Below the pieces are notes generated by a model, which did not search any database, was not told where the DNA came from, and was given only the letters and a program-made list of their open reading frames with translations. Positions 1 through 64,000 of a stretch of DNA of 64,000 bases are shown in pieces. The stretch comes from Halomonas organivorans. Lineage in GTDB: Bacteria > Pseudomonadota > Gammaproteobacteria > Pseudomonadales > Halomonadaceae. Each line of letters begins with the position of its first letter. Position 1 is the stretch's first letter. The stretch spans positions 62,001-126,000 of the forward strand of contig NZ_JACHXM010000008.1 of assembly GCF_014192055.1 (NCBI RefSeq), in the 5' to 3' direction. A program made the translations under genes and the position numbers.

Positions 1-26
1 CGGTGTAAGAGGCGCTTTCTACACCG
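1..26 (+). promoter_or_regulatory. Candidate Ogr/Delta-type late activator site upstream of V
   Basis: CGGTGTA-N12-TACACCG forms a dyad containing TGT-N14-ACA. The same layout recurs at 7098-7123 before the F operon, including the shared sequence CGGTGTAAGA. P2 late promoters carry a TGT/ACA dyad centred near -55 that binds Ogr/Delta. A -10-like CACGAT at 58-63 stands at the same distance from the dyad as CACCAT at 7154-7159 in the second site. An Ogr homologue is encoded at 23707-23970. The function is inferred. Confidence 0.65.
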
Positions 27-69
27 GGCAGCGCTTCGCCCGCGTGACGCGCCCCGCCACGATAGCGGC

Positions 70-591
70 ATGAACCAAGTCGAGATCAATCGCCTGTTGC
101 ATAACCTGGTCCGCCCCGGCGTCATCGCCGAGGTCGACCACGGGGACATCTCCGTGACGCCGCCCAAGCCGGCACGGGTGCGCGTGTTCGTGGGCGCGAT
201 GAAAACCGACTGGATTCCCTGGCGCGAGCAGCGCGCCGGCAAGACCCGCACCTGGAATCCGCCCACCGAGGGCGAACAGGTGCTGCTGCTCACCCCCGGC
301 GGCGAGCTGCGCGGCGCCACGGTGCTGACGGGCATCAACTCCGACCATATCCCGGCCCCCAGCGACAAACCCGAGATCACCATGCTCGTGATGCCCGACG
401 GCGCCGTGCTCCAGTACGACCACGACAAGATGCACCTCGACGCCAGCCTCCCCGGCACCGCCACGATCAACGCCAAGGGGGCCATCGACGTCACCAGCGC
501 CGACGACATCAGCATCAACGCCAAGAACATCAACATCACCGCACAGGCCACCGTCTCGGTGAGCGGTGCCCGCATCGATCTGAATCAGTGA
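70..591 (+). CDS. V: Baseplate assembly/spike protein V (gpV family)
   Basis: This 173-residue protein is the central baseplate spike of a P2-type contractile tail, which pierces the outer membrane on contraction. The N-terminal half has the gpV/OB-like pattern (GAMKTDW, GEQVLLLTPGGEL). The C-terminal third (about 120-173) is a run of short alternating hydrophobic and polar residues (TATINAKGAIDVTSADDISINAK), as expected for a beta-helix spike. It is the first gene of the tail operon and is followed by a PAAR tip protein. There is no convincing ribosome site before the ATG, and the predicted late transcript would start almost at this codon. Confidence 0.92.
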   Translation: MNQVEINRLLHNLVRPGVIAEVDHGDISVTPPKPARVRVFVGAMKTDWIPWREQRAGKTRTWNPPTEGEQVLLLTPGGELRGATVLTGINSDHIPAPSDKPEITMLVMPDGAVLQYDHDKMHLDASLPGTATINAKGAIDVTSADDISINAKNINITAQATVSVSGARIDLNQ

Positions 592-597
592 GGCTCC

Positions 598-924
598 ATG
601 GCAATCGGCGACGACCAACTGACCGACGACACCCAGCAGGTCGACTACACCCCGGCCATCGCCGAGCTGACCTTCGTCCTGGCCGAGATCCGCGACCACC
701 TGGGCAGCGTGCGCGACCACCTGAGCAAGCTGGCCGAACAAGGCAGCACGCGGCAGACCCACATGGCCCGCGCCCTGGCCATCTTCGAGCGGGCAGCGGA
801 CGTGGAGCGCGGCCTGGTCTCGCGCCCGGCCAATGACGATGGACTCAACACGGCCGCCATGGTCGTTGCCCTGCGCGAAGCCGGCATGCTGGATGCCGTG
901 CTCGCGGAACAAGGGGGTGCGTGA
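598..924 (+). CDS. Hypothetical phage tail-operon protein
   Basis: This 108-residue acidic protein is predicted mostly helical, with a heptad-like stretch in the middle (AELTFVLAEIRDHLGSVRDHL). I recognise no family. It starts 6 bases after V and its stop overlaps the PAAR gene region by a few bases, so it is cotranslated with baseplate genes. A role in the baseplate or as a helper for the spike tip is inferred only from position; P2 has no gene between V and W. Confidence 0.75.
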   Translation: MAIGDDQLTDDTQQVDYTPAIAELTFVLAEIRDHLGSVRDHLSKLAEQGSTRQTHMARALAIFERAADVERGLVSRPANDDGLNTAAMVVALREAGMLDAVLAEQGGA

Positions 925-926
925 CG

Positions 927-1202
927 ATGCCTGCCGCTGCCCGCCAGTCCGACATGTGTACCGGTCACCCGGGATGCAAGCCACGCCCCGCCCTGACCGG
1001 CTCGCCCAACGTCTTCATCAATGGGCGTCCTGCCCATCGCGTCGGCGACGCCTGGGCCAAGCACTGCGGTCATGGCGGCGTGCTGGCCACCGGCTCATCG
1101 AGTGTCTTCGTCAACGGCCTGCCGCTGGGTCGCGTGGGCGACGCCATCAGTTGCCAATCCATGGTCGCCACGGGCTCACTCAACGTGTTCGCGGGGGGCT
1201 GA
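927..1202 (+). CDS. PAAR-domain spike tip protein
   Basis: This 91-residue protein is one PAAR domain: it starts MPAAARQSDMCTGHPG and has repeated VFVNG/RVGDAW and RVGDAI turns with His and Cys residues suited to binding one metal at the tip. PAAR proteins form the sharp cone on the central spike of contractile tails. The ATG at 927 is preferred over the GTG at 921, because AAGGGGG lies at better spacing and PAAR proteins typically begin MPAAAR. No toxin extension is present, so it is a structural tip rather than an effector. Confidence 0.88.
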   Translation: MPAAARQSDMCTGHPGCKPRPALTGSPNVFINGRPAHRVGDAWAKHCGHGGVLATGSSSVFVNGLPLGRVGDAISCQSMVATGSLNVFAGG

Positions 1203-1207
1203 CGGAC

Positions 1208-1561
1208 ATGGGCATGCAGCGCACTACCGGCACCGGCCTGAGCGGCATCGCACACATCCGCCAGTCGGTCATTGATATCCTCACCACGCCCATCGGCTCG
1301 CGCGTCATGCGCCGCGACTACGGCTCGCTGCTGCCGGAGCTCGTCGACCAGCCGCTGAACGGCGCCACGGCGCTGCGCGCCTACTCGGCGACCATCGTCG
1401 CGCTGATGCGCTGGGAGCCACGCATTCGCGTGCGCGCCGTGCAGCGCGAGGTGAGCACCGAACGCCCCGGCCGGCTGACGCTGACCATCGACGCCGTGGT
1501 GGTCGCCACCGGGGCCAGCCTCGATATTCGCGTGCCGCTGGCCGCCAGGGGCGTGGCATGA
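1208..1561 (+). CDS. W: Baseplate assembly protein W (gpW, gp25-like)
   Basis: This 117-residue protein matches the gpW/gp25 family of baseplate wedge proteins in length (P2 gpW is about 115) and in pattern: HIRQSVIDILTTPIGSRVMRRDYGSLLPELVDQPLN is the conserved core, split here by its TPIGSR and YGS motifs. It helps start sheath polymerisation at the baseplate. The ATG at 1208 gives the expected family length; the reading frame is open upstream but that part is unrelated. The stop overlaps the ATG of J. Confidence 0.93.
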   Translation: MGMQRTTGTGLSGIAHIRQSVIDILTTPIGSRVMRRDYGSLLPELVDQPLNGATALRAYSATIVALMRWEPRIRVRAVQREVSTERPGRLTLTIDAVVVATGASLDIRVPLAARGVA

Positions 1562-2460
1562 CCACGCCGATCGATCTCTCGCAGCTCCCTGCCCCGGACG
1601 TCATCGAGGCACTCGACTACGAGACCCTGTTCACCGAGCGCAAGGACCGGCTGCTCGACCTCACGCCCGCCGAGGAACGCGATGCCCTCGCGGCCACCCT
1701 GGCCCTGGAGTCCGAGCCGCTGACCAAGCTGCTGCAGGAGAACGCCTATCGCGAGCTCATCCTGCGCCAACGCATCAACGAGGCCGCCCGCGCCGTCATG
1801 CTGGCCTATGCCCAGGACGCCGATCTCGATCAGCTCGGCGCCAACTACGACGTCGAGCGACTGGTGATCGACCCCGGCGACCCGGACGCCCTGCCACCGG
1901 TACCGCCCACCCTGGAGCGCGACGCCGACTACCGCGCCCGCATCCAGCTCGCCTTCGAGTCGCTGTCGGTGGCCGGCCCGGTAGGCGCCTACGAGTTCCA
2001 GGCCCGCGCCGCCCATGCCGACGTGCTCGACGTGTCGGTGGTCAGCCCCGAGCCGGTCGACGTCGTGGTCACCGTGCTCGCGCGCAGCGGCAACGGCATC
2101 CCGCGGCCCGAGGTGCTCGAGGCGGTGCGCACCCACATCGACGAGCGCCGCCCGCTGACCGACCGCGTCACCGTGCAGCCGGCCAGCCTGGCCGGCTATC
2201 ACATCGACGCCTCGCTGATCCTGAACCCCGGCCCGGATGGTGAGGTGGTGATCAGCGCCGCGCGTCGGCGCCTCGACGCCTACATCACCGACCGCCACCG
2301 CCTAGGCGCCTGGGTCACCCGCAGCGGCATCGATGCCGCCCTGACCGTGGAGGGCGTGGTGGCCGTGGAGCTCAGCGGCTGGCAGGAACTGCGCGCCGAG
2401 CCCCATCAGGCGCCGCACTGTCTCGATGCCAGCATCACGGTGGGAGGCCGCCGCCAATGA
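1558..2460 (+). CDS. J: Baseplate assembly protein J
   Basis: This 300-residue protein matches P2 gpJ (about 302), a wedge component of the baseplate. Family features include the N-terminal PAPDVIEALDYETLFTERK segment, the middle block with RERINEAARAVMLAYA-type helix (seen here as RQRINEAARAVMLAYA) followed by DLDQLGANY, and the C-terminal DRVTVQPA region. Translation is coupled to W (ATGA overlap) and to I (4-base overlap). Confidence 0.95.
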   Translation: MTTPIDLSQLPAPDVIEALDYETLFTERKDRLLDLTPAEERDALAATLALESEPLTKLLQENAYRELILRQRINEAARAVMLAYAQDADLDQLGANYDVERLVIDPGDPDALPPVPPTLERDADYRARIQLAFESLSVAGPVGAYEFQARAAHADVLDVSVVSPEPVDVVVTVLARSGNGIPRPEVLEAVRTHIDERRPLTDRVTVQPASLAGYHIDASLILNPGPDGEVVISAARRRLDAYITDRHRLGAWVTRSGIDAALTVEGVVAVELSGWQELRAEPHQAPHCLDASITVGGRRQ

Positions 2461-3389
2461 CCTCGCTGCTGCCGCCGAATCGCACCGCCCTCGAGGACCG
2501 CGTCGCCGCCTCGCACCCGCTCGCGCTGCCGGTACCGCTGCGCACGCTGTGGAATCCCCACACCTGCCCGGCGCACCTGCTGCCGTTTTTGGCCTGGGCG
2601 TTCTCGGTCGACCACTGGTCGCCGGACTGGCCGGAGCGCATCAAGCGCGACGTCATCGCGGCGAGCTTCGAGGTGCACCGCATCAAGGGCACGCGGCTGG
2701 CGGTGGATCGTGCACTGGCGGCCATGGGCATCGATGTCGAGATCACCGAGTGGTTCGAGGCCGAGCCGATGCTGCCGCGCGGCACCTTCGAGGCAGTGCT
2801 CTACGTCAACGACAACCTCACCCCCGACGAGCCGGCCTTCCTCAACCAGCGCCTTTACGACGAGCTGCGCGCCACGATCGACGCCGCCAAGAACGTGCGC
2901 AGTCACTACGCCTTCAAGGTCGGCGCCAGGTTCGGCCCCAACCGGCTCGGCGCCGCCAGCGCGCTGCAGCCGGGGGCACTGGCCCGCCAGGCCGCACGCC
3001 CGACACAGCCGCCCCTGGAAGCGATCGGCACGCTCACCGCCGCCGCGGCGCACCAGGCCGGCGGCCTCGCTCGTCGGGCCGCTTCGCCCCAGGCGGACAC
3101 CACCCTGCCCGCCGCGCGGATCGGTGCCGCCGGCGCCTGCCAGGTCACGGCCGTGTCACGACATGCCACGGCCAGCACCGCGGTGCAGGCCAGCCTGCCC
3201 GCCGCCTCGCTGCGGGTGGCCGGAAGCTGCCAGGCCGTGGCCATCACACGGCGCCACGTGCGCGGCCCGGACGCTGCGGATCTTCCGGACACCGTGGCCA
3301 AGGCCAGCCTCGCCCCGATGTCGCTGCGGGCCGCCGGTGCCTGGCGAGCCCGGGGCATCACTCATTTCACCATGGAGAGCACCACATGA
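2457..3389 (+). CDS. I: Tail protein I with long repetitive C-terminal extension
   Basis: Residues 1-165 match P2 gpI (about 176 residues), a baseplate component linking J to the fibre: NPHTCPAHLLPFLAWAFSVD and the FEVHRIKGTRLAVDRAL block are typical. Residues from about 166 to 310 are an extra Ala/Arg-rich tail without a family match, with three related segments of the form LPAARIGAAGACQ, LPAASLRVAGSCQ and LAPMSLRAAGAWR. This nearly doubles the usual length. The stop overlaps the start of the next gene. Confidence 0.92.
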   Translation: MTSLLPPNRTALEDRVAASHPLALPVPLRTLWNPHTCPAHLLPFLAWAFSVDHWSPDWPERIKRDVIAASFEVHRIKGTRLAVDRALAAMGIDVEITEWFEAEPMLPRGTFEAVLYVNDNLTPDEPAFLNQRLYDELRATIDAAKNVRSHYAFKVGARFGPNRLGAASALQPGALARQAARPTQPPLEAIGTLTAAAAHQAGGLARRAASPQADTTLPAARIGAAGACQVTAVSRHATASTAVQASLPAASLRVAGSCQAVAITRRHVRGPDAADLPDTVAKASLAPMSLRAAGAWRARGITHFTMESTT

Positions 3390-3916
3390 CGGCTCTGGTC
3401 CCTGTCATCACCACCGCCGGCCTCGCCGCCGTGTTCAACGCCGAAAGCGACGGTCTCGAGGCGCGCATCACTCACATCGCGCTCGGCGACAACGGCCGCC
3501 AGCCGAGCAAGGACGAGTTCTCCCTGGTCAACGAGCGTCGCCTGATCCCGGTGGCGGACGGCGAGCGCGTGGACGACCACCAGATCCACGTCACCGCCGT
3601 GGTGGACGATCCCGATGCCCCCGAGTTCTGGGTCCGCGAGGTCGGCTTCATGCTCGCCGACGGCACCATGCTGGCCGTCTGGTCCGACACCCGGCCGCTG
3701 GCCTACGTCTCCAACAACGTGCCGCTGCTGCTGGCCTTCGATCTGCGCCTAGACGCTCTGCCGGCGGAATCGGTCACCGTGGTAGGCACCGGCGCGGATC
3801 TTTCGCTGGCCGCCTGGGGCGAGCAGTACACCGCCAACGCCGCCGCCCTGGTCGATCAGATGGCGCGTCACGTCGAGCTGTTCTTCCGCGTCAACGACCT
3901 CGAGCGCGGTCGATAG
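3386..3916 (+). CDS. Tail fibre N-terminal (gpH-like, baseplate-attachment) protein
   Basis: This 176-residue protein resembles only the conserved N-terminal domain of P2-type tail fibres (LVPVITTAGLAAVFNAESDGLEARITHIALGD, split here by LAAVFNA, and FWVREVGFMLADG), which attaches the fibre to the baseplate. Family members usually continue into a long shaft and receptor-binding tip of several hundred residues; here the protein stops at RVNDLERGR and the shaft-like sequence is in separate downstream genes. The ATG at 3386 overlaps the I stop codon. Confidence 0.85.
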   Translation: MTALVPVITTAGLAAVFNAESDGLEARITHIALGDNGRQPSKDEFSLVNERRLIPVADGERVDDHQIHVTAVVDDPDAPEFWVREVGFMLADGTMLAVWSDTRPLAYVSNNVPLLLAFDLRLDALPAESVTVVGTGADLSLAAWGEQYTANAAALVDQMARHVELFFRVNDLERGR

Positions 3917-3925
3917 GAGGCGACG

Positions 3926-4285
3926 ATGAGCCACCAGCCGCCTCTGCTCACCATCGTCGAAGGCACCACCTACGCCTTCGCCCTGGACTGGACCCAGCCG
4001 GACGGCACGCCCGTCGACCTGGCGGGCTGCCATGGCCGGTTCGTCATCGCCCCCGCCAGCGAAAGCACCCCACTCGTCGACTGCAGCACCGACAACGACG
4101 CCATCACGCTCGAGCCCGCGGCCGGCCGCATCGCCATCCGCATCGCGCCCGAGATGACCGCCGGGCGCTACTCACGCGACTGGGTCGGCGCCCGCTACGA
4201 GCTGCGCCTCACCTTCCCGGGCGGCGACGTCTACAGCCTGCTGCAGGGCCCGATCCGGCTTACTCCGGGGGTGATCGATGGCTGA
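3926..4285 (+). CDS. Hypothetical phage protein, beta-rich
   Basis: This 119-residue protein has a compact beta-sandwich-like pattern (TYAFALDWTQPDGTPVDLAGC, then FVIAP, YELRLTFPGGD). It resembles small baseplate-periphery or fibre-connector domains of other phages, but I cannot name the family. AGGAGG at 3916-3921 is a strong ribosome site. It overlaps the next gene by 8 bases, which places it in the fibre cassette. Confidence 0.75.
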   Translation: MSHQPPLLTIVEGTTYAFALDWTQPDGTPVDLAGCHGRFVIAPASESTPLVDCSTDNDAITLEPAAGRIAIRIAPEMTAGRYSRDWVGARYELRLTFPGGDVYSLLQGPIRLTPGVIDG

Positions 4286-4565
4286 ACGGCTGACGTGCCT
4301 CACCGTGCACCTGCCGTGCGGCTCGCTGGAGCTGCGACACGTTGCCGGCCAGCGCGCCAAGGTGATCGCCGCCGGCCAGCAGGGCCCGGCCGGCCGCCTG
4401 ACGCCCGAGGCCATGGCCCAGGTCGAGCAGGCCATCACCGCGGCCGAGACCGCCACCGCGCAGGCCCAGACAGCAGTGGCCTCGGTCAACGCCCTGGTCG
4501 ACGACCTCACCTCCTCCTTCACCTTCTACGGCGGCGCCATCGCCGCCCAGGAGCCCATGTCATGA
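4278..4565 (+). CDS. Hypothetical tail-fibre cassette protein
   Basis: This 95-residue protein has a short collagen-like bit (GQQGPAG) near residue 38 followed by an Ala-rich predicted helix (EQAITAAETATAQAQTAVASV) that could form a trimeric coiled coil. Such elements are common in fibre shafts. It overlaps the genes on both sides, consistent with a fibre split into several cotranslated pieces. The function is inferred from context. Confidence 0.7.
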   Translation: MAERLTCLTVHLPCGSLELRHVAGQRAKVIAAGQQGPAGRLTPEAMAQVEQAITAAETATAQAQTAVASVNALVDDLTSSFTFYGGAIAAQEPMS

Positions 4566-4978
4566 GCCTTTCCGGGAGCCTGGACACCCTGCGCCAGGCC
4601 ATCAACAACACGCTCGGCGTCATCGACGGCAAGTTGCGCAACAAGGCCGACAAGGCCGAGGTGTACACCCGCGGCGACGTCGATACCGCCCTGGCCACCA
4701 AGGCGGACAAGAGCGCCACCCTGACGCCCGAGCAGGTCGATGCCCGGCTCCAGGCGCTGATCGACAGCGCCCCGGCCAGCCTCGACACCCTGAACGAGCT
4801 GGCCGCCGCCCTCGGCGACGATCCCGACTTCGCCGCCACCGTCACCACGGCCCTGGCCGCCAAGGCCACCACCGCCCAACTCGCCGACCTGGAAAGCCGC
4901 GTCGGCGATGGATTCACCCAACTCGCGCAGGCGTTCGACGACGGCGCCGCGCTGATCACCAGCACCACGGGAGCCTAA
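4562..4978 (+). CDS. Tail fibre shaft-like protein
   Basis: This 138-residue protein has the phage-fibre repeat pattern NKADKAEVYTRGDVD, ATKADKS, and LDTLNELAAALGDDPDF followed by ATVTTALAAKA. This signature (LxTLxELAxALGDDPxFxxT) is found in many T4- and P2-like fibres and marks a trimeric coiled-coil shaft. The ATG at 4562 overlaps the preceding stop. The next gene begins 3 bases after it and starts with a related N-terminus (MSLEQQIS versus MSLSGSLD). Confidence 0.8.
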   Translation: MSLSGSLDTLRQAINNTLGVIDGKLRNKADKAEVYTRGDVDTALATKADKSATLTPEQVDARLQALIDSAPASLDTLNELAAALGDDPDFAATVTTALAAKATTAQLADLESRVGDGFTQLAQAFDDGAALITSTTGA

Positions 4979-4980
4979 CC

Positions 4981-5811
4981 ATGAGTCTCGAGCAACAGAT
5001 CTCCGCCCTCGTCAGCGCCGCGAACAACCTGACCGGCGCGGTCAACGGCAAGATGAGCCAGATCGACCGGAAGGTCGACGAGGCCACCGCCGCCGTACCG
5101 GATGCCATTCGATCCATGGCCGAAATGACAGTCTGTGTGGATACCGAGGAGGGTGACGACGCCAATGATGGGTCTGCACAGGCGCCTCTCAAGACACTGA
5201 GCTCAGCACTACACCTACATGTGACAGGCTCCAAGCTCACGATCCTGCTGCGCGAGGGTCAAGTCTTCGAAGAGAAAGGAAGTCTATCCGGCAGAATCGC
5301 CTCAGGTGTCATCGAGTTCTCTCGCTGGGGAAATACGTCGGGCATCGACAAACCCATCATTCGCAATACCGCTGACTATCTCCCAAGTTACTCAGCCAAC
5401 CGTGGCAAGTTGGTAACCATGGATAATGGCTTGATTCTGATCAAGGATGTTGACCTGGATGTCAGAAACGCCGACAACGGCGAGCAGCTCTTCCCACTCG
5501 ATGGCTTTTTCTACACGTACCTTTCATCACTAACACTGATGGCCTCCAACTCGCATATCAATTTGTACAACCGCCCCTTGTTCGGTGCTTCTCAAGGAGG
5601 AAGGACACGTCTCGATATTCGCTTGAACAGCTGCTCTCTATCCATTGAAGCGGATGACGGGAATGCAAAGGTCATCCTCGGCGGCAGCGCTCTTTATTCG
5701 CTCGGCGTCTCAAGCATGACCTTGCCGGAAGGTAAGCTTTGGAGTGATCTGGTGCCCGTCAAACCGGACCACTCCAACATACTCACGAACCTGGATTACG
5801 CCCAGCTCTAA
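4981..5811 (+). CDS. Putative receptor-binding tail fibre/spike protein
   Basis: This 276-residue protein has a helical N-terminal adaptor (MSLEQQISALVSAANNLTGAVNGK) followed from about residue 55 by a DANDGSAQAPLKTLSSAL motif typical of right-handed beta-helix tailspikes (the DxxxDGS...PxxTLxxAL entry to a pectate-lyase-like fold). Base composition drops sharply after about 5130, so the distal part looks recently acquired, as is usual for host-range determinants. No catalytic site is evident. Either receptor binding or polysaccharide binding would fit. Confidence 0.78.
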   Translation: MSLEQQISALVSAANNLTGAVNGKMSQIDRKVDEATAAVPDAIRSMAEMTVCVDTEEGDDANDGSAQAPLKTLSSALHLHVTGSKLTILLREGQVFEEKGSLSGRIASGVIEFSRWGNTSGIDKPIIRNTADYLPSYSANRGKLVTMDNGLILIKDVDLDVRNADNGEQLFPLDGFFYTYLSSLTLMASNSHINLYNRPLFGASQGGRTRLDIRLNSCSLSIEADDGNAKVILGGSALYSLGVSSMTLPEGKLWSDLVPVKPDHSNILTNLDYAQL

Positions 5812-5835
5812 GTCGCTTCCAAGGAGATCGAAGAG

Positions 5836-6318
5836 ATGATGATCAACAAAGTAACGCGCCACGATGGCACCACCATCTGGAACCTGGATACCGATTCCGC
5901 CGATCTGCCGCTGGGCGAAGTTCTTCCTGCCGCTCAGACACAGTTCGGCCAAGCCATCGACACCGCCGCCGGCCAAGCCCGCGCTGCCTTCGTGTCGCCA
6001 GGAACCCTGATCGAGCAGGAATACCAACTGGCCAAGCACGAGGCTCAGACCTGGCTCGACGGCGGCAAGGACGGAACCGCCATACCCTCCAGCATCAGCG
6101 ACCACATGGCCATGTTCGGCGTAGGAGCTGAGGCAGCGGCCAACGAGATCGTCGCGACGGCCGAGCAGTGGGAGCAGGCGCTGGCCACCATCCGCAGCGC
6201 CCGCCTGGGCGGCAAGGCGGCGGTACGCAACGCCGAGACGATCGAGGCCGCCGAGCTGGCGTCGCAGGCCGCCATCGCCGAGCTGAACGCCATTCGGCCG
6301 CAGGAGGGCTCACTGTGA
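5836..6318 (+). CDS. Hypothetical phage protein, probable fibre-associated
   Basis: This 160-residue, Ala-rich, mainly helical protein starts with MINKVTRHDGTTIWNLDTDSADLPLGEVL. It follows the receptor-binding gene, the usual place for a fibre assembly chaperone, but it lacks the recognisable gpG/Tfa sequence, so that role is only a guess. AAGGAGAT at 5820-5827 is a strong ribosome site. The stop overlaps the GTG of the next gene. Confidence 0.72.
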   Translation: MMINKVTRHDGTTIWNLDTDSADLPLGEVLPAAQTQFGQAIDTAAGQARAAFVSPGTLIEQEYQLAKHEAQTWLDGGKDGTAIPSSISDHMAMFGVGAEAAANEIVATAEQWEQALATIRSARLGGKAAVRNAETIEAAELASQAAIAELNAIRPQEGSL

Positions 6319-6608
6319 ACCGCACCCACCTCGAGCACGTGCTGATCGCGCTGGCGATCCAGCTCGCCCTCTGGCCCCTGCTCGGCCCGATCGCCGCCGG
6401 CGCCGTGGCGGTGGCCCTGCTGCTCGGCCGGGAAATCGGCCAGCACGAGTACCGTCTCGGCCTCGAGCGCGGCTGGCAGTGGGGCGACCCGCTGCCGGTG
6501 CGATGGCATGAAGGGGTATGGCGGGGCTGGACGCGAGACTCAGCGATCGATGTCGCAGCCCCGGTAGGGGCAACGAGCCTCGCCGTGTTAATTGCTTGCC
6601 TGATGTAG
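6315..6608 (+). CDS. Small membrane protein, two predicted TM segments
   Basis: This 97-residue protein has a hydrophobic N-terminal segment (about residues 8-38, LIALAIQLALWPLLGPIAAGAVAVALL), a polar loop rich in Trp, Arg and Glu, and a hydrophobic C-terminus (about 80-97). The GTG start at 6315 overlaps the upstream stop. A holin- or spanin-like role is conceivable, but the lysis genes of P2-like phages lie elsewhere, so I leave the function open. A terminator follows directly. Confidence 0.65.
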   Translation: MNRTHLEHVLIALAIQLALWPLLGPIAAGAVAVALLLGREIGQHEYRLGLERGWQWGDPLPVRWHEGVWRGWTRDSAIDVAAPVGATSLAVLIACLM

Positions 6609-6611
6609 CAA

Positions 6612-6635
6612 GAAGCCCGCCATCCGGCGGGCTTC
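6612..6635 (+). terminator. Hairpin terminator ending the V/fibre operon
   Basis: GAAGCCCGCC and GGCGGGCTTC form a perfect 10-bp stem with a 4-base loop, starting 4 bases after the last gene of the operon and followed by TCCTCC. It lies between convergent genes and may serve both strands. Confidence 0.8.
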
Positions 6636-6644
6636 CTCCATCAT

Positions 6645-6977
6645 TCAGCTTTCCTTGAACTTCATCGGCCCTTTTCCGTTCGTCTTCACGGACTGGATTC
6701 CATTCTCTCGAGCCGCCTCTGACGAATACATTTCGCTGGTTCCGATGACCTGGCCGTTTCCAGCCTTCAAATTGAAGTAAGGCTGGCCATTCTTGGCCAC
6801 TTTCCGATCATAGCGATTGTCATTGCCACTGTTGATACGGCACGAATCAATGCCATTCTCCGCTGCGGGTTTGGTCGTGTACCGCTCGCTGGTCAGAATG
6901 ACCTCATGGTTACCTGCCTTGAGCGTGAAATGATATTGGCCATCGGTGGCCTGCTTGAGCTCATAGTAACCCGCCAT
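6645..6977 (-). CDS. YegP-family (DUF1508) protein, moron in the fun(Z) slot
   Basis: This 110-residue protein has two tandem DUF1508 repeats: GYYELKQATDGQYHFTLKAGN...VILTSERYTTKPAAENGI and YDRKVAKNGQPYFNLKAGN...IGTSEMYSSEAARENGI. Each is about 50 residues, like E. coli YegP. The family has no firm function. It lies on the opposite strand between the two tail operons, where P2 carries the phage-exclusion gene fun(Z). The ATG at 6977 is chosen because the repeat starts there; the frame is open 14 codons further upstream without similarity. Confidence 0.88.
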   Translation of the reverse strand: MAGYYELKQATDGQYHFTLKAGNHEVILTSERYTTKPAAENGIDSCRINSGNDNRYDRKVAKNGQPYFNLKAGNGQVIGTSEMYSSEAARENGIQSVKTNGKGPMKFKES

Positions 6978-7097
6978 CGTTCGACCTCCATGTTGGTTGC
7001 ACAGCCTAGCCGCCTCCATCCACTACAGACACGGCCCTACCACTTGTAGTCGCCGTGCGGTGACTCTGCCACCCCGCCAATGAGCCTCCGTCTTGCC

Positions 7098-7123
7098 GGT
7101 GTAAGACGCCCTCACGACACCGA
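7098..7123 (+). promoter_or_regulatory. Candidate Ogr/Delta-type late activator site upstream of FI
   Basis: CGGTGT-N14-ACACCG repeats the dyad at 1-26 and shares CGGTGTAAGA with it. A -10-like CACCAT at 7154-7159 sits at the same distance as CACGAT in the first site. It lies in the 247-base gap before the sheath gene, where P2 has its F-operon late promoter. Confidence 0.65.
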
Positions 7124-7224
7124 GCACCGCTCGCCCCGCCCACGCCCTCACCACACCATGAAGGCCTGATAGCGCGTCCTGCCGCGCGTTCCCTGCCACC
7201 GTTCTCCCTGATCAGGACCTACAC

Positions 7225-8409
7225 ATGGCACTCGACCAATACCATCACGGCGTCCGTGTTGCCGAGATCAACGACGGCACCCGCATCATCCGTACCATCT
7301 CGACGTCCATCATCGGCATCGTCTGTACCGCCCCGGATGCCGACGACACCGCCTTTCCGTTCGACACCCCGGTGCTGATCACCAACATCAGCCGATCCAT
7401 CGGCCAGGCCGGTACCACCGGCACCCTGGGCCGCACGCTGGATGCCATCGCCGACCAGTGCGATCCGGTGATCGTCGCCGTGCGCGTGGCCGAAGGCGCC
7501 GACGAGGCCGAGACCACCAGCAACATCATCGGCACCGTCACCCCGGAGTCCCGGCGCACCGGGCTGCAGGCGCTGCTCACCGCCAAGCAAAAGCTCGGCG
7601 TGACGCCGCGCATCCTGGGCGTGCCCGAGCTCGATACCCAGCCGGTGGCCACCGCCCTGGTATCGATCGCCCAGGACCTGCGGGCCTTCGCCTACGTCAG
7701 CGCCGACGGCGCGACCACCGTCACCGACGCCACCAGCTACCGCGACCAGTTCGGCGCCCGCGAGCTGATGGTCATCTGGCCCGAGTTCGAGGCCTGGGAC
7801 ATCACCGACAGCGCCACCACGCCGGTCAGCGCCGTGGCCCGCGCCCTGGGCCTGCGTGCCAAGCTCGACCAGACCGTGGGCTGGCACAAGACGCTCTCCA
7901 ACATCCCGGTCAACGGCGTCACCGGCATTTCGGCCGACGTGTTCTGGGACCTGCAGTCCCCCAACACCGACGCCGGCATCCTGAACGCCGCGGACGTCAC
8001 CACGCTGATCAACCAGTCCGGCTACCGTTTCTGGGGCTCGCGCACCTGCGCCGGCCCCGAGTCGCTGTTCCCGTTCGAGAACTACACCCGCACCGCGCAG
8101 ATCCTCGCCGACACCATCGCCGAGGCCCACCTCTGGGCGGTCGACAAGCCGCTCCACGCGAGCCTGGCCCGCGACATCATCGAGGGCATAAACGCCAAGC
8201 TGCGCGAGCTCAAGACGCTGGGCTACATCGTCGACGGCGAGGCTTGGCTCAACGAAGAGCTCAACACCAACGAGTCGCTCAAGGCCGGCAAGCTGCGCAT
8301 CGACTACGACTACACGCCGGTGCCGCCCCTCGAGGATCTCGGCTTCCAGCAGCGGATCACCGACACCTACCTCGCCGACTTCGCCGACCGCGTCGCCGCC
8401 CTGACCTGA
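7225..8409 (+). CDS. FI: Tail sheath protein FI
   Basis: This 394-residue protein is the contractile sheath subunit; P2 FI has 396 residues. Typical features are the N-terminal YHHGVRVAEINDGTRIIRTISTSIIGIV, the nucleotide-like TPESRRTGLQALL region, and the C-terminal domain with YLADFADRVAAL. It is the first gene of the second tail operon, with AGGACC before the ATG, and is followed after 15 bases by the tube gene. Confidence 0.97.
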   Translation: MALDQYHHGVRVAEINDGTRIIRTISTSIIGIVCTAPDADDTAFPFDTPVLITNISRSIGQAGTTGTLGRTLDAIADQCDPVIVAVRVAEGADEAETTSNIIGTVTPESRRTGLQALLTAKQKLGVTPRILGVPELDTQPVATALVSIAQDLRAFAYVSADGATTVTDATSYRDQFGARELMVIWPEFEAWDITDSATTPVSAVARALGLRAKLDQTVGWHKTLSNIPVNGVTGISADVFWDLQSPNTDAGILNAADVTTLINQSGYRFWGSRTCAGPESLFPFENYTRTAQILADTIAEAHLWAVDKPLHASLARDIIEGINAKLRELKTLGYIVDGEAWLNEELNTNESLKAGKLRIDYDYTPVPPLEDLGFQQRITDTYLADFADRVAALT

Positions 8410-8424
8410 TAGGAGCCCCGCCCC

Positions 8425-8937
8425 ATGGCACTTCCCAAGAAGCTCAAGGACATGAACCTGTTCGCCAACGGCGACTCCTGGCAGGGCCAGGTCCAGTCCG
8501 TCACCTTGCCCACCCTGACCCGCAAGATCGAGGAATGGCGCGGCGGGGGCATGGAAGGCACCGTCGGCATCGACATGGGTATCGACGGCCTGATGACCTG
8601 CGAATGGACCGTCGGCGGCCTGATCGCGGCGATGTTCGACAACTACGGCAGCAGCCGCATCGATGCCGACCTGTTGCGCATGACCGGCAGCTACGAGAGC
8701 GACGACGTCCAGGAGGTGGTGCCGGTCGAGGTCGTGATGCGCGGCCGCCACACCGAGATCGACATGGGCGACGCCCAGTCCGGCGAGAACACCGAGCACA
8801 CCGTCACCAGCACGCTCAGCTACTACAAGCTGACCATCAACGGCGCCACGGTGATCGAGATCGACATTCCCGGGTACGTGTTCAAGGTCAACGGCGAAGA
8901 CCGCCTGGCCGAGCGACGCGCCGCCCTGGGGCTATAA
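8425..8937 (+). CDS. FII: Tail tube protein FII
   Basis: This 170-residue protein matches P2 FII (172), which stacks as rings to form the inner tail tube. Family features are LPKKLKDMNLFANGDSW, MDIGMD-like GIDMGIDGL, and the C-terminal YYKLTINGATVIEIDIPGY region, here split. AGGAGC precedes the start. It is cotranscribed with FI. Confidence 0.96.
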   Translation: MALPKKLKDMNLFANGDSWQGQVQSVTLPTLTRKIEEWRGGGMEGTVGIDMGIDGLMTCEWTVGGLIAAMFDNYGSSRIDADLLRMTGSYESDDVQEVVPVEVVMRGRHTEIDMGDAQSGENTEHTVTSTLSYYKLTINGATVIEIDIPGYVFKVNGEDRLAERRAALGL

Positions 8938-8946
8938 ACGACGAAC

Positions 8947-8973
8947 GCCTCGCCGGTAAGGGGCCGGCGAGGC
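8947..8973 (+). other. Stem-loop between FII and E
   Basis: GCCTCGCCGG and CCGGCGAGGC form a perfect 10-bp stem with a 7-base loop in the 132-base gap after the tube gene. No T-run follows, so it is more likely a partial attenuator or an mRNA-stabilising element that keeps sheath and tube levels above those of E and T than a full terminator. Confidence 0.55.
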
Positions 8974-9069
8974 GCTCTGGATTCACACCCTATCAAGGCT
9001 AGGGGGAACCTGTGGCACAGCATAAACCGTCGCGTGAGAAAACGCGATTACGACCAGGAGTTACACCCC

Positions 9070-9384
9070 ATGACCGATAAAGCGACCGAGAAAACCCAGC
9101 CCATCACCGGCCAGGTCGAGCTCGACACCCCCATCAAGCGCGGTGAGCAGACTATCGAGTCCATCACCCTGCGCAAGCCCCGCAGCGGCGAGTTGCGCGG
9201 CGTGGCGCTCACCGACGTGCTGCAGATGCAGACCGACGCGCTGATCAAGCTGATCCCGCGGCTGTCCGCGCCGTCGCTGACCGAGCCCGAGGTTCGCGAG
9301 ATGGACCCGGCCGACCTGGTGCAATGCGGCAGTGAAATCGCCGGTTTTTTGCTGACGAAGCGGGCCAAGGGCGACGCCGCGTAA
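9070..9384 (+). CDS. E: Tape-measure chaperone gpE (0-frame product)
   Basis: This 104-residue protein is the short form of the tail assembly chaperone that coats the tape measure. The conserved block is PIKRGEQTIESITLRKPRSGELRG...LIPRLSAPSLTEPEVREMDPADL. The ATG at 9070 has AGGAG a few bases upstream; an in-frame GTG lies earlier but lacks family similarity. A slippery TTTTTTG at 9345-9351 near its end makes the longer E+E' form. Confidence 0.93.
   Translation: MTDKATEKTQPITGQVELDTPIKRGEQTIESITLRKPRSGELRGVALTDVLQMQTDALIKLIPRLSAPSLTEPEVREMDPADLVQCGSEIAGFLLTKRAKGDAA
9345..9351 (+). promoter_or_regulatory. Programmed -1 frameshift site (T TTT TTG)
   Basis: The heptamer T TTT TTG is in exactly the right register in the E frame (codons GGT TTT TTG). 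After a -1 slip the reading continues without a stop to 9581. P2 and its relatives use a TTTTTTG site at the same place to make E+E'. Confidence 0.9.
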
Positions 9385-9581
9385 GGCTCCCCGACCAGGT
9401 GGAAGACGCGATGGCGGATCTCGCCACCGTCTTCCACTGGACACCTACCGACTGCGCGGCCTTCACCCTGCGCGAACTGATGGACTGGCGCGAACGCGCG
9501 CGCAAGCGCAGCGGCGCCGCAGACGGAGCCGCACATGGCGCGCGATCTCAAGCTTCAAGTCGTCCTCGACGCCGTCAATAA
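9345..9581 (+). CDS. E': E' extension (reached by -1 frameshift; makes E+E')
   Basis: The -1 frame is open from the slippery site through FFADEAGQGRRVRLPDQVEDAM to ADLATVFHWTPTDCAAFTLRELMDWRERARK, the signature of the P2 GpE' family. The E+E' product would be about 170 residues. No start codon with a good ribosome site exists in this frame; the GTG at 9399 has none, so frameshifting is the likely route. The end overlaps the first 47 bases of T. Confidence 0.88.
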   Translation, partial: FFADEAGQGRRRVRLPDQVEDAMADLATVFHWTPTDCAAFTLRELMDWRERARKRSGAADGAAHGARSQASSRPRRRQ

Positions 9582-12500
9582 CGCGACCCGCCCGCTACGC
9601 CAGATCACCCGGGGCAGTGAAGCCACCGCCCAGGCGCTGAAGGCCAGCCGCGACCAGCTCAAGCAACTCGAACGCGCGCAGCGTGACCTGCGCGCGTTTC
9701 GTGACATGAAGCGCCAGGCCGGCGAGACCGGCGACGCCCTGGCGGCCCAGCGCCGCCAGGTCGCCGAGCTCTCCCGGCAGCTGAACACCACCGAAGGCGA
9801 CACCGCCTCCCTCAACCGCGAGCGAGACCGGGCCATCCGCAAGGCCCAGGAGCTCGCCCGCACCTACGATCGGCAGTCCGGCCAGGCCCAGCGGCTCAAG
9901 CGCTCGCTGCGCGACACCCACGACATCACCGGCCGCCTCGCCGGCAGCGAGCAATCCCTGGCCCGGCAGATGCGCGACGCCAACGCCCAGATCGACCAGC
10001 AGCAGCGCAAGCTGACCCGTCTGGCAGAGTCCCAGCGACGCGCCCGCCAGGCCGCCGACCAGTACCAGCGCGGCATCGGCCGGGCCAACAACATGCGCGG
10101 CGCCGGCATGACCGGCCTGGCCACCGGCGGCGCTGCCCTCTACGGCGGGGCGCGGCTGCTCGCCCCCGGCGTGGCCTACGGCGAGCAGATGAGCGCCGTG
10201 CAGGCCGTGGGCCGCTTCACCGAGGATGACCAGCGCTTCCAGGCGCTCCAGGCGCAGTCGCGAGAGCTCGGTGCCTCCACTGCCTTCAGCGCCACCGAGG
10301 TCGGCGCCGGCCAGGAGTTCCTGCTGCGCGCCGGCATGAGCGCCGAGGCGATTCGCGCCTCGATGGGCGACGTGCTCGACCTGGCCATCGCCAACAACAC
10401 CGAGCTCGGCCGCACCGCCGACATCGCCTCCAACATCGCCGGCACCTTCAAGATCGACCTCGAGCAGGACGGCGCCATGACCCGCGTGGCCGACGTACTC
10501 TCGGCCACCGCCAGCCGCGCCAATGTCGATCTCGAAAAGCTCGGCAACACCGTGAAGTACCTGGGCGGCGCGGCGGATCTCAACATCAGCCTTGAGCAGG
10601 CCACCGCCATGGCCGGCATCCTCGGCAACATCGGCATCCAGGGCGAGATGGCCGGCACGGCGATGCGTGCCATGAAGAACCGCCTCACCAATCCCACCAA
10701 GGCTGCCGCCGGCGTCATGCAGGATCTCGGCCTCCAGGTCGCCGACACCCAGGGCAACATGCGCGACCTGCCCGCCATCCTGTCGGACATCGAACAGGCC
10801 ACCGCAGGGCTGGGCAACGTCGAACGGACGTCGGCCCTCCAGGAGATCTTCGGCGTCGAGGCCGGCTCGGGCATGAGCGAGCTGGTGGATGCCATGGGCG
10901 AGGGTCGTCTGACCGAGCTGATCGAGGCCGTGCGCCACGCCCAGGGCGAGAACGCCGGCATGGCACGCACCATGGCCGACAACATCGGCGGCGACCTCAA
11001 GGCGCTCAACAGCGCCTGGCAGGAAATCGGCATCACCCTCACCGACACCAACCAGGGGCCGCTGCGCGAGCTGATCCAGAAGGTCACCGCCGTGACGCGC
11101 GCCGTGGGCGACTGGATGAAGGAAAATCCCGAGTTGACCGCCCAGATTGCCACCGCTGCGGCCGGCGTCGCCGGGCTGGTGGCCGTCGGCGGCGCCCTGA
11201 CCCTGATGCTGGCCTCGCTGCTCGGCCCGATCGTCACGGTGCGCTACGGCCTGGCCATGCTGGGCATCCAGACCGGGGGCCTGGGCGGGCGGATCTACGC
11301 CTTCACCAGCCGCATTCTTCCCGCCCTGGGCAAGGGGCTGCTGTGGGTGGGGCGCATCATGGCGACCGTGGGCCGGGCACTGCTGCTCAACCCCATCGGG
11401 CTGGCCATCACCGCCATCGCCGGCGCCGCCTATCTGATCTACCGCCATTGGGATGGCATCGCCGCCTTCTTCCGCAACCGCTGGGCCGACGTGAAGGCCG
11501 CCTTCCAGGAGGGCGCCGGCGCGGTCGTCACGCTACTGCTCAACTGGAATCCCATCGGGCTGATCTACCGGAGCATCACCAAGGGACTGGGCTGGCTCGG
11601 CGTCGACGTGCCTCAACGTTTCGCCACCCTCGGCGGGCTGATCGTCGACGGCCTGTTCGGCGCCCTGTCGCGTGGCCTGGCCGCTGGATGGCAGCACATC
11701 ACCGGCGCCTTCGATGAGGGCCTGGCCGGCCTCGGCCGCCTGCTGCTCGACTGGTCGCCCTTCGGGCTGCTGTGGCGCGGTATAACCGCGGCCCTGGAGC
11801 GCCTCGGCGTTCAAGTGCCCCAACGCTTCGCGAGCCTCGGCAGCGCCATCGTGGATAGCCTGATCGGCGGTGTCACCGGCGCCCTGGGCGCGCTGCGCGA
11901 ACGTATCGTGGGCATGGCCGGCAGCGTGGCCGACTGGTTCAAGGGCGTGCTGGGCATTCATTCCCCCTCACGGGTGTTCGCCGGCTTTGGGGGCAACCTC
12001 ATCGAAGGCCTGGTCAACGGCATCGACGAGCGCTGGCAGGCCCTCAAGGACGCCATCGGCGGCACCGCCGACGCCGTGGTGGGCTGGTTCAAGGAAAAGC
12101 TCGGCATCCACTCCCCGTCTCGCGTGTTCGCCGAGCTAGGCGGCCACACCATGGCCGGACTGCAACGCGGCCTGAAAGCCGGCGAGGACGGCCCGCTGCA
12201 CCAGGTCGACCGCTTCGGGCAACGCCTGCGCCAGGCCGGCGCTGGCCTCAGCCTGGGCGCGCTGACGCTCCCCAGCGTGGCCACCGCCACGCCACCGGTA
12301 CCGCCCGAGCTGCCCGCCCTTCGCGTGACCGCCGAGGCACCGGCCCTGCCGGAGCTGGGCACCCTGCGCGCCCCCGGCCTCGAGCTGCCGCCGGTGCCAG
12401 AGCTGCCCACCATGCGATTGGCGGCCGAGGCCCCGGCCCTGCCGGAGCTGGGCTCCCTGCGCGCCCCGGGCCTCGAGCTGCCGCCGGTGCCCGAGCTGCC

Positions 12501-13494
12501 GGCTATGCGAGTAACCGCCGAGGCCCCAGCTTTGCCGAAGCTGGGCACCCTGCACGCCCCGCGCCTCGAGCTGCCGCCGATGCCCGAGCTGCCGGCCATG
12601 CGAGTGGCGGTCGAGGCCCCAGCCCTGCCGGAGCTGGGCACCCTGCGCGCACCTGGCATCGAGCTGCCGTCGATGCCCGAGTTGCCGGCCCTACGAGTGG
12701 CAGCCGAGGCCCCGCCCCTGCCGGAGCTGGGCATCCTGCACGCTCCGCGCCTCGAACTGCCGCCGATGCCCGAGCTGCCGGCCATGCGAGTGGCGGCCGA
12801 GGCCCCGGCCTTGCCGGAGTTGGGCACCCTGCGCGCCCCGGGCATCGAGCTGCCGCCGATGCCCGAGCTGCCGGCCATGCGATTGACCACCGAGGCCCCG
12901 ACCCTGTCGGAGCTGGGCACCCTGCGCGCCCCTGGCCTCGAGCTGCCGCCTGTGCCCGAGCTCCCCGCCATGCGAGTGGCGGCCGAGGCCCCGGCCCCGC
13001 CGGATCTGGGCATCCTGCGTGCCCCGGGCATCGAGCTACCGCCGATGCCCGAGCTACCGACGCTGAAGATTCGCGCCGAATCGCCAAGGCTGCCCCAGCT
13101 CGGCGAACTGCCATCGCTGCGCCTGCGCCCGCCGCAGCTCGACACCATGCCGGCGCTGGCCATCCAGCGGCCGGAGGTGCCGGACCTAGGCACCGTGCCC
13201 TATCAGCGGCCCGAGCTCCCGGCGTTGCAGGTCGCCCGCCCCGACGTGGCGCCCATTGCCGCCGATACCCAGCCGATCCAGATCGACAATCGACCACCGC
13301 TCACCCAGGGCGGCATGAGCCCAAGCGCGGGCAGCCTCTCGTTCGGTGACATCAATATCAACGTCAACGCCGCGCCCGGCATGGATGAGCAGACCCTGGC
13401 ACAGCATGTCGCCCGCGAGGTGCAGCGGGCGCTGGAAGATGCCCAGCGCGACGCCAGCGCACGCGGGCGCTCGTCGCTCTGGGACCGTGAATAG
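9535..13494 (+). CDS. T: Tape measure protein T
   Basis: This 1319-residue protein sets tail length and is ejected on infection; P2 T is about 815. In order: a coiled-coil Arg/Gln-rich N-terminus (1-190), the conserved phage tape-measure domain (about 220-440, FSATEVGAGQEFLLRAGMS), a hydrophobic stretch (about 543-565), duplicated modules with VPQRFA and LGIHSPSRVF (at 806 and 856), a proline-rich array of eight 31-residue repeats (924-1171), and a conserved C-terminus (GDININVNAAPGMDEQTL). The extra length predicts a tail longer than that of P2. Confidence 0.95.
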   Translation: MARDLKLQVVLDAVNNATRPLRQITRGSEATAQALKASRDQLKQLERAQRDLRAFRDMKRQAGETGDALAAQRRQVAELSRQLNTTEGDTASLNRERDRAIRKAQELARTYDRQSGQAQRLKRSLRDTHDITGRLAGSEQSLARQMRDANAQIDQQQRKLTRLAESQRRARQAADQYQRGIGRANNMRGAGMTGLATGGAALYGGARLLAPGVAYGEQMSAVQAVGRFTEDDQRFQALQAQSRELGASTAFSATEVGAGQEFLLRAGMSAEAIRASMGDVLDLAIANNTELGRTADIASNIAGTFKIDLEQDGAMTRVADVLSATASRANVDLEKLGNTVKYLGGAADLNISLEQATAMAGILGNIGIQGEMAGTAMRAMKNRLTNPTKAAAGVMQDLGLQVADTQGNMRDLPAILSDIEQATAGLGNVERTSALQEIFGVEAGSGMSELVDAMGEGRLTELIEAVRHAQGENAGMARTMADNIGGDLKALNSAWQEIGITLTDTNQGPLRELIQKVTAVTRAVGDWMKENPELTAQIATAAAGVAGLVAVGGALTLMLASLLGPIVTVRYGLAMLGIQTGGLGGRIYAFTSRILPALGKGLLWVGRIMATVGRALLLNPIGLAITAIAGAAYLIYRHWDGIAAFFRNRWADVKAAFQEGAGAVVTLLLNWNPIGLIYRSITKGLGWLGVDVPQRFATLGGLIVDGLFGALSRGLAAGWQHITGAFDEGLAGLGRLLLDWSPFGLLWRGITAALERLGVQVPQRFASLGSAIVDSLIGGVTGALGALRERIVGMAGSVADWFKGVLGIHSPSRVFAGFGGNLIEGLVNGIDERWQALKDAIGGTADAVVGWFKEKLGIHSPSRVFAELGGHTMAGLQRGLKAGEDGPLHQVDRFGQRLRQAGAGLSLGALTLPSVATATPPVPPELPALRVTAEAPALPELGTLRAPGLELPPVPELPTMRLAAEAPALPELGSLRAPGLELPPVPELPAMRVTAEAPALPKLGTLHAPRLELPPMPELPAMRVAVEAPALPELGTLRAPGIELPSMPELPALRVAAEAPPLPELGILHAPRLELPPMPELPAMRVAAEAPALPELGTLRAPGIELPPMPELPAMRLTTEAPTLSELGTLRAPGLELPPVPELPAMRVAAEAPAPPDLGILRAPGIELPPMPELPTLKIRAESPRLPQLGELPSLRLRPPQLDTMPALAIQRPEVPDLGTVPYQRPELPALQVARPDVAPIAADTQPIQIDNRPPLTQGGMSPSAGSLSFGDININVNAAPGMDEQTLAQHVAREVQRALEDAQRDASARGRSSLWDRE
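12304..13047 (+). repeat. Eight tandem 93-bp repeats inside the tape measure gene
   Basis: Eight exact-length units encode PELPAMRVAAEAPALPELG followed by TLRAPGLELPPV with small changes. A degenerate ninth unit follows at 13048. All units stay in frame. The DNA is similar enough between units (for example GAGCTGCCGGCCATGCGAGT) for recombination to change copy number. Confidence 0.93.
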
Positions 13495-13503
13495 GAGACC
13501 GCC

Positions 13504-13950
13504 ATGTTGATGGCCCTGGGCATGTTCGTGTTCGAGACACGCAGCGTGCCGTATCAGCAACTGCAACGCCGCACCGAGTGGCGCCACCCGTCCCAGTCGC
13601 GCGTCGGCGAACGGCCGGCCTATCAGTTCGTTGGCGTGGGCAGCGACACCATCACCCTCTCGGGCACCCTGTACCCCGCGTTCACCGGCGGCCGGCCTAG
13701 CCTGGACGAGATCCGCGACATGGCCGACAAGGGCAAGGCCTGGCCGCTGGTCGAGGGCAGCGGCCGCCAGTACGGGCTGTTCGTGGTCACCGGCATCGAC
13801 GAAACCGCCAGCACCCTGTGCCGCGACGGCACGCCCGCTAAGATCGAGTTCTCGATGACCCTCGAGCACGTTGATGACCAGGCCGGCGCGGCCGCCCTGG
13901 GCGATATCACGCTCTACAGCCAGGCCGTGCTCCAGGGGGCCTACGCCTGA
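13504..13950 (+). CDS. U: Tail completion protein U
   Basis: This 148-residue protein matches P2 gpU (159), needed to finish the tail. Conserved parts are MLMALGMFVFETRSVPYQQLQRRTEWRH, the GVGSDTITLSGTLYP block, and GLFVVTGIDET. AGGAGA lies before the start. Its stop overlaps the region of the D start. Confidence 0.95.
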   Translation: MLMALGMFVFETRSVPYQQLQRRTEWRHPSQSRVGERPAYQFVGVGSDTITLSGTLYPAFTGGRPSLDEIRDMADKGKAWPLVEGSGRQYGLFVVTGIDETASTLCRDGTPAKIEFSMTLEHVDDQAGAAALGDITLYSQAVLQGAYA

Positions 13951-14957
13951 TGGCCATGCCCTATCATCGCCCCAGCTACCGGGTCACCCTGGCCGGCCAG
14001 GACATCACGCCCAAGCTCAACGGCCGTCTCCACTCGCTGCGCATCAAGGCGCAGCGCGACCAGGAGTCCGACCAGCTCGACATCGTGCTCACCGACCACG
14101 ACGGCGAGCTCGCCATTCCCCCCAGCGGCGCCCTGCTCAGCGTCGCCATCGGCTGGCAGGACGAGGGGCTGATCGATCGCGGCACCTTCCACGTCGACGA
14201 GGTGGAACACTCCGGCAGCCCCGACCGGCTCACCATCCGCGCCCGCGCCGCCGACATGCAGCAGATGCTGCCCGGCAAGCGCACCCAGAGCTGGCACGAT
14301 CCCACCCAGACGCTCGGCACCATCATCGGCGCCGTCGCCGGGCGCAACGGCTTGTCGCCCATCATCGGCGGCGACCTGGGGGCGATCCCCCTGCCCCATA
14401 TTGACCAGACCGACGAGAGCGACCTCAACTTCCTGACCCGCCTGGGCCGACGCTATGACGCCGTGGCCACCATCAAATCTGGGCGCCTGCTGTTCACCCC
14501 GGCCGGCGACGGCCGAGCCGCCAGCGGCGCGGCCCTGGGCGGCGTGGTCATCACCCGGCGTGACGGCGACCAGCACCGCTACAGCCGCACCTCACGCGAC
14601 GCCGAGAGCTATACCGGCGTGAAGGCCTACTGGAATGACCCGAGAGCGGCCGCCCGGCAGGAGGTCGTCGCAGGCGGCACGGGCAAACTCAAGGAGCTGC
14701 GCGCCGTGTTCGCCAACGAGGCCGACGCCATGGACGAAGCCGTCTCCGAGTGGCAGCGCATTCAGCGCCGCGAGGCCCTGTTCGAACTCACCATGGCCCA
14801 CGGCCGTGCCGACCTCATCGCCGAAACGCCCATCACCCTGGTGGGCTGGAAGCCCCAGATCGACGGCACCGACTGGCTGATTACCGACGTCGAGGACATC
14901 CTCGACGACAAGGGCTACATCACGCGGATTCGCTGCGAGGTGAAGGTGGGGGCGTGA
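13950..14957 (+). CDS. D: Tail protein D (late control gene D family)
   Basis: This 335-residue protein belongs to the gpD family, structurally like gp27/VgrG hubs; it forms the baseplate hub ring above the spike. Typical motifs are YRVTLAGQDITPKLNGRLHSL, the DQLDIVLTDHDG block and the C-terminal TPITLVGWKPQIDGTDWLITDVE. It is a little shorter than P2 D (387). A second copy of its last 50 residues follows immediately in another frame. Confidence 0.95.
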   Translation: MAMPYHRPSYRVTLAGQDITPKLNGRLHSLRIKAQRDQESDQLDIVLTDHDGELAIPPSGALLSVAIGWQDEGLIDRGTFHVDEVEHSGSPDRLTIRARAADMQQMLPGKRTQSWHDPTQTLGTIIGAVAGRNGLSPIIGGDLGAIPLPHIDQTDESDLNFLTRLGRRYDAVATIKSGRLLFTPAGDGRAASGAALGGVVITRRDGDQHRYSRTSRDAESYTGVKAYWNDPRAAARQEVVAGGTGKLKELRAVFANEADAMDEAVSEWQRIQRREALFELTMAHGRADLIAETPITLVGWKPQIDGTDWLITDVEDILDDKGYITRIRCEVKVGA

Positions 14958-15121
14958 GAGACCTCGCCGAGGGCCGAGCCGACCTAGACCCAGAGATCCC
15001 GGTCACGCTCACCAGCTGGAAACCCGAGATAGAGACCACGCCCTGGCTGATCACCGAGGTCAGCCACGACCTGAGCGACCGCGCACTGACGAGCTCGGTA
15101 GAGATGGAAGTAAAAACTTGA
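14954..15121 (+). pseudogene. Duplicated C-terminal fragment of a D gene
   Basis: The 55-residue product (RADLDPEIPVTLTSWKPEIET, then PWLITEVSHDLSDRALTSSVEMEVKT) aligns along its whole length with the last 50 residues of D (RADLIAETPITLVGWKPQIDG, then DWLITDVEDILDDKGYITRIRCEVKV). It starts with GTG overlapping the D stop. It looks like the tail of a second D allele left by recombination at the cargo junction; expression as a short protein cannot be excluded. Confidence 0.8.
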
Positions 15122-15149
15122 TGAAGCAAGCGCACCATGTAAATGGTGA

Positions 15150-15176
15150 CCCGGCCATGAATTGGCCGGGCTTAAA
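15150..15176 (+). terminator. Terminator of the F operon
   Basis: CCCGGCCA and TGGCCGGG form an 8-bp stem with a 5-base loop, followed by CTTAAAAG, 28 bases after the D-fragment stop. It separates the late genes from the cargo block. Confidence 0.7.
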
Positions 15177-15245
15177 AGAAACTACAGGTAGGTACCATCG
15201 CTGCTATTTCCATTTCCATGGGTCCCCTCGTATCAGGGTACCGCT

Positions 15246-15680
15246 TTAACGAGGCAACCACTGCTGTTGAGAAAGATCATATTCCTTGATATTGGCAGGC
15301 GCATAGAGAGGCAAGTTTGGTCGCTTGTCCGAATACACCCCTCCTGGAATCGTCCCCCCACCACCTCCACTATTGTCACCACCACCTCCTCCTGCATCTG
15401 AATTCCCATCTTCACCTTCCCTTTCACCATATAAAGGGAGCGGCTTTAAATTCAATATCACTTTGTGCGTTTGTGATGCAGCAGTTTCTCCACCCAATTC
15501 AACAACAACCAGCTTCCCTTTTGCACCACCTTTTGTACTCAAGGCAAAGGTCACCTCAAGCTGAACATCCGTTAGCTCATAAAATGCATCGGCCGGATCA
15601 CTTTGAGAGCTCTTCAACTCATCCTTGACTTGAGCAATAAACCTCCCAAGAGAAATATTTCCTTTCATAGCCGCCCCCAT
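15246..15680 (-). CDS. Trypco2-domain protein (conflict-system associated), prophage cargo
   Basis: This 144-residue protein has an N-terminal segment ISLGRFIAQVKDELKSSQ, then FYELTDVQLEVTFALSTKGGAKGKLVVVELGGE and THKVILNLKPL. This is the pattern of the trypsin-co-occurring domain 2 described in NTPase-centred conflict systems. A Gly-rich linker (GGGGGDNSGGGGG) joins it to an unknown tail ending KEYDLSQQQWLPR. The ATG at 15668 has a better ribosome site (GGGGGCGG) than the one at 15680. It is AT-rich relative to neighbours and alone; no protease or NTPase partner is adjacent. Confidence 0.7.
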   Translation of the reverse strand: MGAAMKGNISLGRFIAQVKDELKSSQSDPADAFYELTDVQLEVTFALSTKGGAKGKLVVVELGGETAASQTHKVILNLKPLPLYGEREGEDGNSDAGGGGGDNSGGGGGTIPGGVYSDKRPNLPLYAPANIKEYDLSQQQWLPR

Positions 15681-15738
15681 TGATCAATCACATGACAACG
15701 TCTTCCTTTCACATTAAAGCTATATCAGATGTGAGAAA

Positions 15739-16092
15739 TCACAACCCATACCGCCTCGCCTGGCTCACCACCACGCCCCGCAGATCCGACTGCCGGGCCC
15801 AGATCGACTCGCGGGGCCCGGCGGTAGGCATCAGGCGCATCCGCCCGCCGATCCGGTGGCTGCTGAACAGCCGCTGCTCGCCATCCAGCTCCACCACCAC
15901 CAGGTCGGCGTGCTGGGCGGGCTTCTGCTCGTCGACCACCAACAGGTCGCCTTCCATTAACGGACCGCCCACTCCGGCATCCTCGCTCACCTCCACCAGG
16001 TAGCAGGTGGGCTTGAAGCGCGAGAGGTCGTATCCCTCCAGCGCGGGATGGTCGATGCCCAGACACGCCGGGCCCAGGTAATTCACTCGCAT
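15739..16092 (-). CDS. S24-like protein lacking the catalytic Ser/Lys
   Basis: This 117-residue protein has the LexA/UmuD peptidase fold pattern (CYLVEVSEDAGVGGPLMEGD, then LLVVDEQKPAQHADLVVVELDGEQRLF). The active-site GDSM is replaced by EDAG at 38-41, and the Lys expected near residue 75 is Phe/Ser. It is therefore probably a pseudoprotease that could pair with UmuD or bind a partner. It is divergent from umuD across a 154-base gap holding a LexA box, so both may be SOS-controlled. Confidence 0.72.
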   Translation of the reverse strand: MRVNYLGPACLGIDHPALEGYDLSRFKPTCYLVEVSEDAGVGGPLMEGDLLVVDEQKPAQHADLVVVELDGEQRLFSSHRIGGRMRLMPTAGPRESIWARQSDLRGVVVSQARRYGL

Positions 16093-16207
16093 GTCGTCCC
16101 TGCCAATTCATGATCCTGCCACCAGCCGCACCACACCGGGCCCGGCCGCCTGCGTCACCTGGCCTTTGTTCATATTAGCGTTTGCCTAAGAGTGCGCCGA
16201 TGTCGAA

Positions 16208-16227
16208 TACTGTATAAACGAACAGTC
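16208..16227 (+). promoter_or_regulatory. LexA (SOS) box upstream of umuD
   Basis: TACTGTATAAACGAACAGTC contains CTGT-N8-ACAG and fits the gammaproteobacterial LexA consensus closely. It ends 19 bases before the umuD ATG. Confidence 0.88.
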
Positions 16228-16246
16228 TTTGACAAGAGGCACCGCC

Positions 16247-16687
16247 ATGCGCGATCCCGAGATCCACCATCCGCACCCGGCACCGCCATACCGCGCCCTG
16301 CCCCACCCACTGGCCACCATCCGCGCCGGCATCTCCGGCTTTCCCTCACCGGCAGAGGACTACGTCGGCCGCACGCTCGATCTCAACGAGCGGCTGGTGA
16401 AGCGCCCCGCGGCCACGTTCTTCATGACCGTCACCGGCGACAGCATGGTCGACTTCGGCATCCAGGACGGCGACACCGTGGTGGTGGACCGTTCCATCGA
16501 CGCTCGCCCAGGGCACATCGTCGTGGCCCTGGTCGACGGGGAAGTGATCGTGAAGCGCTACGAGACGATTGGTAAGCGGCCCTACCTGTGCTCCGGCAAC
16601 AGCCGCTATGCGCCGATCCCAGTGGCCGACCTGGACTGCCAGGTGTGGGGCGTGGTGCGCTCGGTCATCCACGAGTACGCCGTATGA
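16247..16687 (+). CDS. umuD: UmuD-like SOS mutagenesis protein
   Basis: This 146-residue protein is the accessory subunit of polymerase V, activated by RecA-stimulated self-cleavage. Ser66 (GDSM) and Lys103 (VKRY) form the catalytic dyad. The cleavage site equivalent to E. coli Cys24-Gly25 is Ser30-Gly31 ([12 protein letters not shown]), and the spacings 30-66-103 equal the E. coli 24-60-97. The ATG at 16247 has AGAGG upstream. It overlaps umuC by an ATGA and is controlled by the LexA box at 16208. Confidence 0.95.
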
Positions 16688-17961
16688 TCGGGCTCGTGGA
16701 CTGCAACAATTTCTACGTGAGCTGCGAGCGCGTCTTCCAGCCGCGGCTCGAGGGCGTGCCGGTGGGCGTGATGTCCAACAACGACGGCTGCGTGATCGCG
16801 CGCTCCAACGAGCTCAAGGCCCTGGGCGTCGAGATGGGCACCCCAGCCTTCGAGCTGCAGCAGTGGGTCAACCAGGGCCGCATCCACCTGCTCTCGTCCA
16901 ACTACGAGCTCTACGGCGACATGTCCGCCCGGGTGCGCGAGGTCCTCGAGGAGTTCTCCGCCGGCGTCGAGCCTTACTCAATCGATGAGATGTTCGTCAG
17001 GTTCGACGGCTTCGACACTGCCACCACCCAGGCCCTGGCCCGCACGCTCTATCGCAACGTGCGCCAGTTCACCGGCATCCCCGTCTGCGTGGGTGTGGCG
17101 CCCACCCGCACCCTCGCCAAGCTGGCCAACCGCGCCGCCAAGAAGCTGCCGGAGTACGGCGGCACCTGCGTATTGCACGCCGAGGGCGACGAGACTCGCC
17201 GCTTGCTCGAGCGCACCGCCCTGGGCGATGTCTGGGGCGTCGGCCGCCGGCTGGTCGAGCGGCTGGCCATCCAGGGCATCGGGACTGCCTGGGATCTCCG
17301 CCAGGCCGACCCCAAGACCATCCGCCGGCGCTTCTCCGTCACGCTCGAGCGCACCGTGCGCGAACTCCAGGGCACACCCTGCATCGAGCTCAACGACGCC
17401 GACCGCCCGCGCGATCGCATCATGACGTCGCGCTCCTTCGGTCGCCTCACCGGCGACCTGGGCGAGCTGCAGGAGGCCATCCGCCAGCACGCCCAACGCG
17501 GCGCCGAGAAGCTCCGCCAGCAGGACAGTCACGCCCGCGCCGTGCTCGTCTTCCTCAAGACCAACCGACACCGGCTGGACCTGGCTCAGTACTCGCCCAG
17601 CGCCGTTGTCGAACTGCCCGAGCCCACTGACGACAGCAGACTGATCCTGGCCGCCGCCCGCCAGTGCCTCGAGGCGATCTACCGCCGTGGGTACCGATTC
17701 ATGAAAGGCGGCGTGATGCTGCTCGACCTGGTGGATGCCAACCGCGAACAGCTCTCGCTGCTCGACACGCCCGAGCGGGCCGCCCAACGCGATCGTGATC
17801 ACAAGCTGATGGCCACCCTGGACAAGCTCAACGGTAAGATGGGCCGCGGCACCGTACGCCTGGGCATGCCAAGCAAGAATGCCGCCTGGCACCTGCGCTG
17901 CGCGCACCGCACACCGCGATACACTACTCAATGGAATGAACTCATCAATGCTAAAACATGA
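16684..17961 (+). CDS. umuC: UmuC-like Y-family DNA polymerase V catalytic subunit
   Basis: This 425-residue protein is an error-prone translesion polymerase. It shows [15 protein letters not shown] (first catalytic Asp), [19 protein letters not shown] (the paired acidic residues), and helix-hairpin-helix [18 protein letters not shown]. The C-terminal little finger and UmuC tail ([17 protein letters not shown]) are present, so it looks intact. Carriage by the prophage would add SOS mutagenesis capacity to the host. Confidence 0.96.
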
Positions 17962-18008
17962 AGTGCTAGGATTGCAGTCTTCAACTAAAAACGAATGGAG
18001 AAATTGTA

Positions 18009-18497
18009 GTGGCAGAAATTGACTTAACAGAGCCATCATGGGTTCAGGCAATTGGAAGCATAGCCGCCATCTTTGCCGCCTTCCTTATATCTTGGAGAGA
18101 TAGGCATCACGAAAAATCAGAAAAAATAAAAGGCGAAGAAAACTATCATAAATCAATAGTCGACATTGCCACTCTTGCCATAAAAGAAGCCAGATATATA
18201 GATCAAACAGTGCGCGGCGACTTGACATACCTGATCCACGAAGGAATAAACACCACAAGCCTAAAAAACCATTGCAACGCCTTATCCACCATCACCCTTG
18301 AGTCCTTAACCAAAAAAAACGCCTTTGCGCGACTTCACAAGTTCAGAGAAACAATAAACGGGATTGCATTCACAGGAGACCAAGCAAGCGAGAATGTCTC
18401 AACTGAAGGACTAGACCCCATGTATGAAGAAGCAGCCATGGATCAGGCAATCAGAGCAGAAAGAGAATACCGAGCACTTATGCAAGCACTGAAGTAA
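18009..18497 (+). CDS. Hypothetical membrane-anchored protein, AT-rich cargo
   Basis: This 162-residue protein starts at a GTG and has one N-terminal membrane segment (about residues 11-28, VQAIGSIAAIFAAFLISW) followed by a charged cytoplasmic helical domain (RDRHHEKSEKIKGEENYHKSI). I recognise no family. Base composition is much more AT-rich than umuC before it or the SRAP gene after it, so it was probably inserted separately. This topology, a single anchor with a helical soluble part, is common in phage-exclusion proteins, but that is only a suggestion. Confidence 0.7.
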   Translation: MAEIDLTEPSWVQAIGSIAAIFAAFLISWRDRHHEKSEKIKGEENYHKSIVDIATLAIKEARYIDQTVRGDLTYLIHEGINTTSLKNHCNALSTITLESLTKKNAFARLHKFRETINGIAFTGDQASENVSTEGLDPMYEEAAMDQAIRAEREYRALMQALK

Positions 18498-18502
18498 AAG
18501 CA

Positions 18503-19156
18503 CTAGCAGAATTGTATTAAACTGGCATCGTCGTTAGCGGAACGATTGACGCGAGTGCTGACGGGCCAATGGATTATCAGCTCAGCGGGTAGGTGGTGGA
18601 CCACCTGGCGGATCGTCTCGCGGTCCGTCAGGTGGGGATCGAGCCAGGGCTCCAGGCTCTCGTCGTCCAGGGCCAGCGGCATGCGCGAGTGGATCTCCGC
18701 AGCCACCCCGCGAGCCGGCTCAGTGAGGATGGCACAGCCCGGCTTGCCGTCCGGCCGCTCACTCCAGATGCCCGCCAGCCAGATCGGCTCGCGGTCCTCA
18801 CGGCACAGGAAGTGCGGCTGCTTCTTGCCGTCTACCGGTAGCCACTCGTACCAGCCGTCCGCCGGCACCAGGCAGCGATGATGGGCGAACGCCCCGCGAA
18901 AGTAGTTGGAGGTGGCTACCTTCTCGACGGTGGCGTTGATGGGCTCAGGCGCCTTGTCATTCGTCCAGTGCGGCCGGTAGCCCCACCACACCTCACCCAT
19001 CACCAGCGGCGCATCATCGCTGGGATGGCCCACCGCAGTGATCCAGGTACCCGGCGCCACGTTGTAGCGTGGCCTCAGCTCCCCTGGCTCCAGCGGCAAA
19101 CGCAGGGCCTGAGAGAGCTTCGGATAGGGGCTATAAAGAGCGAAGCGGCCGCACAT
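18503..19156 (-). CDS. SRAP-domain protein (HMCES/YedK family)
   Basis: This 217-residue protein covalently traps abasic sites in single-stranded DNA. The catalytic Cys2 (MCGRF), Asn32 (YNVAPG), Glu104 (GWYEW) and His156 (IHSRMP) are all present, and the length fits YedK (222). One usual motif, NARxE, is changed to NATVEKVATS at 74-83. It lies beside umuDC in the cargo block, giving a DNA-damage theme. SRAP genes are frequent on phages and may protect phage DNA. Confidence 0.93.
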   Translation of the reverse strand: MCGRFALYSPYPKLSQALRLPLEPGELRPRYNVAPGTWITAVGHPSDDAPLVMGEVWWGYRPHWTNDKAPEPINATVEKVATSNYFRGAFAHHRCLVPADGWYEWLPVDGKKQPHFLCREDREPIWLAGIWSERPDGKPGCAILTEPARGVAAEIHSRMPLALDDESLEPWLDPHLTDRETIRQVVHHLPAELIIHWPVSTRVNRSANDDASLIQFC

Positions 19157-19199
19157 AATTCATCGCTATTCACAATCACTGTGAAGGTAAGATTTATAG

Positions 19200-20234
19200 T
19201 TAACATACTCTATTTTTCAAGCATGCTCCCCAAGATGCCACTAGTTGCGAAATACTTAGCCATTCATCATCAACACCCTCAACAGTTCGCTCTGCCAGCT
19301 TATGTACAGAGCAACAATTCATGGCATCCAAAGAATGCCGAGACAAATCACTGCCTATACCACGACAGACCCAATCGTCTGCATCCTCACGAGCCTCAAC
19401 AACACCTTCCCAATAAACAGACCCACATTGATGATCTAAAGCAAGTGCATCATCTTTTCTTAAACCGCACTTATGATCAAAAAAAGGCCTACAGCCATGC
19501 CTCGCCACAATATTAAAATTGTCATAGTTGTTCTGAGAGGTTCTTAAAATAACTTCCTCAACCACGTCTAAAGGGATAATGTTCTCGACCTCACGAGAAT
19601 CAAGAATTCTTAAATAGCCGAAACCATCCGCTCCTCTTTCAAAACGATTGAACCTTTTTGCAGTGCCACCCAATTTACCAGAAGGATGAGATTTGTCACT
19701 ATCAACAATACAGAGAACTGGCTCATCTTCATTTAGATGCCTCACAAATTCATCATATGTGGTTGCTCCACCACCATGATGCGGATTGCACTTAACATCT
19801 TGAGAATCAAACAAGCCGGCTTTGACCAAAAAGACCTGACTCCCTTTTAAATACAATTGATAGTCAAAAACGTGCTCAACTATAATTTTAGCCTTTTGCC
19901 AAAAGGATGAGTCATTTAGCCAGCCATAGCCAACTCTCAAAAACCTACCATCCTCAACCTGTCTACACATCTTATCATCAAAATCAATTTCAACATGAAA
20001 CACAAAACTTTCATGTAAATACTTAGACTCTCTCACATAACTCTTAAGCTTATAAAGAGCTCGATAATGGTAGTCACTAAGCCCTTCTGTATCCAACAAC
20101 ATTTCTACTAAAGCACGCTGCATCCACAATATATGCTTACCTTCACCGAAAGCATTAATTGCATGTTCTATAACCCTAAGCTTATCACTTCTATCATCAT
20201 CAAGGTTAGGAATTCCGGGGATTCTTACAATCAT
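19200..20234 (-). CDS. TOPRIM-like protein, partner of the DUF3696 ATPase
   Basis: This 344-residue protein has a possible TOPRIM core: IIVEHVFDYQLYLKG at 117-131 (like the VEGxxDxxxY entry strand), a GGG at 154-156, the DxD in CIVDSDKSHPSG at 178-180, and REVENIIP at 214-221. About 115 residues precede it and about 120 follow, rich in Cys and His (for example HGCRPFFDHKCGL). This would make it a nuclease effector, as in OLD, Gabija or PARIS systems, but the assignment is from pattern only. It starts 16 bases after the ATPase stop, with AGAGG upstream. It is AT-rich and probably acquired. Confidence 0.7.
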   Translation of the reverse strand: MIVRIPGIPNLDDDRSDKLRVIEHAINAFGEGKHILWMQRALVEMLLDTEGLSDYHYRALYKLKSYVRESKYLHESFVFHVEIDFDDKMCRQVEDGRFLRVGYGWLNDSSFWQKAKIIVEHVFDYQLYLKGSQVFLVKAGLFDSQDVKCNPHHGGGATTYDEFVRHLNEDEPVLCIVDSDKSHPSGKLGGTAKRFNRFERGADGFGYLRILDSREVENIIPLDVVEEVILRTSQNNYDNFNIVARHGCRPFFDHKCGLRKDDALALDHQCGSVYWEGVVEAREDADDWVCRGIGSDLSRHSLDAMNCCSVHKLAERTVEGVDDEWLSISQLVASWGACLKNRVC

Positions 20235-20250
20235 GAAAACCTCTAAACCC

Positions 20251-21840
20251 TCACGCTGATAGGAAGCCGGCAGGCCAGTTCATTAAATAGCCCTCCGCGT
20301 CATATCCTGAGCGAACTACCTTAGTTGAGCCGCCAACCTCTTTATCGAAGATAGTGATATTTACATCATCGTCACTAATCAACCCATTACTGACAGAATC
20401 CCCAAAAGCATCGATAATGTGTTTGCTGTGTGTTTCAAACAAAAACTTTATTTTCTTTTCACCCCCCGAAGCAGAAAGCTTTGCAATTGCATGTGCAAAT
20501 CGGTATTGCAAAAGTGGATGCAAATGTAACTCCGGTTGCTCTATAACGATAACTGATTGGGGGTGATTTCTAGAGAAACCATATCCGACTCTATCAACAA
20601 TATCCTCTTTCTCAAGCCAGACAGAAACCACAACCGGCAATATCTGAGAGTACCCAAACCCCATATCGCTAATATTGAAGGGCGTCTCGCTCCCCTCCTC
20701 TTTGATTAGCAACGCATAATGTGACCCTCCTCCTGAAAGCTGCAGTGAAAACCCAAAACTCTCTTCCATCCAGAGCTTCAACCTGTATTTCTGCGACTCA
20801 GTCAATGAATTAATAACCATTGGGAGATTTGCCCCCAAATGATCGATCTCATTGACCTGCAGATCTTGATATCTATAAAATCTTTCCGCAGAAGCACGAA
20901 CAGGCCCAAGGTACCTAACGCCTAAAAAAAACTCCCTAAGTGCCGAATTGGCAGAGTCCACAATCTTTTGGAAATGCATGCAAAAACTATAAAGGTAAGA
21001 TATATCTCTCACATACTCCTCTTTTCCTACCAGGTTTTTTAAAAACTGCTTGTCAGAAGAAAAGCTTTTTAGCAAATAACTGTAAACATCTTCTCTGCCG
21101 CCAACTCTCACCTTGGAGACAACTCCTGCAACAGTTGACTCTTTTTTTGACTTGTGATGGTAATCCAGCAAAAATCTTTGAAACTTATGACGAACTTCAG
21201 GGAGATTTCTAGTAGGAAGAAGCTTAAACTTATTGCTTTTCATTGCATCTGCTGAAAGCACCCTAGGAAAAAAAATAGAATTGAGAGCTCTATACTCTTC
21301 TTTAAAACTAACTTCATAGCCATGCTTGACATTGAAGGCCTTAAAGCCACAAACATCGAAACCTGAGAACCTCAACTCTACCTTGCAGTCACCTGAACTC
21401 ACCCCCATATAACTAGCAGAGGTTATATTGCCGTGATTTACAACACCAAGACTAAACTGAAGAGGGAGAGAAACAAGATCCCTATCCAAGTCGAAGTCCA
21501 TAAAAACGCTGCTAGCATAATCGTAATAATCAGTTACCACCTCTTTCTCTAAATCAACATCCAGGTCAAAATCAAAAAATATCTCTTTTTCCCCGTCTGG
21601 AATATTGCAATTTACAGAAGAGCTAAAATCTCCAAAATCAACATAATTTCCAAACCATAAAACCGGCCCCTTGGTCTTTTCCTCCATTGATTGTCTCAAC
21701 AGCGGAAATACTCGAGCAAAAGTGCTTTTCCCTGAGCTGTTTTTACCAACCAAAATATTAATATCCTTGATTGGAACAAAATCTTTTTCAGAACAAAAGC
21801 TACGCAAATTCCTTACTTTAATAGCATTTACGCTCGCCAA
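20251..21840 (-). CDS. AAA/ABC-type ATPase of the DUF3696 family, putative defence sensor
   Basis: This 529-residue SMC-like ATPase has Walker A GKNSSGKS at 32-39, a signature-like SDMGFGYSQILP, a Walker B variant VIVIEQPELHLHP (Glu434), the ETHSKH switch at 469-474, and the GYLMNWPAGFL ending typical of DUF3696. Such overcoming-lysogenisation-defect-like ATPases act as sensors in several anti-phage systems with a nuclease partner. It begins 17 bases after the stop of the repressor gene on the same strand, so it is expressed with the repressor in the lysogen. The coding region is strongly AT-rich against its neighbours. Confidence 0.85.
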   Translation of the reverse strand: MASVNAIKVRNLRSFCSEKDFVPIKDINILVGKNSSGKSTFARVFPLLRQSMEEKTKGPVLWFGNYVDFGDFSSSVNCNIPDGEKEIFFDFDLDVDLEKEVVTDYYDYASSVFMDFDLDRDLVSLPLQFSLGVVNHGNITSASYMGVSSGDCKVELRFSGFDVCGFKAFNVKHGYEVSFKEEYRALNSIFFPRVLSADAMKSNKFKLLPTRNLPEVRHKFQRFLLDYHHKSKKESTVAGVVSKVRVGGREDVYSYLLKSFSSDKQFLKNLVGKEEYVRDISYLYSFCMHFQKIVDSANSALREFFLGVRYLGPVRASAERFYRYQDLQVNEIDHLGANLPMVINSLTESQKYRLKLWMEESFGFSLQLSGGGSHYALLIKEEGSETPFNISDMGFGYSQILPVVVSVWLEKEDIVDRVGYGFSRNHPQSVIVIEQPELHLHPLLQYRFAHAIAKLSASGGEKKIKFLFETHSKHIIDAFGDSVSNGLISDDDVNITIFDKEVGGSTKVVRSGYDAEGYLMNWPAGFLSA

Positions 21841-21857
21841 AGCATGCCCCTTATGAT

Positions 21858-22529
21858 TTAGGTTATACGCCCAATCCGAATCTCACACCGCCCCAGGATC
21901 TCCACGTCCTTCATATCCTGCGGCTTGATCAATTCCTTCTCATAACGCGGGTTGTCGCTGATCAGCAGCCAGGCGCCGCCGGCGACGCGCTGCACGCGCT
22001 TGATGCGCCGCTCGCCGTGCACGAGCAGCAAGAACACGCCTTCCGGGTGAGGATCGCGGCTGCTGCGATCCACCAGCACCCAGTCGCCGTCGGCCAGCGT
22101 GCCGTCCATCGAGTCGCCGCGAACCTTGATACCCACCACCTGGGCCGGGTCGAGGCCCTGGGCGGCGAGCTGCTCGGTGGGGAAGTACATCGTGGACTCG
22201 ACCTCTTCCCGCTCGAGCGAGCGGCCATCACCAGCCGCGGCCTCGATGTCGTACATGGCCACCGGTGATAGGGCTTCACTCCCCGTGGTAAACGATAAGG
22301 AGCCATCACCTAATGTGGCGTGGCTCTCATCTGTTCGCCTTCCCGTGAGCACGTAATGGGTGTCAACACCAGCCTCGTCTAACGCCGTGAGGTAGGCCGC
22401 ATTGGGGCTACGAGCGTCCTTTTCGTAGTTGATCTGGGACATTTTCCCCACACCACCAAGGACGGCGAGCTCTGTCTGGCTCATGCCCAGACGCTCGCGC
22501 TCCTCTCGTAACCTGCTCCCTGTGGTCAT
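21858..22529 (-). CDS. Prophage repressor, XRE HTH plus S24 self-cleaving domain
   Basis: This 223-residue cI-like repressor keeps the prophage silent. An XRE helix-turn-helix covers about 5-60 (RLREERERLGMSQTELAVLG). A cleavage site Ala99-Gly100 (EAAAGDG) precedes an S24 peptidase with Ser140 (GDSM) and Lys177 (IKRV). RecA-stimulated cleavage would make the prophage SOS-inducible; P2's own C repressor is about 99 residues and not cleavable. The ATG at 22529 fits the HTH start and has AAGG upstream. The defence-like pair lies directly downstream. Confidence 0.93.
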   Translation of the reverse strand: MTTGSRLREERERLGMSQTELAVLGGVGKMSQINYEKDARSPNAAYLTALDEAGVDTHYVLTGRRTDESHATLGDGSLSFTTGSEALSPVAMYDIEAAAGDGRSLEREEVESTMYFPTEQLAAQGLDPAQVVGIKVRGDSMDGTLADGDWVLVDRSSRDPHPEGVFLLLVHGERRIKRVQRVAGGAWLLISDNPRYEKELIKPQDMKDVEILGRCEIRIGRIT

Positions 22530-22547
22530 GTATTTTTTACCTTCCCC

Positions 22548-22577
22548 TTGACTGGTAAACGTTCGTTGAACCATTAT
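22548..22577 (+). promoter_or_regulatory. Early rightward promoter with candidate repressor operator
   Basis: TTGACT (22548-22553), an 18-base spacer and CATTAT (22572-22577) form a promoter for the early operon. The spacer holds GGTAAACGTTCGTTGAACC (22554-22572), an imperfect dyad with AACG-TT-CGTT at its centre. TTTACC at 22536-22541 mirrors GGTAAA at 22554-22559. This is the expected place for repressor binding between the divergent repressor and early genes. Confidence 0.6.
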
Positions 22578-22625
22578 CAACCTGCAGTCTTACAAAGCAC
22601 TTCACATCACAAGGGAGCCACTGCC

Positions 22626-22949
22626 ATGGCCACTCCTGCTGCTACCGGCAACGTCCAAGCGTTGCCCCATCGCACCACGTTTCGCGGCCTCGACGTCGAG
22701 CTGGGCCGCTGCACCCCGGCCAATCGCCAGGCGGTGAAGGCCACCGAGCGCGACGCCGCGGCCAACCCGCTGGCCGATCTCGAGGCGCTCGAGGAGCGCG
22801 TGTCCGCCGAGGCAGCAGCCGAGTTGGCCGTTGCACTGCTGCGCGACCAGCGGCCCAACCACGAAATCGAAGACGCCCTCTGCGACCTGCGCGTCTACCT
22901 CGACGAACACTTCACCCAGCGCAAGCTGATTCGGCTCTACGGGCACTGA
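22626..22949 (+). CDS. Hypothetical early phage protein
   Basis: This 107-residue protein is the first gene of the rightward early operon, where P2 has cox, but it has no recognisable winged-helix or Cox pattern. It is rich in Ala and Glu, with a helical centre (ADLEALEERVSAEAAAELAVALLRD). AGGGAG lies before the ATG at 22626; the frame is open upstream but runs through the promoter region. The function is unknown. Confidence 0.72.
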   Translation: MATPAATGNVQALPHRTTFRGLDVELGRCTPANRQAVKATERDAAANPLADLEALEERVSAEAAAELAVALLRDQRPNHEIEDALCDLRVYLDEHFTQRKLIRLYGH

Positions 22950-23006
22950 TTCGGGCGGCTGCCACCGCCCGGCACAGTCTTTCACTCTATTAAGGAAGCC
23001 TAACCG

Positions 23007-23222
23007 ATGAATACCGCCGAAACCATCGCTCACCCCACCACTCAGCGTGCGCCCAAGGGCTGCAATTGCCCGGTCATGACCCACGTCACGCAACACGAGC
23101 GCAAGCGTCTCGATGCACTGGCCAACGAGCAGCAGCGCTCGCTCTCCGCCACCACCCGGCTGCTTGTGCTCAAGGGGCTCGCCCAGCTCGATGCCGAAGC
23201 CGGCCACGCTGGCCGCTCCTGA
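23007..23222 (+). CDS. Small early protein, ribbon-helix-helix-like
   Basis: This 71-residue protein has a short Cys-containing N-terminus (KGCNCPVM) and then THVTQHERKRLDALANEQQRSLSATTRLLVLKGL, which has the strand-helix-helix pattern of RHH DNA-binding proteins. AGGAAG lies before the start. It may be an early regulator; the neighbour at 23263 has a similar layout. Confidence 0.68.
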   Translation: MNTAETIAHPTTQRAPKGCNCPVMTHVTQHERKRLDALANEQQRSLSATTRLLVLKGLAQLDAEAGHAGRS

Positions 23223-23262
23223 TCGCTGCACTGTCCTGATCTTCTGCATAAGGAAATCCGCC

Positions 23263-23466
23263 ATGTACCAGGACCCCAATCTCGTTCGCCAACGGTATGC
23301 CAGCGTCAATCTCAACGACCGCGAGCGGACCCTGCTGGACGCTCTCGTCTATCACAGCGGCCAGCCCAGGTCGGTGCTGCTCCGCGAGATGCTGCTCAAG
23401 GAAGCCTACGACCGCCTCGGCGTCGGCAGGCTCTACAACGCCAATCTCGCCCGGGGCGCCCAGTAA
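23263..23466 (+). CDS. Small early protein, ribbon-helix-helix-like
   Basis: This 67-residue protein contains RYASVNLNDRERTLLDALVYHSGQPRSVLLREMLLKEA, a strand followed by two helices in the CopG/RHH manner. TAAGGAAA lies before the ATG. It is probably a DNA-binding regulator of the early region and may be paralogous to the gene at 23007. Confidence 0.68.
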   Translation: MYQDPNLVRQRYASVNLNDRERTLLDALVYHSGQPRSVLLREMLLKEAYDRLGVGRLYNANLARGAQ

Positions 23467-23500
23467 ACGAAGGCCTTTTTCAGGTCCTCAAGGAGACCCC

Positions 23501-23710
23501 ATGCATGAAGAGCACGAAGAGCGGATCCCGCTGGAGGGCGACATCGAGCTACAGCGCGCGCTCCTCGCCATCCAGGAGGAATACGGCCTCGCATCCATCG
23601 ATCAGGCCACCGAGTTCTTGCTGAAAGGCCGCATGAACAAGAGCACCACGGAAATCACGGGAGCCCCGCCGGCGCTCTATCTGGTCAAGCCACAAGGAGG
23701 CCATCAATGA
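23501..23710 (+). CDS. Small early protein, unknown
   Basis: This 69-residue acidic protein (MHEEHEERIPLEGDIELQRALLAIQEEYGLASIDQATEFLL in its first part) has a helical core resembling short RHH-type or antitoxin-like proteins, but nothing decisive. AAGGAGA lies before the ATG. It overlaps the Ogr-like gene by 4 bases, so their translation is coupled. Confidence 0.65.
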   Translation: MHEEHEERIPLEGDIELQRALLAIQEEYGLASIDQATEFLLKGRMNKSTTEITGAPPALYLVKPQGGHQ

Positions 23711-23970
23711 GAGAAGCCCCGATCCGCCCGCGCATCCCGTGTCCGCACTGCGGCACGAATATGCGTATCCGCAAGAGCCAGGGGCTGACGCCGGTTTATC
23801 GAGAAGCCGTCTTCGAATGTCGCAACGAGAACTGCGGGTGGCGTGCCAAGGCATCGATCGAGTTCACCCACACCATCGCGCCGAGTGACCACCCCAACCC
23901 CACGGTCAGGCTGCCACTGGTGCCTCGCCTGCGGGAACTGGCCTTGTCGCAAGCCGCCGCCAACGCCTGA
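23707..23970 (+). CDS. ogr: Ogr/Delta-type zinc-finger late gene activator
   Basis: This 87-residue protein has the Ogr pattern CPHCG near residue 12, a second Cys pair in FECRNENCGW, and a C-terminal HPNPTVRLPL segment comparable with the RPHPL of P2 Ogr. Ogr proteins bind TGT/ACA dyads upstream of late promoters and contact RNA polymerase. Its likely targets are the two dyads at 1-26 and 7098-7123. In P2 the gene lies just after D; here it sits in the early operon, an altered regulatory wiring. Confidence 0.85.
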   Translation: MREAPIRPRIPCPHCGTNMRIRKSQGLTPVYREAVFECRNENCGWRAKASIEFTHTIAPSDHPNPTVRLPLVPRLRELALSQAAANA

Positions 23971-23992
23971 CGCCACGATGAAGGACATCACC

Positions 23993-24382
23993 ATGAGCAA
24001 TGTCATGCCGATCCGCCCGGCTACTGCGCCGCGGCTCGACCCCGAGAATGAGGCCACGGCCCACCTGTGGCGCCACCCGGGGCTGCCACGCGCGGTGGCC
24101 ATCGACAGTTGCATCGAGCACCTGGTGGTCAACCGCGAGATGACCGAGCACGCCGCCGAGAATGCCGCCCTCCAGGCCTACGCCGAAATGGAGAGCATGA
24201 ACAAGGTGGACCGCATCGACGTGGAGGCCAGCAGCGCCCATGCCGTGGTGCTGAAGCGCGCCGGCGGTAGCCGAGTAGTGCTCACCGTGAAGGATCTGCT
24301 GACCCTGGTCGAATCGAGCCACTGCACCGCCGCCAACACCGATTCACGGCGCCTGCTCGTCCTGGAGCGCGCCTCGCACTAA
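23993..24382 (+). CDS. Hypothetical early phage protein
   Basis: This 129-residue protein has no family I recognise. An N-terminal proline-rich start (MSNVMPIRPATAPRL) is followed by helices (AIDSCIEHLVVNREMTEHAAENAAL) and a small beta-rich end (HAVVLKRAGGSRVVLTVKDLLTLVE). The ATG at 23993 is preferred over that at 23978 because AAGGA lies 7 bases before it. Confidence 0.7.
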   Translation: MSNVMPIRPATAPRLDPENEATAHLWRHPGLPRAVAIDSCIEHLVVNREMTEHAAENAALQAYAEMESMNKVDRIDVEASSAHAVVLKRAGGSRVVLTVKDLLTLVESSHCTAANTDSRRLLVLERASH

Positions 24383-24434
24383 CCCCGATCTTCCGTCTTT
24401 TTTCATCGTCACCACGCCAGTGGAGGGGAGCCCC

Positions 24435-24851
24435 TTGTCTGCCAACGTCCATCCGCTACCCAGTGCACAGCCCCGCCCCGCCGTCGAACACGACCGCGGC
24501 GACTGGGGCGCCCTTCGCGCCGAGCTGCACAGCCGCTGCGCCGATGAGGACCTGGCCACGCTGTGGGCCGAGCTTGAGCCCGGCGAGCGACGCACGCTGA
24601 TGGCCAGTGCCCGACTGCCCCAGCGCGACCCACGGGTGGGCATTCACGAACTGCCCAAGCCCAGCCGCGAGGCCCTGCGTGCCGCCGTGCACCGTATGAG
24701 CCAGTACGCCAGCCGCCTGCGCGATAACCTCGGCGGACACCGCCCGCACCCCAGCCGCGAGCTGGCTTCCCACGCCCGCCAGGCCCTGGCCGAGGGCAAC
24801 ACTGAGGCCGCCCTGCACTGGCTGGCCATCATCGAGCGGGGGGTGGCGTGA
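24435..24851 (+). CDS. Hypothetical early phage protein (TTG start)
   Basis: This 138-residue protein has no recognised domain; it is helical and Arg/Ala-rich (DWGALRAELHSRCADEDLATLWAELEPGERR). GGAGGGGAG at 24422-24430 is placed for the TTG at 24435 rather than the GTG at 24420, which it overlaps. It is tightly packed against the next gene and precedes the replication gene. Confidence 0.66.
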   Translation: MSANVHPLPSAQPRPAVEHDRGDWGALRAELHSRCADEDLATLWAELEPGERRTLMASARLPQRDPRVGIHELPKPSREALRAAVHRMSQYASRLRDNLGGHRPHPSRELASHARQALAEGNTEAALHWLAIIERGVA

Positions 24852-25093
24852 TGAGCCTGCACATCACCATGGAACGTCTCTGGGTAGGCCAGTCCACGCT
24901 GCACGGCAAAGCCTCTCGCCTGCGACAGAAGGGCGAGCACGAGGCGGCCAACGAGCTGGACGCCACGGCGCACCGCCTTGGCAACCAATTGCTCGAGGTC
25001 GAAGCGGTGGTGCAGCAGTACGCCGGCGAGCTGGCGAGCCTTGAACGGCCGCGCCCGGCCAAGCCCCAGCCGTTCCGGCAGGAGGCGCGTTGA
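24851..25093 (+). CDS. Small helical early phage protein
   Basis: This 80-residue protein is predicted to be one long helical hairpin (TLHGKASRLRQKGEHEAANELDATAHRLGNQLLEVEAVVQQYAGEL, shown by the HEAANELDA core) with a basic proline-rich tail. The start overlaps the preceding stop and the stop overlaps the replication gene's ATG. No function can be assigned. Confidence 0.65.
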   Translation: MSLHITMERLWVGQSTLHGKASRLRQKGEHEAANELDATAHRLGNQLLEVEAVVQQYAGELASLERPRPAKPQPFRQEAR

Positions 25094-27387
25094 TGTCCGC
25101 CGTGCTCGAGCAATCCCGCACCTTCGGCACACCGGAGTGCCATCGGTGGCGCCAGGGCTTCTTCGATGCCCTACCCACCCTGGCAGAGGATCTGGCCGCC
25201 GGCTTCGTGCACGTCGCCAAGCGTCATGGCAACGCCGCCGGCAACCGCTGGCTGCGCCGCAACACCCAGGGCCTCGTCGATCCGGGCCGCATCTATCGCC
25301 GCTTCGCCCCGATCGCCAAGGACCTGGAGCGGGGCGCGGCCTCGCTGCGTCGCCTGGAGCGCACCACCATCGAGGGCATCCAGGCCGAATGCGCCTGGCT
25401 GGCCGACGTCGAGAAGCGCCTCACCGTGGGCGGCCTGAATGCCAGTCACGATGATGAGGCCCTGGTCCGCTACGCTGAGGCCCAGGCCCGCGCCGTGGAC
25501 GACGAGCGCCAGAAGCTGATCGGCGGCATCGCCGACTATAACCGCCGGCGCCGTCACGGCCTGCTGCCGCCGCCGGCACCGGCCATCACGCCCAGGGGCA
25601 AGACGCTCTCGGCGCGCATGGCGGACTACCAGGAACAGCTCGCCGACAGCCGCAACCCGCTCACCCCGCCGCCGGTGGGCATTCCGCTGATGGCGGTGTT
25701 CCGCTTCACCTATCACCCGCCGATGAGTCTGGCGGTGGTCGACGAGATCGCCCTCAAGAAGGCCCGGAGCCGCGCCGCCCAGCACGGCATCGAACCGCCG
25801 GCGCGCCGGTCGCGCACCGCCGTGCAGTTGGCTCGGCTGAGCTGCTCGCTGTGGTGGCGCCGTAAGTTGCGCCGCACCGCTGGCCGCCGCCTCGAGCAGG
25901 TCCAGCGCGAGGCCCACCGCGTGCATGCCCGCGCCGGCATCTACTGCAGCGACATGACCGTCGAGCGCCGGCGAAGCCAGAAGGTACGTAACCGCGCCCT
26001 GCTGGAGACGCTGGAGGCGATTAACCAGGACGGTCAGGTCTACAGCCTCGCCGAGCTGGCCGAACTAGGCCTGGCCAATGCCGATCACCGCCGGGCGGAG
26101 CTGATGCTGCGCATCCGCGACACCGAGGCCGAGGCTCGCCGCCTGGGCCACACCGGCATGTTCTACACCATCACCGCGCCCAGCCGCTTCCACCCGGTGC
26201 TGTCGCGCAATGCGCGGCGCAATCGCAAGTACGACGGCAGCACCCCGCGCGATGCCCAGCAGCACATCCAGCGCCTGTGGTCCCAGGCCCGCGCCAAGCT
26301 GGCCCGCGAGGGCCTGGGTGTCTATGGCATCCGTGTGGTGGAGCCCCACCACGACGGCACGCCCCATTGGCATCTGCTGCTGTGGATGCAGCCCGGCGCC
26401 GAGCCACGGGTGACCGAGATCCTGCGCGAGTACGCCGAGGCCGAGGCGACAGACGAGCTGTTCGACCGAGGCGGCCACAAGTCCACCGCCCGCTTCAAGC
26501 CGGTGCGGATCGACTACTCCCGGGGCACCGCGGCCGGCTACGTGGCCAAGTACGTCAGCAAGAACATCAACGGCGAGCAGTTCGCCCGCGACAGCGTCGA
26601 GAACGACCACCAGGACCGCTACGGCCACGAGCTTTCCGACGCCGCCCCGCGCATCGAGGCCTGGGCCGCTACCTGGGGCATCCGCCAGTTCCAGTTCCTG
26701 GGCCTGCCCAGCGTCACCGTGTGGCGCGAGGTTCGCCGTCTCACTGAGCAGCAGGAAGAACAGCTACGCCAGTGGGAAGAAGCCACCCGCCCGGCGCCCA
26801 GCGTCTCCGAAACGCTGGGCCTGATACGCCAGGCCGCCAACGCCGGCCAGTGGGACCTGTTCATGCGCCTGATGGGCGGCCCCAACGCGCCGCGCTGCGA
26901 CCAGCCCATCAAGCCGTGGACGTTGAAGCGCCCCGACACGAGTGAGCCCAGCTTCAGCCACGCCACCGGCGAGGAACATCGCAGCATCGAGGCCCGAGGC
27001 CGCTACGGCGAGCCGGTGAAAGCCACTTGGGGCCTCGTCGTCCGCGACCGTCGCGGCCGCCAGGCCGAATACCTCACGCGCCTGTATCGGTGGGAGATCC
27101 GCTCCCGTCAGCGGGCGGCGGGCCGTTCCGGAGCCGGCGCAGCCGGCGACGCTTGGACTCGTGTCACTAACTGTACGGGGGTGGATATCGCCCCCCGCAC
27201 GCCCCCACCGGAGGTCCTCGCCGAGCAGGTCGCGCGCTTCGAAGCGTGGCGGCAAAGCGACGACGTCCGCGCCGCCGAGGAAGACGCCGACCTCGAGGCC
27301 CGCATGGTCCGCGCCGCGGCCCAGCGGCTGTTCCAACCACCTGCACCGCCCGAGCCGGAAGAGTCCTTCCCGCCGGAGCTGTGCTGA
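25093..27387 (+). CDS. A: Replication initiation endonuclease A (HUH superfamily)
   Basis: This 764-residue protein matches P2 gpA (761), which nicks the phage origin and starts rolling-circle replication. The HUH metal site is His425 and His427 (GTPHWHLLLW). The paired catalytic tyrosines are Tyr483 and Tyr487 (GYVAKYVSKN). P2 gpA nicks within its own gene, so the origin is probably inside this reading frame, though I cannot locate it. The ATG at 25093 is used; the TTG at 25090 is one codon upstream. Confidence 0.95.
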   Translation: MSAVLEQSRTFGTPECHRWRQGFFDALPTLAEDLAAGFVHVAKRHGNAAGNRWLRRNTQGLVDPGRIYRRFAPIAKDLERGAASLRRLERTTIEGIQAECAWLADVEKRLTVGGLNASHDDEALVRYAEAQARAVDDERQKLIGGIADYNRRRRHGLLPPPAPAITPRGKTLSARMADYQEQLADSRNPLTPPPVGIPLMAVFRFTYHPPMSLAVVDEIALKKARSRAAQHGIEPPARRSRTAVQLARLSCSLWWRRKLRRTAGRRLEQVQREAHRVHARAGIYCSDMTVERRRSQKVRNRALLETLEAINQDGQVYSLAELAELGLANADHRRAELMLRIRDTEAEARRLGHTGMFYTITAPSRFHPVLSRNARRNRKYDGSTPRDAQQHIQRLWSQARAKLAREGLGVYGIRVVEPHHDGTPHWHLLLWMQPGAEPRVTEILREYAEAEATDELFDRGGHKSTARFKPVRIDYSRGTAAGYVAKYVSKNINGEQFARDSVENDHQDRYGHELSDAAPRIEAWAATWGIRQFQFLGLPSVTVWREVRRLTEQQEEQLRQWEEATRPAPSVSETLGLIRQAANAGQWDLFMRLMGGPNAPRCDQPIKPWTLKRPDTSEPSFSHATGEEHRSIEARGRYGEPVKATWGLVVRDRRGRQAEYLTRLYRWEIRSRQRAAGRSGAGAAGDAWTRVTNCTGVDIAPRTPPPEVLAEQVARFEAWRQSDDVRAAEEDADLEARMVRAAAQRLFQPPAPPEPEESFPPELC

Positions 27388-27410
27388 TCACCATCATCAA
27401 GGAGGAAGTC

Positions 27411-27626
27411 ATGCCTATCGCACAACACCATCGCCCGGAACCCCGCGGCATCCTGCAGGACGCCGGCGAGCTCGCCGTGCTCAGCGAGGACAGCGGGCAG
27501 GTCCACCACCGCTACGCCATGGTCGTGGCCTTCAACAGCGAGGAAGAGCTGCGCCAGGCCCTTGCCGACCACCACTGTGCCTACCGCGACGGACAGGCCA
27601 TCCAGGAGCGCATCGCCAATGGCTGA
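27411..27626 (+). CDS. Small hypothetical phage protein
   Basis: This 71-residue protein (MPIAQHHRPEPRG start, then HHRYAMVVAFNSEEELRQAL) has no recognised family. AAGGAGGAAG lies just before the ATG. It overlaps the zinc-finger gene by 8 bases. Confidence 0.65.
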   Translation: MPIAQHHRPEPRGILQDAGELAVLSEDSGQVHHRYAMVVAFNSEEELRQALADHHCAYRDGQAIQERIANG

Positions 27627-27834
27627 TAACGCAGACCGCGCCACCGACCTACTCGAGCAGCGCATGGAAACCGCCCTGGCCCACCGCCGCCTGCCGGCTG
27701 CGCCGGCCGCCAACGACGAGTGCGAGGAATGTGGCGACGAGATCCCCGCGGCCCGCCGCCGGGCCGCGCCCTGGGCCACCACCTGCATCGAGTGCCAGGA
27801 GATCAACGAGAGGAAGCGCCGCCATGTGCGCTGA
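27619..27834 (+). CDS. TraR/DksA-type zinc-finger protein
   Basis: This 71-residue protein has an N-terminal helix (ADRATDLLEQRMETAL) and the C4 finger CEECGDEIPAARRR...CIECQE, as in P2 Orf82-like and TraR proteins. Full-length DksA binds the RNA polymerase secondary channel; TraR mimics it without ppGpp. Whether this short form binds polymerase is unknown. Confidence 0.88.
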   Translation: MADNADRATDLLEQRMETALAHRRLPAAPAANDECEECGDEIPAARRRAAPWATTCIECQEINERKRRHVR

Positions 27835-28111
27835 TCGACCGAAAGGCGGGCCACGGGCCCGCCGGGCGGCGATGCTCTGCCAGGATCCGGCCTTCCGGCT
27901 CTACCTGGACCGTCGCCGCCGCCACAAGCATCGGATGACCGAGAGCCAACTGCCGGACGGCACCCACAACGAGCAGGACGCCCGGGACTGGATCTGCGCC
28001 GCCTGCGGCATCCAGAGCCGCGCCGAGCTGGACCATAACGTCACCGCCGGTGGCGTCTTCCAACGCATCACGCAACGCTTCCAGCACTGGAAAGGGAGGG
28101 CCCAACCATGA
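27824..28111 (+). CDS. Hypothetical phage protein with Cys pair
   Basis: This 95-residue basic protein has an Arg/Lys-rich first half (DRRRRHKHR) and an ICAACGIQSRAELDHN segment that looks like half a zinc ribbon. No known family. It overlaps the genes on either side (11 and 4 bases), so it is part of the same operon. Confidence 0.66.
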   Translation: MCADRPKGGPRARRAAMLCQDPAFRLYLDRRRRHKHRMTESQLPDGTHNEQDARDWICAACGIQSRAELDHNVTAGGVFQRITQRFQHWKGRAQP

Positions 28112-28365
28112 ATACCTACTTCGGACTGCTGGCCGAGTTCGACGGCCGCGGCGAGCTGCCGCTTGAAGAGGTCGCCCCGCGCTACTTCGGCATCAGCGCA
28201 CGCACCGCCAGTGCCCGTGCCGGCGCCCAGGCCCTGCCGGTGCCCGCCTACCGCGCCGGTGACTCGCAGAAGGCGCCCTGGCTTGTCAGCGCCGTGGACC
28301 TCGCCCAGTACCTGGACAAGCGGCGGGCCGAGGCACATGAGATGTGGAGAATGGTAAACTGTTGA
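28108..28365 (+). CDS. PrtN-like (pyocin activator family) regulator
   Basis: This 85-residue protein matches the PrtN family: MNTYFGLLAEFDGRGELPLEEVAPRYFGIS, then LPVPAYRAG and VDLAQYLDKRRAEA. In Pseudomonas PrtN activates pyocin genes after RecA-driven loss of PrtR. Here it closes the early operon of a P2-like phage, where it could act as a late or excision regulator. No pyocin box was identified. Confidence 0.82.
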   Translation: MNTYFGLLAEFDGRGELPLEEVAPRYFGISARTASARAGAQALPVPAYRAGDSQKAPWLVSAVDLAQYLDKRRAEAHEMWRMVNC

Positions 28366-28502
28366 ATATAAGGACTTTTAATAGCCAATTATGCACTTTA
28401 GTGCCAGAGGTAGGCCGTAGTCTTGCATCAGCGTTTGCTTTGCTGTAAGTTCTCGTCCATTTTATGTCTAAGACTAATTAATCAATACGCAGGGACGTGG
28501 AC

Positions 28503-29390
28503 GTGTCATACAAAGATGAAAGATTTAGCATCTCATACGATGCGGAAGACAATGGTCTTTCTGATCATAGAATAAATGCCATTGATTTAGGAAATGCCAT
28601 AGTTGGCATGCACGAGCTCATCTCCGAAGTTTCAAAAAAACTTCACAAAGATGCTGAACTCTCGAAAAACCTAAAAGTTACCACACCAGCTAAAGAAGGC
28701 TCATTCATTGTCGAGTTCCTGGTGACCGCAGCTTCTCCTGAGGTTCTCAATGTACTGAAGTACATTGGGATTTCCTCCGCCGGGAGCGCCATACTCGGCG
28801 GCTCACTCTTTGAGCTAACCAAGAGCTTAAAAAACAAAAAAATCATCAAAGTAAAAATCGACAAAAAAGAAAATAAATCTATCATTGATCTCGGTGATGA
28901 GCAGATAATCTCAGACAAAAACCTTGGTCTCCTGGCTACTGACAAAAAAGTCAGAGAAGCGATAAACAAGATCGCCCACGAGCCTTTAAGAGGAAAAAAC
29001 AACCCTTCTTTCAAAGTGTTAGGTGTTGACCACGCAACATATTTCGCAGCCAATCAAGAAGAGATTTCAAGCCTTTCGCAAATGCCAGACGGTTCGTTAG
29101 AAGAAAACATATTTGAGGATGAACTGACTACCGTCACTTTTACACAGGTCAACTTTAATTCTTCTAAAGGCTGGCGAATGATGTACAACGGCAAGGACTG
29201 CGCTGTCGAAATGTTAGACAAGAACTTCCTTGATAAGGTTGCCTCAAGGAAGCAAGAATTCATTAAAGATGATATCTTTGAAGTCAGACTTCAACACGAA
29301 GAAACCAAAAGAGCAACACGCTCAACGAAAAACTACAAAATAAGTGAAGTCACCCGGCACTTGGCTGCAAAAAACAGAAGGCTCATTTAG
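28503..29390 (+). CDS. Hypothetical AT-rich cargo protein of unknown family
   Basis: This 295-residue protein starts best at the GTG at 28503, since AGGGA lies 7 bases before it (28497 is too close). Its first third (SDHRINAIDLGNAIVGMHELISE, then TTPAKEGSFIVEFLV) resembles a family of uncharacterised proteins common in prophages, with a helical pair followed by a KEGSFxVxF strand. A Gly/Ser-rich hydrophobic stretch (IGISSAGSAILGGSLFEL) follows. It is markedly AT-rich compared with the phage genes before it and heads a three-gene group with two small membrane proteins. Confidence 0.7.
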   Translation: MSYKDERFSISYDAEDNGLSDHRINAIDLGNAIVGMHELISEVSKKLHKDAELSKNLKVTTPAKEGSFIVEFLVTAASPEVLNVLKYIGISSAGSAILGGSLFELTKSLKNKKIIKVKIDKKENKSIIDLGDEQIISDKNLGLLATDKKVREAINKIAHEPLRGKNNPSFKVLGVDHATYFAANQEEISSLSQMPDGSLEENIFEDELTTVTFTQVNFNSSKGWRMMYNGKDCAVEMLDKNFLDKVASRKQEFIKDDIFEVRLQHEETKRATRSTKNYKISEVTRHLAAKNRRLI

Positions 29391-29419
29391 ATCAAGGATG
29401 TAAAAAGGAGGGGTGTTAA

Positions 29420-29671
29420 ATGATTTCTGAATACCCTGAAATTACCGAGCTCTTCTTTTGGCTGGGGCTGATATCGATCAGCCCCATGCTATTCAAGCTT
29501 TCAAGGGCTGCAACAAGACATTTTATCAACAGCAGAATAAGCGGCACAACTCTAATTGTCTCAATAAAAGAGGAAGATGGAGAAGAGCATAAAACAGCAA
29601 TCAAACTAGACTCCAATTCCCCTATTGTTGAGCAATTAACATCGCTGAAAAAAGGTGCCCAAAATGAATGA
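29420..29671 (+). CDS. Small membrane protein, AT-rich cargo
   Basis: This 83-residue protein has one N-terminal membrane segment (about residues 10-28, LFFWLGLISISPMLFKL) followed by a basic stretch and a beta-rich soluble end (TTLIVSIKEEDGEEHKTAIKL). AAGGAGGGG at 29405-29413 is a strong ribosome site. It overlaps the start region of the next gene, suggesting stoichiometric expression. Confidence 0.7.
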   Translation: MISEYPEITELFFWLGLISISPMLFKLSRAATRHFINSRISGTTLIVSIKEEDGEEHKTAIKLDSNSPIVEQLTSLKKGAQNE

Positions 29672-30056
29672 AGGAAAGGTTGGAAATAGAACAGCCCAAA
29701 CCTTCTTCACAGGTGGCGTGGGCACCCTCTTCACAATGCTAGCAACAAGCTTTGCTCCTGAAGAATTTGTTCAGATAGGTGTTTATGCAAGCGTCTTCTT
29801 CGCTCCATTTCTTAGCGCTTACTGCACAAAACTGCTTAACTCTCTTGACGAACCAGATGAGCTTTCCAAGTACAAGGCAGGTCTAAAAAAGGACATAAGA
29901 TTCTGCAAAAAATGCCTTAAAGACAAGCGACTAGATGAAGGGCAAAAGAAAAAATATGGCAAAAACTATGACAAGGCTATGAACAAGCTTTCTCAAGCCA
30001 ACACAGACTTCCATGAGGGAAGGCTCAAGCTAGAGTCAGTAGTGACAAAAATCTAA
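29664..30056 (+). CDS. Small membrane protein with two TM segments and basic tail
   Basis: This 130-residue protein has two hydrophobic segments (about 14-31 and 36-57, TGGVGTLFTMLATSFA and VYASVFFAPFLSAYC) and then a long, Lys-rich helical cytoplasmic domain (KKDIRFCKKCLKDKRLDE). The topology resembles holins and membrane-depolarising abortive-infection effectors. Its start overlaps the preceding gene by 8 bases, and it ends overlapping the convergent integrase gene by 4 bases. Confidence 0.7.
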   Translation: MNEGKVGNRTAQTFFTGGVGTLFTMLATSFAPEEFVQIGVYASVFFAPFLSAYCTKLLNSLDEPDELSKYKAGLKKDIRFCKKCLKDKRLDEGQKKKYGKNYDKAMNKLSQANTDFHEGRLKLESVVTKI

Positions 30057-31111
30057 AAATCACGAAGAATTAAATCTTGCGGATTCAAGTGCGTATACCG
30101 CTTCAGCACGTCCCAGCTCTCATGCAGCGTGAACTGCTGCACCTCCACGATTTCATATCCCGCCTCGAAGAGGCGGGATGTCGCTTCGTGGCGCAGGTCG
30201 TGAAAGCGTAGGTCCTCGATCCCGCAGGCCGCCGTCGCCGCCCGCCAGCGGGTGCCGATCGACTTGCCGTTGTAGGGGAAGATCCTCTCCTCGCCCTGGG
30301 CCCGCGGCTGCCGCTGGATGATGCCCATGGCCTCGTGGCTCAGCTTGAAGCGCTTGTGGTTACCCCACTTCTGCCGCGGGTGCTTGGCATCGCGAACCCA
30401 GCAGGTCATGGCCTGGTGGTCAAGATCCTCCCAGGTAAGCCGGGTGATCTCCTCCTGGCGCCTCGAGGAAGAGATGGCAAAGTCCATAATGTCTTCCATG
30501 GGGATGATCGCGCTCGGGCGGATCCTCTGCGAGCGGCGGAAGTAGGCCCGGATCTGCTTGATCTCCTCGGCCGTCGGCCGCCGATCGCGTGACCCTGGCC
30601 GGGAGACGAGTCCCTTGCTGCGCAGAAGCAGCTTGGCCGACTCGAACTCGTTGAGCTCCACCGGCATCTTCCAGGCGGCCGCGGCTGTCTTGAGAATGAT
30701 GCCCAGCCAGGTGATGTCCTGGTTGATGGTCGAGGGCTTGATGCCGCTGTCCCGGCGGATAACGGCATGTCCTATGATCTGCTCACTGGTCAGCTCAGTG
30801 ATCTGTACCCGGGCGATAGGGAAGCGCAGCAGCTGCTGGATGGTGGCTCGCTTCGAACGGCCGGCATCCTGGGCGAATTCGTGGATGTAGCGCTCGATGG
30901 CGTCGCCAAGGGTCACGCCCCGCCACTTGGCCGAGAGCATGCCTCCCGGGCTTTTGAGCTCGAGCTCTCGGCGCTTGGCCCATTCCTCCGCCATGGCCTT
31001 GCGGGGAAAAGCCTTGGACTCGGCGTGCTGGTGGCCATCCCGCGCGATGCGGATCTGCGCAATGTATGAGAAACTGCCATCCTTCTTGCGGCGTTTCCGG
31101 ATCGTCGCCAA
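30053..31111 (-). CDS. int: Tyrosine-type phage integrase
   Basis: This 352-residue recombinase has an N-terminal arm-binding region (ATIRKRRKKDGSFSYIAQIRI), a core-binding SAM-like domain, and a catalytic domain with Arg in SSSRRQEEI, Lys in PRQKWGNHKR, HDLRHEATSRLFE, LHESW and the Tyr nucleophile in KRYTHL. The start is taken as the TTG at 31111, which has GGGAGGTG directly upstream; the ATG at 31132 lacks such a site. It abuts the 5' end of dusA, so it is probably one of the dusA-targeting integrases. Confidence 0.93.
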   Translation of the reverse strand: MATIRKRRKKDGSFSYIAQIRIARDGHQHAESKAFPRKAMAEEWAKRRELELKSPGGMLSAKWRGVTLGDAIERYIHEFAQDAGRSKRATIQQLLRFPIARVQITELTSEQIIGHAVIRRDSGIKPSTINQDITWLGIILKTAAAAWKMPVELNEFESAKLLLRSKGLVSRPGSRDRRPTAEEIKQIRAYFRRSQRIRPSAIIPMEDIMDFAISSSRRQEEITRLTWEDLDHQAMTCWVRDAKHPRQKWGNHKRFKLSHEAMGIIQRQPRAQGEERIFPYNGKSIGTRWRAATAACGIEDLRFHDLRHEATSRLFEAGYEIVEVQQFTLHESWDVLKRYTHLNPQDLILRDF

Positions 31112-31125
31112 TTTGCACCTCCCTG

Positions 31126-31158
31126 GTACCAAATCGAAGACGCCCCAAGTACCAAATC
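31126..31158 (+). repeat. Direct repeat GTACCAAATC (two copies), candidate integrase arm sites
   Basis: GTACCAAATC occurs at 31126-31135 and 31149-31158, 23 bases apart, with a further GTACC at 31160. They lie between the integrase start and dusA, where arm-type integrase or excisionase sites are expected. Confidence 0.5.
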
Positions 31159-31192
31159 AGTACCAGCGTGCTTCGAAAAACCTGTCTTAACC

Positions 31193-31210
31193 ACTGTAAA
31201 TATGAACAGT
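31193..31210 (+). promoter_or_regulatory. LexA-like box between int and dusA
   Basis: ACTGTAAATATGAACAGT contains CTGT-N8-ACAG with an AT-rich centre, a good LexA site. It is 83 bases upstream of the integrase start on one side and 32 bases upstream of the dusA ATG at 31242 on the other. Confidence 0.7.
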
Positions 31211-31241
31211 TATGGCTTGCAAGGCAAATGCTGAAACCCGC

Positions 31242-32261
31242 ATGAATACTGGCACCGCGCGCCCTGCGCTGGATAGAACTTTCTCCGTCGCGCCGATGAT
31301 GGACTGGACGACCCGGGACTACCGCGCCTTCGCGCGGACGCTGACCCGGCGTGCCCTGCTCTACACCGAGATGGTGACCACCGGCGCCATCCTGCACGGC
31401 AGCCCGCGGGAGCGTTTCCTCGGCTACGATGCCGTCGAACATCCGTTGGCCCTGCAATTGGGCGGAAGCGACGCCGGCGAGTTGGCGGAGTGTGCTGCGA
31501 TCGCCGAGCAATGGGGCTATGACGAGGTCAACCTCAACGTTGGCTGTCCCAGCGACCGCGTCCAGAACAACCTGATCGGCGCCTGCCTGATGGCCCATCC
31601 GGAAAAGGTGGCCGCGGCGGTGTCGGCCATGCGCGAGGCGGTATCGATCCCTGTCACCGTGAAGTGTCGTATCGGCATCGACGACCAGGACGAGGACACC
31701 GACCTGGCCTACTTCATCGAGCGGGTGGCCGATGCCGGCTGCGAGGTATTCATCGTCCACGCACGCAAGGCCTGGCTCGAGGGGCTATCTCCCAAGGAGA
31801 ACCGCGATATTCCGCCGCTCAACTATCCGCGCGTCCACCGGCTGAAGGCCAGCCGTCCGGAGCTGCACATCGGCATCAACGGCGGGATCAAGACCCTGAG
31901 CGAGTGTCAGGCACAGCTCGAGCACGTCGATAGCGTAATGATCGGCCGCGAGGCCTACCAGAATCCCTGGCTGCTGGCCGAGGTGGACCAACGCCTTTAC
32001 GGCGAGCCCGGCCCGGCGGCGAACCGCCACGCCGCCGCCGAAGCCCTGCGTCCCTACATGGCCCGACGCCTCGACGAAGGCGCCAAGCTCAATCACCTGA
32101 CCCGCCACCTGCTCGGCCTCTTCCAGGGCTGTCCCGGCGGGCGCAAGTTCCGTCGCCACCTGTCGGAGAACGCCCACCGGCCGGGCGCGGGCCTGGCGGT
32201 ATTCGACGACGCCCTGGGCCTGGTCCCGGAGCCGGCACCGGATCGGTCCCTGGTCGGCTGA
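31242..32261 (+). CDS. dusA: tRNA-dihydrouridine(20/20a) synthase DusA
   Basis: This 339-residue FMN enzyme reduces U20/U20a in tRNA D-loops. It has FSVAPMMDWTTRDYR, YTEMVTTGAILHG, NLNVGCPSDRVQNN with the catalytic Cys, and HARKAWLEGLSPKENR. The first residues differ from other DusA proteins because the prophage end replaces the native 5' region. Both the ATG at 31242 and an in-frame ATG at 31212 lack a clear ribosome site; the later one gives a more usual length. The body is intact. Confidence 0.95.
   Translation: MNTGTARPALDRTFSVAPMMDWTTRDYRAFARTLTRRALLYTEMVTTGAILHGSPRERFLGYDAVEHPLALQLGGSDAGELAECAAIAEQWGYDEVNLNVGCPSDRVQNNLIGACLMAHPEKVAAAVSAMREAVSIPVTVKCRIGIDDQDEDTDLAYFIERVADAGCEVFIVHARKAWLEGLSPKENRDIPPLNYPRVHRLKASRPELHIGINGGIKTLSECQAQLEHVDSVMIGREAYQNPWLLAEVDQRLYGEPGPAANRHAAAEALRPYMARRLDEGAKLNHLTRHLLGLFQGCPGGRKFRRHLSENAHRPGAGLAVFDDALGLVPEPAPDRSLVG
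31275..31316 (+). other. Probable attachment region (attR side) in the 5' end of dusA
   Basis: The conserved dusA stretch encoding FSVAPMMDWTTR is the known target of dusA-associated integrases, and the integrase gene ends just upstream. The core sequence cannot be delimited because the left junction is outside the window. Confidence 0.5.
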
Positions 32262-32262
32262 C

Positions 32263-33294
32263 TCAGTACAGCGGATCGGGCGGCGGCTCGAGGGTCGACT
32301 GGAAGCTCTCGACGGCATTCTCGGCCTCCTCGATGGCATCGAAGCGGGCGATATGGAACAGCGCTTCGCCCTCGTTGGCCAGCGGCAACCGGCTCATGCC
32401 GATCACGATGCCATCGGCCACGGCCCGCACCTCGCCCTCGGCGTTGCCGAAGGGATCGGCGACCCGCCCCAGCAGCTCTCCCTGGGCCACCCGCGCCCCC
32501 AGCCGGACCTGCGGCCGGAGGATGCCGTCGATGGGCGCCCGCGCCCAGCTCGAGCCATTGGCCACCTCGGCAGCGGGCGGCGAGCGGCGGCGATGCTCGC
32601 CGCTCAGCATGCCCAGCCGGCGCATCACTCGCAGCACGCCGCGCACCCCGGGCGTGATCGCCCACTCATCGAAGCGCAGCGCCTCCCCGGCCTCGTAGGT
32701 CAGCACCGGAATGTCGTGCGTCTCGGCATAGTGGCGCAGGCTGCCTTCGCGCAGGTCGGCATTGAGGATCACGGGGGCCCCGAAGGCATCGGCCATGCGC
32801 TCTGTCTCGCTGCCGGGGCGCAGCTGGGCCCGGATCTGCGGCAGGTTGGTACGATGCAACGCACCGGTGTGCAGGTCGATGACATGGGTCGCCTGATCGA
32901 CGATCTGCTGACGGAAAAGCGCCGCCACGCGACTGCCCAGCGACCCCGACTCGCTACCCGGAAAGCAGCGGTTCAGGTCACGCCGATCGGGCAGGTAACG
33001 GCTGTGTTGCACGAAGCCGAAGACGTTGACGATGGGCACCGCGATCAGGGTGCCCCGCAGCCGCTGAATCTGCCGCGAGCGCAGCAGCCGGCGGACGATC
33101 TCGACGCCGTTGATCTCGTCGCCGTGAATGCCGCCACAGACCAGGATCACCGGCCCCGGCTGACGGCCGTGCACCACCTCCACCGGAATATGCAGGGGCG
33201 CATGCGTATAGAGCCGAGCCACCGGCACATCGATCTGGCTACGTGACCCCGGGGCCACACGCACGCCGGCGAGTTCGAAAGGGGCGCGAGCCAT
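32263..33294 (-). CDS. Succinylglutamate desuccinylase/aspartoacylase family protein
   Basis: This 343-residue zinc hydrolase has GGIHGDEINGVE (His and Glu ligands), RRDLNRCFPG, and VIDLHTG (third ligand), the signature of M14-like deacylases. Halophile relatives include ectoine-related and N-acyl amino acid deacylases, but the substrate is unknown. It ends tail to tail with dusA, 1 base apart. The last part (about 250-330) has a lipoyl-like beta-rich domain (GARVAQGELLGRVADP). Confidence 0.88.
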   Translation of the reverse strand: MARAPFELAGVRVAPGSRSQIDVPVARLYTHAPLHIPVEVVHGRQPGPVILVCGGIHGDEINGVEIVRRLLRSRQIQRLRGTLIAVPIVNVFGFVQHSRYLPDRRDLNRCFPGSESGSLGSRVAALFRQQIVDQATHVIDLHTGALHRTNLPQIRAQLRPGSETERMADAFGAPVILNADLREGSLRHYAETHDIPVLTYEAGEALRFDEWAITPGVRGVLRVMRRLGMLSGEHRRRSPPAAEVANGSSWARAPIDGILRPQVRLGARVAQGELLGRVADPFGNAEGEVRAVADGIVIGMSRLPLANEGEALFHIARFDAIEEAENAVESFQSTLEPPPDPLY

Positions 33295-33373
33295 GCGGCG
33301 ACCTCCTGCTGGAAACGGTATTCACGCATATTCCCGCATCCCGCCGCGCACCACAAGGCATCCCGAACGAGCA

Positions 33374-33393
33374 AGCATTCACTGATGAATGTA
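33374..33393 (+). promoter_or_regulatory. Candidate TetR autoregulatory operator
   Basis: CATTCA-CTGA-TGAATG at 33376-33391 is a perfect inverted repeat in the leader of the TetR gene. Its half-site (ACATTCA-like) resembles the candidate operators at 39476-39497 and 40987-41008 upstream of the efflux genes. Confidence 0.6.
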
Positions 33394-33450
33394 AAGCGAC
33401 GCGCCGCTTAGGTAGAATGGGGGCGCACCCTACCGGAGTCGATCACCACC

Positions 33451-34071
33451 ATGGCCAGACGCACCAAGGCCGAAGCCGAAGCCACCCGAGTCGCCCTGCT
33501 GGATGCCGCCGAAGAGGTCTTCTTCGACAAGGGCGTCGCTCGCACCTCGCTGGAGCAGATCGCCCGCCACGCCGGCATGACCCGTGGCGCCGTCTATTGG
33601 CACTTCCGCAACAAGGCCGATCTGTTTCGCGCCATGCTCGACCGTGTCCGCATGCCGTTCGAAGAGCTGGTAGGAGAAACCGATATCGGCGATGCCACCC
33701 CGCTGGATACCATTCGGCTAGGCTGCCGACAGGGCTTCAAGCGCCTGGAACAGCCGCAGCACCGTCGGGTCCACGCCATCCTGCTGCACCGCTGCGAGTT
33801 CTTCAGCGACATCGACCCCCAGGCCATGCAGGCCGAGATGGCCGGCGAGTGCCTGGACGCCCTGCTTGGCTACTTCACCGCCGCCCGCGACCAGGACCTG
33901 CTGCGCGACGACGTCAGCCCCGAATTGGCCACCCAGCTCCTGCAGGCGGTACTGAGCGGCCTCTTTCACGACTGGCTGCGCGACAGCGAGGCTTTTTCCC
34001 TCCTCGAGCGTGGTTCGCAACTGGTCGACGCCCAGCTGCGCCTGCTCGGCCGGGACGACGCCTCACCCTGA
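33451..34071 (+). CDS. TetR-family repressor of the RND pump (AcrR/TtgR-like)
   Basis: This 206-residue protein begins MARRTKAEAEATRVALLDAAEEVFFDKGVARTSLEQIA, then HAGMTRGAVYWHFRNKADLF, which is the AcrR/TtgR/MexR-type DNA-binding domain (TetR subclass that controls RND pumps). The C-terminal ligand domain fits the same group (HAILLHRCEFF). It lies 0.9 kb from the pump operon and overlaps the next gene tail to tail by 9 bases. Autoregulation is likely from the inverted repeat in its leader. Confidence 0.9.
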   Translation: MARRTKAEAEATRVALLDAAEEVFFDKGVARTSLEQIARHAGMTRGAVYWHFRNKADLFRAMLDRVRMPFEELVGETDIGDATPLDTIRLGCRQGFKRLEQPQHRRVHAILLHRCEFFSDIDPQAMQAEMAGECLDALLGYFTAARDQDLLRDDVSPELATQLLQAVLSGLFHDWLRDSEAFSLLERGSQLVDAQLRLLGRDDASP

Positions 34072-34776
34072 AGGCGTCGAGCCATTGTGGCCACGCTGCC
34101 TCTGGTGGTCGGAGTGGTCGGAGCGCTCGTGACGCTCCAGCAAATGCAGGCGCACCAGCCTTGTTCGCGCATCCAGGTAGTCCTGCTCCAGCACCGACCG
34201 GTAGGCCTCCTGGCCCGCCAGGTACTTGACCAGGATGCGCGTCTCGCCTGCCTGCGGCAGGTTGCCCGCCTTGCCCAGCAGCCTGACCTCTCGACCGGGA
34301 TCGTCATCCAGCACGGCGGTCGCCACCTCGTCATCCACCCGAATGACTCGCACTCGCTCACCGAGCAGGCAGCGGCGCGACAGGTTCGGGTGGCAGTGCA
34401 GACGCCGGTGCAGCCGTCGACAGAGGCCGGCCGCCAGCGGCGAGGCCAGCGCGAAAGCGGCCCAGATGACCCCCACCCCGACGGGAATGCGGAAGAATCC
34501 CAGCGGTAGCCACTGCAGCACCGCCAGCTCGGCGACCAGGGTCAGCGCCGCAGCCAGCACCACCAGCGAGCTCAATGCCACCGAGGCCGGGACGCCGGCG
34601 AATCCCAGCGACACCAGGGCGCTGGCCAGATTGTCATCGCGCAGGCTGTCGTGCTCGAACAGTTCGGTCGGCGCCAGCCGCAGCAGCACCAGCAGCCAAT
34701 AGACGATCAGCAGCGCCAGCAGCACCGTGAAGACGATCAGGGGGAAACTCAGGGCAAGCGAGACAGTGGCGTTCAT
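34063..34776 (-). CDS. Inner membrane protein, YqiJ-like (tentative)
   Basis: This 237-residue protein has several hydrophobic helices in its first 140 residues (SLALSFPLIVFTVLLALLIVYWLL and others) and a soluble C-terminal beta-rich part (GERVRVIRVDDEVATAVLDDD, then GETRILVKYL), an OB-like arrangement as in YqiJ/NfeD-type proteins. The ATG at 34776 has AAGGAG upstream. A role with a flotillin-like partner is known for YqiJ but no partner is here, so the name is tentative. Confidence 0.75.
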   Translation of the reverse strand: MNATVSLALSFPLIVFTVLLALLIVYWLLVLLRLAPTELFEHDSLRDDNLASALVSLGFAGVPASVALSSLVVLAAALTLVAELAVLQWLPLGFFRIPVGVGVIWAAFALASPLAAGLCRRLHRRLHCHPNLSRRCLLGERVRVIRVDDEVATAVLDDDPGREVRLLGKAGNLPQAGETRILVKYLAGQEAYRSVLEQDYLDARTRLVRLHLLERHERSDHSDHQRQRGHNGSTPSG

Positions 34777-34895
34777 GGCGGCTCCTTGGGCCGGCCCGTT
34801 AGCCGGCAAAGCGTTCCGTGGCTTTGCCTTCAGCGTAGCCGAGTGATCCGTGAAAGCGCCGCCACTTTGGTCGCATGCCAGCTCCAGCAACGAAA

Positions 34896-34927
34896 ACGGG
34901 CACCGCCCCTGAGGAGACGGTGCCCGT
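34896..34927 (-). terminator. Terminator after the RND permease gene
   Basis: ACGGGCACCG and CGGTGCCCGT form a perfect 10-bp stem with a 12-base loop. Read on the minus strand it is followed by TTTTC and lies 21 bases past the permease stop. Confidence 0.7.
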
Positions 34928-34947
34928 CGGTCAGGCCACGGCCGTGA

Positions 34948-37900
34948 TCAGGTCGCGTCCTGCTCCAGTGCAGGCCGTTCGGCAGCCTGGTTACCGCGCG
35001 TCTTGCGTCTCAGCCAGTCGGAAACCCCGGCGATCATGGCGTAGAAGGTCGGCACGAAGAGGCTGCCGAGCACCGCCACCGAGGCCATGCCCACCGCCAC
35101 CGTGGTGCCGATATGGTGGCTGCTGGTGTCGCTCGCCCCGGTGGCCATCGCCAACGGCAGCGTGCCGAAGATGAACGCCAGGGAGGTCATGACGATCGGC
35201 CGGAAGCGCAGCTCCGCCGCCGTGATGGCCGCCTCGTGGATGGTCTTGCCCATCTCGCGCCGCTGCAGCTCGGCGAACTCGACGATCAGGATGGCGTTCT
35301 TGGCCGCCAGGCCGACCACCACCAGCATACCGATCTGCACGTAGACGCTGGTATCCAGTCCGCGCAGGGCGATACCACCGATACCGCCCAGGAAGGCGAA
35401 AGGCGTCGCCGTCAGCACCGCCAGCGGCAGCGACCAGCTCTCGTACTGAGCCGCGAGGATCAGGAACACCATCAGCAGGCCAAAGACGATGGCCATGGTC
35501 GCGGCACTGCCCGCCTGGCTCTCCTGGTAGGCGGTCCCGGTCCAGCCCATGCCCCAGCCGTCGCCGAGCGTCTCATTGACGACCTGGTCCATGGCGGCGA
35601 TGGCCTGGCTGGAGCTGTAGCCCGGCGCCGGCCCGCCCTGGAACTGCGCACCGGGATAGACGCCGAAGCGGGTCACCACGGCGGGCGCCGTCTGGCGCTT
35701 GAGGGTCACGAACTCGGACAGCGGAATACGCTCGCCGTCGCCACCACGCACGTAGACGTTGGAGATGTCGTCCGGCGTCTTGCGGAACTCGTCCTCGTTC
35801 TGCAGATAGACTTGGAAGTTGCGGCCCTGATAGCTGAAGAAGTTGACGAAGCCGTTGCCGAAGGTGTTGCCCAGCGTCGAGTTCAACGCCTCCAGCGACA
35901 CGCCGTAGCTCAGCGCCTTCTGCCGATCGATCTCGGCGCGGAAGGACGGCACGTTGACGTTGAAGGTCGTGAACACCTGCTGCAGCACCGGGTTCTGGCC
36001 GGCGGCCTGCATGACCTTCAGCGAAGCCTGATAGAGCTCCTGGGGAGACGCCCCCTCGTAGGACTGCAGGTAGCCGGTGAAACCGCCGGTGGTCGACAGC
36101 CCGATGATCGGCGGCATGTTGAAGGCGATGGCCGAACCGCCCTGGATCTGGGCGCCGAGGCCCATGATCTTGCCGATCAGCTGCGTGGCGGTGAGGTCAC
36201 GCTCGTCCCAGGGCTCCATGTTGACGAAGATGATCCCGCGGGCGGTATTCACCGAGCTGGTCAGCATGTCGTAGCCCGCCACCGCCGAGGAGTACTTCAC
36301 CCCCGGAACTTCCTCGATGGCCGCACTCAGCCGTCCCATGTAGTCACGGGTTCGCGCCAGTGACGCCGAGTCCGGCAGCTGCACGGCCGCCAGCACGATA
36401 CCCTGGTCAGTCTCCGGCACCAGCGTCGAGGGGGTGGTCTGGTAGAGCCACCAGGAACCCGCCCCGACCAGGGCGGTGAACAGCAGTGCCAGCCCCCAGA
36501 AACGCACCAGCTTCTTGACCACCCACATGTAGACCGCGGTGGCTCCGGCGAAGAAGCGGTCGAAGAGCCGCAGCGGCGTACGCACCGCACGCAGGAAGGC
36601 CGACTCGCGACGATGCAGGTCATGCTTGATGAAGATCGCCGACAGCGCCGGGGTAAAGGTCAGTGCCATCAGCGCCGAGAAGCCCACCGACACGGCGATG
36701 GTCAACGCGAACTGCTGATAGATCTGGCCGCTAAAGCCGCCCAGGAAGGCCACCGGCACGAACACCGCCGCCATGATCAGCGAGGTGGCGATGACCGGCC
36801 CGCCGACTTCCTTCATGGCCCGCACGGTGGCCTGAAGGACGGTGATCTCCTCGTCCTCGCCGAGCACCCGCTCGACGTTCTCGACCACCAGGATGGCATC
36901 GTCCACCACGATGCCGATCGACAGCACCAGCGCGAACAGCGTCAGCAGGTTGATCGAGAAGCCGAAGGCGTAAAAGCCGGCGAAGGTGGCCAGTACCGAG
37001 ACCGGCACCACCGACATGGCGATCACCGTGAAGCGCCAGTTCTGCAGGAAGATGAACAGGATGACGCCAACGATCAGGAAGGCCTCGATGAAGGTGTGCA
37101 GCACCGTCTCCACGGAGGCGTCGATGAACTGGGTGGTGTCATAGGGCACCACGTATTCGAGCCCCGGCGGAAAGCGCCCGGCCAGCTCATCCATGGTCGA
37201 CTCGACCGCCCGGGCGGTCTCCAGGGCATTGGCACCCGGCTGCTGGTTGATGATGATCGGCGTCATGGTGCCGCCGTTCAGCCGTGCCTCGACGCCGTAG
37301 AACGAAGCCCCAAGCTCGATGCGCGCCACGTCATCCAGGCGCAGTGCCGAGCCGTCCGGGTTGGTGCGCAGGAAGATGTCCCGGAAGTCGTCGACATTGC
37401 TCAAGCGCCCGCCGGCGGTGATGGTGTAGGTGAAGGCGCGCGGCTCCGACTGCGGCGTAGCCGCCAGGCTGCCCGCCGGCACCTCGGTGTTCTGGGCACG
37501 GATCGCGCTGGCCACCTCGGAGGGCGTCAGGTCGTACTGCGCCAGCTTGTCCGGATCCATCCAGATCCGCATGGCAAAGTCGCCGCCGCCCAGCACCTCG
37601 GCCTCGCCGACCCCCGGCACCTGGCGCAGTTCGTCCAGGATATTGAGGGTCGCGTAGTTCTGCATGTAGGTGCGATCGTAGTCACCCTCGGGAGAGATCA
37701 GCGACACCAGCATCAGAATCGAGCTGGAACGCAGCTCCACCGTCACGCCCTGGTCCTGCACCGCCTCGGGGAGCTGGGACAGCGCCCCCTGCACCCGGTT
37801 GTTGACGTTGATGGTGTTGATATCGCCATCGGTGCCGATGCCGAAGGCCACGGACAGGCTCATCGAGCCGTTGTCGGCGCTGGTCGAGGTCATGTAGAGC

Positions 37901-38130
37901 ATGTCCTCGACGCCGTTGATCGCCTCCGCCAGCGGTGCAGCCACCGTCTGGGCCACGGTCTCGGCATCCGCCCCGGGGAAGGTGGCGTTGACCGAGACCG
38001 TGGGCGGCACCACGCTGGGATACTGCTCGATGGGCAGAATCCGCATGCTCATCAGCCCGACCAGCGTCAGGATGATCGCCAGCACCGAGGCGAAGATCGG
38101 TCGCTTGATGAAGAAATTGGAGAAATTCAT
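34948..38130 (-). CDS. RND multidrug efflux permease (AcrB/MexB-type)
   Basis: This 1060-residue inner membrane proton-driven pump exports drugs, detergents and solvents. It has 12 predicted membrane helices, two large periplasmic loops, and the HAE1 signatures FFIKRPIFASVLAIILTL and the VDDAILVVENVERV region with the conserved Asp pair of TM4. It matches AcrB/MexB in length. Translation is coupled to the adaptor gene (4-base overlap). Confidence 0.96.
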   Translation of the reverse strand: MNFSNFFIKRPIFASVLAIILTLVGLMSMRILPIEQYPSVVPPTVSVNATFPGADAETVAQTVAAPLAEAINGVEDMLYMTSTSADNGSMSLSVAFGIGTDGDINTINVNNRVQGALSQLPEAVQDQGVTVELRSSSILMLVSLISPEGDYDRTYMQNYATLNILDELRQVPGVGEAEVLGGGDFAMRIWMDPDKLAQYDLTPSEVASAIRAQNTEVPAGSLAATPQSEPRAFTYTITAGGRLSNVDDFRDIFLRTNPDGSALRLDDVARIELGASFYGVEARLNGGTMTPIIINQQPGANALETARAVESTMDELAGRFPPGLEYVVPYDTTQFIDASVETVLHTFIEAFLIVGVILFIFLQNWRFTVIAMSVVPVSVLATFAGFYAFGFSINLLTLFALVLSIGIVVDDAILVVENVERVLGEDEEITVLQATVRAMKEVGGPVIATSLIMAAVFVPVAFLGGFSGQIYQQFALTIAVSVGFSALMALTFTPALSAIFIKHDLHRRESAFLRAVRTPLRLFDRFFAGATAVYMWVVKKLVRFWGLALLFTALVGAGSWWLYQTTPSTLVPETDQGIVLAAVQLPDSASLARTRDYMGRLSAAIEEVPGVKYSSAVAGYDMLTSSVNTARGIIFVNMEPWDERDLTATQLIGKIMGLGAQIQGGSAIAFNMPPIIGLSTTGGFTGYLQSYEGASPQELYQASLKVMQAAGQNPVLQQVFTTFNVNVPSFRAEIDRQKALSYGVSLEALNSTLGNTFGNGFVNFFSYQGRNFQVYLQNEDEFRKTPDDISNVYVRGGDGERIPLSEFVTLKRQTAPAVVTRFGVYPGAQFQGGPAPGYSSSQAIAAMDQVVNETLGDGWGMGWTGTAYQESQAGSAATMAIVFGLLMVFLILAAQYESWSLPLAVLTATPFAFLGGIGGIALRGLDTSVYVQIGMLVVVGLAAKNAILIVEFAELQRREMGKTIHEAAITAAELRFRPIVMTSLAFIFGTLPLAMATGASDTSSHHIGTTVAVGMASVAVLGSLFVPTFYAMIAGVSDWLRRKTRGNQAAERPALEQDAT

Positions 38131-39410
38131 TCCGCCGCATCCTCTTCGGCCGGCGCGGCCTGCTCGGCGGCGGCCGCCCCATCATCTCCTTGGCCCTGAC
38201 CCTGGCCCTGGCCCTGGCCCTGGCCCTGGCCACCAGTCTGCGCCGCATCCACCTGGGCGATCAGCGCGGCGGCATCGCCGTCGAAGGGCTGGGCCTGGAT
38301 CGGCGTGCCTGGCTTGAGCCCGGCCGGATCGCCGACCACCACACGCTCGCCCGACTCGACGCCACCGTTCAGGATCTGCCAGGGTCCGGCCAGCTCACCC
38401 AGCTCCACCGGCCGGGCCCGCGCCACGTCATCCTCGTCGAGCACGAATACCTGCGGTCCCATCAGCCCCTGGCTCAGGGCGATCTCGGGTACCGCCAGCA
38501 CCTCGAAGCGCTTCAGGCCTTCCAGCCTCACGCGCACGAACTGACCTGGCAGCACGCGCCCTTCGGGATTGGAAAAGGTCGCCTTGGCCTGGACGGTGCT
38601 GGTGGCCTCATCCACGCGCGAGCCCAGGAAGTCCAGATGGCCCTCGAGGCTTCCCTCGCCCGCCGGCAATTCCAGGCTCGCATCGATGTCGCCGAGAGAC
38701 GCATCGCCGAGCTGACGGCGCAACGCAAAGGCATCCTGCTGGGGCAACTGGAAGCGCACCTCGAGGGGGTCCAGCGGCGTGATGGTGGCCAGTTCGGTGC
38801 CGGAGCTGACCAGGTTGCCCACATTCACCTGGCTCAGGCCGATGGCCCCGCTCACCGGCGCGGTGACATCGGCATAGCCCAGGTCGATGCGCGCACTGGC
38901 CAGGGCGGCCTCGGCCTGGGCCACGCTGGCCCGAGCCACGTTGAGGTCGGCCTGGGCCTGGTCGACCTGCTGGCGGCTCACCGAGTTCTGGCTCAACAGC
39001 TGCTGGAAGCGATTGGCATCGCGGCCGGCCCGGGCGAGCTCGGCCTTGGCACTCTCCAGGTCGGCTTCGCGCTGGGCCACGGTCGCCTGGTAGAGATCCG
39101 GCTCGATGGCATAAAGGCTCTCGCCCTCTTCCACGATGTCGCCGGGTTCGAAGTGACGTGCCTCGAGGAAGCCGGTGACCCGGGCCACCAGAGTCACCTC
39201 GCTCTCGCTGCGAAGCTTGGCCGGATAGGATTTGTCCAGCGGGATGTCCTGACGCGCCAGCGTCGCCACCGGCTTGGGTTGCGGCGGCGCCTGGCCGCCT
39301 TGCGCCGCAGCCTGCTGCTGGGAGGCCTCGTCCTGGCCACAGGCGGACAGCAACAGGCCCGCCGCCAGCGCCAGCAGCCCGGCGCGGCTGCGTTGTAGGG
39401 TCATTTTCAT
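38127..39410 (-). CDS. RND periplasmic adaptor lipoprotein (AcrA/MexA-type)
   Basis: This 427-residue membrane fusion protein has a lipoprotein signal ending LLLSACGQDE (Cys24), barrel-sandwich domain, coiled-coil hairpin (QREADLESAKAELARAGRDANRFQQLL) and beta-barrel. The C-terminus carries a run of seven Gly-Gln pairs encoded by a 6-bp DNA repeat. The ATG at 39410 is chosen over the TTG at 39419. A palindromic operator lies just upstream. Confidence 0.94.
   Translation of the reverse strand: MKMTLQRSRAGLLALAAGLLLSACGQDEASQQQAAAQGGQAPPQPKPVATLARQDIPLDKSYPAKLRSESEVTLVARVTGFLEARHFEPGDIVEEGESLYAIEPDLYQATVAQREADLESAKAELARAGRDANRFQQLLSQNSVSRQQVDQAQADLNVARASVAQAEAALASARIDLGYADVTAPVSGAIGLSQVNVGNLVSSGTELATITPLDPLEVRFQLPQQDAFALRRQLGDASLGDIDASLELPAGEGSLEGHLDFLGSRVDEATSTVQAKATFSNPEGRVLPGQFVRVRLEGLKRFEVLAVPEIALSQGLMGPQVFVLDEDDVARARPVELGELAGPWQILNGGVESGERVVVGDPAGLKPGTPIQAQPFDGDAAALIAQVDAAQTGGQGQGQGQGQGQGQGDDGAAAAEQAAPAEEDAAE
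38190..38232 (-). repeat. Hexanucleotide repeat encoding (Gly-Gln)n in the adaptor gene
   Basis: About seven copies of a GGCCAG-like 6-bp unit (CCCTGG/CTGGCC on the plus strand) encode GQGQGQ. The repeat length keeps the frame, so slippage would change tail length rather than switch the gene off. Confidence 0.8.
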
Positions 39411-39475
39411 GCCTGGCAATCTCGTTAGGGGATCGAACGTCGAAGCGGGTTATCGATCGACAGCGGCGAATCTAA

Positions 39476-39497
39476 ACATACATTCGCGTCTGTACGT
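39476..39497 (-). promoter_or_regulatory. Candidate AcrR-type operator upstream of the adaptor gene
   Basis: A 22-base imperfect palindrome of the form ACxTACAxxCGCGxxTGTAxGT, 66-87 bases before the adaptor start. It resembles the E. coli AcrR operator half-site TACATACATT. Confidence 0.65.
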
Positions 39498-39505
39498 AAG
39501 AAAAA

Positions 39506-40957
39506 TCACGACTCGGGCTGCGGCGGAGCACCAATGTCCATTGCCTCGTCATAGCGGCCGCCCTCCCGCGCATCGGGCAGCGTCAGATAGACGCTCTGGT
39601 CGTCCGCCAGCCAGTCATTGATCGACTCGATGGCCTCGACATTGAGGGTGCCCGACTGCTGGCGCAGGGTGAGCAGGTCGATCACATAGCTGAAGCGGGC
39701 ATCGGCATGGTTGGCAATGGCGTCATAGAGATTCTGCTCGGCGTTGAGCACGTCGACGATGTTGCGGGTGCCCACCTCGTAGCCGGCACGCGTGGCGTCC
39801 AGCGCACTCTGGTTGGAAACGATGGCCTGGGCCCTAGCCTCTACCGTGGCCACGTCGTTGCTGACCTGGGTATACAGCGAACGTACCTGCTGGATGGTCT
39901 GGCGACGCTGGTCCTCGAAGTCGTACTGACTGGCCTCGAGGGAATAGGTGGACTGGCGAATGCCGGCGCTGGTTCGCCCGCCGGTGTACAGCGGCAGGCT
40001 CACGCCCACGCCGACCTGGCTTGAGGACGAATGTCCCTCGACGCCATCCTGGTCGGCATCGGCATAGTCGTAGCTGGCGAAGGCCTCGACCACCGGCAGC
40101 CGCTGCGCCTGAGCGATATCCACGCCGCTGCGCGATACCTCGACGCCGGCCTGGCTGGCCAGCACCAAGGGGCTGTTGTCCATTGCCAGATCGACCCAGG
40201 CATCGCGACCAGACGGCTCGGGGGGCGTGACCGGCATGGTTTCCTGGAGGGCATCGATGCTCTCGTAGCGCTCCCCGGTCAAGCGCTCCAGGGCTTCGAA
40301 GCTGACCTGCAGATCGCTCTCGGCGGCGATCCGCTCGGCGCGGGACTGGTCATAGCTGGCCCGAGCCTCTTCCACTTCGGTGATCGCGATCAGGCCGACA
40401 TCGAACTGCTCCTGGGCCTGCTCGAGCTGGCGCCCGATCGCGCGCTCCTGGGCACGACGTGCCTCGAGGATCTCGTAGGCCCGCAGGATATCGAAGTAGG
40501 CCGACGCCACGTCGATCAACACCTGCTGCTCGGTGGCGGCCAGTTGGTAGGTCTGCTGGTCGATCTGGCGCTCGGCCTGATCGACCTCGGCACTGTTGGC
40601 CGCGTCGAACAGTGCCTGAGTGGCCTCCAGGGATAGCGCAGCGCTGTTATAGCTGTCGTCGCTGGACGCCGCACCGCTCCCGGCGGCGAGCGTCGAACGC
40701 TGGCTCTCGTACTGGCGGTTGTGCGCCACCTGCCCCGAGGCCGTGACCTGTGGCAGCAGATCGCCACGGGCAACATCGCGTCCCGCCTCCACGCTGCCAT
40801 ACTGGGCACGCGCCGAGGCCAGGGTGGCGTTGTTGTCGATGGCATCGCGGGTGATGGTCAGCAGATCAGCGGCCTGCGCCTGGCTGGCCAGCGACATGGC
40901 CAGAAGGCAGGGCAACAGGGCGCGCCGCCCCACCGGCACCGGATGATACGGCTTCAT
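39506..40957 (-). CDS. TolC-family outer membrane efflux channel
   Basis: This 483-residue protein has a signal peptide (residues 1-29, ending SLASQAQA) and two TolC repeats of alpha-helices around short strands (for example VLIDVASAYFDILRAYEIL and TTRSAGIRQ-like SAGIRQSTYSLE). It is the outer membrane duct of the pump. The ATG at 40957 has AAGGAA upstream; the frame continues but without signal sequence. It is the first gene of the pump cluster and has its own candidate operator. Confidence 0.94.
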   Translation of the reverse strand: MKPYHPVPVGRRALLPCLLAMSLASQAQAADLLTITRDAIDNNATLASARAQYGSVEAGRDVARGDLLPQVTASGQVAHNRQYESQRSTLAAGSGAASSDDSYNSAALSLEATQALFDAANSAEVDQAERQIDQQTYQLAATEQQVLIDVASAYFDILRAYEILEARRAQERAIGRQLEQAQEQFDVGLIAITEVEEARASYDQSRAERIAAESDLQVSFEALERLTGERYESIDALQETMPVTPPEPSGRDAWVDLAMDNSPLVLASQAGVEVSRSGVDIAQAQRLPVVEAFASYDYADADQDGVEGHSSSSQVGVGVSLPLYTGGRTSAGIRQSTYSLEASQYDFEDQRRQTIQQVRSLYTQVSNDVATVEARAQAIVSNQSALDATRAGYEVGTRNIVDVLNAEQNLYDAIANHADARFSYVIDLLTLRQQSGTLNVEAIESINDWLADDQSVYLTLPDAREGGRYDEAMDIGAPPQPES

Positions 40958-40986
40958 CGGCAAGTTCCTTCTGCGAGAGTGACTAT

Positions 40987-41008
40987 ACATTCATTGTCGC
41001 ATGTTTGT
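40987..41008 (-). promoter_or_regulatory. Candidate TetR operator upstream of the TolC-like gene
   Basis: ACAxxCAT-N6-ATGxxTGT is a 22-base dyad of the same length as the operator at 39476-39497, 30-51 bases before the channel gene start. Confidence 0.55.
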
Positions 41009-41123
41009 GACGTCAATCCATCATCATCCATGCAATTAGCGTGAAAATTATCGCGCCGTCCGTCGAATGCCGGAGAATCGTCTATGCTGCGAAGCAGCAT
41101 ACCCCATACCAGGATAGCGACCC

Positions 41124-42044
41124 ATGGACGACTTGACCCTCGTGCGCGTCAGGGAACTGGAGGTTGCCGTACGCATCTGGCACCCCGGAGCGCCTCGCAC
41201 CCTGATCGCCTGGCACGGCCTGGCGCGCCACGGCGGCGATTTCGCCGAGTTCGCCCGCCGGCTGGGCCCCGACTGGCGAGTCCTGGCGCCTGATACCCCT
41301 GGGCGCGGCCTGTCCAGCTGGTCGCTCTATCCCTCCCATGACTACTTATACTCGCACTACATGACCATAGCAGTCGCGGTGCTGGAGCACTTCCATCTCG
41401 AGCGCGTCTCCTGGGTCGGCACCTCCATGGGCGGTCTGCTTGGCATGCTGCTGGCCGCCGAACCGGAGACCGCCGGACGCATCGAGCGTCTGGTGCTCAA
41501 CGACGTCGGCCCGGAACTGGACCCGGACGGCCTGGCATCGCTAGCCAGCTACTTCGGCGTACCGCACCGCTTCGGACGTTTCAGCGAACTCGCCGCTGAG
41601 CTGCGTCGACATTACGCAGGCTTCGGCATTCACGACGAGGCCACCTGGCGACGCCTGACCCTGGAGAGCGCCCGCCGGCTCCCCGACGGCGGCTGGACCT
41701 ATCACTATGATCCACGCATCGGCGAGCAATTCGTCCACGACACGCCCCGCGACACCTGGGCCGACTGGCGTGCCATCCGCTGCCCGCTGATGGTGGTGCG
41801 CGGCGCCGACTCACCGCTGCTGCGCGCCGAGACCATCGAGCGCATGCGCCGCGAACAGCCGACGCTGACGCACATCGACGTCACCGGTTGCGGCCACGCC
41901 CCGATGCTCGACCACCCCGAACAGGTCGCCCCCATCGCCGACTTCCTGGCACGCCCGCTGCCCGCCACGCCGCCTGTATCGCATCGCGAAGTGGCCTGGT
42001 GGCAGCGTAGCTGGGCCTGGCTACGCCGACGAATCCGCGGCTGA
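41124..42044 (+). CDS. Alpha/beta hydrolase
   Basis: This 306-residue protein has the nucleophile motif GTSMGG, an oxyanion-hole region WHGLARHGGD, a GADSPLL acid strand and the catalytic His in GCGHAPML. The substrate is not deducible. The last 30 residues are Trp/Arg-rich (WWQRSWAWLRRRIRG), unusual for the family. It is divergent from the tolC-like gene and ends 2 bases from a convergent gene. Confidence 0.9.
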   Translation: MDDLTLVRVRELEVAVRIWHPGAPRTLIAWHGLARHGGDFAEFARRLGPDWRVLAPDTPGRGLSSWSLYPSHDYLYSHYMTIAVAVLEHFHLERVSWVGTSMGGLLGMLLAAEPETAGRIERLVLNDVGPELDPDGLASLASYFGVPHRFGRFSELAAELRRHYAGFGIHDEATWRRLTLESARRLPDGGWTYHYDPRIGEQFVHDTPRDTWADWRAIRCPLMVVRGADSPLLRAETIERMRREQPTLTHIDVTGCGHAPMLDHPEQVAPIADFLARPLPATPPVSHREVAWWQRSWAWLRRRIRG

Positions 42045-42046
42045 CG

Positions 42047-42889
42047 TCAGTCTTCCTGCTCCACCCGCGCCAGGGCTCGAGCCACACCCTCCCGATAGGC
42101 GCCGCCGAACAGCAGCAGGTGATTGAGCAGCGGATACAGCTGGAAGAGCGCCTCGCGACGAGGCCAATCGGCGGGCTCACCGCCCTGCCAGTAGGCCTCG
42201 AAGAAGGCCGGTGAAGGGGCGCCGAACAGCGTCAGCATGGCCAGGTCGACCTCCGGGTAGTGACGATAGACCGCCGGGTCGATCAGCGCCGGCCCCCGGG
42301 CCGTGTAGAGCACATTACCCGACCACAGATCGCCGTGAACCAGGCTCGCCGGGGCGTCCGGCAGCCAGGCCTCGAGGCCATGGGCCACGCCCTCCACGCG
42401 CTCACCAAGCCGGTCGTCCAGCAGCCCCCGGGCATGGCAGGCCTTGGCCAGCGGCAGCAGCCGGCGCTCGCGCTGGAAGACACGCCCGTCGGTTAGTGGT
42501 GCGTTGGGCTGCGGCGTCGCACCGCAGGCGTTGTCAAAGGGCCAGCCGTGGGGCTCATGACCGGCCGCGTGGAGTTCGCGCAGTCCCTCCGCCAGGGCGA
42601 TCTCGTCGTGCGGCGTTCGAGCCCCCGGCACCAGGGCCTCCATGACCAGCCAGCCATCGCCCTCACCCCACACCTCGGGCACTACCAGTCGCGACGTCGC
42701 GGCGCGCAAGGCCTGCAGCCCTTGCGCCTCGCCCCTCAATCGACCGGCGTCGTCGTACTTGGCCACCGCCTCGCCGCGGTCGGTGGACAGCCGGTAGACG
42801 GCGGCGATATCACCGCCGGACAGCGGCACCAATGCGCCGGCAGGACGAATCCCCAGGCGGCGCAACAGTTGGTCGAGGGCATCGGGCAT
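42047..42889 (-). CDS. Fructosamine kinase family protein
   Basis: This 280-residue protein has the kinase-like SGGDIAAVYRL, LVMEALVPG, catalytic LVHGDLWSGNVL and metal-binding DPAVYRHYPEVDLAM motifs of the fructosamine-3-kinase/ketosamine-3-kinase family. Such enzymes phosphorylate sugar-amine adducts to aid their removal from proteins. The length fits. It ends 2 bases from the hydrolase on the opposite strand. Confidence 0.9.
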   Translation of the reverse strand: MPDALDQLLRRLGIRPAGALVPLSGGDIAAVYRLSTDRGEAVAKYDDAGRLRGEAQGLQALRAATSRLVVPEVWGEGDGWLVMEALVPGARTPHDEIALAEGLRELHAAGHEPHGWPFDNACGATPQPNAPLTDGRVFQRERRLLPLAKACHARGLLDDRLGERVEGVAHGLEAWLPDAPASLVHGDLWSGNVLYTARGPALIDPAVYRHYPEVDLAMLTLFGAPSPAFFEAYWQGGEPADWPRREALFQLYPLLNHLLLFGGAYREGVARALARVEQED

Positions 42890-42945
42890 GGCGTAGCTCC
42901 GGTCGAATATCGCCCCCGAGGCTCGTCCCTCGCTCCACCCTTGTC

Positions 42946-42975
42946 AAAAAAAAGCCGCCCCAGGGGGTGGGCGGC
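42946..42975 (-). terminator. Rho-independent terminator of the fasciclin gene
   Basis: On the minus strand GCCGCCC and GGGCGGC form a 7-bp stem followed by eight T residues, 43 bases after the fasciclin stop codon. Confidence 0.9.
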
Positions 42976-43017
42976 AAATCTCGGGTCGCAGGCGCAACCA
43001 CGGGCGGGCGTCAAGAG

Positions 43018-43524
43018 TCACTCGGGCATCAGCACTCCGTCGATGACGTGTATCACACCGTTGCTGGCCTCGATATCGGGCTGAATAACGGTGGCATCGT
43101 TCACCATCACCTTGCCGTCCATGGTGGTGATGGTCAGGTCCTGACCCTGAACGGTGGTAGCGCTGTCTGCCGCCATGGCGTCCTCGGCCATGATCTTGCC
43201 CGGCACCACGTGATAGGTCAGTACCGACGTCAGCGTTTCGCGGTTCTCGGGCTTGAGCAGGTCGTCTACGGTACCCGCCGGCAGAGCAGCGAAGGCATCG
43301 TCGGTAGGGGCAAAGACGGTGAACGGCCCCTCTCCCTTCAGGGTCTCGACCAGCCCCGCGGCCTTCACGGCGGCAACCAGGGTCTCGAACTGGCCGGCCT
43401 CCACGGCAGTGTCCACGATATCGGCTTTCATGCCGTGCTGGTCAGCCTGGACGGCGCCAGCAAGCATCAGGCCCATCATCCCGGTACCTATCCACTTGGG
43501 TGCTGCGGAGATAAAAGCTTTCAT
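43018..43524 (-). CDS. Secreted fasciclin-domain protein
   Basis: This 168-residue protein has a signal peptide (1-27) and one FAS1 domain: [51 protein letters not shown] and [13 protein letters not shown]. It is probably an extracellular or periplasmic adhesion protein. The ATG at 43524 with GAGGAG upstream starts the signal peptide. A strong terminator follows. Confidence 0.92.
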
Positions 43525-43721
43525 CGTCAATCGCTCCTCTGAAGCAACACGAGCGCGTATCGCTCGACCTGACGGAGAGGCGCCGCCTCTTCCTATACAA
43601 CATATAGGATATGTACACGTATTGGACAAGTATTTTTTTGCGCTGCTACCGCCCGATGAATGACGCTGCCCCGGCTTCTATGGCACAACGAGACGCCGAC
43701 ACCAGCGGACAGGAGATCATC

Positions 43722-44033
43722 ATGTACAAGCTCGCCTTCTTCGTTCCCGTGGCAGACGCCGAAGCCGTCAAGGAGGCCGTTTTCGCGACCGGAGCCGGGC
43801 GCATTGGCGACTACGAGGCCTGCTGTTTCCAGACGTCCGGCACCGGCCAGTTCCGCCCGCTGGCCGGGGCGACCCCGCATATCGGCCGGGTCGGCGATAT
43901 GGAAAGGGTGGAAGAACTCAAGGTGGAGCTGGTCTGCGAGGACGCCTTGATCCGCGAGGCACTGGCCGCGCTGCGGCGAGCCCATCCCTACGAGGAACCG
44001 GCCTATGACGTCTGGCGGCTCGCGGACCTGTGA
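43722..44033 (+). CDS. YqfO/NIF3-like small domain protein
   Basis: This 103-residue protein (YKLAFFVPVADAEAVKEAVF, GRIGDYEACCFQTSGTGQFRPL, RRAHPYEEPAYDVWRL) matches the stand-alone CutA/NIF3-insert-like domain. HPYEEPAYDV is the hallmark. The function is unknown in bacteria. AGGAG precedes the ATG. Confidence 0.88.
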   Translation: MYKLAFFVPVADAEAVKEAVFATGAGRIGDYEACCFQTSGTGQFRPLAGATPHIGRVGDMERVEELKVELVCEDALIREALAALRRAHPYEEPAYDVWRLADL

Positions 44034-44071
44034 TCGAGGCGGCAAGAACGCCGCCCCTGGCCGCTACTGCA

Positions 44072-44629
44072 TCAGGCCGAGCCGAAGTAGCGCTCGCGAT
44101 CCTCGGGCGTGATATCGCTGATGTGCAGCGGAAAACCGCCATCACGGCGGTCGGCGAAGAAGTGGCGCAGGGTGCGCTCGATGGTGGGAAAGGCCAGCTC
44201 GTCCCAGGGGATCTCGTGCTCCTCGAACAGCGCGACCTCGAGGCTCTCCGGACCGGCACCGTAGTCGCCGGTCAGGTCGGCGCGAAAGATCATGAACACC
44301 TGGTCGATGTGCGGCAGATTGATCAGGGTATAGAGATCATGGATCGCCACCTCGGCCAACGCCTCTTCGCGCGTCTCGCGGGCCGCCGCCTCGACGGTGG
44401 TCTCGGCGTTTTCCATGAAGCCCGCCGGCAGCGTCCAGAAGCCCTTGCGCGGCGAGATGGCCCGGCGGCACAGCAGCACCTGCGAGCCCAGCACCGGCAG
44501 GGTACCGGCGACAATGCGCGGGTTCTGATAGTGGATGGTGCCGCAAGCCTCGCACAGGAAGCGTGGCCGGTCATCACCTTCGGGGATCGCGAATCGGACC
44601 GGCTGACCACAGTGGCTGCAAAAGTTCAT
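44072..44629 (-). CDS. NUDIX hydrolase with zinc ribbon
   Basis: This 185-residue protein has an N-terminal zinc ribbon (CSHCG...CEACG) and a NUDIX box GFMENAETTVEAAARETREEALAEV, in which the usual Gly after EE is Ala-Leu-Ala. It resembles NudC-like NADH pyrophosphatases in build but is shorter. Substrate unknown. Divergent from the gene at 44723 with 93 bases between. Confidence 0.87.
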   Translation of the reverse strand: MNFCSHCGQPVRFAIPEGDDRPRFLCEACGTIHYQNPRIVAGTLPVLGSQVLLCRRAISPRKGFWTLPAGFMENAETTVEAAARETREEALAEVAIHDLYTLINLPHIDQVFMIFRADLTGDYGAGPESLEVALFEEHEIPWDELAFPTIERTLRHFFADRRDGGFPLHISDITPEDRERYFGSA

Positions 44630-44722
44630 GGCGCTCCCTGACAGGCTGGCGACCGGACATGGCCCGGGCTTGACGCCGCGCGCGGCGACTGGGTAAAAGG
44701 AGTGAAACTCGACGGAATCACC

Positions 44723-45343
44723 ATGTTAGAGAAACTCCGCGAGCGCCTGCAAGCGCATGCGCCGCCCCCCTTGCGCGTCGACCTCCCCCAGGCGGCCGTG
44801 CTCATCCCCGTGGTGGCACGCCCCGACCCCACGCTGTTGTTCACTCGCCGAGCGGCCCACCTCTCGACTCACAGCGGGCAAGTGGCCTTTCCCGGCGGCA
44901 AGCGCGAGGAACAGGACGCCAATCTGCTGGCCACCGCGCTGCGCGAATCCGAAGAGGAAATCGCTCTGCCTCCCACCCGGGTCGAGGTGCTCGGCCGGCT
45001 GTCCGACGTGCTCTCGCTGCACGGCATCAAGGTCACCCCCTACGTGGGCGTGATCCCACCGGACCTGCCGTTGTCACCGGATCCTGGCGAGCTGGATGCG
45101 ATCTTCGAGGTGCCGGTGGCGGACTTCCTGGCCGACCGCCGTACCCATACCGACGTGATTCGCGTCGACGGCCGCGACTACTACGTGCCGAGCTATCGAC
45201 ACGACGGCCACGTGATCTGGGGGCTGTCGTCGATGATGCTGGTGGAACTGCTGGCCGAGGGCTTCGGCATGCCGATCACCCTGTTCCAGCGTCCTTCCGG
45301 CGAGCTGCGCTTCCACCCAGAGCGCCGGACGACACCGTCATGA
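44723..45343 (+). CDS. NUDIX CoA/pyrophosphohydrolase (NudL/YeaB-like)
   Basis: This 206-residue protein has LLFTRRAAHLSTHSGQVAFPGGK followed by the NUDIX box ALRESEEEIAL, the pattern of the YeaB/NudL family (CoA pyrophosphatases). The ATG at 44723 has ACGGA at proper distance; an in-frame GTG at 44702 is too close to its ribosome site. It overlaps the next gene by 4 bases. Confidence 0.9.
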   Translation: MLEKLRERLQAHAPPPLRVDLPQAAVLIPVVARPDPTLLFTRRAAHLSTHSGQVAFPGGKREEQDANLLATALRESEEEIALPPTRVEVLGRLSDVLSLHGIKVTPYVGVIPPDLPLSPDPGELDAIFEVPVADFLADRRTHTDVIRVDGRDYYVPSYRHDGHVIWGLSSMMLVELLAEGFGMPITLFQRPSGELRFHPERRTTPS

Positions 45344-45990
45344 GCCACCCGCATCTGCCTACCCATCGACTCACCGAGCTGGTCGACGCCCTGGTCGAAC
45401 AGGGCTGGTATAAAGGCGACGCCTTCCTCCCCGAGGCACTGCACGTCCCGCTACTGGCCGAAGTCGAAGCGATGGCCGCCCGCGACGCGCTGGCCGCCGC
45501 CGGCGTCGGTCGCGGCAGCGAGCATCATCTGCGCCACGACATTCGCGGCGACGCCATCCGCTGGCTCGACCGGGAGAGCCTGGCCCAGCGCCGCTACCTG
45601 GAGGCCATGGGCGAGCTGCAACAGGCCCTCAACCAGGCCCTGTTCCTCGGGCTGTTCGAGTATGAGGCCCATTTCGCCCAGTACCCGCCGGGAGCCTTCT
45701 ACCGCCGCCATCTCGACAGCTTCCGGGGCCGCGCCAACCGGGTGATTTCCACCGTGGGTTATCTCAACGCCGACTGGCCTGCCGACGGCGGGGGCGAAAT
45801 GGTGATCTTCGACGCCGACGCCCCCGAGCAGGAGCAGGCACGAGTGCGCCCGGAAGCCGGCACCTTCGTGTGCTTCCTCTCGGATCGTGTCCCCCACGAG
45901 GTTCTACCAACCCGCTATCCCCGCGCCAGCATCGCCGGCTGGTTCCGGCGCAACGCCTCGCTGGGCGGCCTGGTGGATCCGGCCCACTGA
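45340..45990 (+). CDS. 2-oxoglutarate/Fe(II) oxygenase family protein
   Basis: This 216-residue protein has the iron site His-x-Asp (YRRHLDSF) with distal His in RVPHEVLPT and the co-substrate Arg in RASIAGWFR. GGGEMVIFD is the conserved turn between. It fits the YbiX/PHD-like branch. Its stop overlaps the kinase start, so they are cotranscribed. Confidence 0.9.
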   Translation: MSHPHLPTHRLTELVDALVEQGWYKGDAFLPEALHVPLLAEVEAMAARDALAAAGVGRGSEHHLRHDIRGDAIRWLDRESLAQRRYLEAMGELQQALNQALFLGLFEYEAHFAQYPPGAFYRRHLDSFRGRANRVISTVGYLNADWPADGGGEMVIFDADAPEQEQARVRPEAGTFVCFLSDRVPHEVLPTRYPRASIAGWFRRNASLGGLVDPAH

Positions 45991-47180
45991 TGGCGAATGA
46001 ACGAGCGACGCTCGAGGCCCGCGTAGCGGCGCTCGAGGCCGACAATGCCAAGCTAGAGGCACGCGCTGCGCGGCTTGCCGAGCAGCGCGATCACTATCGC
46101 TGGCTGACCGAGCACACCACCGACCTGATTTCGCGGCACGCCCGGGACGGCACCTTCCTCTACGCCTCTCCGGCCGCCCGCGAGCTGATCGGCTACGCCC
46201 CCGAGTCGCTGATCGGCGTCTCGGCCTATGACCTCTTCCATCCCGACGACCTGGCCGACCTGCTCGCCAAGTCGCCGCGGGTCTATCACCGCGATGGATT
46301 CTATCGGCTCTGCTATCGTTTCCGCGCCCGGGATGGCCATTACATGTGGATCGAGACCACAAGCCGCACCCGTCGCGATCCCGTCAGCGGCGAGCTGCTG
46401 GACATTCTCTGCGTCTCCCGGGACGTGACCCTGCGCCGTCGCGCCGAGGCCCAGGCCCATCGCCACCAGGAGCAGATCGCCCACGCCAACCGCCTGGCGG
46501 CCACCGGCGAGCTGGCCTCGACCATCGCCCACGAGCTCAACCAGCCGCTGGCGACCATCGCCAACTACGCCAGCGGCGCGCTGATGCGACTCGAAACGTC
46601 ACCGGACGCCCCGGCCCGGAGCCTGACACTACCGCTGACCCGGATTCACGAACAGGTCGGCGATCTCGCCGAACGGCTGCGCCTGATCCGCACCTTCGTG
46701 CGCCGCGGAGAGACCCGCTGCGCCCCGCTGGCCTTCGCTACCGCCGTCGACGGTGCCGTTCGGCTGTGCGACTGGCAGTTCCGACAGGCCGGCGTACGCC
46801 TGACGCTCGACCTGCCGGACGACCTGCCTAAGGTGCACGGCGATCCGCTGGCCCTGGAACAGGTGCTGGTCAACCTGCTGCGCAACGCCCTGGACGCCAG
46901 CCGAGAATGCCCAAGGGCCGAACGGGTGACGATCTCGGCCCGTGGACAAGGCCCCCGGGAGCTGATCTTTCAGGTGCACGATCAAGGCGCGGGGGTGAGC
47001 GAAGCGGCCCAGGAGCGATTGTTCACCCCCTTCCATACCACCCGTGACGATGGCCTGGGCATGGGGCTCGCCATCGCCCGCTCGCTGATGGAAGCCATGG
47101 GCGGTGGGCTGGTTCTCGCAGGGACCGGCGACGATGGCACCCTGTTTCAGGGCACCCTGCGCCTCGCCGCCCCCGACTGA
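45990..47180 (+). CDS. PAS-domain sensor histidine kinase (FixL/DctS-like)
   Basis: This 396-residue kinase has an N-terminal coiled coil (1-40), one PAS domain (about 40-160, with a PAC motif RFRARDGHYMWIE), the H-box IAHELNQPLATIANY, and HATPase_c boxes (NLLRNALDAS, DQGAGV, GLGMGLAIARSLME). There is no membrane segment and no obvious haem-binding site. The likely partner is the regulator at 49133, separated by phaC on the other strand. Confidence 0.92.
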   Translation: MANERATLEARVAALEADNAKLEARAARLAEQRDHYRWLTEHTTDLISRHARDGTFLYASPAARELIGYAPESLIGVSAYDLFHPDDLADLLAKSPRVYHRDGFYRLCYRFRARDGHYMWIETTSRTRRDPVSGELLDILCVSRDVTLRRRAEAQAHRHQEQIAHANRLAATGELASTIAHELNQPLATIANYASGALMRLETSPDAPARSLTLPLTRIHEQVGDLAERLRLIRTFVRRGETRCAPLAFATAVDGAVRLCDWQFRQAGVRLTLDLPDDLPKVHGDPLALEQVLVNLLRNALDASRECPRAERVTISARGQGPRELIFQVHDQGAGVSEAAQERLFTPFHTTRDDGLGMGLAIARSLMEAMGGGLVLAGTGDDGTLFQGTLRLAAPD

Positions 47181-47187
47181 CACCCCA

Positions 47188-48975
47188 TCAGGACATCAGC
47201 ACGAAGCGCCCGGGGGCATCCTCCAGCGGCGGATGGCGTTCGCTGCCCAGCGACGGTGGCGCCACACGCGCGGAGGAATGCGCCACCAGCCAGGCTTGCC
47301 AGGCCGGCCACCAGGATCCCTTCTCGGTTGGCGCCGACCCGCGCCAGGTATCCGGATCGAGATAGCGGTCGGTACCGCGCCGGGTACAGCACTGGTAATG
47401 GCGTCGGGGATGGCCCGGCTCGCTGATGATGCCCGCGTTGTGGCCGCCGTTGGTCAGCACGAAAGTGACCTCGTCGGCATCGGCGAGCAGGTGAATCTTG
47501 TACACCGAACGCCAGGGCGCCACGTGATCCTCGTCGGTGGCCACGCTGAACAGAGGCACCCGGATATCGCTGATCGCCACCGGCCGTCCCTCCACGCCGT
47601 AACGGCCGTTGGCCAGATCGTTGTCGAGGAACAGCCGGCGCAGATACTCGGAGTGCATCCGGTACGGCATGCGCGTCAAATCGGCATTCCAGGCCATCAG
47701 GGCATTCATCGGCTGGCGTTGGCCGAGCAGGTAACTGTGCACCACCCGCGACCAGATCAGATCGTTGGAGCGCAGGATCTGGAAGGCGCCGGCCATCTGG
47801 TAGCCATCCAGATACCCGCGATCCCACATCATGCTTTCCAGGTAGGAAATCTGGCTCTCGCCGATGAACAGCATCAGCTCGCCGGCTTCGGTGAAGTCCA
47901 CCTGGGTGGCCAACGTGGTCAGGCTGGCCAGGCGCGGGTCGGCATCGCGTGCCATGGCAGCCGCCACGATCGACATCAGGGTCCCGCCCAGACAATAGCC
48001 CACGCCGTGAACCCGATCGCTGCCGGTGATCTCGACGATCGCGTCCAGCGCCGCCATCGGGCCCAGCCGCCGATAGTCGTCCATGCCCAGCTCGCGGTCG
48101 TCGGAATCCGGGTTGCGCCAGGAGATCATGAATACCGTATGGCCCTGGCCGACCAGATACTCGACCAGCGAGGCACCGGCATGCAGGTCGAGGATGTAGT
48201 ACTTCATGATCCAGGCCGGCACGATCAGCACCGGCTCGGCATAGACGCGTTCGGTGGTCGGCGCGTACTGGATCAGCTCGATCAACCGGTTGCGATAGAC
48301 GACCTTGCCAGCCGTAGTGGCCAGTTCGTGGCCTACCCGATAGGCCTCGGCGCCCACCGGCGGGCGGCCGGCCAGCGCCCGCTGCGCATCCTCCAGCAGG
48401 TTGTGCCAGCCCTGGACCAGGTTCTGACCTCCCGTGGCCAGGGTCAGCGAGGCGACTTCGGGGTTGAGCCAGGGCAGGTTGGAAGGCGACCAGCGATCCA
48501 GCCACTGGCGCACCACGAAGTTCACGACTCGCTCGCGCTCGACCGGCAAGCCGGTCACGTCGGTGGTGGCGATATGCCACCACTGCTGATTCAGCAGAAA
48601 GGCCTGGTAGTAGAGGCTGTACGGCCACAGTCGCCAGGCGGGGGCACGAAAGCGTCGATCCTGGGGCATCGGCTCAATGCATGGCTCGACACCCGGGTCC
48701 AGCGCCAACCGCTGCAGGTAATGTCCCAGTCGCCAGGCCTTGCGCCCGGCCTTGTCGACGAGCTCGATCTGCTTGCCCGGCGACAGCGCCAGGTGCATCA
48801 GCCACTCGGCCTGGGTGCTGGCCAACCCCGCCGGCGAGATACCGGCCGTCAGTTTTGCCAGGCCGGCATGGAAGGCTCGATCCAGCTGCAAGGCAATCGG
48901 GTCGACGGCTTCCGACTGCATCGCCTCATCCGATGAGGCGTCTTCCCTGGGCCCCATGTCCGATCCCGACGTCAT
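47188..48975 (-). CDS. phaC: Class I poly(3-hydroxyalkanoate) synthase PhaC
   Basis: This 595-residue polymerase makes PHB/PHA from 3-hydroxyacyl-CoA. Catalytic Cys328 in the lipase-like box GYCLGG, Asp483 (DEDHVAPW) and His512 (GGHNAGI) are conserved, with spacings like those of C. necator PhaC (319/480/508). The N-terminal region is typical of class I. No phaA or phaB is in the window. Its 5' end faces the LuxR-type regulator. Confidence 0.96.
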   Translation of the reverse strand: MTSGSDMGPREDASSDEAMQSEAVDPIALQLDRAFHAGLAKLTAGISPAGLASTQAEWLMHLALSPGKQIELVDKAGRKAWRLGHYLQRLALDPGVEPCIEPMPQDRRFRAPAWRLWPYSLYYQAFLLNQQWWHIATTDVTGLPVERERVVNFVVRQWLDRWSPSNLPWLNPEVASLTLATGGQNLVQGWHNLLEDAQRALAGRPPVGAEAYRVGHELATTAGKVVYRNRLIELIQYAPTTERVYAEPVLIVPAWIMKYYILDLHAGASLVEYLVGQGHTVFMISWRNPDSDDRELGMDDYRRLGPMAALDAIVEITGSDRVHGVGYCLGGTLMSIVAAAMARDADPRLASLTTLATQVDFTEAGELMLFIGESQISYLESMMWDRGYLDGYQMAGAFQILRSNDLIWSRVVHSYLLGQRQPMNALMAWNADLTRMPYRMHSEYLRRLFLDNDLANGRYGVEGRPVAISDIRVPLFSVATDEDHVAPWRSVYKIHLLADADEVTFVLTNGGHNAGIISEPGHPRRHYQCCTRRGTDRYLDPDTWRGSAPTEKGSWWPAWQAWLVAHSSARVAPPSLGSERHPPLEDAPGRFVLMS

Positions 48976-49132
48976 CGTGCATTCCTCCCCTCGACAACCG
49001 CCGCCACGCCTTTCCAGACACGCCTTTCCAGATTAGCAGCTCCTCGGCCCGCGACATGACCGTCGAGGCCGACGAGAGGTACACTGCCCCTGCGCCCGAG
49101 GCGCCCCTCATCGCCCGCCGCCGGAGCCATGC

Positions 49133-49771
49133 GTGACCGAGCCCTTCCCCGCCGCCCTGCACATCGCCATCGTCGACGACAACGCGGCGCTGCGCGAATC
49201 CTTGACCTGGCTATTCGAGTCCGTGGGCCTGGCTCCCGTGGCCTACCCCGACGGCGAAAGCTTCCTCGCCGCCGCCCCCGAGCATCACGATGTCATCCTG
49301 CTCGATGTGCGCATGCCCGGGCTCTCGGGCCTTCAGGTACAGCAACGCCTGGTCGAGCGAGGCGACGTTACCTCCCTGATCTTCATGACCGGCCACGGCG
49401 ACGTCCCCATGGCCGTGAGCGCGCTGAAGGCCGGGGCCTTCGACTTCGTCGAGAAACCCTTCAACCAGCAGCAGCTCATCGACCTGGTGCAGCGTGCCGC
49501 GGACACGTCGCGCCGGCGGCAGCGCGAACGCGCATGCCTGTCGGCACTGCACGAGCGCTTCGCGGGTCTGCGCCCCAAGGAGCAGGCGATCCTGGTCCAC
49601 GTCGCCGAGGGCCTGACCAGTCGCGAGATAGCCGCCCATCTGGAGATCAGCGCCAAGACCGTGGAGATCTATCGGCTGCGGGCCATGAAGGCGCTGGGCG
49701 CCGCCAACCTGGCCGAGCTGGTGCGCCTGGTCACGGCACTGGGGCTGGTGCCGTCGCTGCCGGACGCCTGA
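49133..49771 (+). CDS. FixJ-like response regulator, LuxR-type output
   Basis: This 212-residue regulator has a receiver domain with Asp15/Asp16 and phosphoacceptor Asp58 (VILLDVRMPG), the KPF in EKPFNQQQLIDLV, and a C-terminal LuxR helix-turn-helix (LTSREIAAHLEISAKTVEIYRLRAMKAL). The GTG start has CGGAG upstream. It is divergent from phaC and downstream of a FixL-like kinase, so it may control phaC, but this is inference. Confidence 0.93.
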   Translation: MTEPFPAALHIAIVDDNAALRESLTWLFESVGLAPVAYPDGESFLAAAPEHHDVILLDVRMPGLSGLQVQQRLVERGDVTSLIFMTGHGDVPMAVSALKAGAFDFVEKPFNQQQLIDLVQRAADTSRRRQRERACLSALHERFAGLRPKEQAILVHVAEGLTSREIAAHLEISAKTVEIYRLRAMKALGAANLAELVRLVTALGLVPSLPDA

Positions 49772-49878
49772 CGCCCCTCCTCGTATCGCTTACGCTCCGC
49801 GACGTCACGCGCGCCTGTCGCGGGGCGCGCCAGGGATTACACTCCTTGGGAGAGCCAGCGCAGCGAGGAGCGACGATC

Positions 49879-50376
49879 ATGATCCAGGACGCGGACCGCA
49901 AGCATCTCGAGCATTGCCTGACCCTTGCCGAGGAAGCCCTGGTGGCCGGCGACGAGCCGTTCGGCTCGCTGCTGGTCTCGGCCGACGGCGAGGTGCTGTT
50001 CGAGGACCGCAACCGCATCGCCGGTGGCGATGCCACCCGCCATCCCGAATTCGCCATCGCGCGCTGGGCAGCGGAGCACCTGAGCCCGGCGGAGCGAGCC
50101 GCGGCCACCGTCTACACCTCCGGGGAACACTGTCCGATGTGTGCCGCCGCCCACGGCTGGGTAGGGCTCGGTCGCATCGTCTACGCCAGTTCCAGCGCCC
50201 AACTGGGGGAATGGCTGAGCGCACTGGGCGTTCCACCGCCGCCGGTGGCAGCGCTGCCGATCCAGCAGGTAGTGTCGGGCATCTCCGTCGAGGGGCCGGT
50301 GGCGGGGCTCGACGAACGGGTACGCGCCCTCCACCATCGCTTGCATCGTGCCGGTCGTCAGACATCGCTGGAATGA
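49879..50376 (+). CDS. Nucleoside/cytosine deaminase-family protein
   Basis: This 165-residue zinc enzyme has RHPEFAIARWA (His and Glu; HPE rather than the commoner HAE) and EHCPMCAAA (PCxxC-type Cys pair), as in guanine deaminase-like nucleoside deaminases. GDEPFGSLLVS is typical of that group. GAGGAG lies before the ATG. Substrate not resolved. Confidence 0.88.
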   Translation: MIQDADRKHLEHCLTLAEEALVAGDEPFGSLLVSADGEVLFEDRNRIAGGDATRHPEFAIARWAAEHLSPAERAAATVYTSGEHCPMCAAAHGWVGLGRIVYASSSAQLGEWLSALGVPPPPVAALPIQQVVSGISVEGPVAGLDERVRALHHRLHRAGRQTSLE

Positions 50377-50492
50377 ACGCTCACCGGCCCGCGCCGTTTC
50401 CGATGCGCAGCATGTGATCGGGCTGCCCAGGTGGATCGGGAATACTCGTCCGTTGCAGCGTCCCGGTCATGGCCCATGAACCGCCGGCAGCG

Positions 50493-50879
50493 CTAGACGT
50501 TCACGCGGTAGGTGAGATCCCTGGCCTCGTCGCCGGTCATTCCACGAAAGCCCCAGCAGTGCGGCGGCTGCTCCTTGAGGATGATCTCCACGTCCACCGG
50601 CGCAATGCCGAGTCGGGCCTCGATCCGAGCGAACAGCGCCTTGATCAGGGCCCGCTGGGTCTCGGCCGCGCGCCCCGCCATCATGTTGATCTCGATCACG
50701 GTGTAGGCGTCGCTGCGCCCGCCGGGGAAATAGAAGTCCTCGGCGTCCATGGGCATGAAGCGATGGGCCCGCTTGTCCTCGGGCATGCCGAGCACCGACA
50801 TCATGCACTCGTGAATCACCGCCGAGAGGCGAGCCTTGATGGGGTCCAGTCGATGGCGGATGCCATAGATCACGATCAT
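50493..50879 (-). CDS. Tautomerase-family protein
   Basis: This 128-residue protein matches the Tautomerase_2 group (RAHRFMPMDAEDFYFPGGRSDAYTVIEINMMAGR). The residue after Met is Ile, so the catalytic Pro1 typical of 4-OT/MIF enzymes is missing. It may have lost tautomerase chemistry or use another residue. Confidence 0.85.
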   Translation of the reverse strand: MIVIYGIRHRLDPIKARLSAVIHECMMSVLGMPEDKRAHRFMPMDAEDFYFPGGRSDAYTVIEINMMAGRAAETQRALIKALFARIEARLGIAPVDVEIILKEQPPHCWGFRGMTGDEARDLTYRVNV

Positions 50880-50898
50880 GTCATTTCCTTATGGGCAA

Positions 50899-50919
50899 GG
50901 GCCTCCTCCTTGGAGGCCC
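50899..50919 (-). terminator. Hairpin between the GNAT and tautomerase genes
   Basis: GGGCCTCC and GGAGGCCC form an 8-bp stem with a 5-base loop just after the GNAT stop; no T-run follows, so termination is uncertain. Confidence 0.45.
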
Positions 50920-50927
50920 GGGTGGGT

Positions 50928-51365
50928 TCACCCGGCCGCGGCCAGGCGACATTCCATGCCGATCAGCGGCGGCTCATCCAACAGCGTGACGAAGCCGTGG
51001 CGGCGATAGAACCGCACGGCCACGCTGTCGGCGAAGACCTTGAGCCGCAGCGCCTCGAGGCGACGCTCGCGGGCCCGTGCCTTGGCGGCCTCGAGCGCCC
51101 GGGCGCCGAGCCCGACGTCGCGCCGACCGGCCACGATCTGCAGGTCCTGGAGATAGCCGATGCCTTCGCCGTAGTGGAGGCGCAGATAGCCCACACAGGC
51201 GCCTTCGCACCACAGCAGATGGTTCTCGCCGGCGGCCCAGTCGGCCTCAAACGCCTCCGGATGCCAGTCAAGGCCATGGCATTCATAGGCCTCGCGCATG
51301 TTGGTCCGCACCAGGGCGGCGGCCCAGTCACGGTCGGACTCCCGCGCCGGGCTCAGCGACAGCAC
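50928..51365 (-). CDS. GNAT-family N-acetyltransferase
   Basis: This 145-residue protein has the acetyl-CoA site motif A region (LQDLQIVAGRRDVGLGARALEAAKARA) and the LRLKVFADSVAVRFYRRHGFV motif B of GNAT enzymes. The substrate is unknown. It starts 6 bases from the MOSC gene end and is probably cotranscribed with it. Confidence 0.88.
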   Translation of the reverse strand: MLSLSPARESDRDWAAALVRTNMREAYECHGLDWHPEAFEADWAAGENHLLWCEGACVGYLRLHYGEGIGYLQDLQIVAGRRDVGLGARALEAAKARARERRLEALRLKVFADSVAVRFYRRHGFVTLLDEPPLIGMECRLAAAG

Positions 51366-51371
51366 TGCGCC

Positions 51372-52217
51372 TCAGCTCCGAACCGTCGCCGTCAGCGCCT
51401 GGCCGACGTACAGCATCTGGCCGACGCCCTCGAGCGGGATGGCGTTCTGGCCGAAGAAGGCGCCCTTCCAGCCCGGCTGGGTGTCCATCTCGACCAGCGT
51501 CTTCAGCGGCTCCTTGGGCATCGGCGCCTCGCCGGTGAGCGGATCCTGGGTGATGATCTTGCAACGCTTGCAGGGCTTGCGCAGCCCCAAACGGACTCCC
51601 GACTCCACGGCCACCTCGTCCCAGTCGACCTCGGCGAAGGGGGCGTCACCCTCGACCACGATATTGGGCCGGAAGCGGCTCATCGGTACGGCATCACATC
51701 CCTTGGCGACGAGGCGTTCGTTCAGTCGCTCGAGCGAGGCCTGGTGCGTCACCAGCAGCGGATAGCCGTCGGGGAAGGCGGTATGCGCCGACTCGCCTCT
51801 CAGGTAATCGGCCTCCACTTCGCGGCGACGCTCCTCGGGGAAACGCACCAGGCGCAGCCCGCCGTCATCGGCGCCGCCCAGCACGGCGGTCAGCCACTCG
51901 GCCGCCTCGACGCCCTCGTCCAGCGCCTCGCAGGTGTCCTTCCAGATGCTGACCTCGAGGCGCTCGAGCCCGTGACGCTCCAGCGGCACGGCCAGGGGCG
52001 CGGCCTCGGAATGCTCCAGCACCAGGCGATTGGCCTCGAGGCGCACCGTGACCCGGGCCATGGCGGGGCGCTCCCGCTGGGTGACGAAGCGGCCGCGGGC
52101 GTCCACGACCATCCAGTGGCGATCGAAGGCCAGGCCGCGCTCGGTGAGCGTGGACTGCTCGAGCGTGATGCCGCGCAGCGACTTGACCGGATAGATGTTG
52201 AGCTGAGTGATGCGCAT
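51372..52217 (-). CDS. MOSC-domain protein (YcbX-like)
   Basis: This 281-residue protein has the MOSC N-terminal beta-barrel (ITQLNIYPVKSLRGITLEQ, FDRHWMVVDARGRFVTQRE) and a C-terminal MOSC domain with the conserved Cys in CKRCKIITQDP. It lacks the ferredoxin domain of E. coli YcbX. It may reduce N-hydroxylated compounds via molybdenum cofactor. The ATG at 52217 has GGGAGG upstream. Confidence 0.92.
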   Translation of the reverse strand: MRITQLNIYPVKSLRGITLEQSTLTERGLAFDRHWMVVDARGRFVTQRERPAMARVTVRLEANRLVLEHSEAAPLAVPLERHGLERLEVSIWKDTCEALDEGVEAAEWLTAVLGGADDGGLRLVRFPEERRREVEADYLRGESAHTAFPDGYPLLVTHQASLERLNERLVAKGCDAVPMSRFRPNIVVEGDAPFAEVDWDEVAVESGVRLGLRKPCKRCKIITQDPLTGEAPMPKEPLKTLVEMDTQPGWKGAFFGQNAIPLEGVGQMLYVGQALTATVRS

Positions 52218-52263
52218 CCCTGCCTCCCTGGCATTGGTGGAAGGCTTTACTCTACCAAGCCGG

Positions 52264-52968
52264 CTAGGCTTTTTCCTCGGCGAGCGCAGCGACCACCGCG
52301 GCATCGGCGTGCAGGGCCGTGGTGTCGTAGAGCGGCACCAAAGTATCGGCCTGGCCAACCAGCAGCGCGATCTCGGTGCAGCCGAGGATCACCGCCTCGG
52401 CGCCGCGGGCATGCAGGTCCGCGATGATCTCGAGAAACACCGCCTTCGAGGCCGGCTCGATGCACCCCTGGCACAGCTCATCGAAGATCACCCGATGCAA
52501 CCGCTCGCGCTGCTCGGCTTCCGGCACCAGCACCTCGATGCCGAAGCGCTCGGTGAGCCGATCCTTGTAGAAGGCCTGTTCCATGGTAAAACGCGTACCC
52601 AGCAGTCCCACGCGGCGAATGCCGTCCTGGCGCAGCCGCTCGGCGGTGGCATCGGCGATGTGCAGCAACGGGATCTCGATGGCCGCCTCGACCTGAGGCG
52701 CCACCTTGTGCATGGTGTTGGTGGCAATCAGCAGCAAGTCCGCCCCCGCCGCCTGCACTCGCTGGGCCGCCTCGGCGAGCCGCTCGCCCGCCACGTCCCA
52801 GCGACCTTGCTGCTGCAGCGCCTCGATCTCGGCGAAGTCGACGCTGTAAAGCGCCACCTTCGCCGAATGAAAGCCGCCCAGCTCGCGCTTCACGCCCTCG
52901 TTGAGGGCCCGATAATAGCTCTGAGTGGATTCCCAGCTCATGCCGCCGAGCACGCCAATGGTCTTCAT
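52264..52968 (-). CDS. Aspartate/glutamate racemase-family protein (YgeA-like)
   Basis: This 234-residue protein has the two-site pattern of broad-specificity amino acid racemases: ATNTMHK at about 79 with Thr in place of the first Cys, and LGCTEI with the second catalytic Cys. E. coli YgeA has the same Thr/Cys pair. The ATG at 52968 has ACGGAGGTG upstream. It may supply D-amino acids. Confidence 0.9.
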   Translation of the reverse strand: MKTIGVLGGMSWESTQSYYRALNEGVKRELGGFHSAKVALYSVDFAEIEALQQQGRWDVAGERLAEAAQRVQAAGADLLLIATNTMHKVAPQVEAAIEIPLLHIADATAERLRQDGIRRVGLLGTRFTMEQAFYKDRLTERFGIEVLVPEAEQRERLHRVIFDELCQGCIEPASKAVFLEIIADLHARGAEAVILGCTEIALLVGQADTLVPLYDTTALHADAAVVAALAEEKA

Positions 52969-52997
52969 GGTCACCTCCGTGTGGAACTGTTGGGACA

Positions 52998-53522
52998 TTA
53001 CCAGTATTCCGGTGCCTCGAGAGAGGCCGCGCACCTCGCCCTACCCGCCAGACGCTCGAGCACGCCGAATGCAAGCTCGCTGGCCATCCAGGCCTCGGGA
53101 TGCCCCAGCGGATGGGGAGCCGTAATGGCATGATCCGCCCGGAAGCCGGCCCTGGCATAGTAGCGGGGATCGCCCAGCACCAGCACGCAGTCGACCCCGG
53201 CAGCGGCCAGCCGCGCGAAGCCCTCGGCGATCAAGGCGCCGCCGGTCCCTCGCCGCTGCTGCCCGGGCGCCACCGCCAGAGGCGCGAGGATGCGCACACT
53301 CGCCCCTGGGTAGCCTTCGATCGATACCGCGCTGAAGATGGCATGCCCCACCAGCCTGCCCTGCCGTTCGGCGACCAGAGACAACAGCGGCCGTGCCGTA
53401 TCGTCATGCAGCAGGGCCGTCACCAGTCGGCCGATCCCGGCCCCCTCCGACGAGCCGAAGGCCGCCTCGTGGAGGGAAAGCAAGGCGAGCTCGTCCTGCC
53501 CCGTCGATTCACGTATCGTCAA
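52998..53522 (-). CDS. GNAT-family N-acetyltransferase (YhbS-like)
   Basis: This 174-residue protein has motif A LAPLAVAPGQQRRGTGGALIAEGF and a VLVLGDPRYYARAGF motif, typical of YhbS. A TTG start at 53522 is chosen because GGGGAGGCGAG lies directly before it; a longer reading to 53588 has no such site. Confidence 0.88.
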   Translation of the reverse strand: MTIRESTGQDELALLSLHEAAFGSSEGAGIGRLVTALLHDDTARPLLSLVAERQGRLVGHAIFSAVSIEGYPGASVRILAPLAVAPGQQRRGTGGALIAEGFARLAAAGVDCVLVLGDPRYYARAGFRADHAITAPHPLGHPEAWMASELAFGVLERLAGRARCAASLEAPEYW

Positions 53523-53627
53523 GCTCGCCTCCCCGATGCGACTCCCGGACGGTTTCCTCCAGCCTACTCCCCTGATCACGACCCGCAAAAAGCGGGACGG
53601 TCAACGATGGACCCCAGCGCTCGTCGC

Positions 53628-54707
53628 TCAGCCGGCCTGCACGGCAACCTTTAGCACCCCGTCGCGCTGGTGGGAGAAGAGGTCATACGCCGCGGCAATG
53701 TCCTCCAGCGCATAGCGGTGGGTGACCAGCGGCCCAAGGTCCAGCCGGCCACTCTCGATGATGCCCATCAGCCGGCGCATGCGCTCCTTGCCGCCCGGAC
53801 ACAGCGAGGTGACGATGCGGTTGTCGCCGAGGCCGGCGCTGAAGGCGTCCAGCGGCAGGGTCAGGTCCTCGGAATAGACGCCGAGACTCGACAGGGTACC
53901 GCCTGGCTTGAGCACCCGCAGGGCGTTCTCGAAGGTGGCCTGCAGGCCCAGCGCCTCGATGGCCGCATCCACGCCACGCCCACCGGTGAGGCGACGGATC
54001 TCGTCGACCACGTCCACCTTGCGGTAGTCCAGCACCACGTCGGCGCCGAGCCGGCGAGCCATGGCCAGCCGCTCGTCCACGCCGTCCACGGCAATGATCA
54101 GCCCGGCGCCTCGCAGCCGCGCTCCGGCGGTGGCGCAAAGCCCGATCGGTCCCTGGGCGAACACCGCCACGCTGTCGCCAATGCGGATGTTGGCCGACTC
54201 CGCTCCGGCGAAGCCGGTGGACATGATGTCCGGACACATCAGCACCTGCTCGTCGCTGAGCCCATCCGGCACCGGGCTGAGGTTGGCCTGGGCGTCGGGC
54301 ACGCGCAGGTACTCGGCCTGGGCGCCGTCGATGGTATTGCCGAAGCGCCAGCCGCCCATCGGCTTGTAGCCGTGCCCGTGGTGGCCGCCATCCTGGGCGC
54401 TGCAGCCGTCCTGGCAAGCGTAGGAGGTGAAGCTCGGGCAGATGGCGCCGGCGATCACCCGCTGGCCTTCGGCATAGCCCTTGACGTTGACGCCGAGCTT
54501 CTCGATCACCCCCACAGGCTCGTGGCCCACGGTCAGGCCGCGCTCCACTGGATACTCGCCCTTGAGGATGTGCACGTCGGTGCCGCAGATGGTGGTGGTG
54601 GTCACGCGGATCAGGGCATCGTCGGGGCCGATGTCCGGGATTGGCTTGTCGTCGAGCTCGATGCGGCCGGGCTCGACGAAGATGGCGGCTTTCATCATGG
54701 CAGGCAT
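53628..54707 (-). CDS. Zinc-dependent secondary alcohol dehydrogenase-like protein
   Basis: This 359-residue protein has the GroES-like catalytic part (CGTDVHILKGEYP, GLTVGHEPVGVIEKLG) and a Rossmann part (GDSVAVFAQGPIGLCATAGARLRGA). It is like TbADH-type enzymes. The Cys-rich insert (YACQDGCSAQDGGHHGHGY) is the structural lobe. The ATG at 54707 has GAGGAG upstream. Confidence 0.92.
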   Translation of the reverse strand: MPAMMKAAIFVEPGRIELDDKPIPDIGPDDALIRVTTTTICGTDVHILKGEYPVERGLTVGHEPVGVIEKLGVNVKGYAEGQRVIAGAICPSFTSYACQDGCSAQDGGHHGHGYKPMGGWRFGNTIDGAQAEYLRVPDAQANLSPVPDGLSDEQVLMCPDIMSTGFAGAESANIRIGDSVAVFAQGPIGLCATAGARLRGAGLIIAVDGVDERLAMARRLGADVVLDYRKVDVVDEIRRLTGGRGVDAAIEALGLQATFENALRVLKPGGTLSSLGVYSEDLTLPLDAFSAGLGDNRIVTSLCPGGKERMRRLMGIIESGRLDLGPLVTHRYALEDIAAAYDLFSHQRDGVLKVAVQAG

Positions 54708-54917
54708 GGCGGCTCTCCTCGCGGGAAAAATCTCATCACAGCACAGCCTGGCCCGGGCGGGGTTGCGCTGGATCAAGCCGACGCCAGAGATGCCTCTGAG
54801 CATGACAATCCGGGAGGTGGAGCGACGTTAACTTCCATGCCCTTCCCCGCCGTTGCCCAGGCGATTAACCTGCTCATGGTTACCCGACCTTTAACCACTC
54901 GCCACCAGGACACCGCC

Positions 54918-55826
54918 ATGAGCCCGGCTGACACCCTTCGCCTGATCCTGCTCTCCTCGCTGTGGGGGATGTCGTTCATCTTCATGCGCGTGGCGGTGCC
55001 CGAGTTCGGTCCGGTGCCGCTGATCCTGGTGCGCATGGGCGTGGGCGCGCTGCTGATGGTGCCGCTGCTGCTCGGCGCCCGCTACCTGCGCCTGGTGCGG
55101 GACAACGCCGGTAAGCTGATGCTGCTGGGGCTGGTCAACCACGTGCTGCCGTTCTCGCTGCTGGCGCTGGCCACCACGCGGCTGGAGGCCGGCTTCACCT
55201 CGCTGATCAACGCCACCACGCCGCTGTTCACCGCCCTGCTCGGCGCGCTGTTCTTCGCCACGCCGGTGTCACGGCGCCAGTACCTGGGCCTGGCGCTGGC
55301 CTTCCTCGGCGTCTACGTGCTCTCCGCGGATCGGCTGGACTTCGCCCTCGGCGGCGATGGCTGGTTCATCCTCGCGGTGCTCGGTGCCACCTTCTGCTAC
55401 GGCATCGCCACCAACTATTCCAAGACGTACCTGTCCCACCTGCCGGTGCGCGTGCTGGCCGCCGGCAGTTGCGCGATGTCAGGGCTGATCCTGCTGCTGC
55501 CGGGCCTGTGGCTGTGGCCCCAGGCCCCGATCAGCGGCCTGGGCTGGGCCAACGGCCTGGCGCTGGCGGTGTTCAGCACCACCCTGGCGTTTCTGCTCTA
55601 CTTCGGGCTGATTGCCAGCGCCGGGGCTACTGCCACCTCCACGGTCACTTTCCTGGTGCCGGTCAGCGCCCTGCTCTGGGGCTATCTGCTGCTCGACGAG
55701 ACGCTGAGCCTGCAGGTCCTGGCCGGCATGGCGATTACCCTGGCCGGCACCGCCATCGCCACCGGCGTGCTACGCCTGGGCTGGCCGACACGCCTGGCCC
55801 GGCGACGCGACGAGCGCCTAGACTGA
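54918..55826 (+). CDS. EamA/DMT-family transporter
   Basis: This 302-residue protein has about ten membrane helices and two EamA repeats (LSSLWGMSFIFMRVAVPEFGPVPLIL and FCYGIATNYSKTY region). It probably exports small metabolites or amino acids. The ATG at 54918 has CAGGA upstream; an in-frame ATG at 54837 is less likely. Confidence 0.92.
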   Translation: MSPADTLRLILLSSLWGMSFIFMRVAVPEFGPVPLILVRMGVGALLMVPLLLGARYLRLVRDNAGKLMLLGLVNHVLPFSLLALATTRLEAGFTSLINATTPLFTALLGALFFATPVSRRQYLGLALAFLGVYVLSADRLDFALGGDGWFILAVLGATFCYGIATNYSKTYLSHLPVRVLAAGSCAMSGLILLLPGLWLWPQAPISGLGWANGLALAVFSTTLAFLLYFGLIASAGATATSTVTFLVPVSALLWGYLLLDETLSLQVLAGMAITLAGTAIATGVLRLGWPTRLARRRDERLD

Positions 55827-55857
55827 AGCCGATGCTGCCCCGACCCACGGGAGCCCC

Positions 55858-56613
55858 ATGGACACCGCCCGCCTGCGCTTCCACGGCGAGCTCGACGACT
55901 TCCTGCCCCGCGAGCGGCGCGGCCGCACGCTGGCCTACCGGGTCGACCGCCGCGCCGCCATCAAGGACGTGATCGAGGCCCTCGGCGTGCCTCACCCGGA
56001 GATCGACGCCATCCTCGTCGATGGCACCTTGGTGGGCTTCGACCACCCCCTCGCCGCCGGAGAGACGGTGAACGTCTACCCCGCCAACGTCGCACCGCCC
56101 GGGGCCGCGTCGCATCGCCTACGCCCACCCCTGCCGCAGCCGCCCCGCTTCGTGCTCGACGTCCACCTGGGCCGACTGGCCCGCTACCTGCGCCTGCTGG
56201 GGCTGGACTGTCGCTATCGCAATCGCGCCGACGATGCCGAGCTGGCCGAATGGGCCGAGACCGAGGATCGCATCCTGCTGACCCGCGACCGCAACCTGCT
56301 CAAGCGCCGACGAGTTGCCCTGGGGCGCTTCGTGCGCGCCGATGCCCCCTTCGACCAGCTCGTGGAGGTAATACGGGCCTTCGTGCGACGCGACGAGCTG
56401 GCACCCTTCACTCGCTGCACGCGCTGCAACGGCCGACTCGAGGCCGTCGCCAAGGACACGGTGATTCATCGGCTGGAACCGCTGACGCGCCGCTATATTG
56501 ACGACTTCCTGCGCTGCGAAGCCTGCGGCCAGCTGTACTGGCACGGCAGCCACGTGTCGCGCATGCAATCCCTGGTGGCCAGGCTGCACCACCGGCTCGA
56601 TGAGGCAACATGA
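55858..56613 (+). CDS. Mut7-C RNase domain protein with ubiquitin-like N-terminus
   Basis: This 251-residue protein has a ubiquitin-like domain (1-90, ETVNVYPA) and a Mut7-C PIN-like nuclease part (FVLDVHLGRLARYLRLLGLD, DRILLTRDRNLL with acidic residues) followed by a zinc ribbon (CTRCNGRLEA...CEACGQLYWHGSH). The family is thought to degrade RNA. Confidence 0.92.
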   Translation: MDTARLRFHGELDDFLPRERRGRTLAYRVDRRAAIKDVIEALGVPHPEIDAILVDGTLVGFDHPLAAGETVNVYPANVAPPGAASHRLRPPLPQPPRFVLDVHLGRLARYLRLLGLDCRYRNRADDAELAEWAETEDRILLTRDRNLLKRRRVALGRFVRADAPFDQLVEVIRAFVRRDELAPFTRCTRCNGRLEAVAKDTVIHRLEPLTRRYIDDFLRCEACGQLYWHGSHVSRMQSLVARLHHRLDEAT

Positions 56614-56615
56614 AA

Positions 56616-56645
56616 GACGGCCGTGGCGTCGCCGCCACGGCCGTC
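56616..56645. terminator. Bidirectional hairpin terminator
   Basis: A perfect 13-bp stem (GACGGCCGTGGCG and its complement) with a 4-base loop lies between the convergent Mut7-C and crotonase genes. Confidence 0.75.
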
Positions 56646-56671
56646 GGTCTCAACGGCGAGACGAGCGCCGC

Positions 56672-57445
56672 TCAGAAGTTCGGCTTGCGCTTCTCGACGA
56701 AGGCGCTCATGCCTTCGCGCTGTTCCTCGCCGGCGAAGCACAGCGCGAACAGGCTGGTCTCCAGGGCCAGCGCGCTGTCCAGGTCCTGGTCCATGCCATC
56801 GTGGACCGCCTGCTTGGCACCGCGCACCGCCTGCGGACCGTTGCCACCGAGTTGCTTGGTCAGCTCGGCGGCATAGTCCTCGAGCTCGGCCTGGGGCATC
56901 ACCCGGTTGACCAGGCCGATGCGCAGCGCCTCATTGGCATCGATCTTGCGCCCGGTGGTGACCAGGTCCAGGGCCATGGCCGGGCCGACTCGGCGCGGCA
57001 GGCGCTGGGTGCCACCGAAGCCGGGAATCACCCCAAGCAGCACCTCCGGCTGACCGAACACGGCGTTGTCGCTGGCCACCGCCCAGTCGCAGGCCAGCGC
57101 CAGCTCGCAGCCACCGCCCAGGCAGAAGCCGTTGACCAGCGCCACCACCGGCACCGGCAGGGCCTCCAGCCGCTTGAGGGTGGCGAGCGCCTGGCCGGCG
57201 AAATCGCGGGCCTGGGGTGCGCTCTTGTCGCGCATCTCGGTGATGTCGGCACCGGCCACGAAGGCCTTCTCGCCGGCCCCGGTGATCAGTACCGCGCGCA
57301 GGTCATTGCGGGCCTCGAGCTCGTCGAGGGTCGCCGCCAGGGCGGCGATGACATCGCTGTTGAGGGCGTTAAGTGCCTTGGGACGGTTGACGGTCAGGCG
57401 CACGACGCCAGCGTTGTCCTGCACCTCGATCGGCTGCTCGCTCAT
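56672..57445 (-). CDS. Enoyl-CoA hydratase/crotonase
   Basis: This 257-residue enzyme hydrates trans-2-enoyl-CoA. Oxyanion hole regions AFVAGADITEM and NGFCLGGGCELA, with catalytic Glu in CELA and in PEVLLGVIPGFGGTQRLPR, are conserved. It is the first of three adjacent beta-oxidation-type genes (with the 3-hydroxyacyl-CoA dehydrogenase at 57532 and the acyl-CoA dehydrogenase at 58487), all on the minus strand. Confidence 0.94.
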   Translation of the reverse strand: MSEQPIEVQDNAGVVRLTVNRPKALNALNSDVIAALAATLDELEARNDLRAVLITGAGEKAFVAGADITEMRDKSAPQARDFAGQALATLKRLEALPVPVVALVNGFCLGGGCELALACDWAVASDNAVFGQPEVLLGVIPGFGGTQRLPRRVGPAMALDLVTTGRKIDANEALRIGLVNRVMPQAELEDYAAELTKQLGGNGPQAVRGAKQAVHDGMDQDLDSALALETSLFALCFAGEEQREGMSAFVEKRKPNF

Positions 57446-57531
57446 GATGACTCCTCGTGATGACGAAAGGGACGATCCGCCCTCACCCTAGCGAACGCTT
57501 GGTTGGGCGGCAATCACGGCTTTGGTAGAGG

Positions 57532-58380
57532 TCACGAATAGACGTGGAAACCGCGCCCGGACTTGCGCCCCAGATAGCCGGCCTCGACCATGCGCCTGAG
57601 CAACGGACAGGGCCGGTACTTGGGATCGCCGAAGCCCTCCTGGAGGACCTCCATGATCGCCAGGCAGACGTCCAGGCCGATCAGATCGGCAAGCTGCAGG
57701 GGCCCCATCGGATGAGCGGCGCCGAGCTGCATGGCCTGGTCCACCGCCTCGGGGGTAGCCGCGCCCTCCTGCACCAGGAACGCCGCCTCGTTGATCATCG
57801 GCACCAGCAGGCGATTGACGGCGAAGCCGGGGGAGTCGCCCACCCGCACCGCGGTCTTGCCCAGCGCCTCGGCCAGGGCCTCGATGCGCGCCACGGTGGC
57901 GTCGCTGGTCTGCTCGGCGCGAATCACCTCGACCAGCTTCAAGACCGGCACCGGGTTGAAGAAGTGCATGCCCACGACCCGCTCGGGCCGCGCGCTGACC
58001 GCGGCCAGCCGGGTCAGCGACAGCGAGGAGGTGTTGGAGGCCAGGATGGCGTCGTCGCTGAGCCGGCTGAGGTCCCGGAACAATTGTTCCTTGAGTTCCG
58101 GCTGCTCGGGGGCGGCCTCGATGATCACCGCACAGTCGGCCAGGGTCTCCAGGTCGGCGGTGGTCAGCAGCCGCGCCATGGCCTCCTCGCGGCCAGCCTC
58201 GCTCAAGCGGTCCTTGGCCACCAGCTTGCCCAGTCCCGCATCGATGGCGCTGCGGGCCCGCTCCAGGGCGGCCTCGGCCACGTCATACAGGCGCACCCGA
58301 AATCCGCTGGTCGCCAGCACCTGGGCAATACCCTGGCCCATGGTGCCGGCGCCCACGACGCCGATCGGTTGTTGACTCAT
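57532..58380 (-). CDS. 3-hydroxybutyryl/3-hydroxyacyl-CoA dehydrogenase
   Basis: This 282-residue NAD enzyme has the Rossmann GAGTMGQGIAQVLATSG, the catalytic region MHFFNPVPVLKLVE with His, and C-terminal HPMGPLQLADLIGLDVCL. The ATG at 58380 has GAGGAG upstream; the longer open frame lacks family sequence. It oxidises the hydroxyl made by the crotonase next door. Confidence 0.95.
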   Translation of the reverse strand: MSQQPIGVVGAGTMGQGIAQVLATSGFRVRLYDVAEAALERARSAIDAGLGKLVAKDRLSEAGREEAMARLLTTADLETLADCAVIIEAAPEQPELKEQLFRDLSRLSDDAILASNTSSLSLTRLAAVSARPERVVGMHFFNPVPVLKLVEVIRAEQTSDATVARIEALAEALGKTAVRVGDSPGFAVNRLLVPMINEAAFLVQEGAATPEAVDQAMQLGAAHPMGPLQLADLIGLDVCLAIMEVLQEGFGDPKYRPCPLLRRMVEAGYLGRKSGRGFHVYS

Positions 58381-58486
58381 CGCTGCCTCTCCTCCTCTCG
58401 AGTGGATGACGTGCCCGCGGGCATCCGGTGCAGCATGCACCGCCGGCGCCCGCCGGTCGAGCCCTCGGCGGGGCAGCGTCAAGCGA

Positions 58487-60283
58487 TCAGAGGGTAGCGG
58501 GATCCAGCGCAGCGAGGCTCGCCATGCCGGCCTCGATCGATGACAGCTGGGCACGGCCCAGCGGCAGCCAGTGACGCAGCCCATGATCGGCGGCGGCCAG
58601 CTTGGCCCGATAGAAATCGCCGTCATCGCTGCCGGCCGCCAGGGCAGCCTCGGCACGCAGCGCGGACCGCCCGAGTTGCCAGGCACACAGCACGTGGCCG
58701 GTGAGCGCCAGGAAGGGGGTGGCATAGGCCTGAACGGCGTCCGCGCCGCGCTCGGGATCCGCCCCCTGCGCCAGCACCAGGCTCATGGCGGTACGCAGAT
58801 CCTCGATGCCGGCGGCCAGGCTCTCGCCCAGCGGGCGCAGCGAGGCGCTGGCGGCCAGGGCCTCGGCGGTCCCCGCCACCTCGTCGACCAACGCGGTCAT
58901 GGCGGCACCGCCGTCCCGAGCCAGCTTGCGGCCCGCCAGGTCGAGGGCCTGGATGCCGTTGGTACCCTCGTAGATGGGCGCGATGCGCGCATCGCGCAGC
59001 AGCTGAGCGGCGCCGGTCTCCTCGATGTAGCCCATGCCACCGTGGACCTGTACCCCCAGCGAGGCGATCTCCACCGCCTGGTCGGTGGAAAAGGCCTTGA
59101 CCACCGGGATCAGCACCTCGACCCGCGCCTGGGCCGATTGCCGCTCGGTCTCGTCGGCCGCATGGCGCGCCAGGTCCATCTGCGCCGCACAGCTCAGCGC
59201 CAGGGCCCGCAGCGCATCGGTGCGGGCCCGCATGGAGAGCAGCATGCGCTTGACGTTGAGGTGCTCGGCGATCGCGCAGGGCGCGCCGCCGCGGCGCCCC
59301 TGCACCCGCTCCAGGGCGTAGGCACGGGCCTGCTGGCAGGCGCGCTCGGCCACCCCGATGCCCTGGATGCCGACCTTATGGCGCGCCTCGTTCATCATGG
59401 TGAACATGTGATTGAGGCCTCGCCCCTCCTCGCCGACCAGGTAGCCGATGGCGCCTTCCCGCTCGCCGAAGCTCAGCGCGCAGGTGGGCGAGCCATGGAT
59501 GCCGAGCTTGTGCTCGAGCCCGGAGCAGACCACGTCGTTGCGTTCGCCGAGGGAGCCGTCGTCGTTGACCAGGAACTTGGGGACCAGAAACAGCGAGATG
59601 CCCTTGTTGCCCTCGGGAGCGTCCGGCGTGCGCGCCAGCACCAGATGCAGGATGTTCTCGGCGGCCTCGTGCTCCCCCCAGGTGATGAAGATCTTCTGTC
59701 CGGTGAGCCGATAGTGATCGCCCTCTTCGTCGGGGCAAGGCACCGCCAGGGTACGCACCTGGGAGAGATCGGAGCCGGCCTGGGGCTCGGTGAGGTTCAT
59801 GGTGCCGGTCCAGCGGCCCTCCACCAGCGGTGGCAGATAGCGTGCCTGCAGGGCCTCGCTGCCGTGTCGTGACAGCGCCTCGATGGCGCCAGCGGTGAGC
59901 ATGGGGCACAGCCCGAGCGCCATGTTGGCGCCGTGCAGCATCTCCTGGACAGCACTGGCCACCACTTCCGGCAAGCCCTGACCGCCCCGGCTCTCGGCGA
60001 CGCCGATGCCGTTCCAGCCGCCCTCGGCATAGGCCCGATAGGCCTCGGCGAAACCCTCCGGCACCTCGACCCCGCCATCTTCTCGACGACGACATCCCTG
60101 GCGATCCCCGCTGGCATTGAGCGGCGCCCAGACCTCGCCGGCCAGCCGAGCGGCCTCATCGAGCACGGCATCGACCAGCTCGGGCTCGAGTTCCTCGTAA
60201 CCGGGCAGGGACAGCGAAGCGTGCTCGAGAAGCTCCTCGAGCACGAAGCGGACATCGCGAAGCGGCGGCATGAATGGCGTCAT
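58487..60283 (-). CDS. Acyl-CoA dehydrogenase (long form with C-terminal domain)
   Basis: This 598-residue flavoenzyme has NLTEPQAGSDLSQVRT, GQKIFITWGEHE, the catalytic Glu in YEGTNGIQALDLAGRKL and an extra C-terminal domain (about 450-598), like FadE-type dehydrogenases with the DUF3141-like extension. It starts the three-gene fatty-acid set. Confidence 0.94.
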   Translation of the reverse strand: MTPFMPPLRDVRFVLEELLEHASLSLPGYEELEPELVDAVLDEAARLAGEVWAPLNASGDRQGCRRREDGGVEVPEGFAEAYRAYAEGGWNGIGVAESRGGQGLPEVVASAVQEMLHGANMALGLCPMLTAGAIEALSRHGSEALQARYLPPLVEGRWTGTMNLTEPQAGSDLSQVRTLAVPCPDEEGDHYRLTGQKIFITWGEHEAAENILHLVLARTPDAPEGNKGISLFLVPKFLVNDDGSLGERNDVVCSGLEHKLGIHGSPTCALSFGEREGAIGYLVGEEGRGLNHMFTMMNEARHKVGIQGIGVAERACQQARAYALERVQGRRGGAPCAIAEHLNVKRMLLSMRARTDALRALALSCAAQMDLARHAADETERQSAQARVEVLIPVVKAFSTDQAVEIASLGVQVHGGMGYIEETGAAQLLRDARIAPIYEGTNGIQALDLAGRKLARDGGAAMTALVDEVAGTAEALAASASLRPLGESLAAGIEDLRTAMSLVLAQGADPERGADAVQAYATPFLALTGHVLCAWQLGRSALRAEAALAAGSDDGDFYRAKLAAADHGLRHWLPLGRAQLSSIEAGMASLAALDPATL

Positions 60284-60389
60284 GGGGTCACCCTAGGAAA
60301 AATGATACCGGCGATAGTAGATTCACTACTTTTCGCCGGCCATTATCCGTAGGTCGGGTATACGTGCCGCTGATGACGATGCAGGAACG

Positions 60390-61796
60390 TCACCCTTGGC
60401 TCGCCCGAGCCACTTCCGTTTCCTCCTCCTCGACGTCGGCCGGAGAGGCATCATCGTAATAGACGATGTGCGGCTCGTCGGGCGGCGGCGGGCCGACCAG
60501 GGGCTCGGCCACTTCCACGTCCGGCACCGCATCGGAGAGGTCCTCGACGTGCTCATGCTCCAGGGCGCCCTGCACCCACTCGTCGGTGACCGACAGTTCG
60601 GCCCCGGCGGCGCTGAGCGGCGTGGAGGGCGAGAACGGCGCCACCGGCACCGGCGCCGGGCGAACGCTGCGCCGCCAGGCGAAGAATCCCACGAGGATCA
60701 GGCCCAGCGCCCCCAGCGACCAGAACAGTCCCGTATCGCCGAGCACCGTCATCACCGGCGAGATCACCGGCGGACTGAGCGTGGAGCCGATGGCATTGAT
60801 CAGCAGCAGCCCCTGGCTCATGCGCACCAGGGCGCCGGCCGGAGCCCGGTCGGCGGCATGCCCCACCGATACCGGGTAGAGGGAGAAAACGCCGCCGCCG
60901 AGCAGGAACAGCAGCCCTGCCAGCCCCCAGGGCGGCAGCGGCAGGAAGAGAATGCCGGCCGAGATCAGGGCGCAGAAGCCGCCGATGCCGATCAGCACCA
61001 TCTGTCGATCGTGGCGATCCGACCAGCGCCCCACCGGGTACTGCAAGAGCATGGCCCCGAGTACCATGACCGCCATCAACTGGCCGACCCGGTCAACGCC
61101 GAAGCCGGTCCGCTGCAGGTACAGCGGCAGCAGGGTATAGACTGCGGCCACCGCCAGCCCCGAACCGAAGCTGCCCATCACCCCGGTGGGTGTCAGGGTG
61201 ATCAGTCGCAGCGGCGACAGCGGCTCGGCCTTGTCGATCAACGGCGTGACCTTGGGGATCATCGCCATGGGCAAGACCGACAGCGAGGCCAGCATGCCGA
61301 TCGTCATGAACGGTGCGGTGGGTCCCATGGCATCGACGACGCCGAGCAGCAGCTGGCCGAGGACCCCGGCGGCATACAGCGAGATCATGTACAGCGCCAG
61401 CAGGCGCCCGCGCACCGTGGCATCGCCGGCGGTCAGCAGCCAGCTCTCGATGACCAGGAACACCCCGACCGTGGCCCAGCCGCCGATCAGGCGCAGAACG
61501 AACCACGCCGCGGGATCGAAGAACAGGCCCTGCAACAGCACGGTAGCCGCCACCAGGGAGGCAAAGCTGCCGTAGGCGCGGATATGGCCGATGGCCAGCA
61601 GCAGCCGATCGTTGAGCATGGCCCCCAGCGCCAGGCCGATGAAATAGGCCGAGGAGACCCAGCCGATCACCATCGGCGACTCGCCGGCGGCATCCAGGCG
61701 CAGGGTGATCAACGTCGCCAGGAAACCATTGCCGATACCGAGGATGAAAAGGCCCAGCAGGGGCGCCAGGGCCATGAGCAGTAGCTGCCGTGACAT
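60390..61796 (-). CDS. MFS transporter (YcaD-like)
   Basis: This 468-residue transporter has 12 predicted membrane helices (LLLMALAPLLGLFILGIGNGFLATLITLRL start) and an acidic cytoplasmic tail (about 60 residues, DVEVAEPLVGPPPPDEPH) that is unusual in length. Substrate unknown. The ATG at 61796 fits the family start. Confidence 0.92.
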   Translation of the reverse strand: MSRQLLLMALAPLLGLFILGIGNGFLATLITLRLDAAGESPMVIGWVSSAYFIGLALGAMLNDRLLLAIGHIRAYGSFASLVAATVLLQGLFFDPAAWFVLRLIGGWATVGVFLVIESWLLTAGDATVRGRLLALYMISLYAAGVLGQLLLGVVDAMGPTAPFMTIGMLASLSVLPMAMIPKVTPLIDKAEPLSPLRLITLTPTGVMGSFGSGLAVAAVYTLLPLYLQRTGFGVDRVGQLMAVMVLGAMLLQYPVGRWSDRHDRQMVLIGIGGFCALISAGILFLPLPPWGLAGLLFLLGGGVFSLYPVSVGHAADRAPAGALVRMSQGLLLINAIGSTLSPPVISPVMTVLGDTGLFWSLGALGLILVGFFAWRRSVRPAPVPVAPFSPSTPLSAAGAELSVTDEWVQGALEHEHVEDLSDAVPDVEVAEPLVGPPPPDEPHIVYYDDASPADVEEEETEVARASQG

Positions 61797-62005
61797 GAGC
61801 GAACGTCTCGAGCGAATGGCGTGTAGGGAACCCACGCCGCGCACGGCCGTGGCAGGTTCTGAAGACTGTCGAAGTCAGCGTCGACCCGATCCGGCGAACG
61901 GTCAACGACAACAGGTTCTCGAGGGGCGAATATACGCCCCGGGCAGGATCGCGCCAATCCCCGATCGGCGCCTTTTCGCGTCTTTTCCCCTACGATAACC
62001 GCATG

Positions 62006-62662
62006 TTATCGAAATCCTGGTGTTTCTGAACGCTGCAGCAATACGACGTCCTCGGCCGGAAATTCCACCCTCAGCTGCCAGTGTTCGGCGAACCAGTGGA
62101 AGGTCGCTTCGCTGAAGAAGCATACGTGGGTCGGATCGAGGATATAGTGCCAGCCGGCAAAGGCCTCGACCGAGCTCACGCGCTTGGTCATCATCCCCAG
62201 CCAACCGCCCGGCGCCAGCAGACCCATCAGACGCTCCAACTCCTGGCCGGGAGCGAACAGGTGCTCGGCCACCTCCGAGGCGGTGACGAAATCGTAATGG
62301 CGCTCCAGCACCGAGGCGTCCGGCGCGTAGAACGGATCGAAGATTGCCATCGGATGACCGGCCTCCTCGAACATCACCGACAGCGTCGGTCCCGGGCCCG
62401 CCCCGAAGTCGAGGCCTCGGGCTCCCGGTTCCAGCCTGGCGACCAGCGGGTCGAACAGCCGCGACAGGAAACGGCGGTAGCCGGTGTCATCGGGCGAGTT
62501 CTGGTGCCGATCGTAGACCGCCTTCTCCTCGGCCGGCCCGAGGCGCTGGTGGGCCGGCACGAACACCAGCTCGCATTGCCGACAGCGGCGATAGTCGCGC
62601 CGCGCATCGCGATGGAAGGGCAGGTGCTCGACGGATGCGCATAGCGGACAGGTCTGCATCAT
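62006..62662 (-). CDS. SAM-dependent methyltransferase with zinc finger
   Basis: This 218-residue protein has an N-terminal Cys pair region (CPLCAS...CRQCELVFV) and a SAM-binding LDFGAGPGPT motif. It fits class I methyltransferases with an N-terminal zinc-binding module. Start at the ATG 62662 with AGAGA upstream; a second ATG is one codon later. The 209-base gap upstream of the MFS gene (61797-62005) holds nothing I can identify. Confidence 0.9.
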   Translation of the reverse strand: MMQTCPLCASVEHLPFHRDARRDYRRCRQCELVFVPAHQRLGPAEEKAVYDRHQNSPDDTGYRRFLSRLFDPLVARLEPGARGLDFGAGPGPTLSVMFEEAGHPMAIFDPFYAPDASVLERHYDFVTASEVAEHLFAPGQELERLMGLLAPGGWLGMMTKRVSSVEAFAGWHYILDPTHVCFFSEATFHWFAEHWQLRVEFPAEDVVLLQRSETPGFR

Positions 62663-62702
62663 CGTATTCTCTGTGGCAGGACACACTTCTCAGGAGGCAT
62701 GC

Positions 62703-63083
62703 ATGCTGTCAGGTCTGGATCATCTGGTCATCACCGTGACCGATATTTCCCGCGCCGTGGACTTCTACACCCGGGTACTGGGGCTGGACGTCCGTTATCG
62801 CGACCGGGAACGCGTGGACCTGATGCTCGGCGACATGGCCCTGCGCCTGCACTGGACCGCCACCGACATCCAGCCTCGCGCGGCCACCCCCACGCCCGGC
62901 AGCCTGGACCTTTGCCTGCGCAGCCAGCTTCCGCTCGACGAGGTCCAGCGTCATCTGGAGGCGCTCTCGGTCGAGGTCGAGCTGGGCCCGGTGAGCCGTC
63001 AGGGCGCCACCGGCGAACTCGAGTCGCTCTATCTGCGCGATCCCGACGGGAATCTGCTCGAAATCAGTCGCCCCAAACGCTGA
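62703..63083 (+). CDS. VOC (glyoxalase/dioxygenase fold) protein
   Basis: This 126-residue protein has the VOC strands LDHLVITVTDISRAVDFYTRVLGLDV and SLYLRDPDGNLLEISRP with the conserved His and Glu metal ligands. Substrate unknown. AGGAGG lies just before the ATG. Confidence 0.92.
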   Translation: MLSGLDHLVITVTDISRAVDFYTRVLGLDVRYRDRERVDLMLGDMALRLHWTATDIQPRAATPTPGSLDLCLRSQLPLDEVQRHLEALSVEVELGPVSRQGATGELESLYLRDPDGNLLEISRPKR

Positions 63084-63162
63084 CTTCCCCACGGTGGCAT
63101 CGCCGCCGTGGGTCGGTATGATGGACGCCGATGCCATTCTACCGCCACCTCAAGGACGACCG

Positions 63163-63543
63163 ATGAACGAGCACGATCCCGCGGGCCGAGACGCCGTGGT
63201 CGCCGACGATGCCCCATCTCCGGACACCACCATGGCGATGGTCATCTACGCTCTCTACCTGGCCAGTTTCGTGGTCGGCTTCACCTCCCTGGTCGGCGTG
63301 GTGATCGCCTACGTCTACCGAGGCAAGGGGCCGGGCTGGCTCGACGCCCACTACCGCTACCAGATCCGCACCTTCTGGATCGGCCTGCTCTACGCTGCCG
63401 TCGCCACCCTGCTGACGCTGATCGTGATCGGCTTCCCGCTGCTGATTGCACTGGCGATATGGTTGATCATCCGCTGCGTCAAGGGCTTCAAGGGCCTCCA
63501 GGAGAAACGCGCACCGGACAACGTGGACACCTGGTTGATCTAA
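63163..63543 (+). CDS. DUF4870-like small membrane protein
   Basis: This 126-residue protein has three hydrophobic helices (MAMVIYALYLASFVVGFTSLVGVVIAYVY, FWIGLLYAAVATLLTLIVIGF, ALAIWLIIRCV) with the DAHYRYQIRTF loop typical of the DUF4870/Tic20-like family. Function unknown. The next gene starts 3 bases after its stop. Confidence 0.88.
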   Translation: MNEHDPAGRDAVVADDAPSPDTTMAMVIYALYLASFVVGFTSLVGVVIAYVYRGKGPGWLDAHYRYQIRTFWIGLLYAAVATLLTLIVIGFPLLIALAIWLIIRCVKGFKGLQEKRAPDNVDTWLI

Positions 63544-63546
63544 GCG

Positions 63547-64000
63547 ATGACGATGACGCAAGACAGCGACGGTCGCCTCCAGGCCCGGCTGATCGCCGGG
63601 CTGTGGCGCACGCTCGCCAACTGGCGACCGGCCGCGCTGTGGCGCCTGTCACGCCTGGTCGGACCGCTGGTCCAGGTCGGCAGCCGACGGGAACGCCGGG
63701 TGACCCGCATCAACCTGGCGCAGGCCTATCCCGATTATTCCGAGACCGTACGTCGCCGTCTGGCCCGCCGTAGCCTGATCCACTCCAGCGCCACCATGCT
63801 GGAGCTGGGCATGGCCTGGATGGGCGACCCGGAGAAAGTCGAAGCCAGCATCCTCGAGGTCCACGGCCGCGAGCTGCTCGACGAGGCCCGCGCCGAAGGG
63901 CGCGGGGTCATCGTGCTGGCCCCCCACTTCGGCAACTGGGAGGTGCTCAACTTCTGGCTGTCCGGGCATTTCCCCTTCACCGCCATGTATGAGCCGCCCA
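63547..64000 (+). CDS. LpxL/HtrB-type lysophospholipid acyltransferase (partial, cut by window end)
   Basis: The 151 residues present include the APHFGNWEVLN motif (HxxxxE acyltransferase block) and RINLAQAYP, as in lipid A late acyltransferases. The protein continues beyond the window. Its ATG at 63547 is 3 bases after the preceding stop, suggesting cotranscription. Confidence 0.88.
   Translation, partial: MTMTQDSDGRLQARLIAGLWRTLANWRPAALWRLSRLVGPLVQVGSRRERRVTRINLAQAYPDYSETVRRRLARRSLIHSSATMLELGMAWMGDPEKVEASILEVHGRELLDEARAEGRGVIVLAPHFGNWEVLNFWLSGHFPFTAMYEPP

Follow-up and report, generated by a model that had tools for sequence, protein, structure and literature searches.

Several described proteins resemble the product of the prophage gene analysed here, which is referred to as psp. 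UmuD/UmuD', the subunit of Escherichia coli Pol V (PDB codes 1umu, 1ay9 and 8gmt), shares with psp the fold and the top profile match, the lack of an HTH, SOS-type control and, in the case of UmuD', the size. psp differs from it in having neither the catalytic serine nor the catalytic lysine, in scoring far under the UmuD family cut-off and in not being tied to umuC. HumD (NF051876), which originates from phage P1, is phage-borne and UmuD'-like, as is psp, but psp lies far below the cut-off of that family as well. The Tum protein of coliphage 186 is a LexA-controlled antirepressor, and the repressor of that phage is not known to be induced by self-cleavage. Like Tum, psp would be an SOS-expressed prophage regulator of repressor activity, as proposed below; unlike in 186, the CI repressors linked to psp keep their protease residues.

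Three further systems bear on the function of such a protein. mCI, an HTH-less, catalytically dead fragment of lambda CI, is reported to bind RecA filaments (~36 nM), and in cells the SOS response sets in later the more mCI is present (PMC6363387). It resembles psp as an HTH-less dead S24 domain, but is man-made and monomeric by design, whereas psp is natural, UmuD-like and provided with a LexA box. In a second report (PMC9700832), gp7 of phage GIL01 impairs the RecA-stimulated self-cleavage of LexA, and induction of a co-resident prophage is lowered. Both gp7 and, as proposed here, psp are small phage proteins at the SOS/induction switch; gp7 binds LexA, whereas for psp a target is only proposed. 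Acinetobacter ddrR, like psp, is a small gene that shares a damage-responsive operator with a divergently transcribed gene of the UmuD type (umuDAb). DdrR acts as a corepressor and is confined to Acinetobacter (PMC7273328), whereas psp encodes a prophage pseudoprotease of the UmuD/LexA fold.

Fold, lost catalytic dyad and distribution of psp

The window (the whole stretch of 64,000 nucleotides of Halomonas organivorans DNA that was analysed) contains a P2-like prophage in which the repressor CI lies 5.8 kb from psp, with cargo genes in between (Table 1). Besides the UmuDC of the prophage, an SRAP protein is also encoded in the window.

Table 1. Positions of psp, its upstream elements and the neighbouring prophage genes in the window
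Feature	Position	Strand	Description
Late control D protein	13950..14957	+	Anchor of the survey
psp	15739..16092	-	117 aa, HTH-less, catalytically dead S24 (UmuD/LexA-fold) protein; ATG at 16092
TTAGGCAAACGCTAAT motif	16174..16189	-	Between the box and the psp start
Promoter-like elements for psp	16207..16235	-	TTGTCA (16235-16230), 17 bases, CAGTAT (16212-16207); straddle the LexA box; predicted from sequence
LexA-type box	16208..16227		TACTGTATAAACGAACAGTC on +; in the shared psp/umuD gap; retained upstream of most psp with or without umuDC
umuD	16247..16687	+	Intact, GDSM and Lys kept; optional cargo
umuC	16684..17961	+	DUF4113 tail; optional cargo; overlaps umuD by four bases
Prophage repressor CI	21858..22529	-	HTH and S24 domain with GDSM and Lys; co-occurs with psp

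Residues 27–89 of psp match Pfam PF00717 (Peptidase_S24) with 23.9 bits against a cut-off of 23.3. This is the sole Pfam match at E ≤1; no DNA-binding domain or HTH was found in psp, in which 26 residues precede the match. The PHROG UmuD-like profile also matches psp (E 5.7e-9), and UmuD/UmuD' are the top PDB relatives in a sequence-profile search with the psp profile (E 2.5e-9). A structural model built with 33 relatives as input reached a pLDDT of 84.4 and a pTM of 0.80. S24 structures ranked first in both fold comparisons of this model, with domains of UmuD, LexA and lambda CI matched; the Z values (a LexA domain, 10.9; lambda CI domain, 10.8; UmuD', 9.5) are such that the fold comparison cannot place psp with UmuD, LexA or CI. 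The PDB matches include 8gmt and 8gmu, in which UmuD and lambda CI were solved on RecA filaments, which is evidence of fold and not of binding. As a lead only, the N-terminus of psp may align with the cleavage-site segment of LexA, going by the aligned range of the fold comparison.

The catalytic dyad is lost. SEDA stands in place of GDSM, such that the catalytic serine is an alanine, and the catalytic lysine is replaced by Phe76. Among 51 non-redundant psp relatives, the serine column holds Ala in 48, Val in two and Ser in one, and the lysine column Phe in 48 and Tyr in three. The family alignment of 131 rows, which combines two sets without cross-deduplication, has 125 Ala, five Val and one Ser in the serine column and Lys or Arg in none of the 131 rows at the lysine column. 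The single member with a serine at that position (L024) lacks the lysine. The sequence-only reading had described a pseudoprotease of the UmuD/LexA fold, with EDAG for GDSM and no active-site lysine; the residues were read correctly, and the Pfam and PDB profile matches, the model and the loss of the dyad across relatives bear out the assignment. The NCBIfam models for UmuD (NF007621; 25.8 bits, cut-off 110) and HumD (12.8 bits, cut-off 120) score psp far below their thresholds. By this evidence, psp is a member of the S24 (LexA/UmuD/CI) superfamily by descent, and is not an active S24 peptidase, a UmuD, a HumD or a repressor. One relative (L119) has a C-terminal extension, for which no confident Pfam match was found.

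Searches with psp found it in genome contigs and in viral contigs alike, at 37 loci each, with record titles that name Halomonas, Vreelandella, Chromohalobacter, Billgrantia and Onishia. Nine phage records matched at E ≤1, two of them over the whole length at 53–56% identity; in these two records the gene is annotated 'SOS response' and 'repressor LexA'. With the best 16 candidates per genome considered, 93 of 275 genomes of the same family match psp at E ≤1e-6 and 78 at E ≤1e-20, and the remaining matches in this set are partial, broken or weak S24 matches. Among 369 genomes across the class, only weak S24 matches were found outside Halomonadaceae (best E 2.3e-9 with a narrow profile, 1.3e-13 with a wide one); most of those listed sit in open frames of 170–280 residues, and a few in short frames. 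A weak match in a Salmonella phage (E 3e-3), annotated 'S24 family peptidase', is an 86-codon gene near the integrase. Met1, Arg2, Tyr5, Leu6, Gly7 and Pro8 are invariant in the 51 non-redundant members; when the most distant ones (L240, L241 and L245) are included, the invariant columns are Tyr5, Pro8, Glu47, Asp49, Leu51, Glu55, Val108 and Arg113. The median dN/dS is 0.088 and the maximum 0.275 (188 non-independent pairs, 80–97% alike). Judged by these comparisons, psp genes form a conserved family that is carried by P2-like prophages of Halomonadaceae and is subject to purifying selection. No paper about such a dead S24 protein was found in a collection of open-licence papers, judged by title and abstract opening.

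Association with the repressor type of the prophage

The survey of prophages was anchored on the tail gene D, so that loci were not picked by psp. The 186 D loci consisted of 80 and 46 viral contigs and 60 chosen genome regions, namely 13 D places without a nearby psp match and 47 with one; this genome part is not a random sample, because D places at contig edges and some psp-adjacent places were left out. A filter at 97% D identity reduced the 186 loci to 140 (46 dropped: 19 S24, seven HTH-only and 20 untyped). The HTH-only class was defined with an HTH profile built for the survey from 13 S24-type and four HTH-only repressors, and 24 of the 140 prophages, six with psp, were untyped and stand outside the comparison.

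psp is present in 75 of the 80 prophages with an S24 repressor and in none of the 36 with an HTH-only repressor (Fisher p 6e-25, uncorrected for kinship). Before duplicates were removed, the counts were 94/99 and 0/43, and among prophages whose D is at least 54% identical to that of the window they are 51/54 and 0/6. Once the five exceptions were reread, the count with S24 repressors became 77/80. L240 and L245 contain divergent psp genes on the CI strand, in L245 with an 18/20 LexA box. In L297 the CI is truncated, and stop codons interrupt the psp match found in that genome (G247); the D of L246 is only partial; in L236 no psp was found on rereading the locus.

Near-twin loci allow the repressor type to be compared on a closely matched background. 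L123 and L141 (HTH-only, without psp or box) are 97.5–97.8% identical in D to L135 and L126 (S24, with psp), and were for this reason merged into them by the duplicate filter; L194 (HTH-only, without psp) and L198 (S24, with psp) are 95.7% identical. The HTH of L123 and L141 is very like that of the L016 CI, whereas the C-terminus differs and the S24 domain is absent. A tree of the D proteins from 112 prophages has six changes of repressor type and eight of psp. Over 200 pairings with six independent pairs, psp followed repressor type in an average of 4.8 pairs and ran against it in none (median sign-test p 0.0625), with L240 and L245 counted as psp-lacking. With L123 and L141 added and L240 and L245 corrected, a step taken after the first tree result had been seen, repressor type and psp change nine times each, and they go the same way in 5.9 of seven pairs and the opposite way in none (median p 0.031, ranging to 0.0625). 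psp thus goes with the S24 domain of the repressor, and not with its HTH or with umuDC. Part of this association could also arise in the absence of a functional link, if the whole stretch from D to CI is exchanged as one block. The near-perfect co-occurrence fits the earlier suggestion that psp could compete with a self-cleaving repressor and tune induction.

How psp would act on the repressor can be read in more than one way. The main rival to the reading preferred below is an antirepressor role, which is unlikely: psp made during SOS would associate with the S24 domain of CI in mixed dimers or higher oligomers, taking CI off its operators and promoting induction. LexA-controlled antirepressors do promote induction in other temperate phages. 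The tracking of the CI C-terminal domain rather than the HTH speaks for this role, as do the conservation of the S24 domain among 13 aligned CI with widely different HTHs, the similarity of psp to the CI of the window (score 64), which is about the same as that to its UmuD (63), and the LexA box upstream of psp. However, such an activity is not needed for induction, as the self-cleavage apparatus of CI is complete in 77 of the 80 S24 repressors (serine and lysine both kept; the remaining three sequences are either broken or cut off).

LexA box and divergent umuDC genes

The start codons at 16247 (umuD) and 16092 (psp) leave exactly 154 bases between the divergent genes, and these contain a LexA box, as the sequence-only reading had stated. 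Its distance to the start codon is 115 bases on the psp side and 19 bases on the umuD side. Within the window, CTGT-N8-ACAG has two matches where 0.53 are expected, a modest excess, and no site lies within three mismatches of the full 20-base LexA consensus; the box is secure because comparison of psp upstream regions across loci supports it. A strict LexA-like box, defined as CTG-N10-CAG with at least 13 of 20 consensus positions and no more than 260 bases upstream of psp, precedes 50 of 81 psp genes and 0.25% of mononucleotide-shuffled upstream regions. A few psp starts in this set are off (e.g. L226, L266, L127 and L273), and re-picked starts give 51 boxes. A near box was found for four of 28 psp without a strict one, against 0.86% of shuffles. 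In seven loci (L241, L252, L253, L254, L255, L271 and L274) the box is 14–17 bases from the psp start. Of 48 boxed psp prophages, 30 have no intact umuD or umuC; the box belongs to psp and persists where the divergent gene is absent. Damage regulation of psp, also anticipated in the earlier reading, is very probable through this box retained by relatives.

The remaining psp genes, 27 of 75, have no box and lie nearer to CI (median distance 1.0 kb, against 4.0 kb for boxed ones; Mann-Whitney p 2e-8). These genes, the L256 type among them, are on the same strand as CI and may be co-transcribed with it. With about a third of psp lacking a recognisable LexA box and standing nearer to CI, the timing of expression probably varies among members. 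The box-less arrangement also weighs against an antirepressor, since a psp close behind CI on the same strand may be expressed in lysogeny, where it would undermine repression.

Immediately 5' of the box on the psp strand, TTGT is the majority run, each base occurring in more than half of 51 aligned boxes. Several relatives of the umuDC and umuC types also have the core of the TTAGGCAAACGCTAAT motif ahead of psp. The motif was considered as a CI operator; it occurs once in the window and was not seen at the CI promoter.

The genes opposite psp are variable. The first 74 psp loci display three arrangements, in which psp faces umuD-umuC, faces umuC alone, or faces neither gene or only a umuC tail. 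Among the 75 D-deduplicated psp prophages with an S24 repressor, with the count confined to the region from D to CI and to the strand that faces psp, umuD is present in 15, full-length umuC in 19, umuC pieces only in eight and neither gene in 46; with full-length umuC in only 19 of 75 stretches, a genetic link of psp with umuC was not found. A full-length open psp frame is seen beside decayed umuC, either as tails (L026, L057, L060 and L070) or as split matches (G207, G223 and G232). Other genes, several of which look by sight like DNA methyltransferases, take the place of umuDC, and in L076 a cytosine methyltransferase and a restriction endonuclease are annotated between psp and D.

These counts bear on whether psp works with UmuD or UmuC. 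psp could form mixed dimers with UmuD, or it could bind UmuC as a subunit that resembles UmuD' from the start or as an inhibitor, and so tune mutagenesis. The top profile matches are UmuD/UmuD', the 117 residues of psp approach the length of UmuD' chains (108–116 residues), and in one lineage (six of the 75 psp prophages, all boxed) psp faces umuC without umuD. Moreover, Pol V models put the UmuC tail in contact with the UmuD' arm (PMC11791011). Against this partnership stand the 46 prophages with neither gene between D and CI and the eight with umuC pieces only, the splitting of umuC or its reduction to a tail while psp stays intact, the association of psp with CI type and the low NCBIfam UmuD score. 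A umuC-only partnership with psp as a UmuD'-like subunit, prompted by the lineage in which psp faces umuC, was likewise rejected, as psp is also retained where umuC is missing. A UmuD or UmuC encoded by the host could nevertheless serve as partner. In 22 of 23 psp genomes chosen by the authors, a umuD above the family cut-off occurs somewhere, prophage copies counted, and in at least one of them (G010) the umuD of the prophage is the only one in the genome; a umuC-family match occurs in all 23, partial DNA polymerase IV-like ones counted, and in none of the 23 is it above the high family cut-off. Because umuDC is often absent, umuC decays while psp stays and psp follows repressor type, a UmuD partner is unlikely as the main role, and this explanation is the least probable of those weighed here. 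The mixed dimers of psp and UmuD put forward in the sequence-only reading find no support as the main role, with umuD in only 15 of 75 prophages, neither gene in 46, and the box persisting without the divergent gene.

Proposed role in the SOS switch

The preferred reading, put forward tentatively and by analogy with mCI, is that psp may be an SOS-induced dead decoy of the prophage repressor switch, which binds the RecA filament and damps the cleavage of CI and LexA. The make-up of psp is that of mCI, and for this reason a RecA-filament decoy is preferred. Under its LexA box, psp would be made during SOS and would fill the groove of the RecA-ssDNA filament that has to accommodate CI, LexA and UmuD for them to be cleaved. 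Being uncleavable and without a DNA-binding domain, it is proposed to slow the cleavage of CI (and LexA). Slower cleavage of CI would raise the damage threshold for prophage induction, as a negative feedback, and the lysogen would attempt repair first, in the window with the UmuDC of the prophage and the SRAP protein. Several points count against a decoy: in vitro, LexA cleavage was delayed by mCI and not blocked (PMC6363387); the tree-corrected association of psp with S24 repressors rests on six or seven pairs, and block exchange between D and CI could account for some of it; and the psp genes without a LexA box imply a different timing of expression.

Alternatively, and improbably, psp might be a protective partner that binds CI or LexA directly and either keeps it from being cleaved or makes it bind its operators better, by analogy with gp7 and DdrR. 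The genetic logic would be the same as that of a damper; precedents are offered by gp7, which impairs LexA cleavage (PMC9700832), and by ddrR, which, like psp, is transcribed away from a UmuD-type gene, umuDAb, with one operator for both (PMC7273328). A mixed dimer with one HTH, however, is expected to bind operators less well.

Extended beyond this locus, the RecA-decoy reading becomes a more doubtful, although still possible, general proposal. Prophages with self-cleaving repressors would carry a dedicated family of S24 decoys, dominant-negative proteins of natural origin whose competition for the RecA filament sets the induction threshold. These decoys would stay with the S24 domain while the HTH, umuDC and defence cargo swap freely, and their damping effect would extend to other prophages and to the SOS response of the host.

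If the decoy reading is true, self-cleavage of the repressor would not be the whole SOS switch, whose sensitivity would be set by another, catalytically dead protein with the repressor's S24 fold. psp may thus determine the ease with which DNA damage induces the prophage. Short dead S24 genes under LexA boxes would then also be worth seeking beside other cleavable phage repressors.

Sequences flanking psp and the UmuD cleavage site

The features located in the window are listed in the table below. The core AGGCAAACGCTAAT of the motif that lies ahead of psp, the gene of the catalytically dead S24 protein, recurs upstream of psp in the related locus L002 and in two loci of the umuC type (L018 and L052), where it is flanked by GCGAC/GTCGC arms. 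In L018, L052 and similar loci, umuD is absent and psp is directly divergent from umuC. A Ser-Gly pair, within the motif AG[IL]SGFPSPA, is present in all nine of the aligned UmuD proteins (alignment A2), including that of the window, at the position of the Cys-Gly cleavage site of E. coli UmuD. The umuC gene is cut down to its C-terminal tail in relatives, and the C-terminal tail region of UmuC is said to bind UmuD' (PMC6511836). The psp protein is about 220 residues long in L119, L256, L280 and L283, owing to a C-terminal extension of about 100 residues; the extended protein of L119, the one variant of these four that was searched, gave no confident Pfam match.

Features of the window with their coordinates
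Feature	Position	Strand	Context or basis
Motif TTAGGCAAACGCTAAT	16174-16189	-	between LexA box and psp start
umuD	16247-16687	+	
Cargo in the CI-to-D stretch	18009-21840		
SRAP (SOS-associated) protein	within 18009-21840		CI-to-D cargo
ATPase pair	within 18009-21840		PADLOC matches of NsnB/PDC-M55 type
CI repressor	21858-22529	-	
Second CTGT-N8-ACAG site	31194-31209		upstream of ORF at ~31242; pattern match

Judged by eye, the ORF that follows the second CTGT-N8-ACAG site resembles dusA, a gene at which prophages commonly attach.

Atypical records and contigs

The locus L075 (OR820920.1) is recorded as Bacillus pumilus phage vB_BpuM-ZY1 and carries a P2-like gene set in the gene order of Halomonas phages, with a psp that is 56% identical and a DNA polymerase gene divergent from it. 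The host label looks doubtful. In the phage-sized contig G055:C17 (39781 bases; the contig of L006, judged by position), psp and the late control gene D are found at opposite ends, as if the genome were circular or excised in that assembly.

Cargo and the repressor gene

Between CI and D lies a hotspot for cargo genes, both in the window and, near psp, in L002, L025, L067, L071 and L076. Proteins resembling DNA methyltransferases (judged by sight) are encoded there in relatives, and the L076 record annotates a methyltransferase and endonuclease pair.

The S24 domain of CI is strongly conserved between the window and L016, L017, L069 and L072, while the HTH domains differ widely. The repressors of L123 and L141 display the converse pattern, with the same kind of HTH joined to another C-terminus. 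The varied HTH domains on a conserved S24 domain appear as if immunity specificity had been swapped through recombination at the HTH/S24 border of CI.
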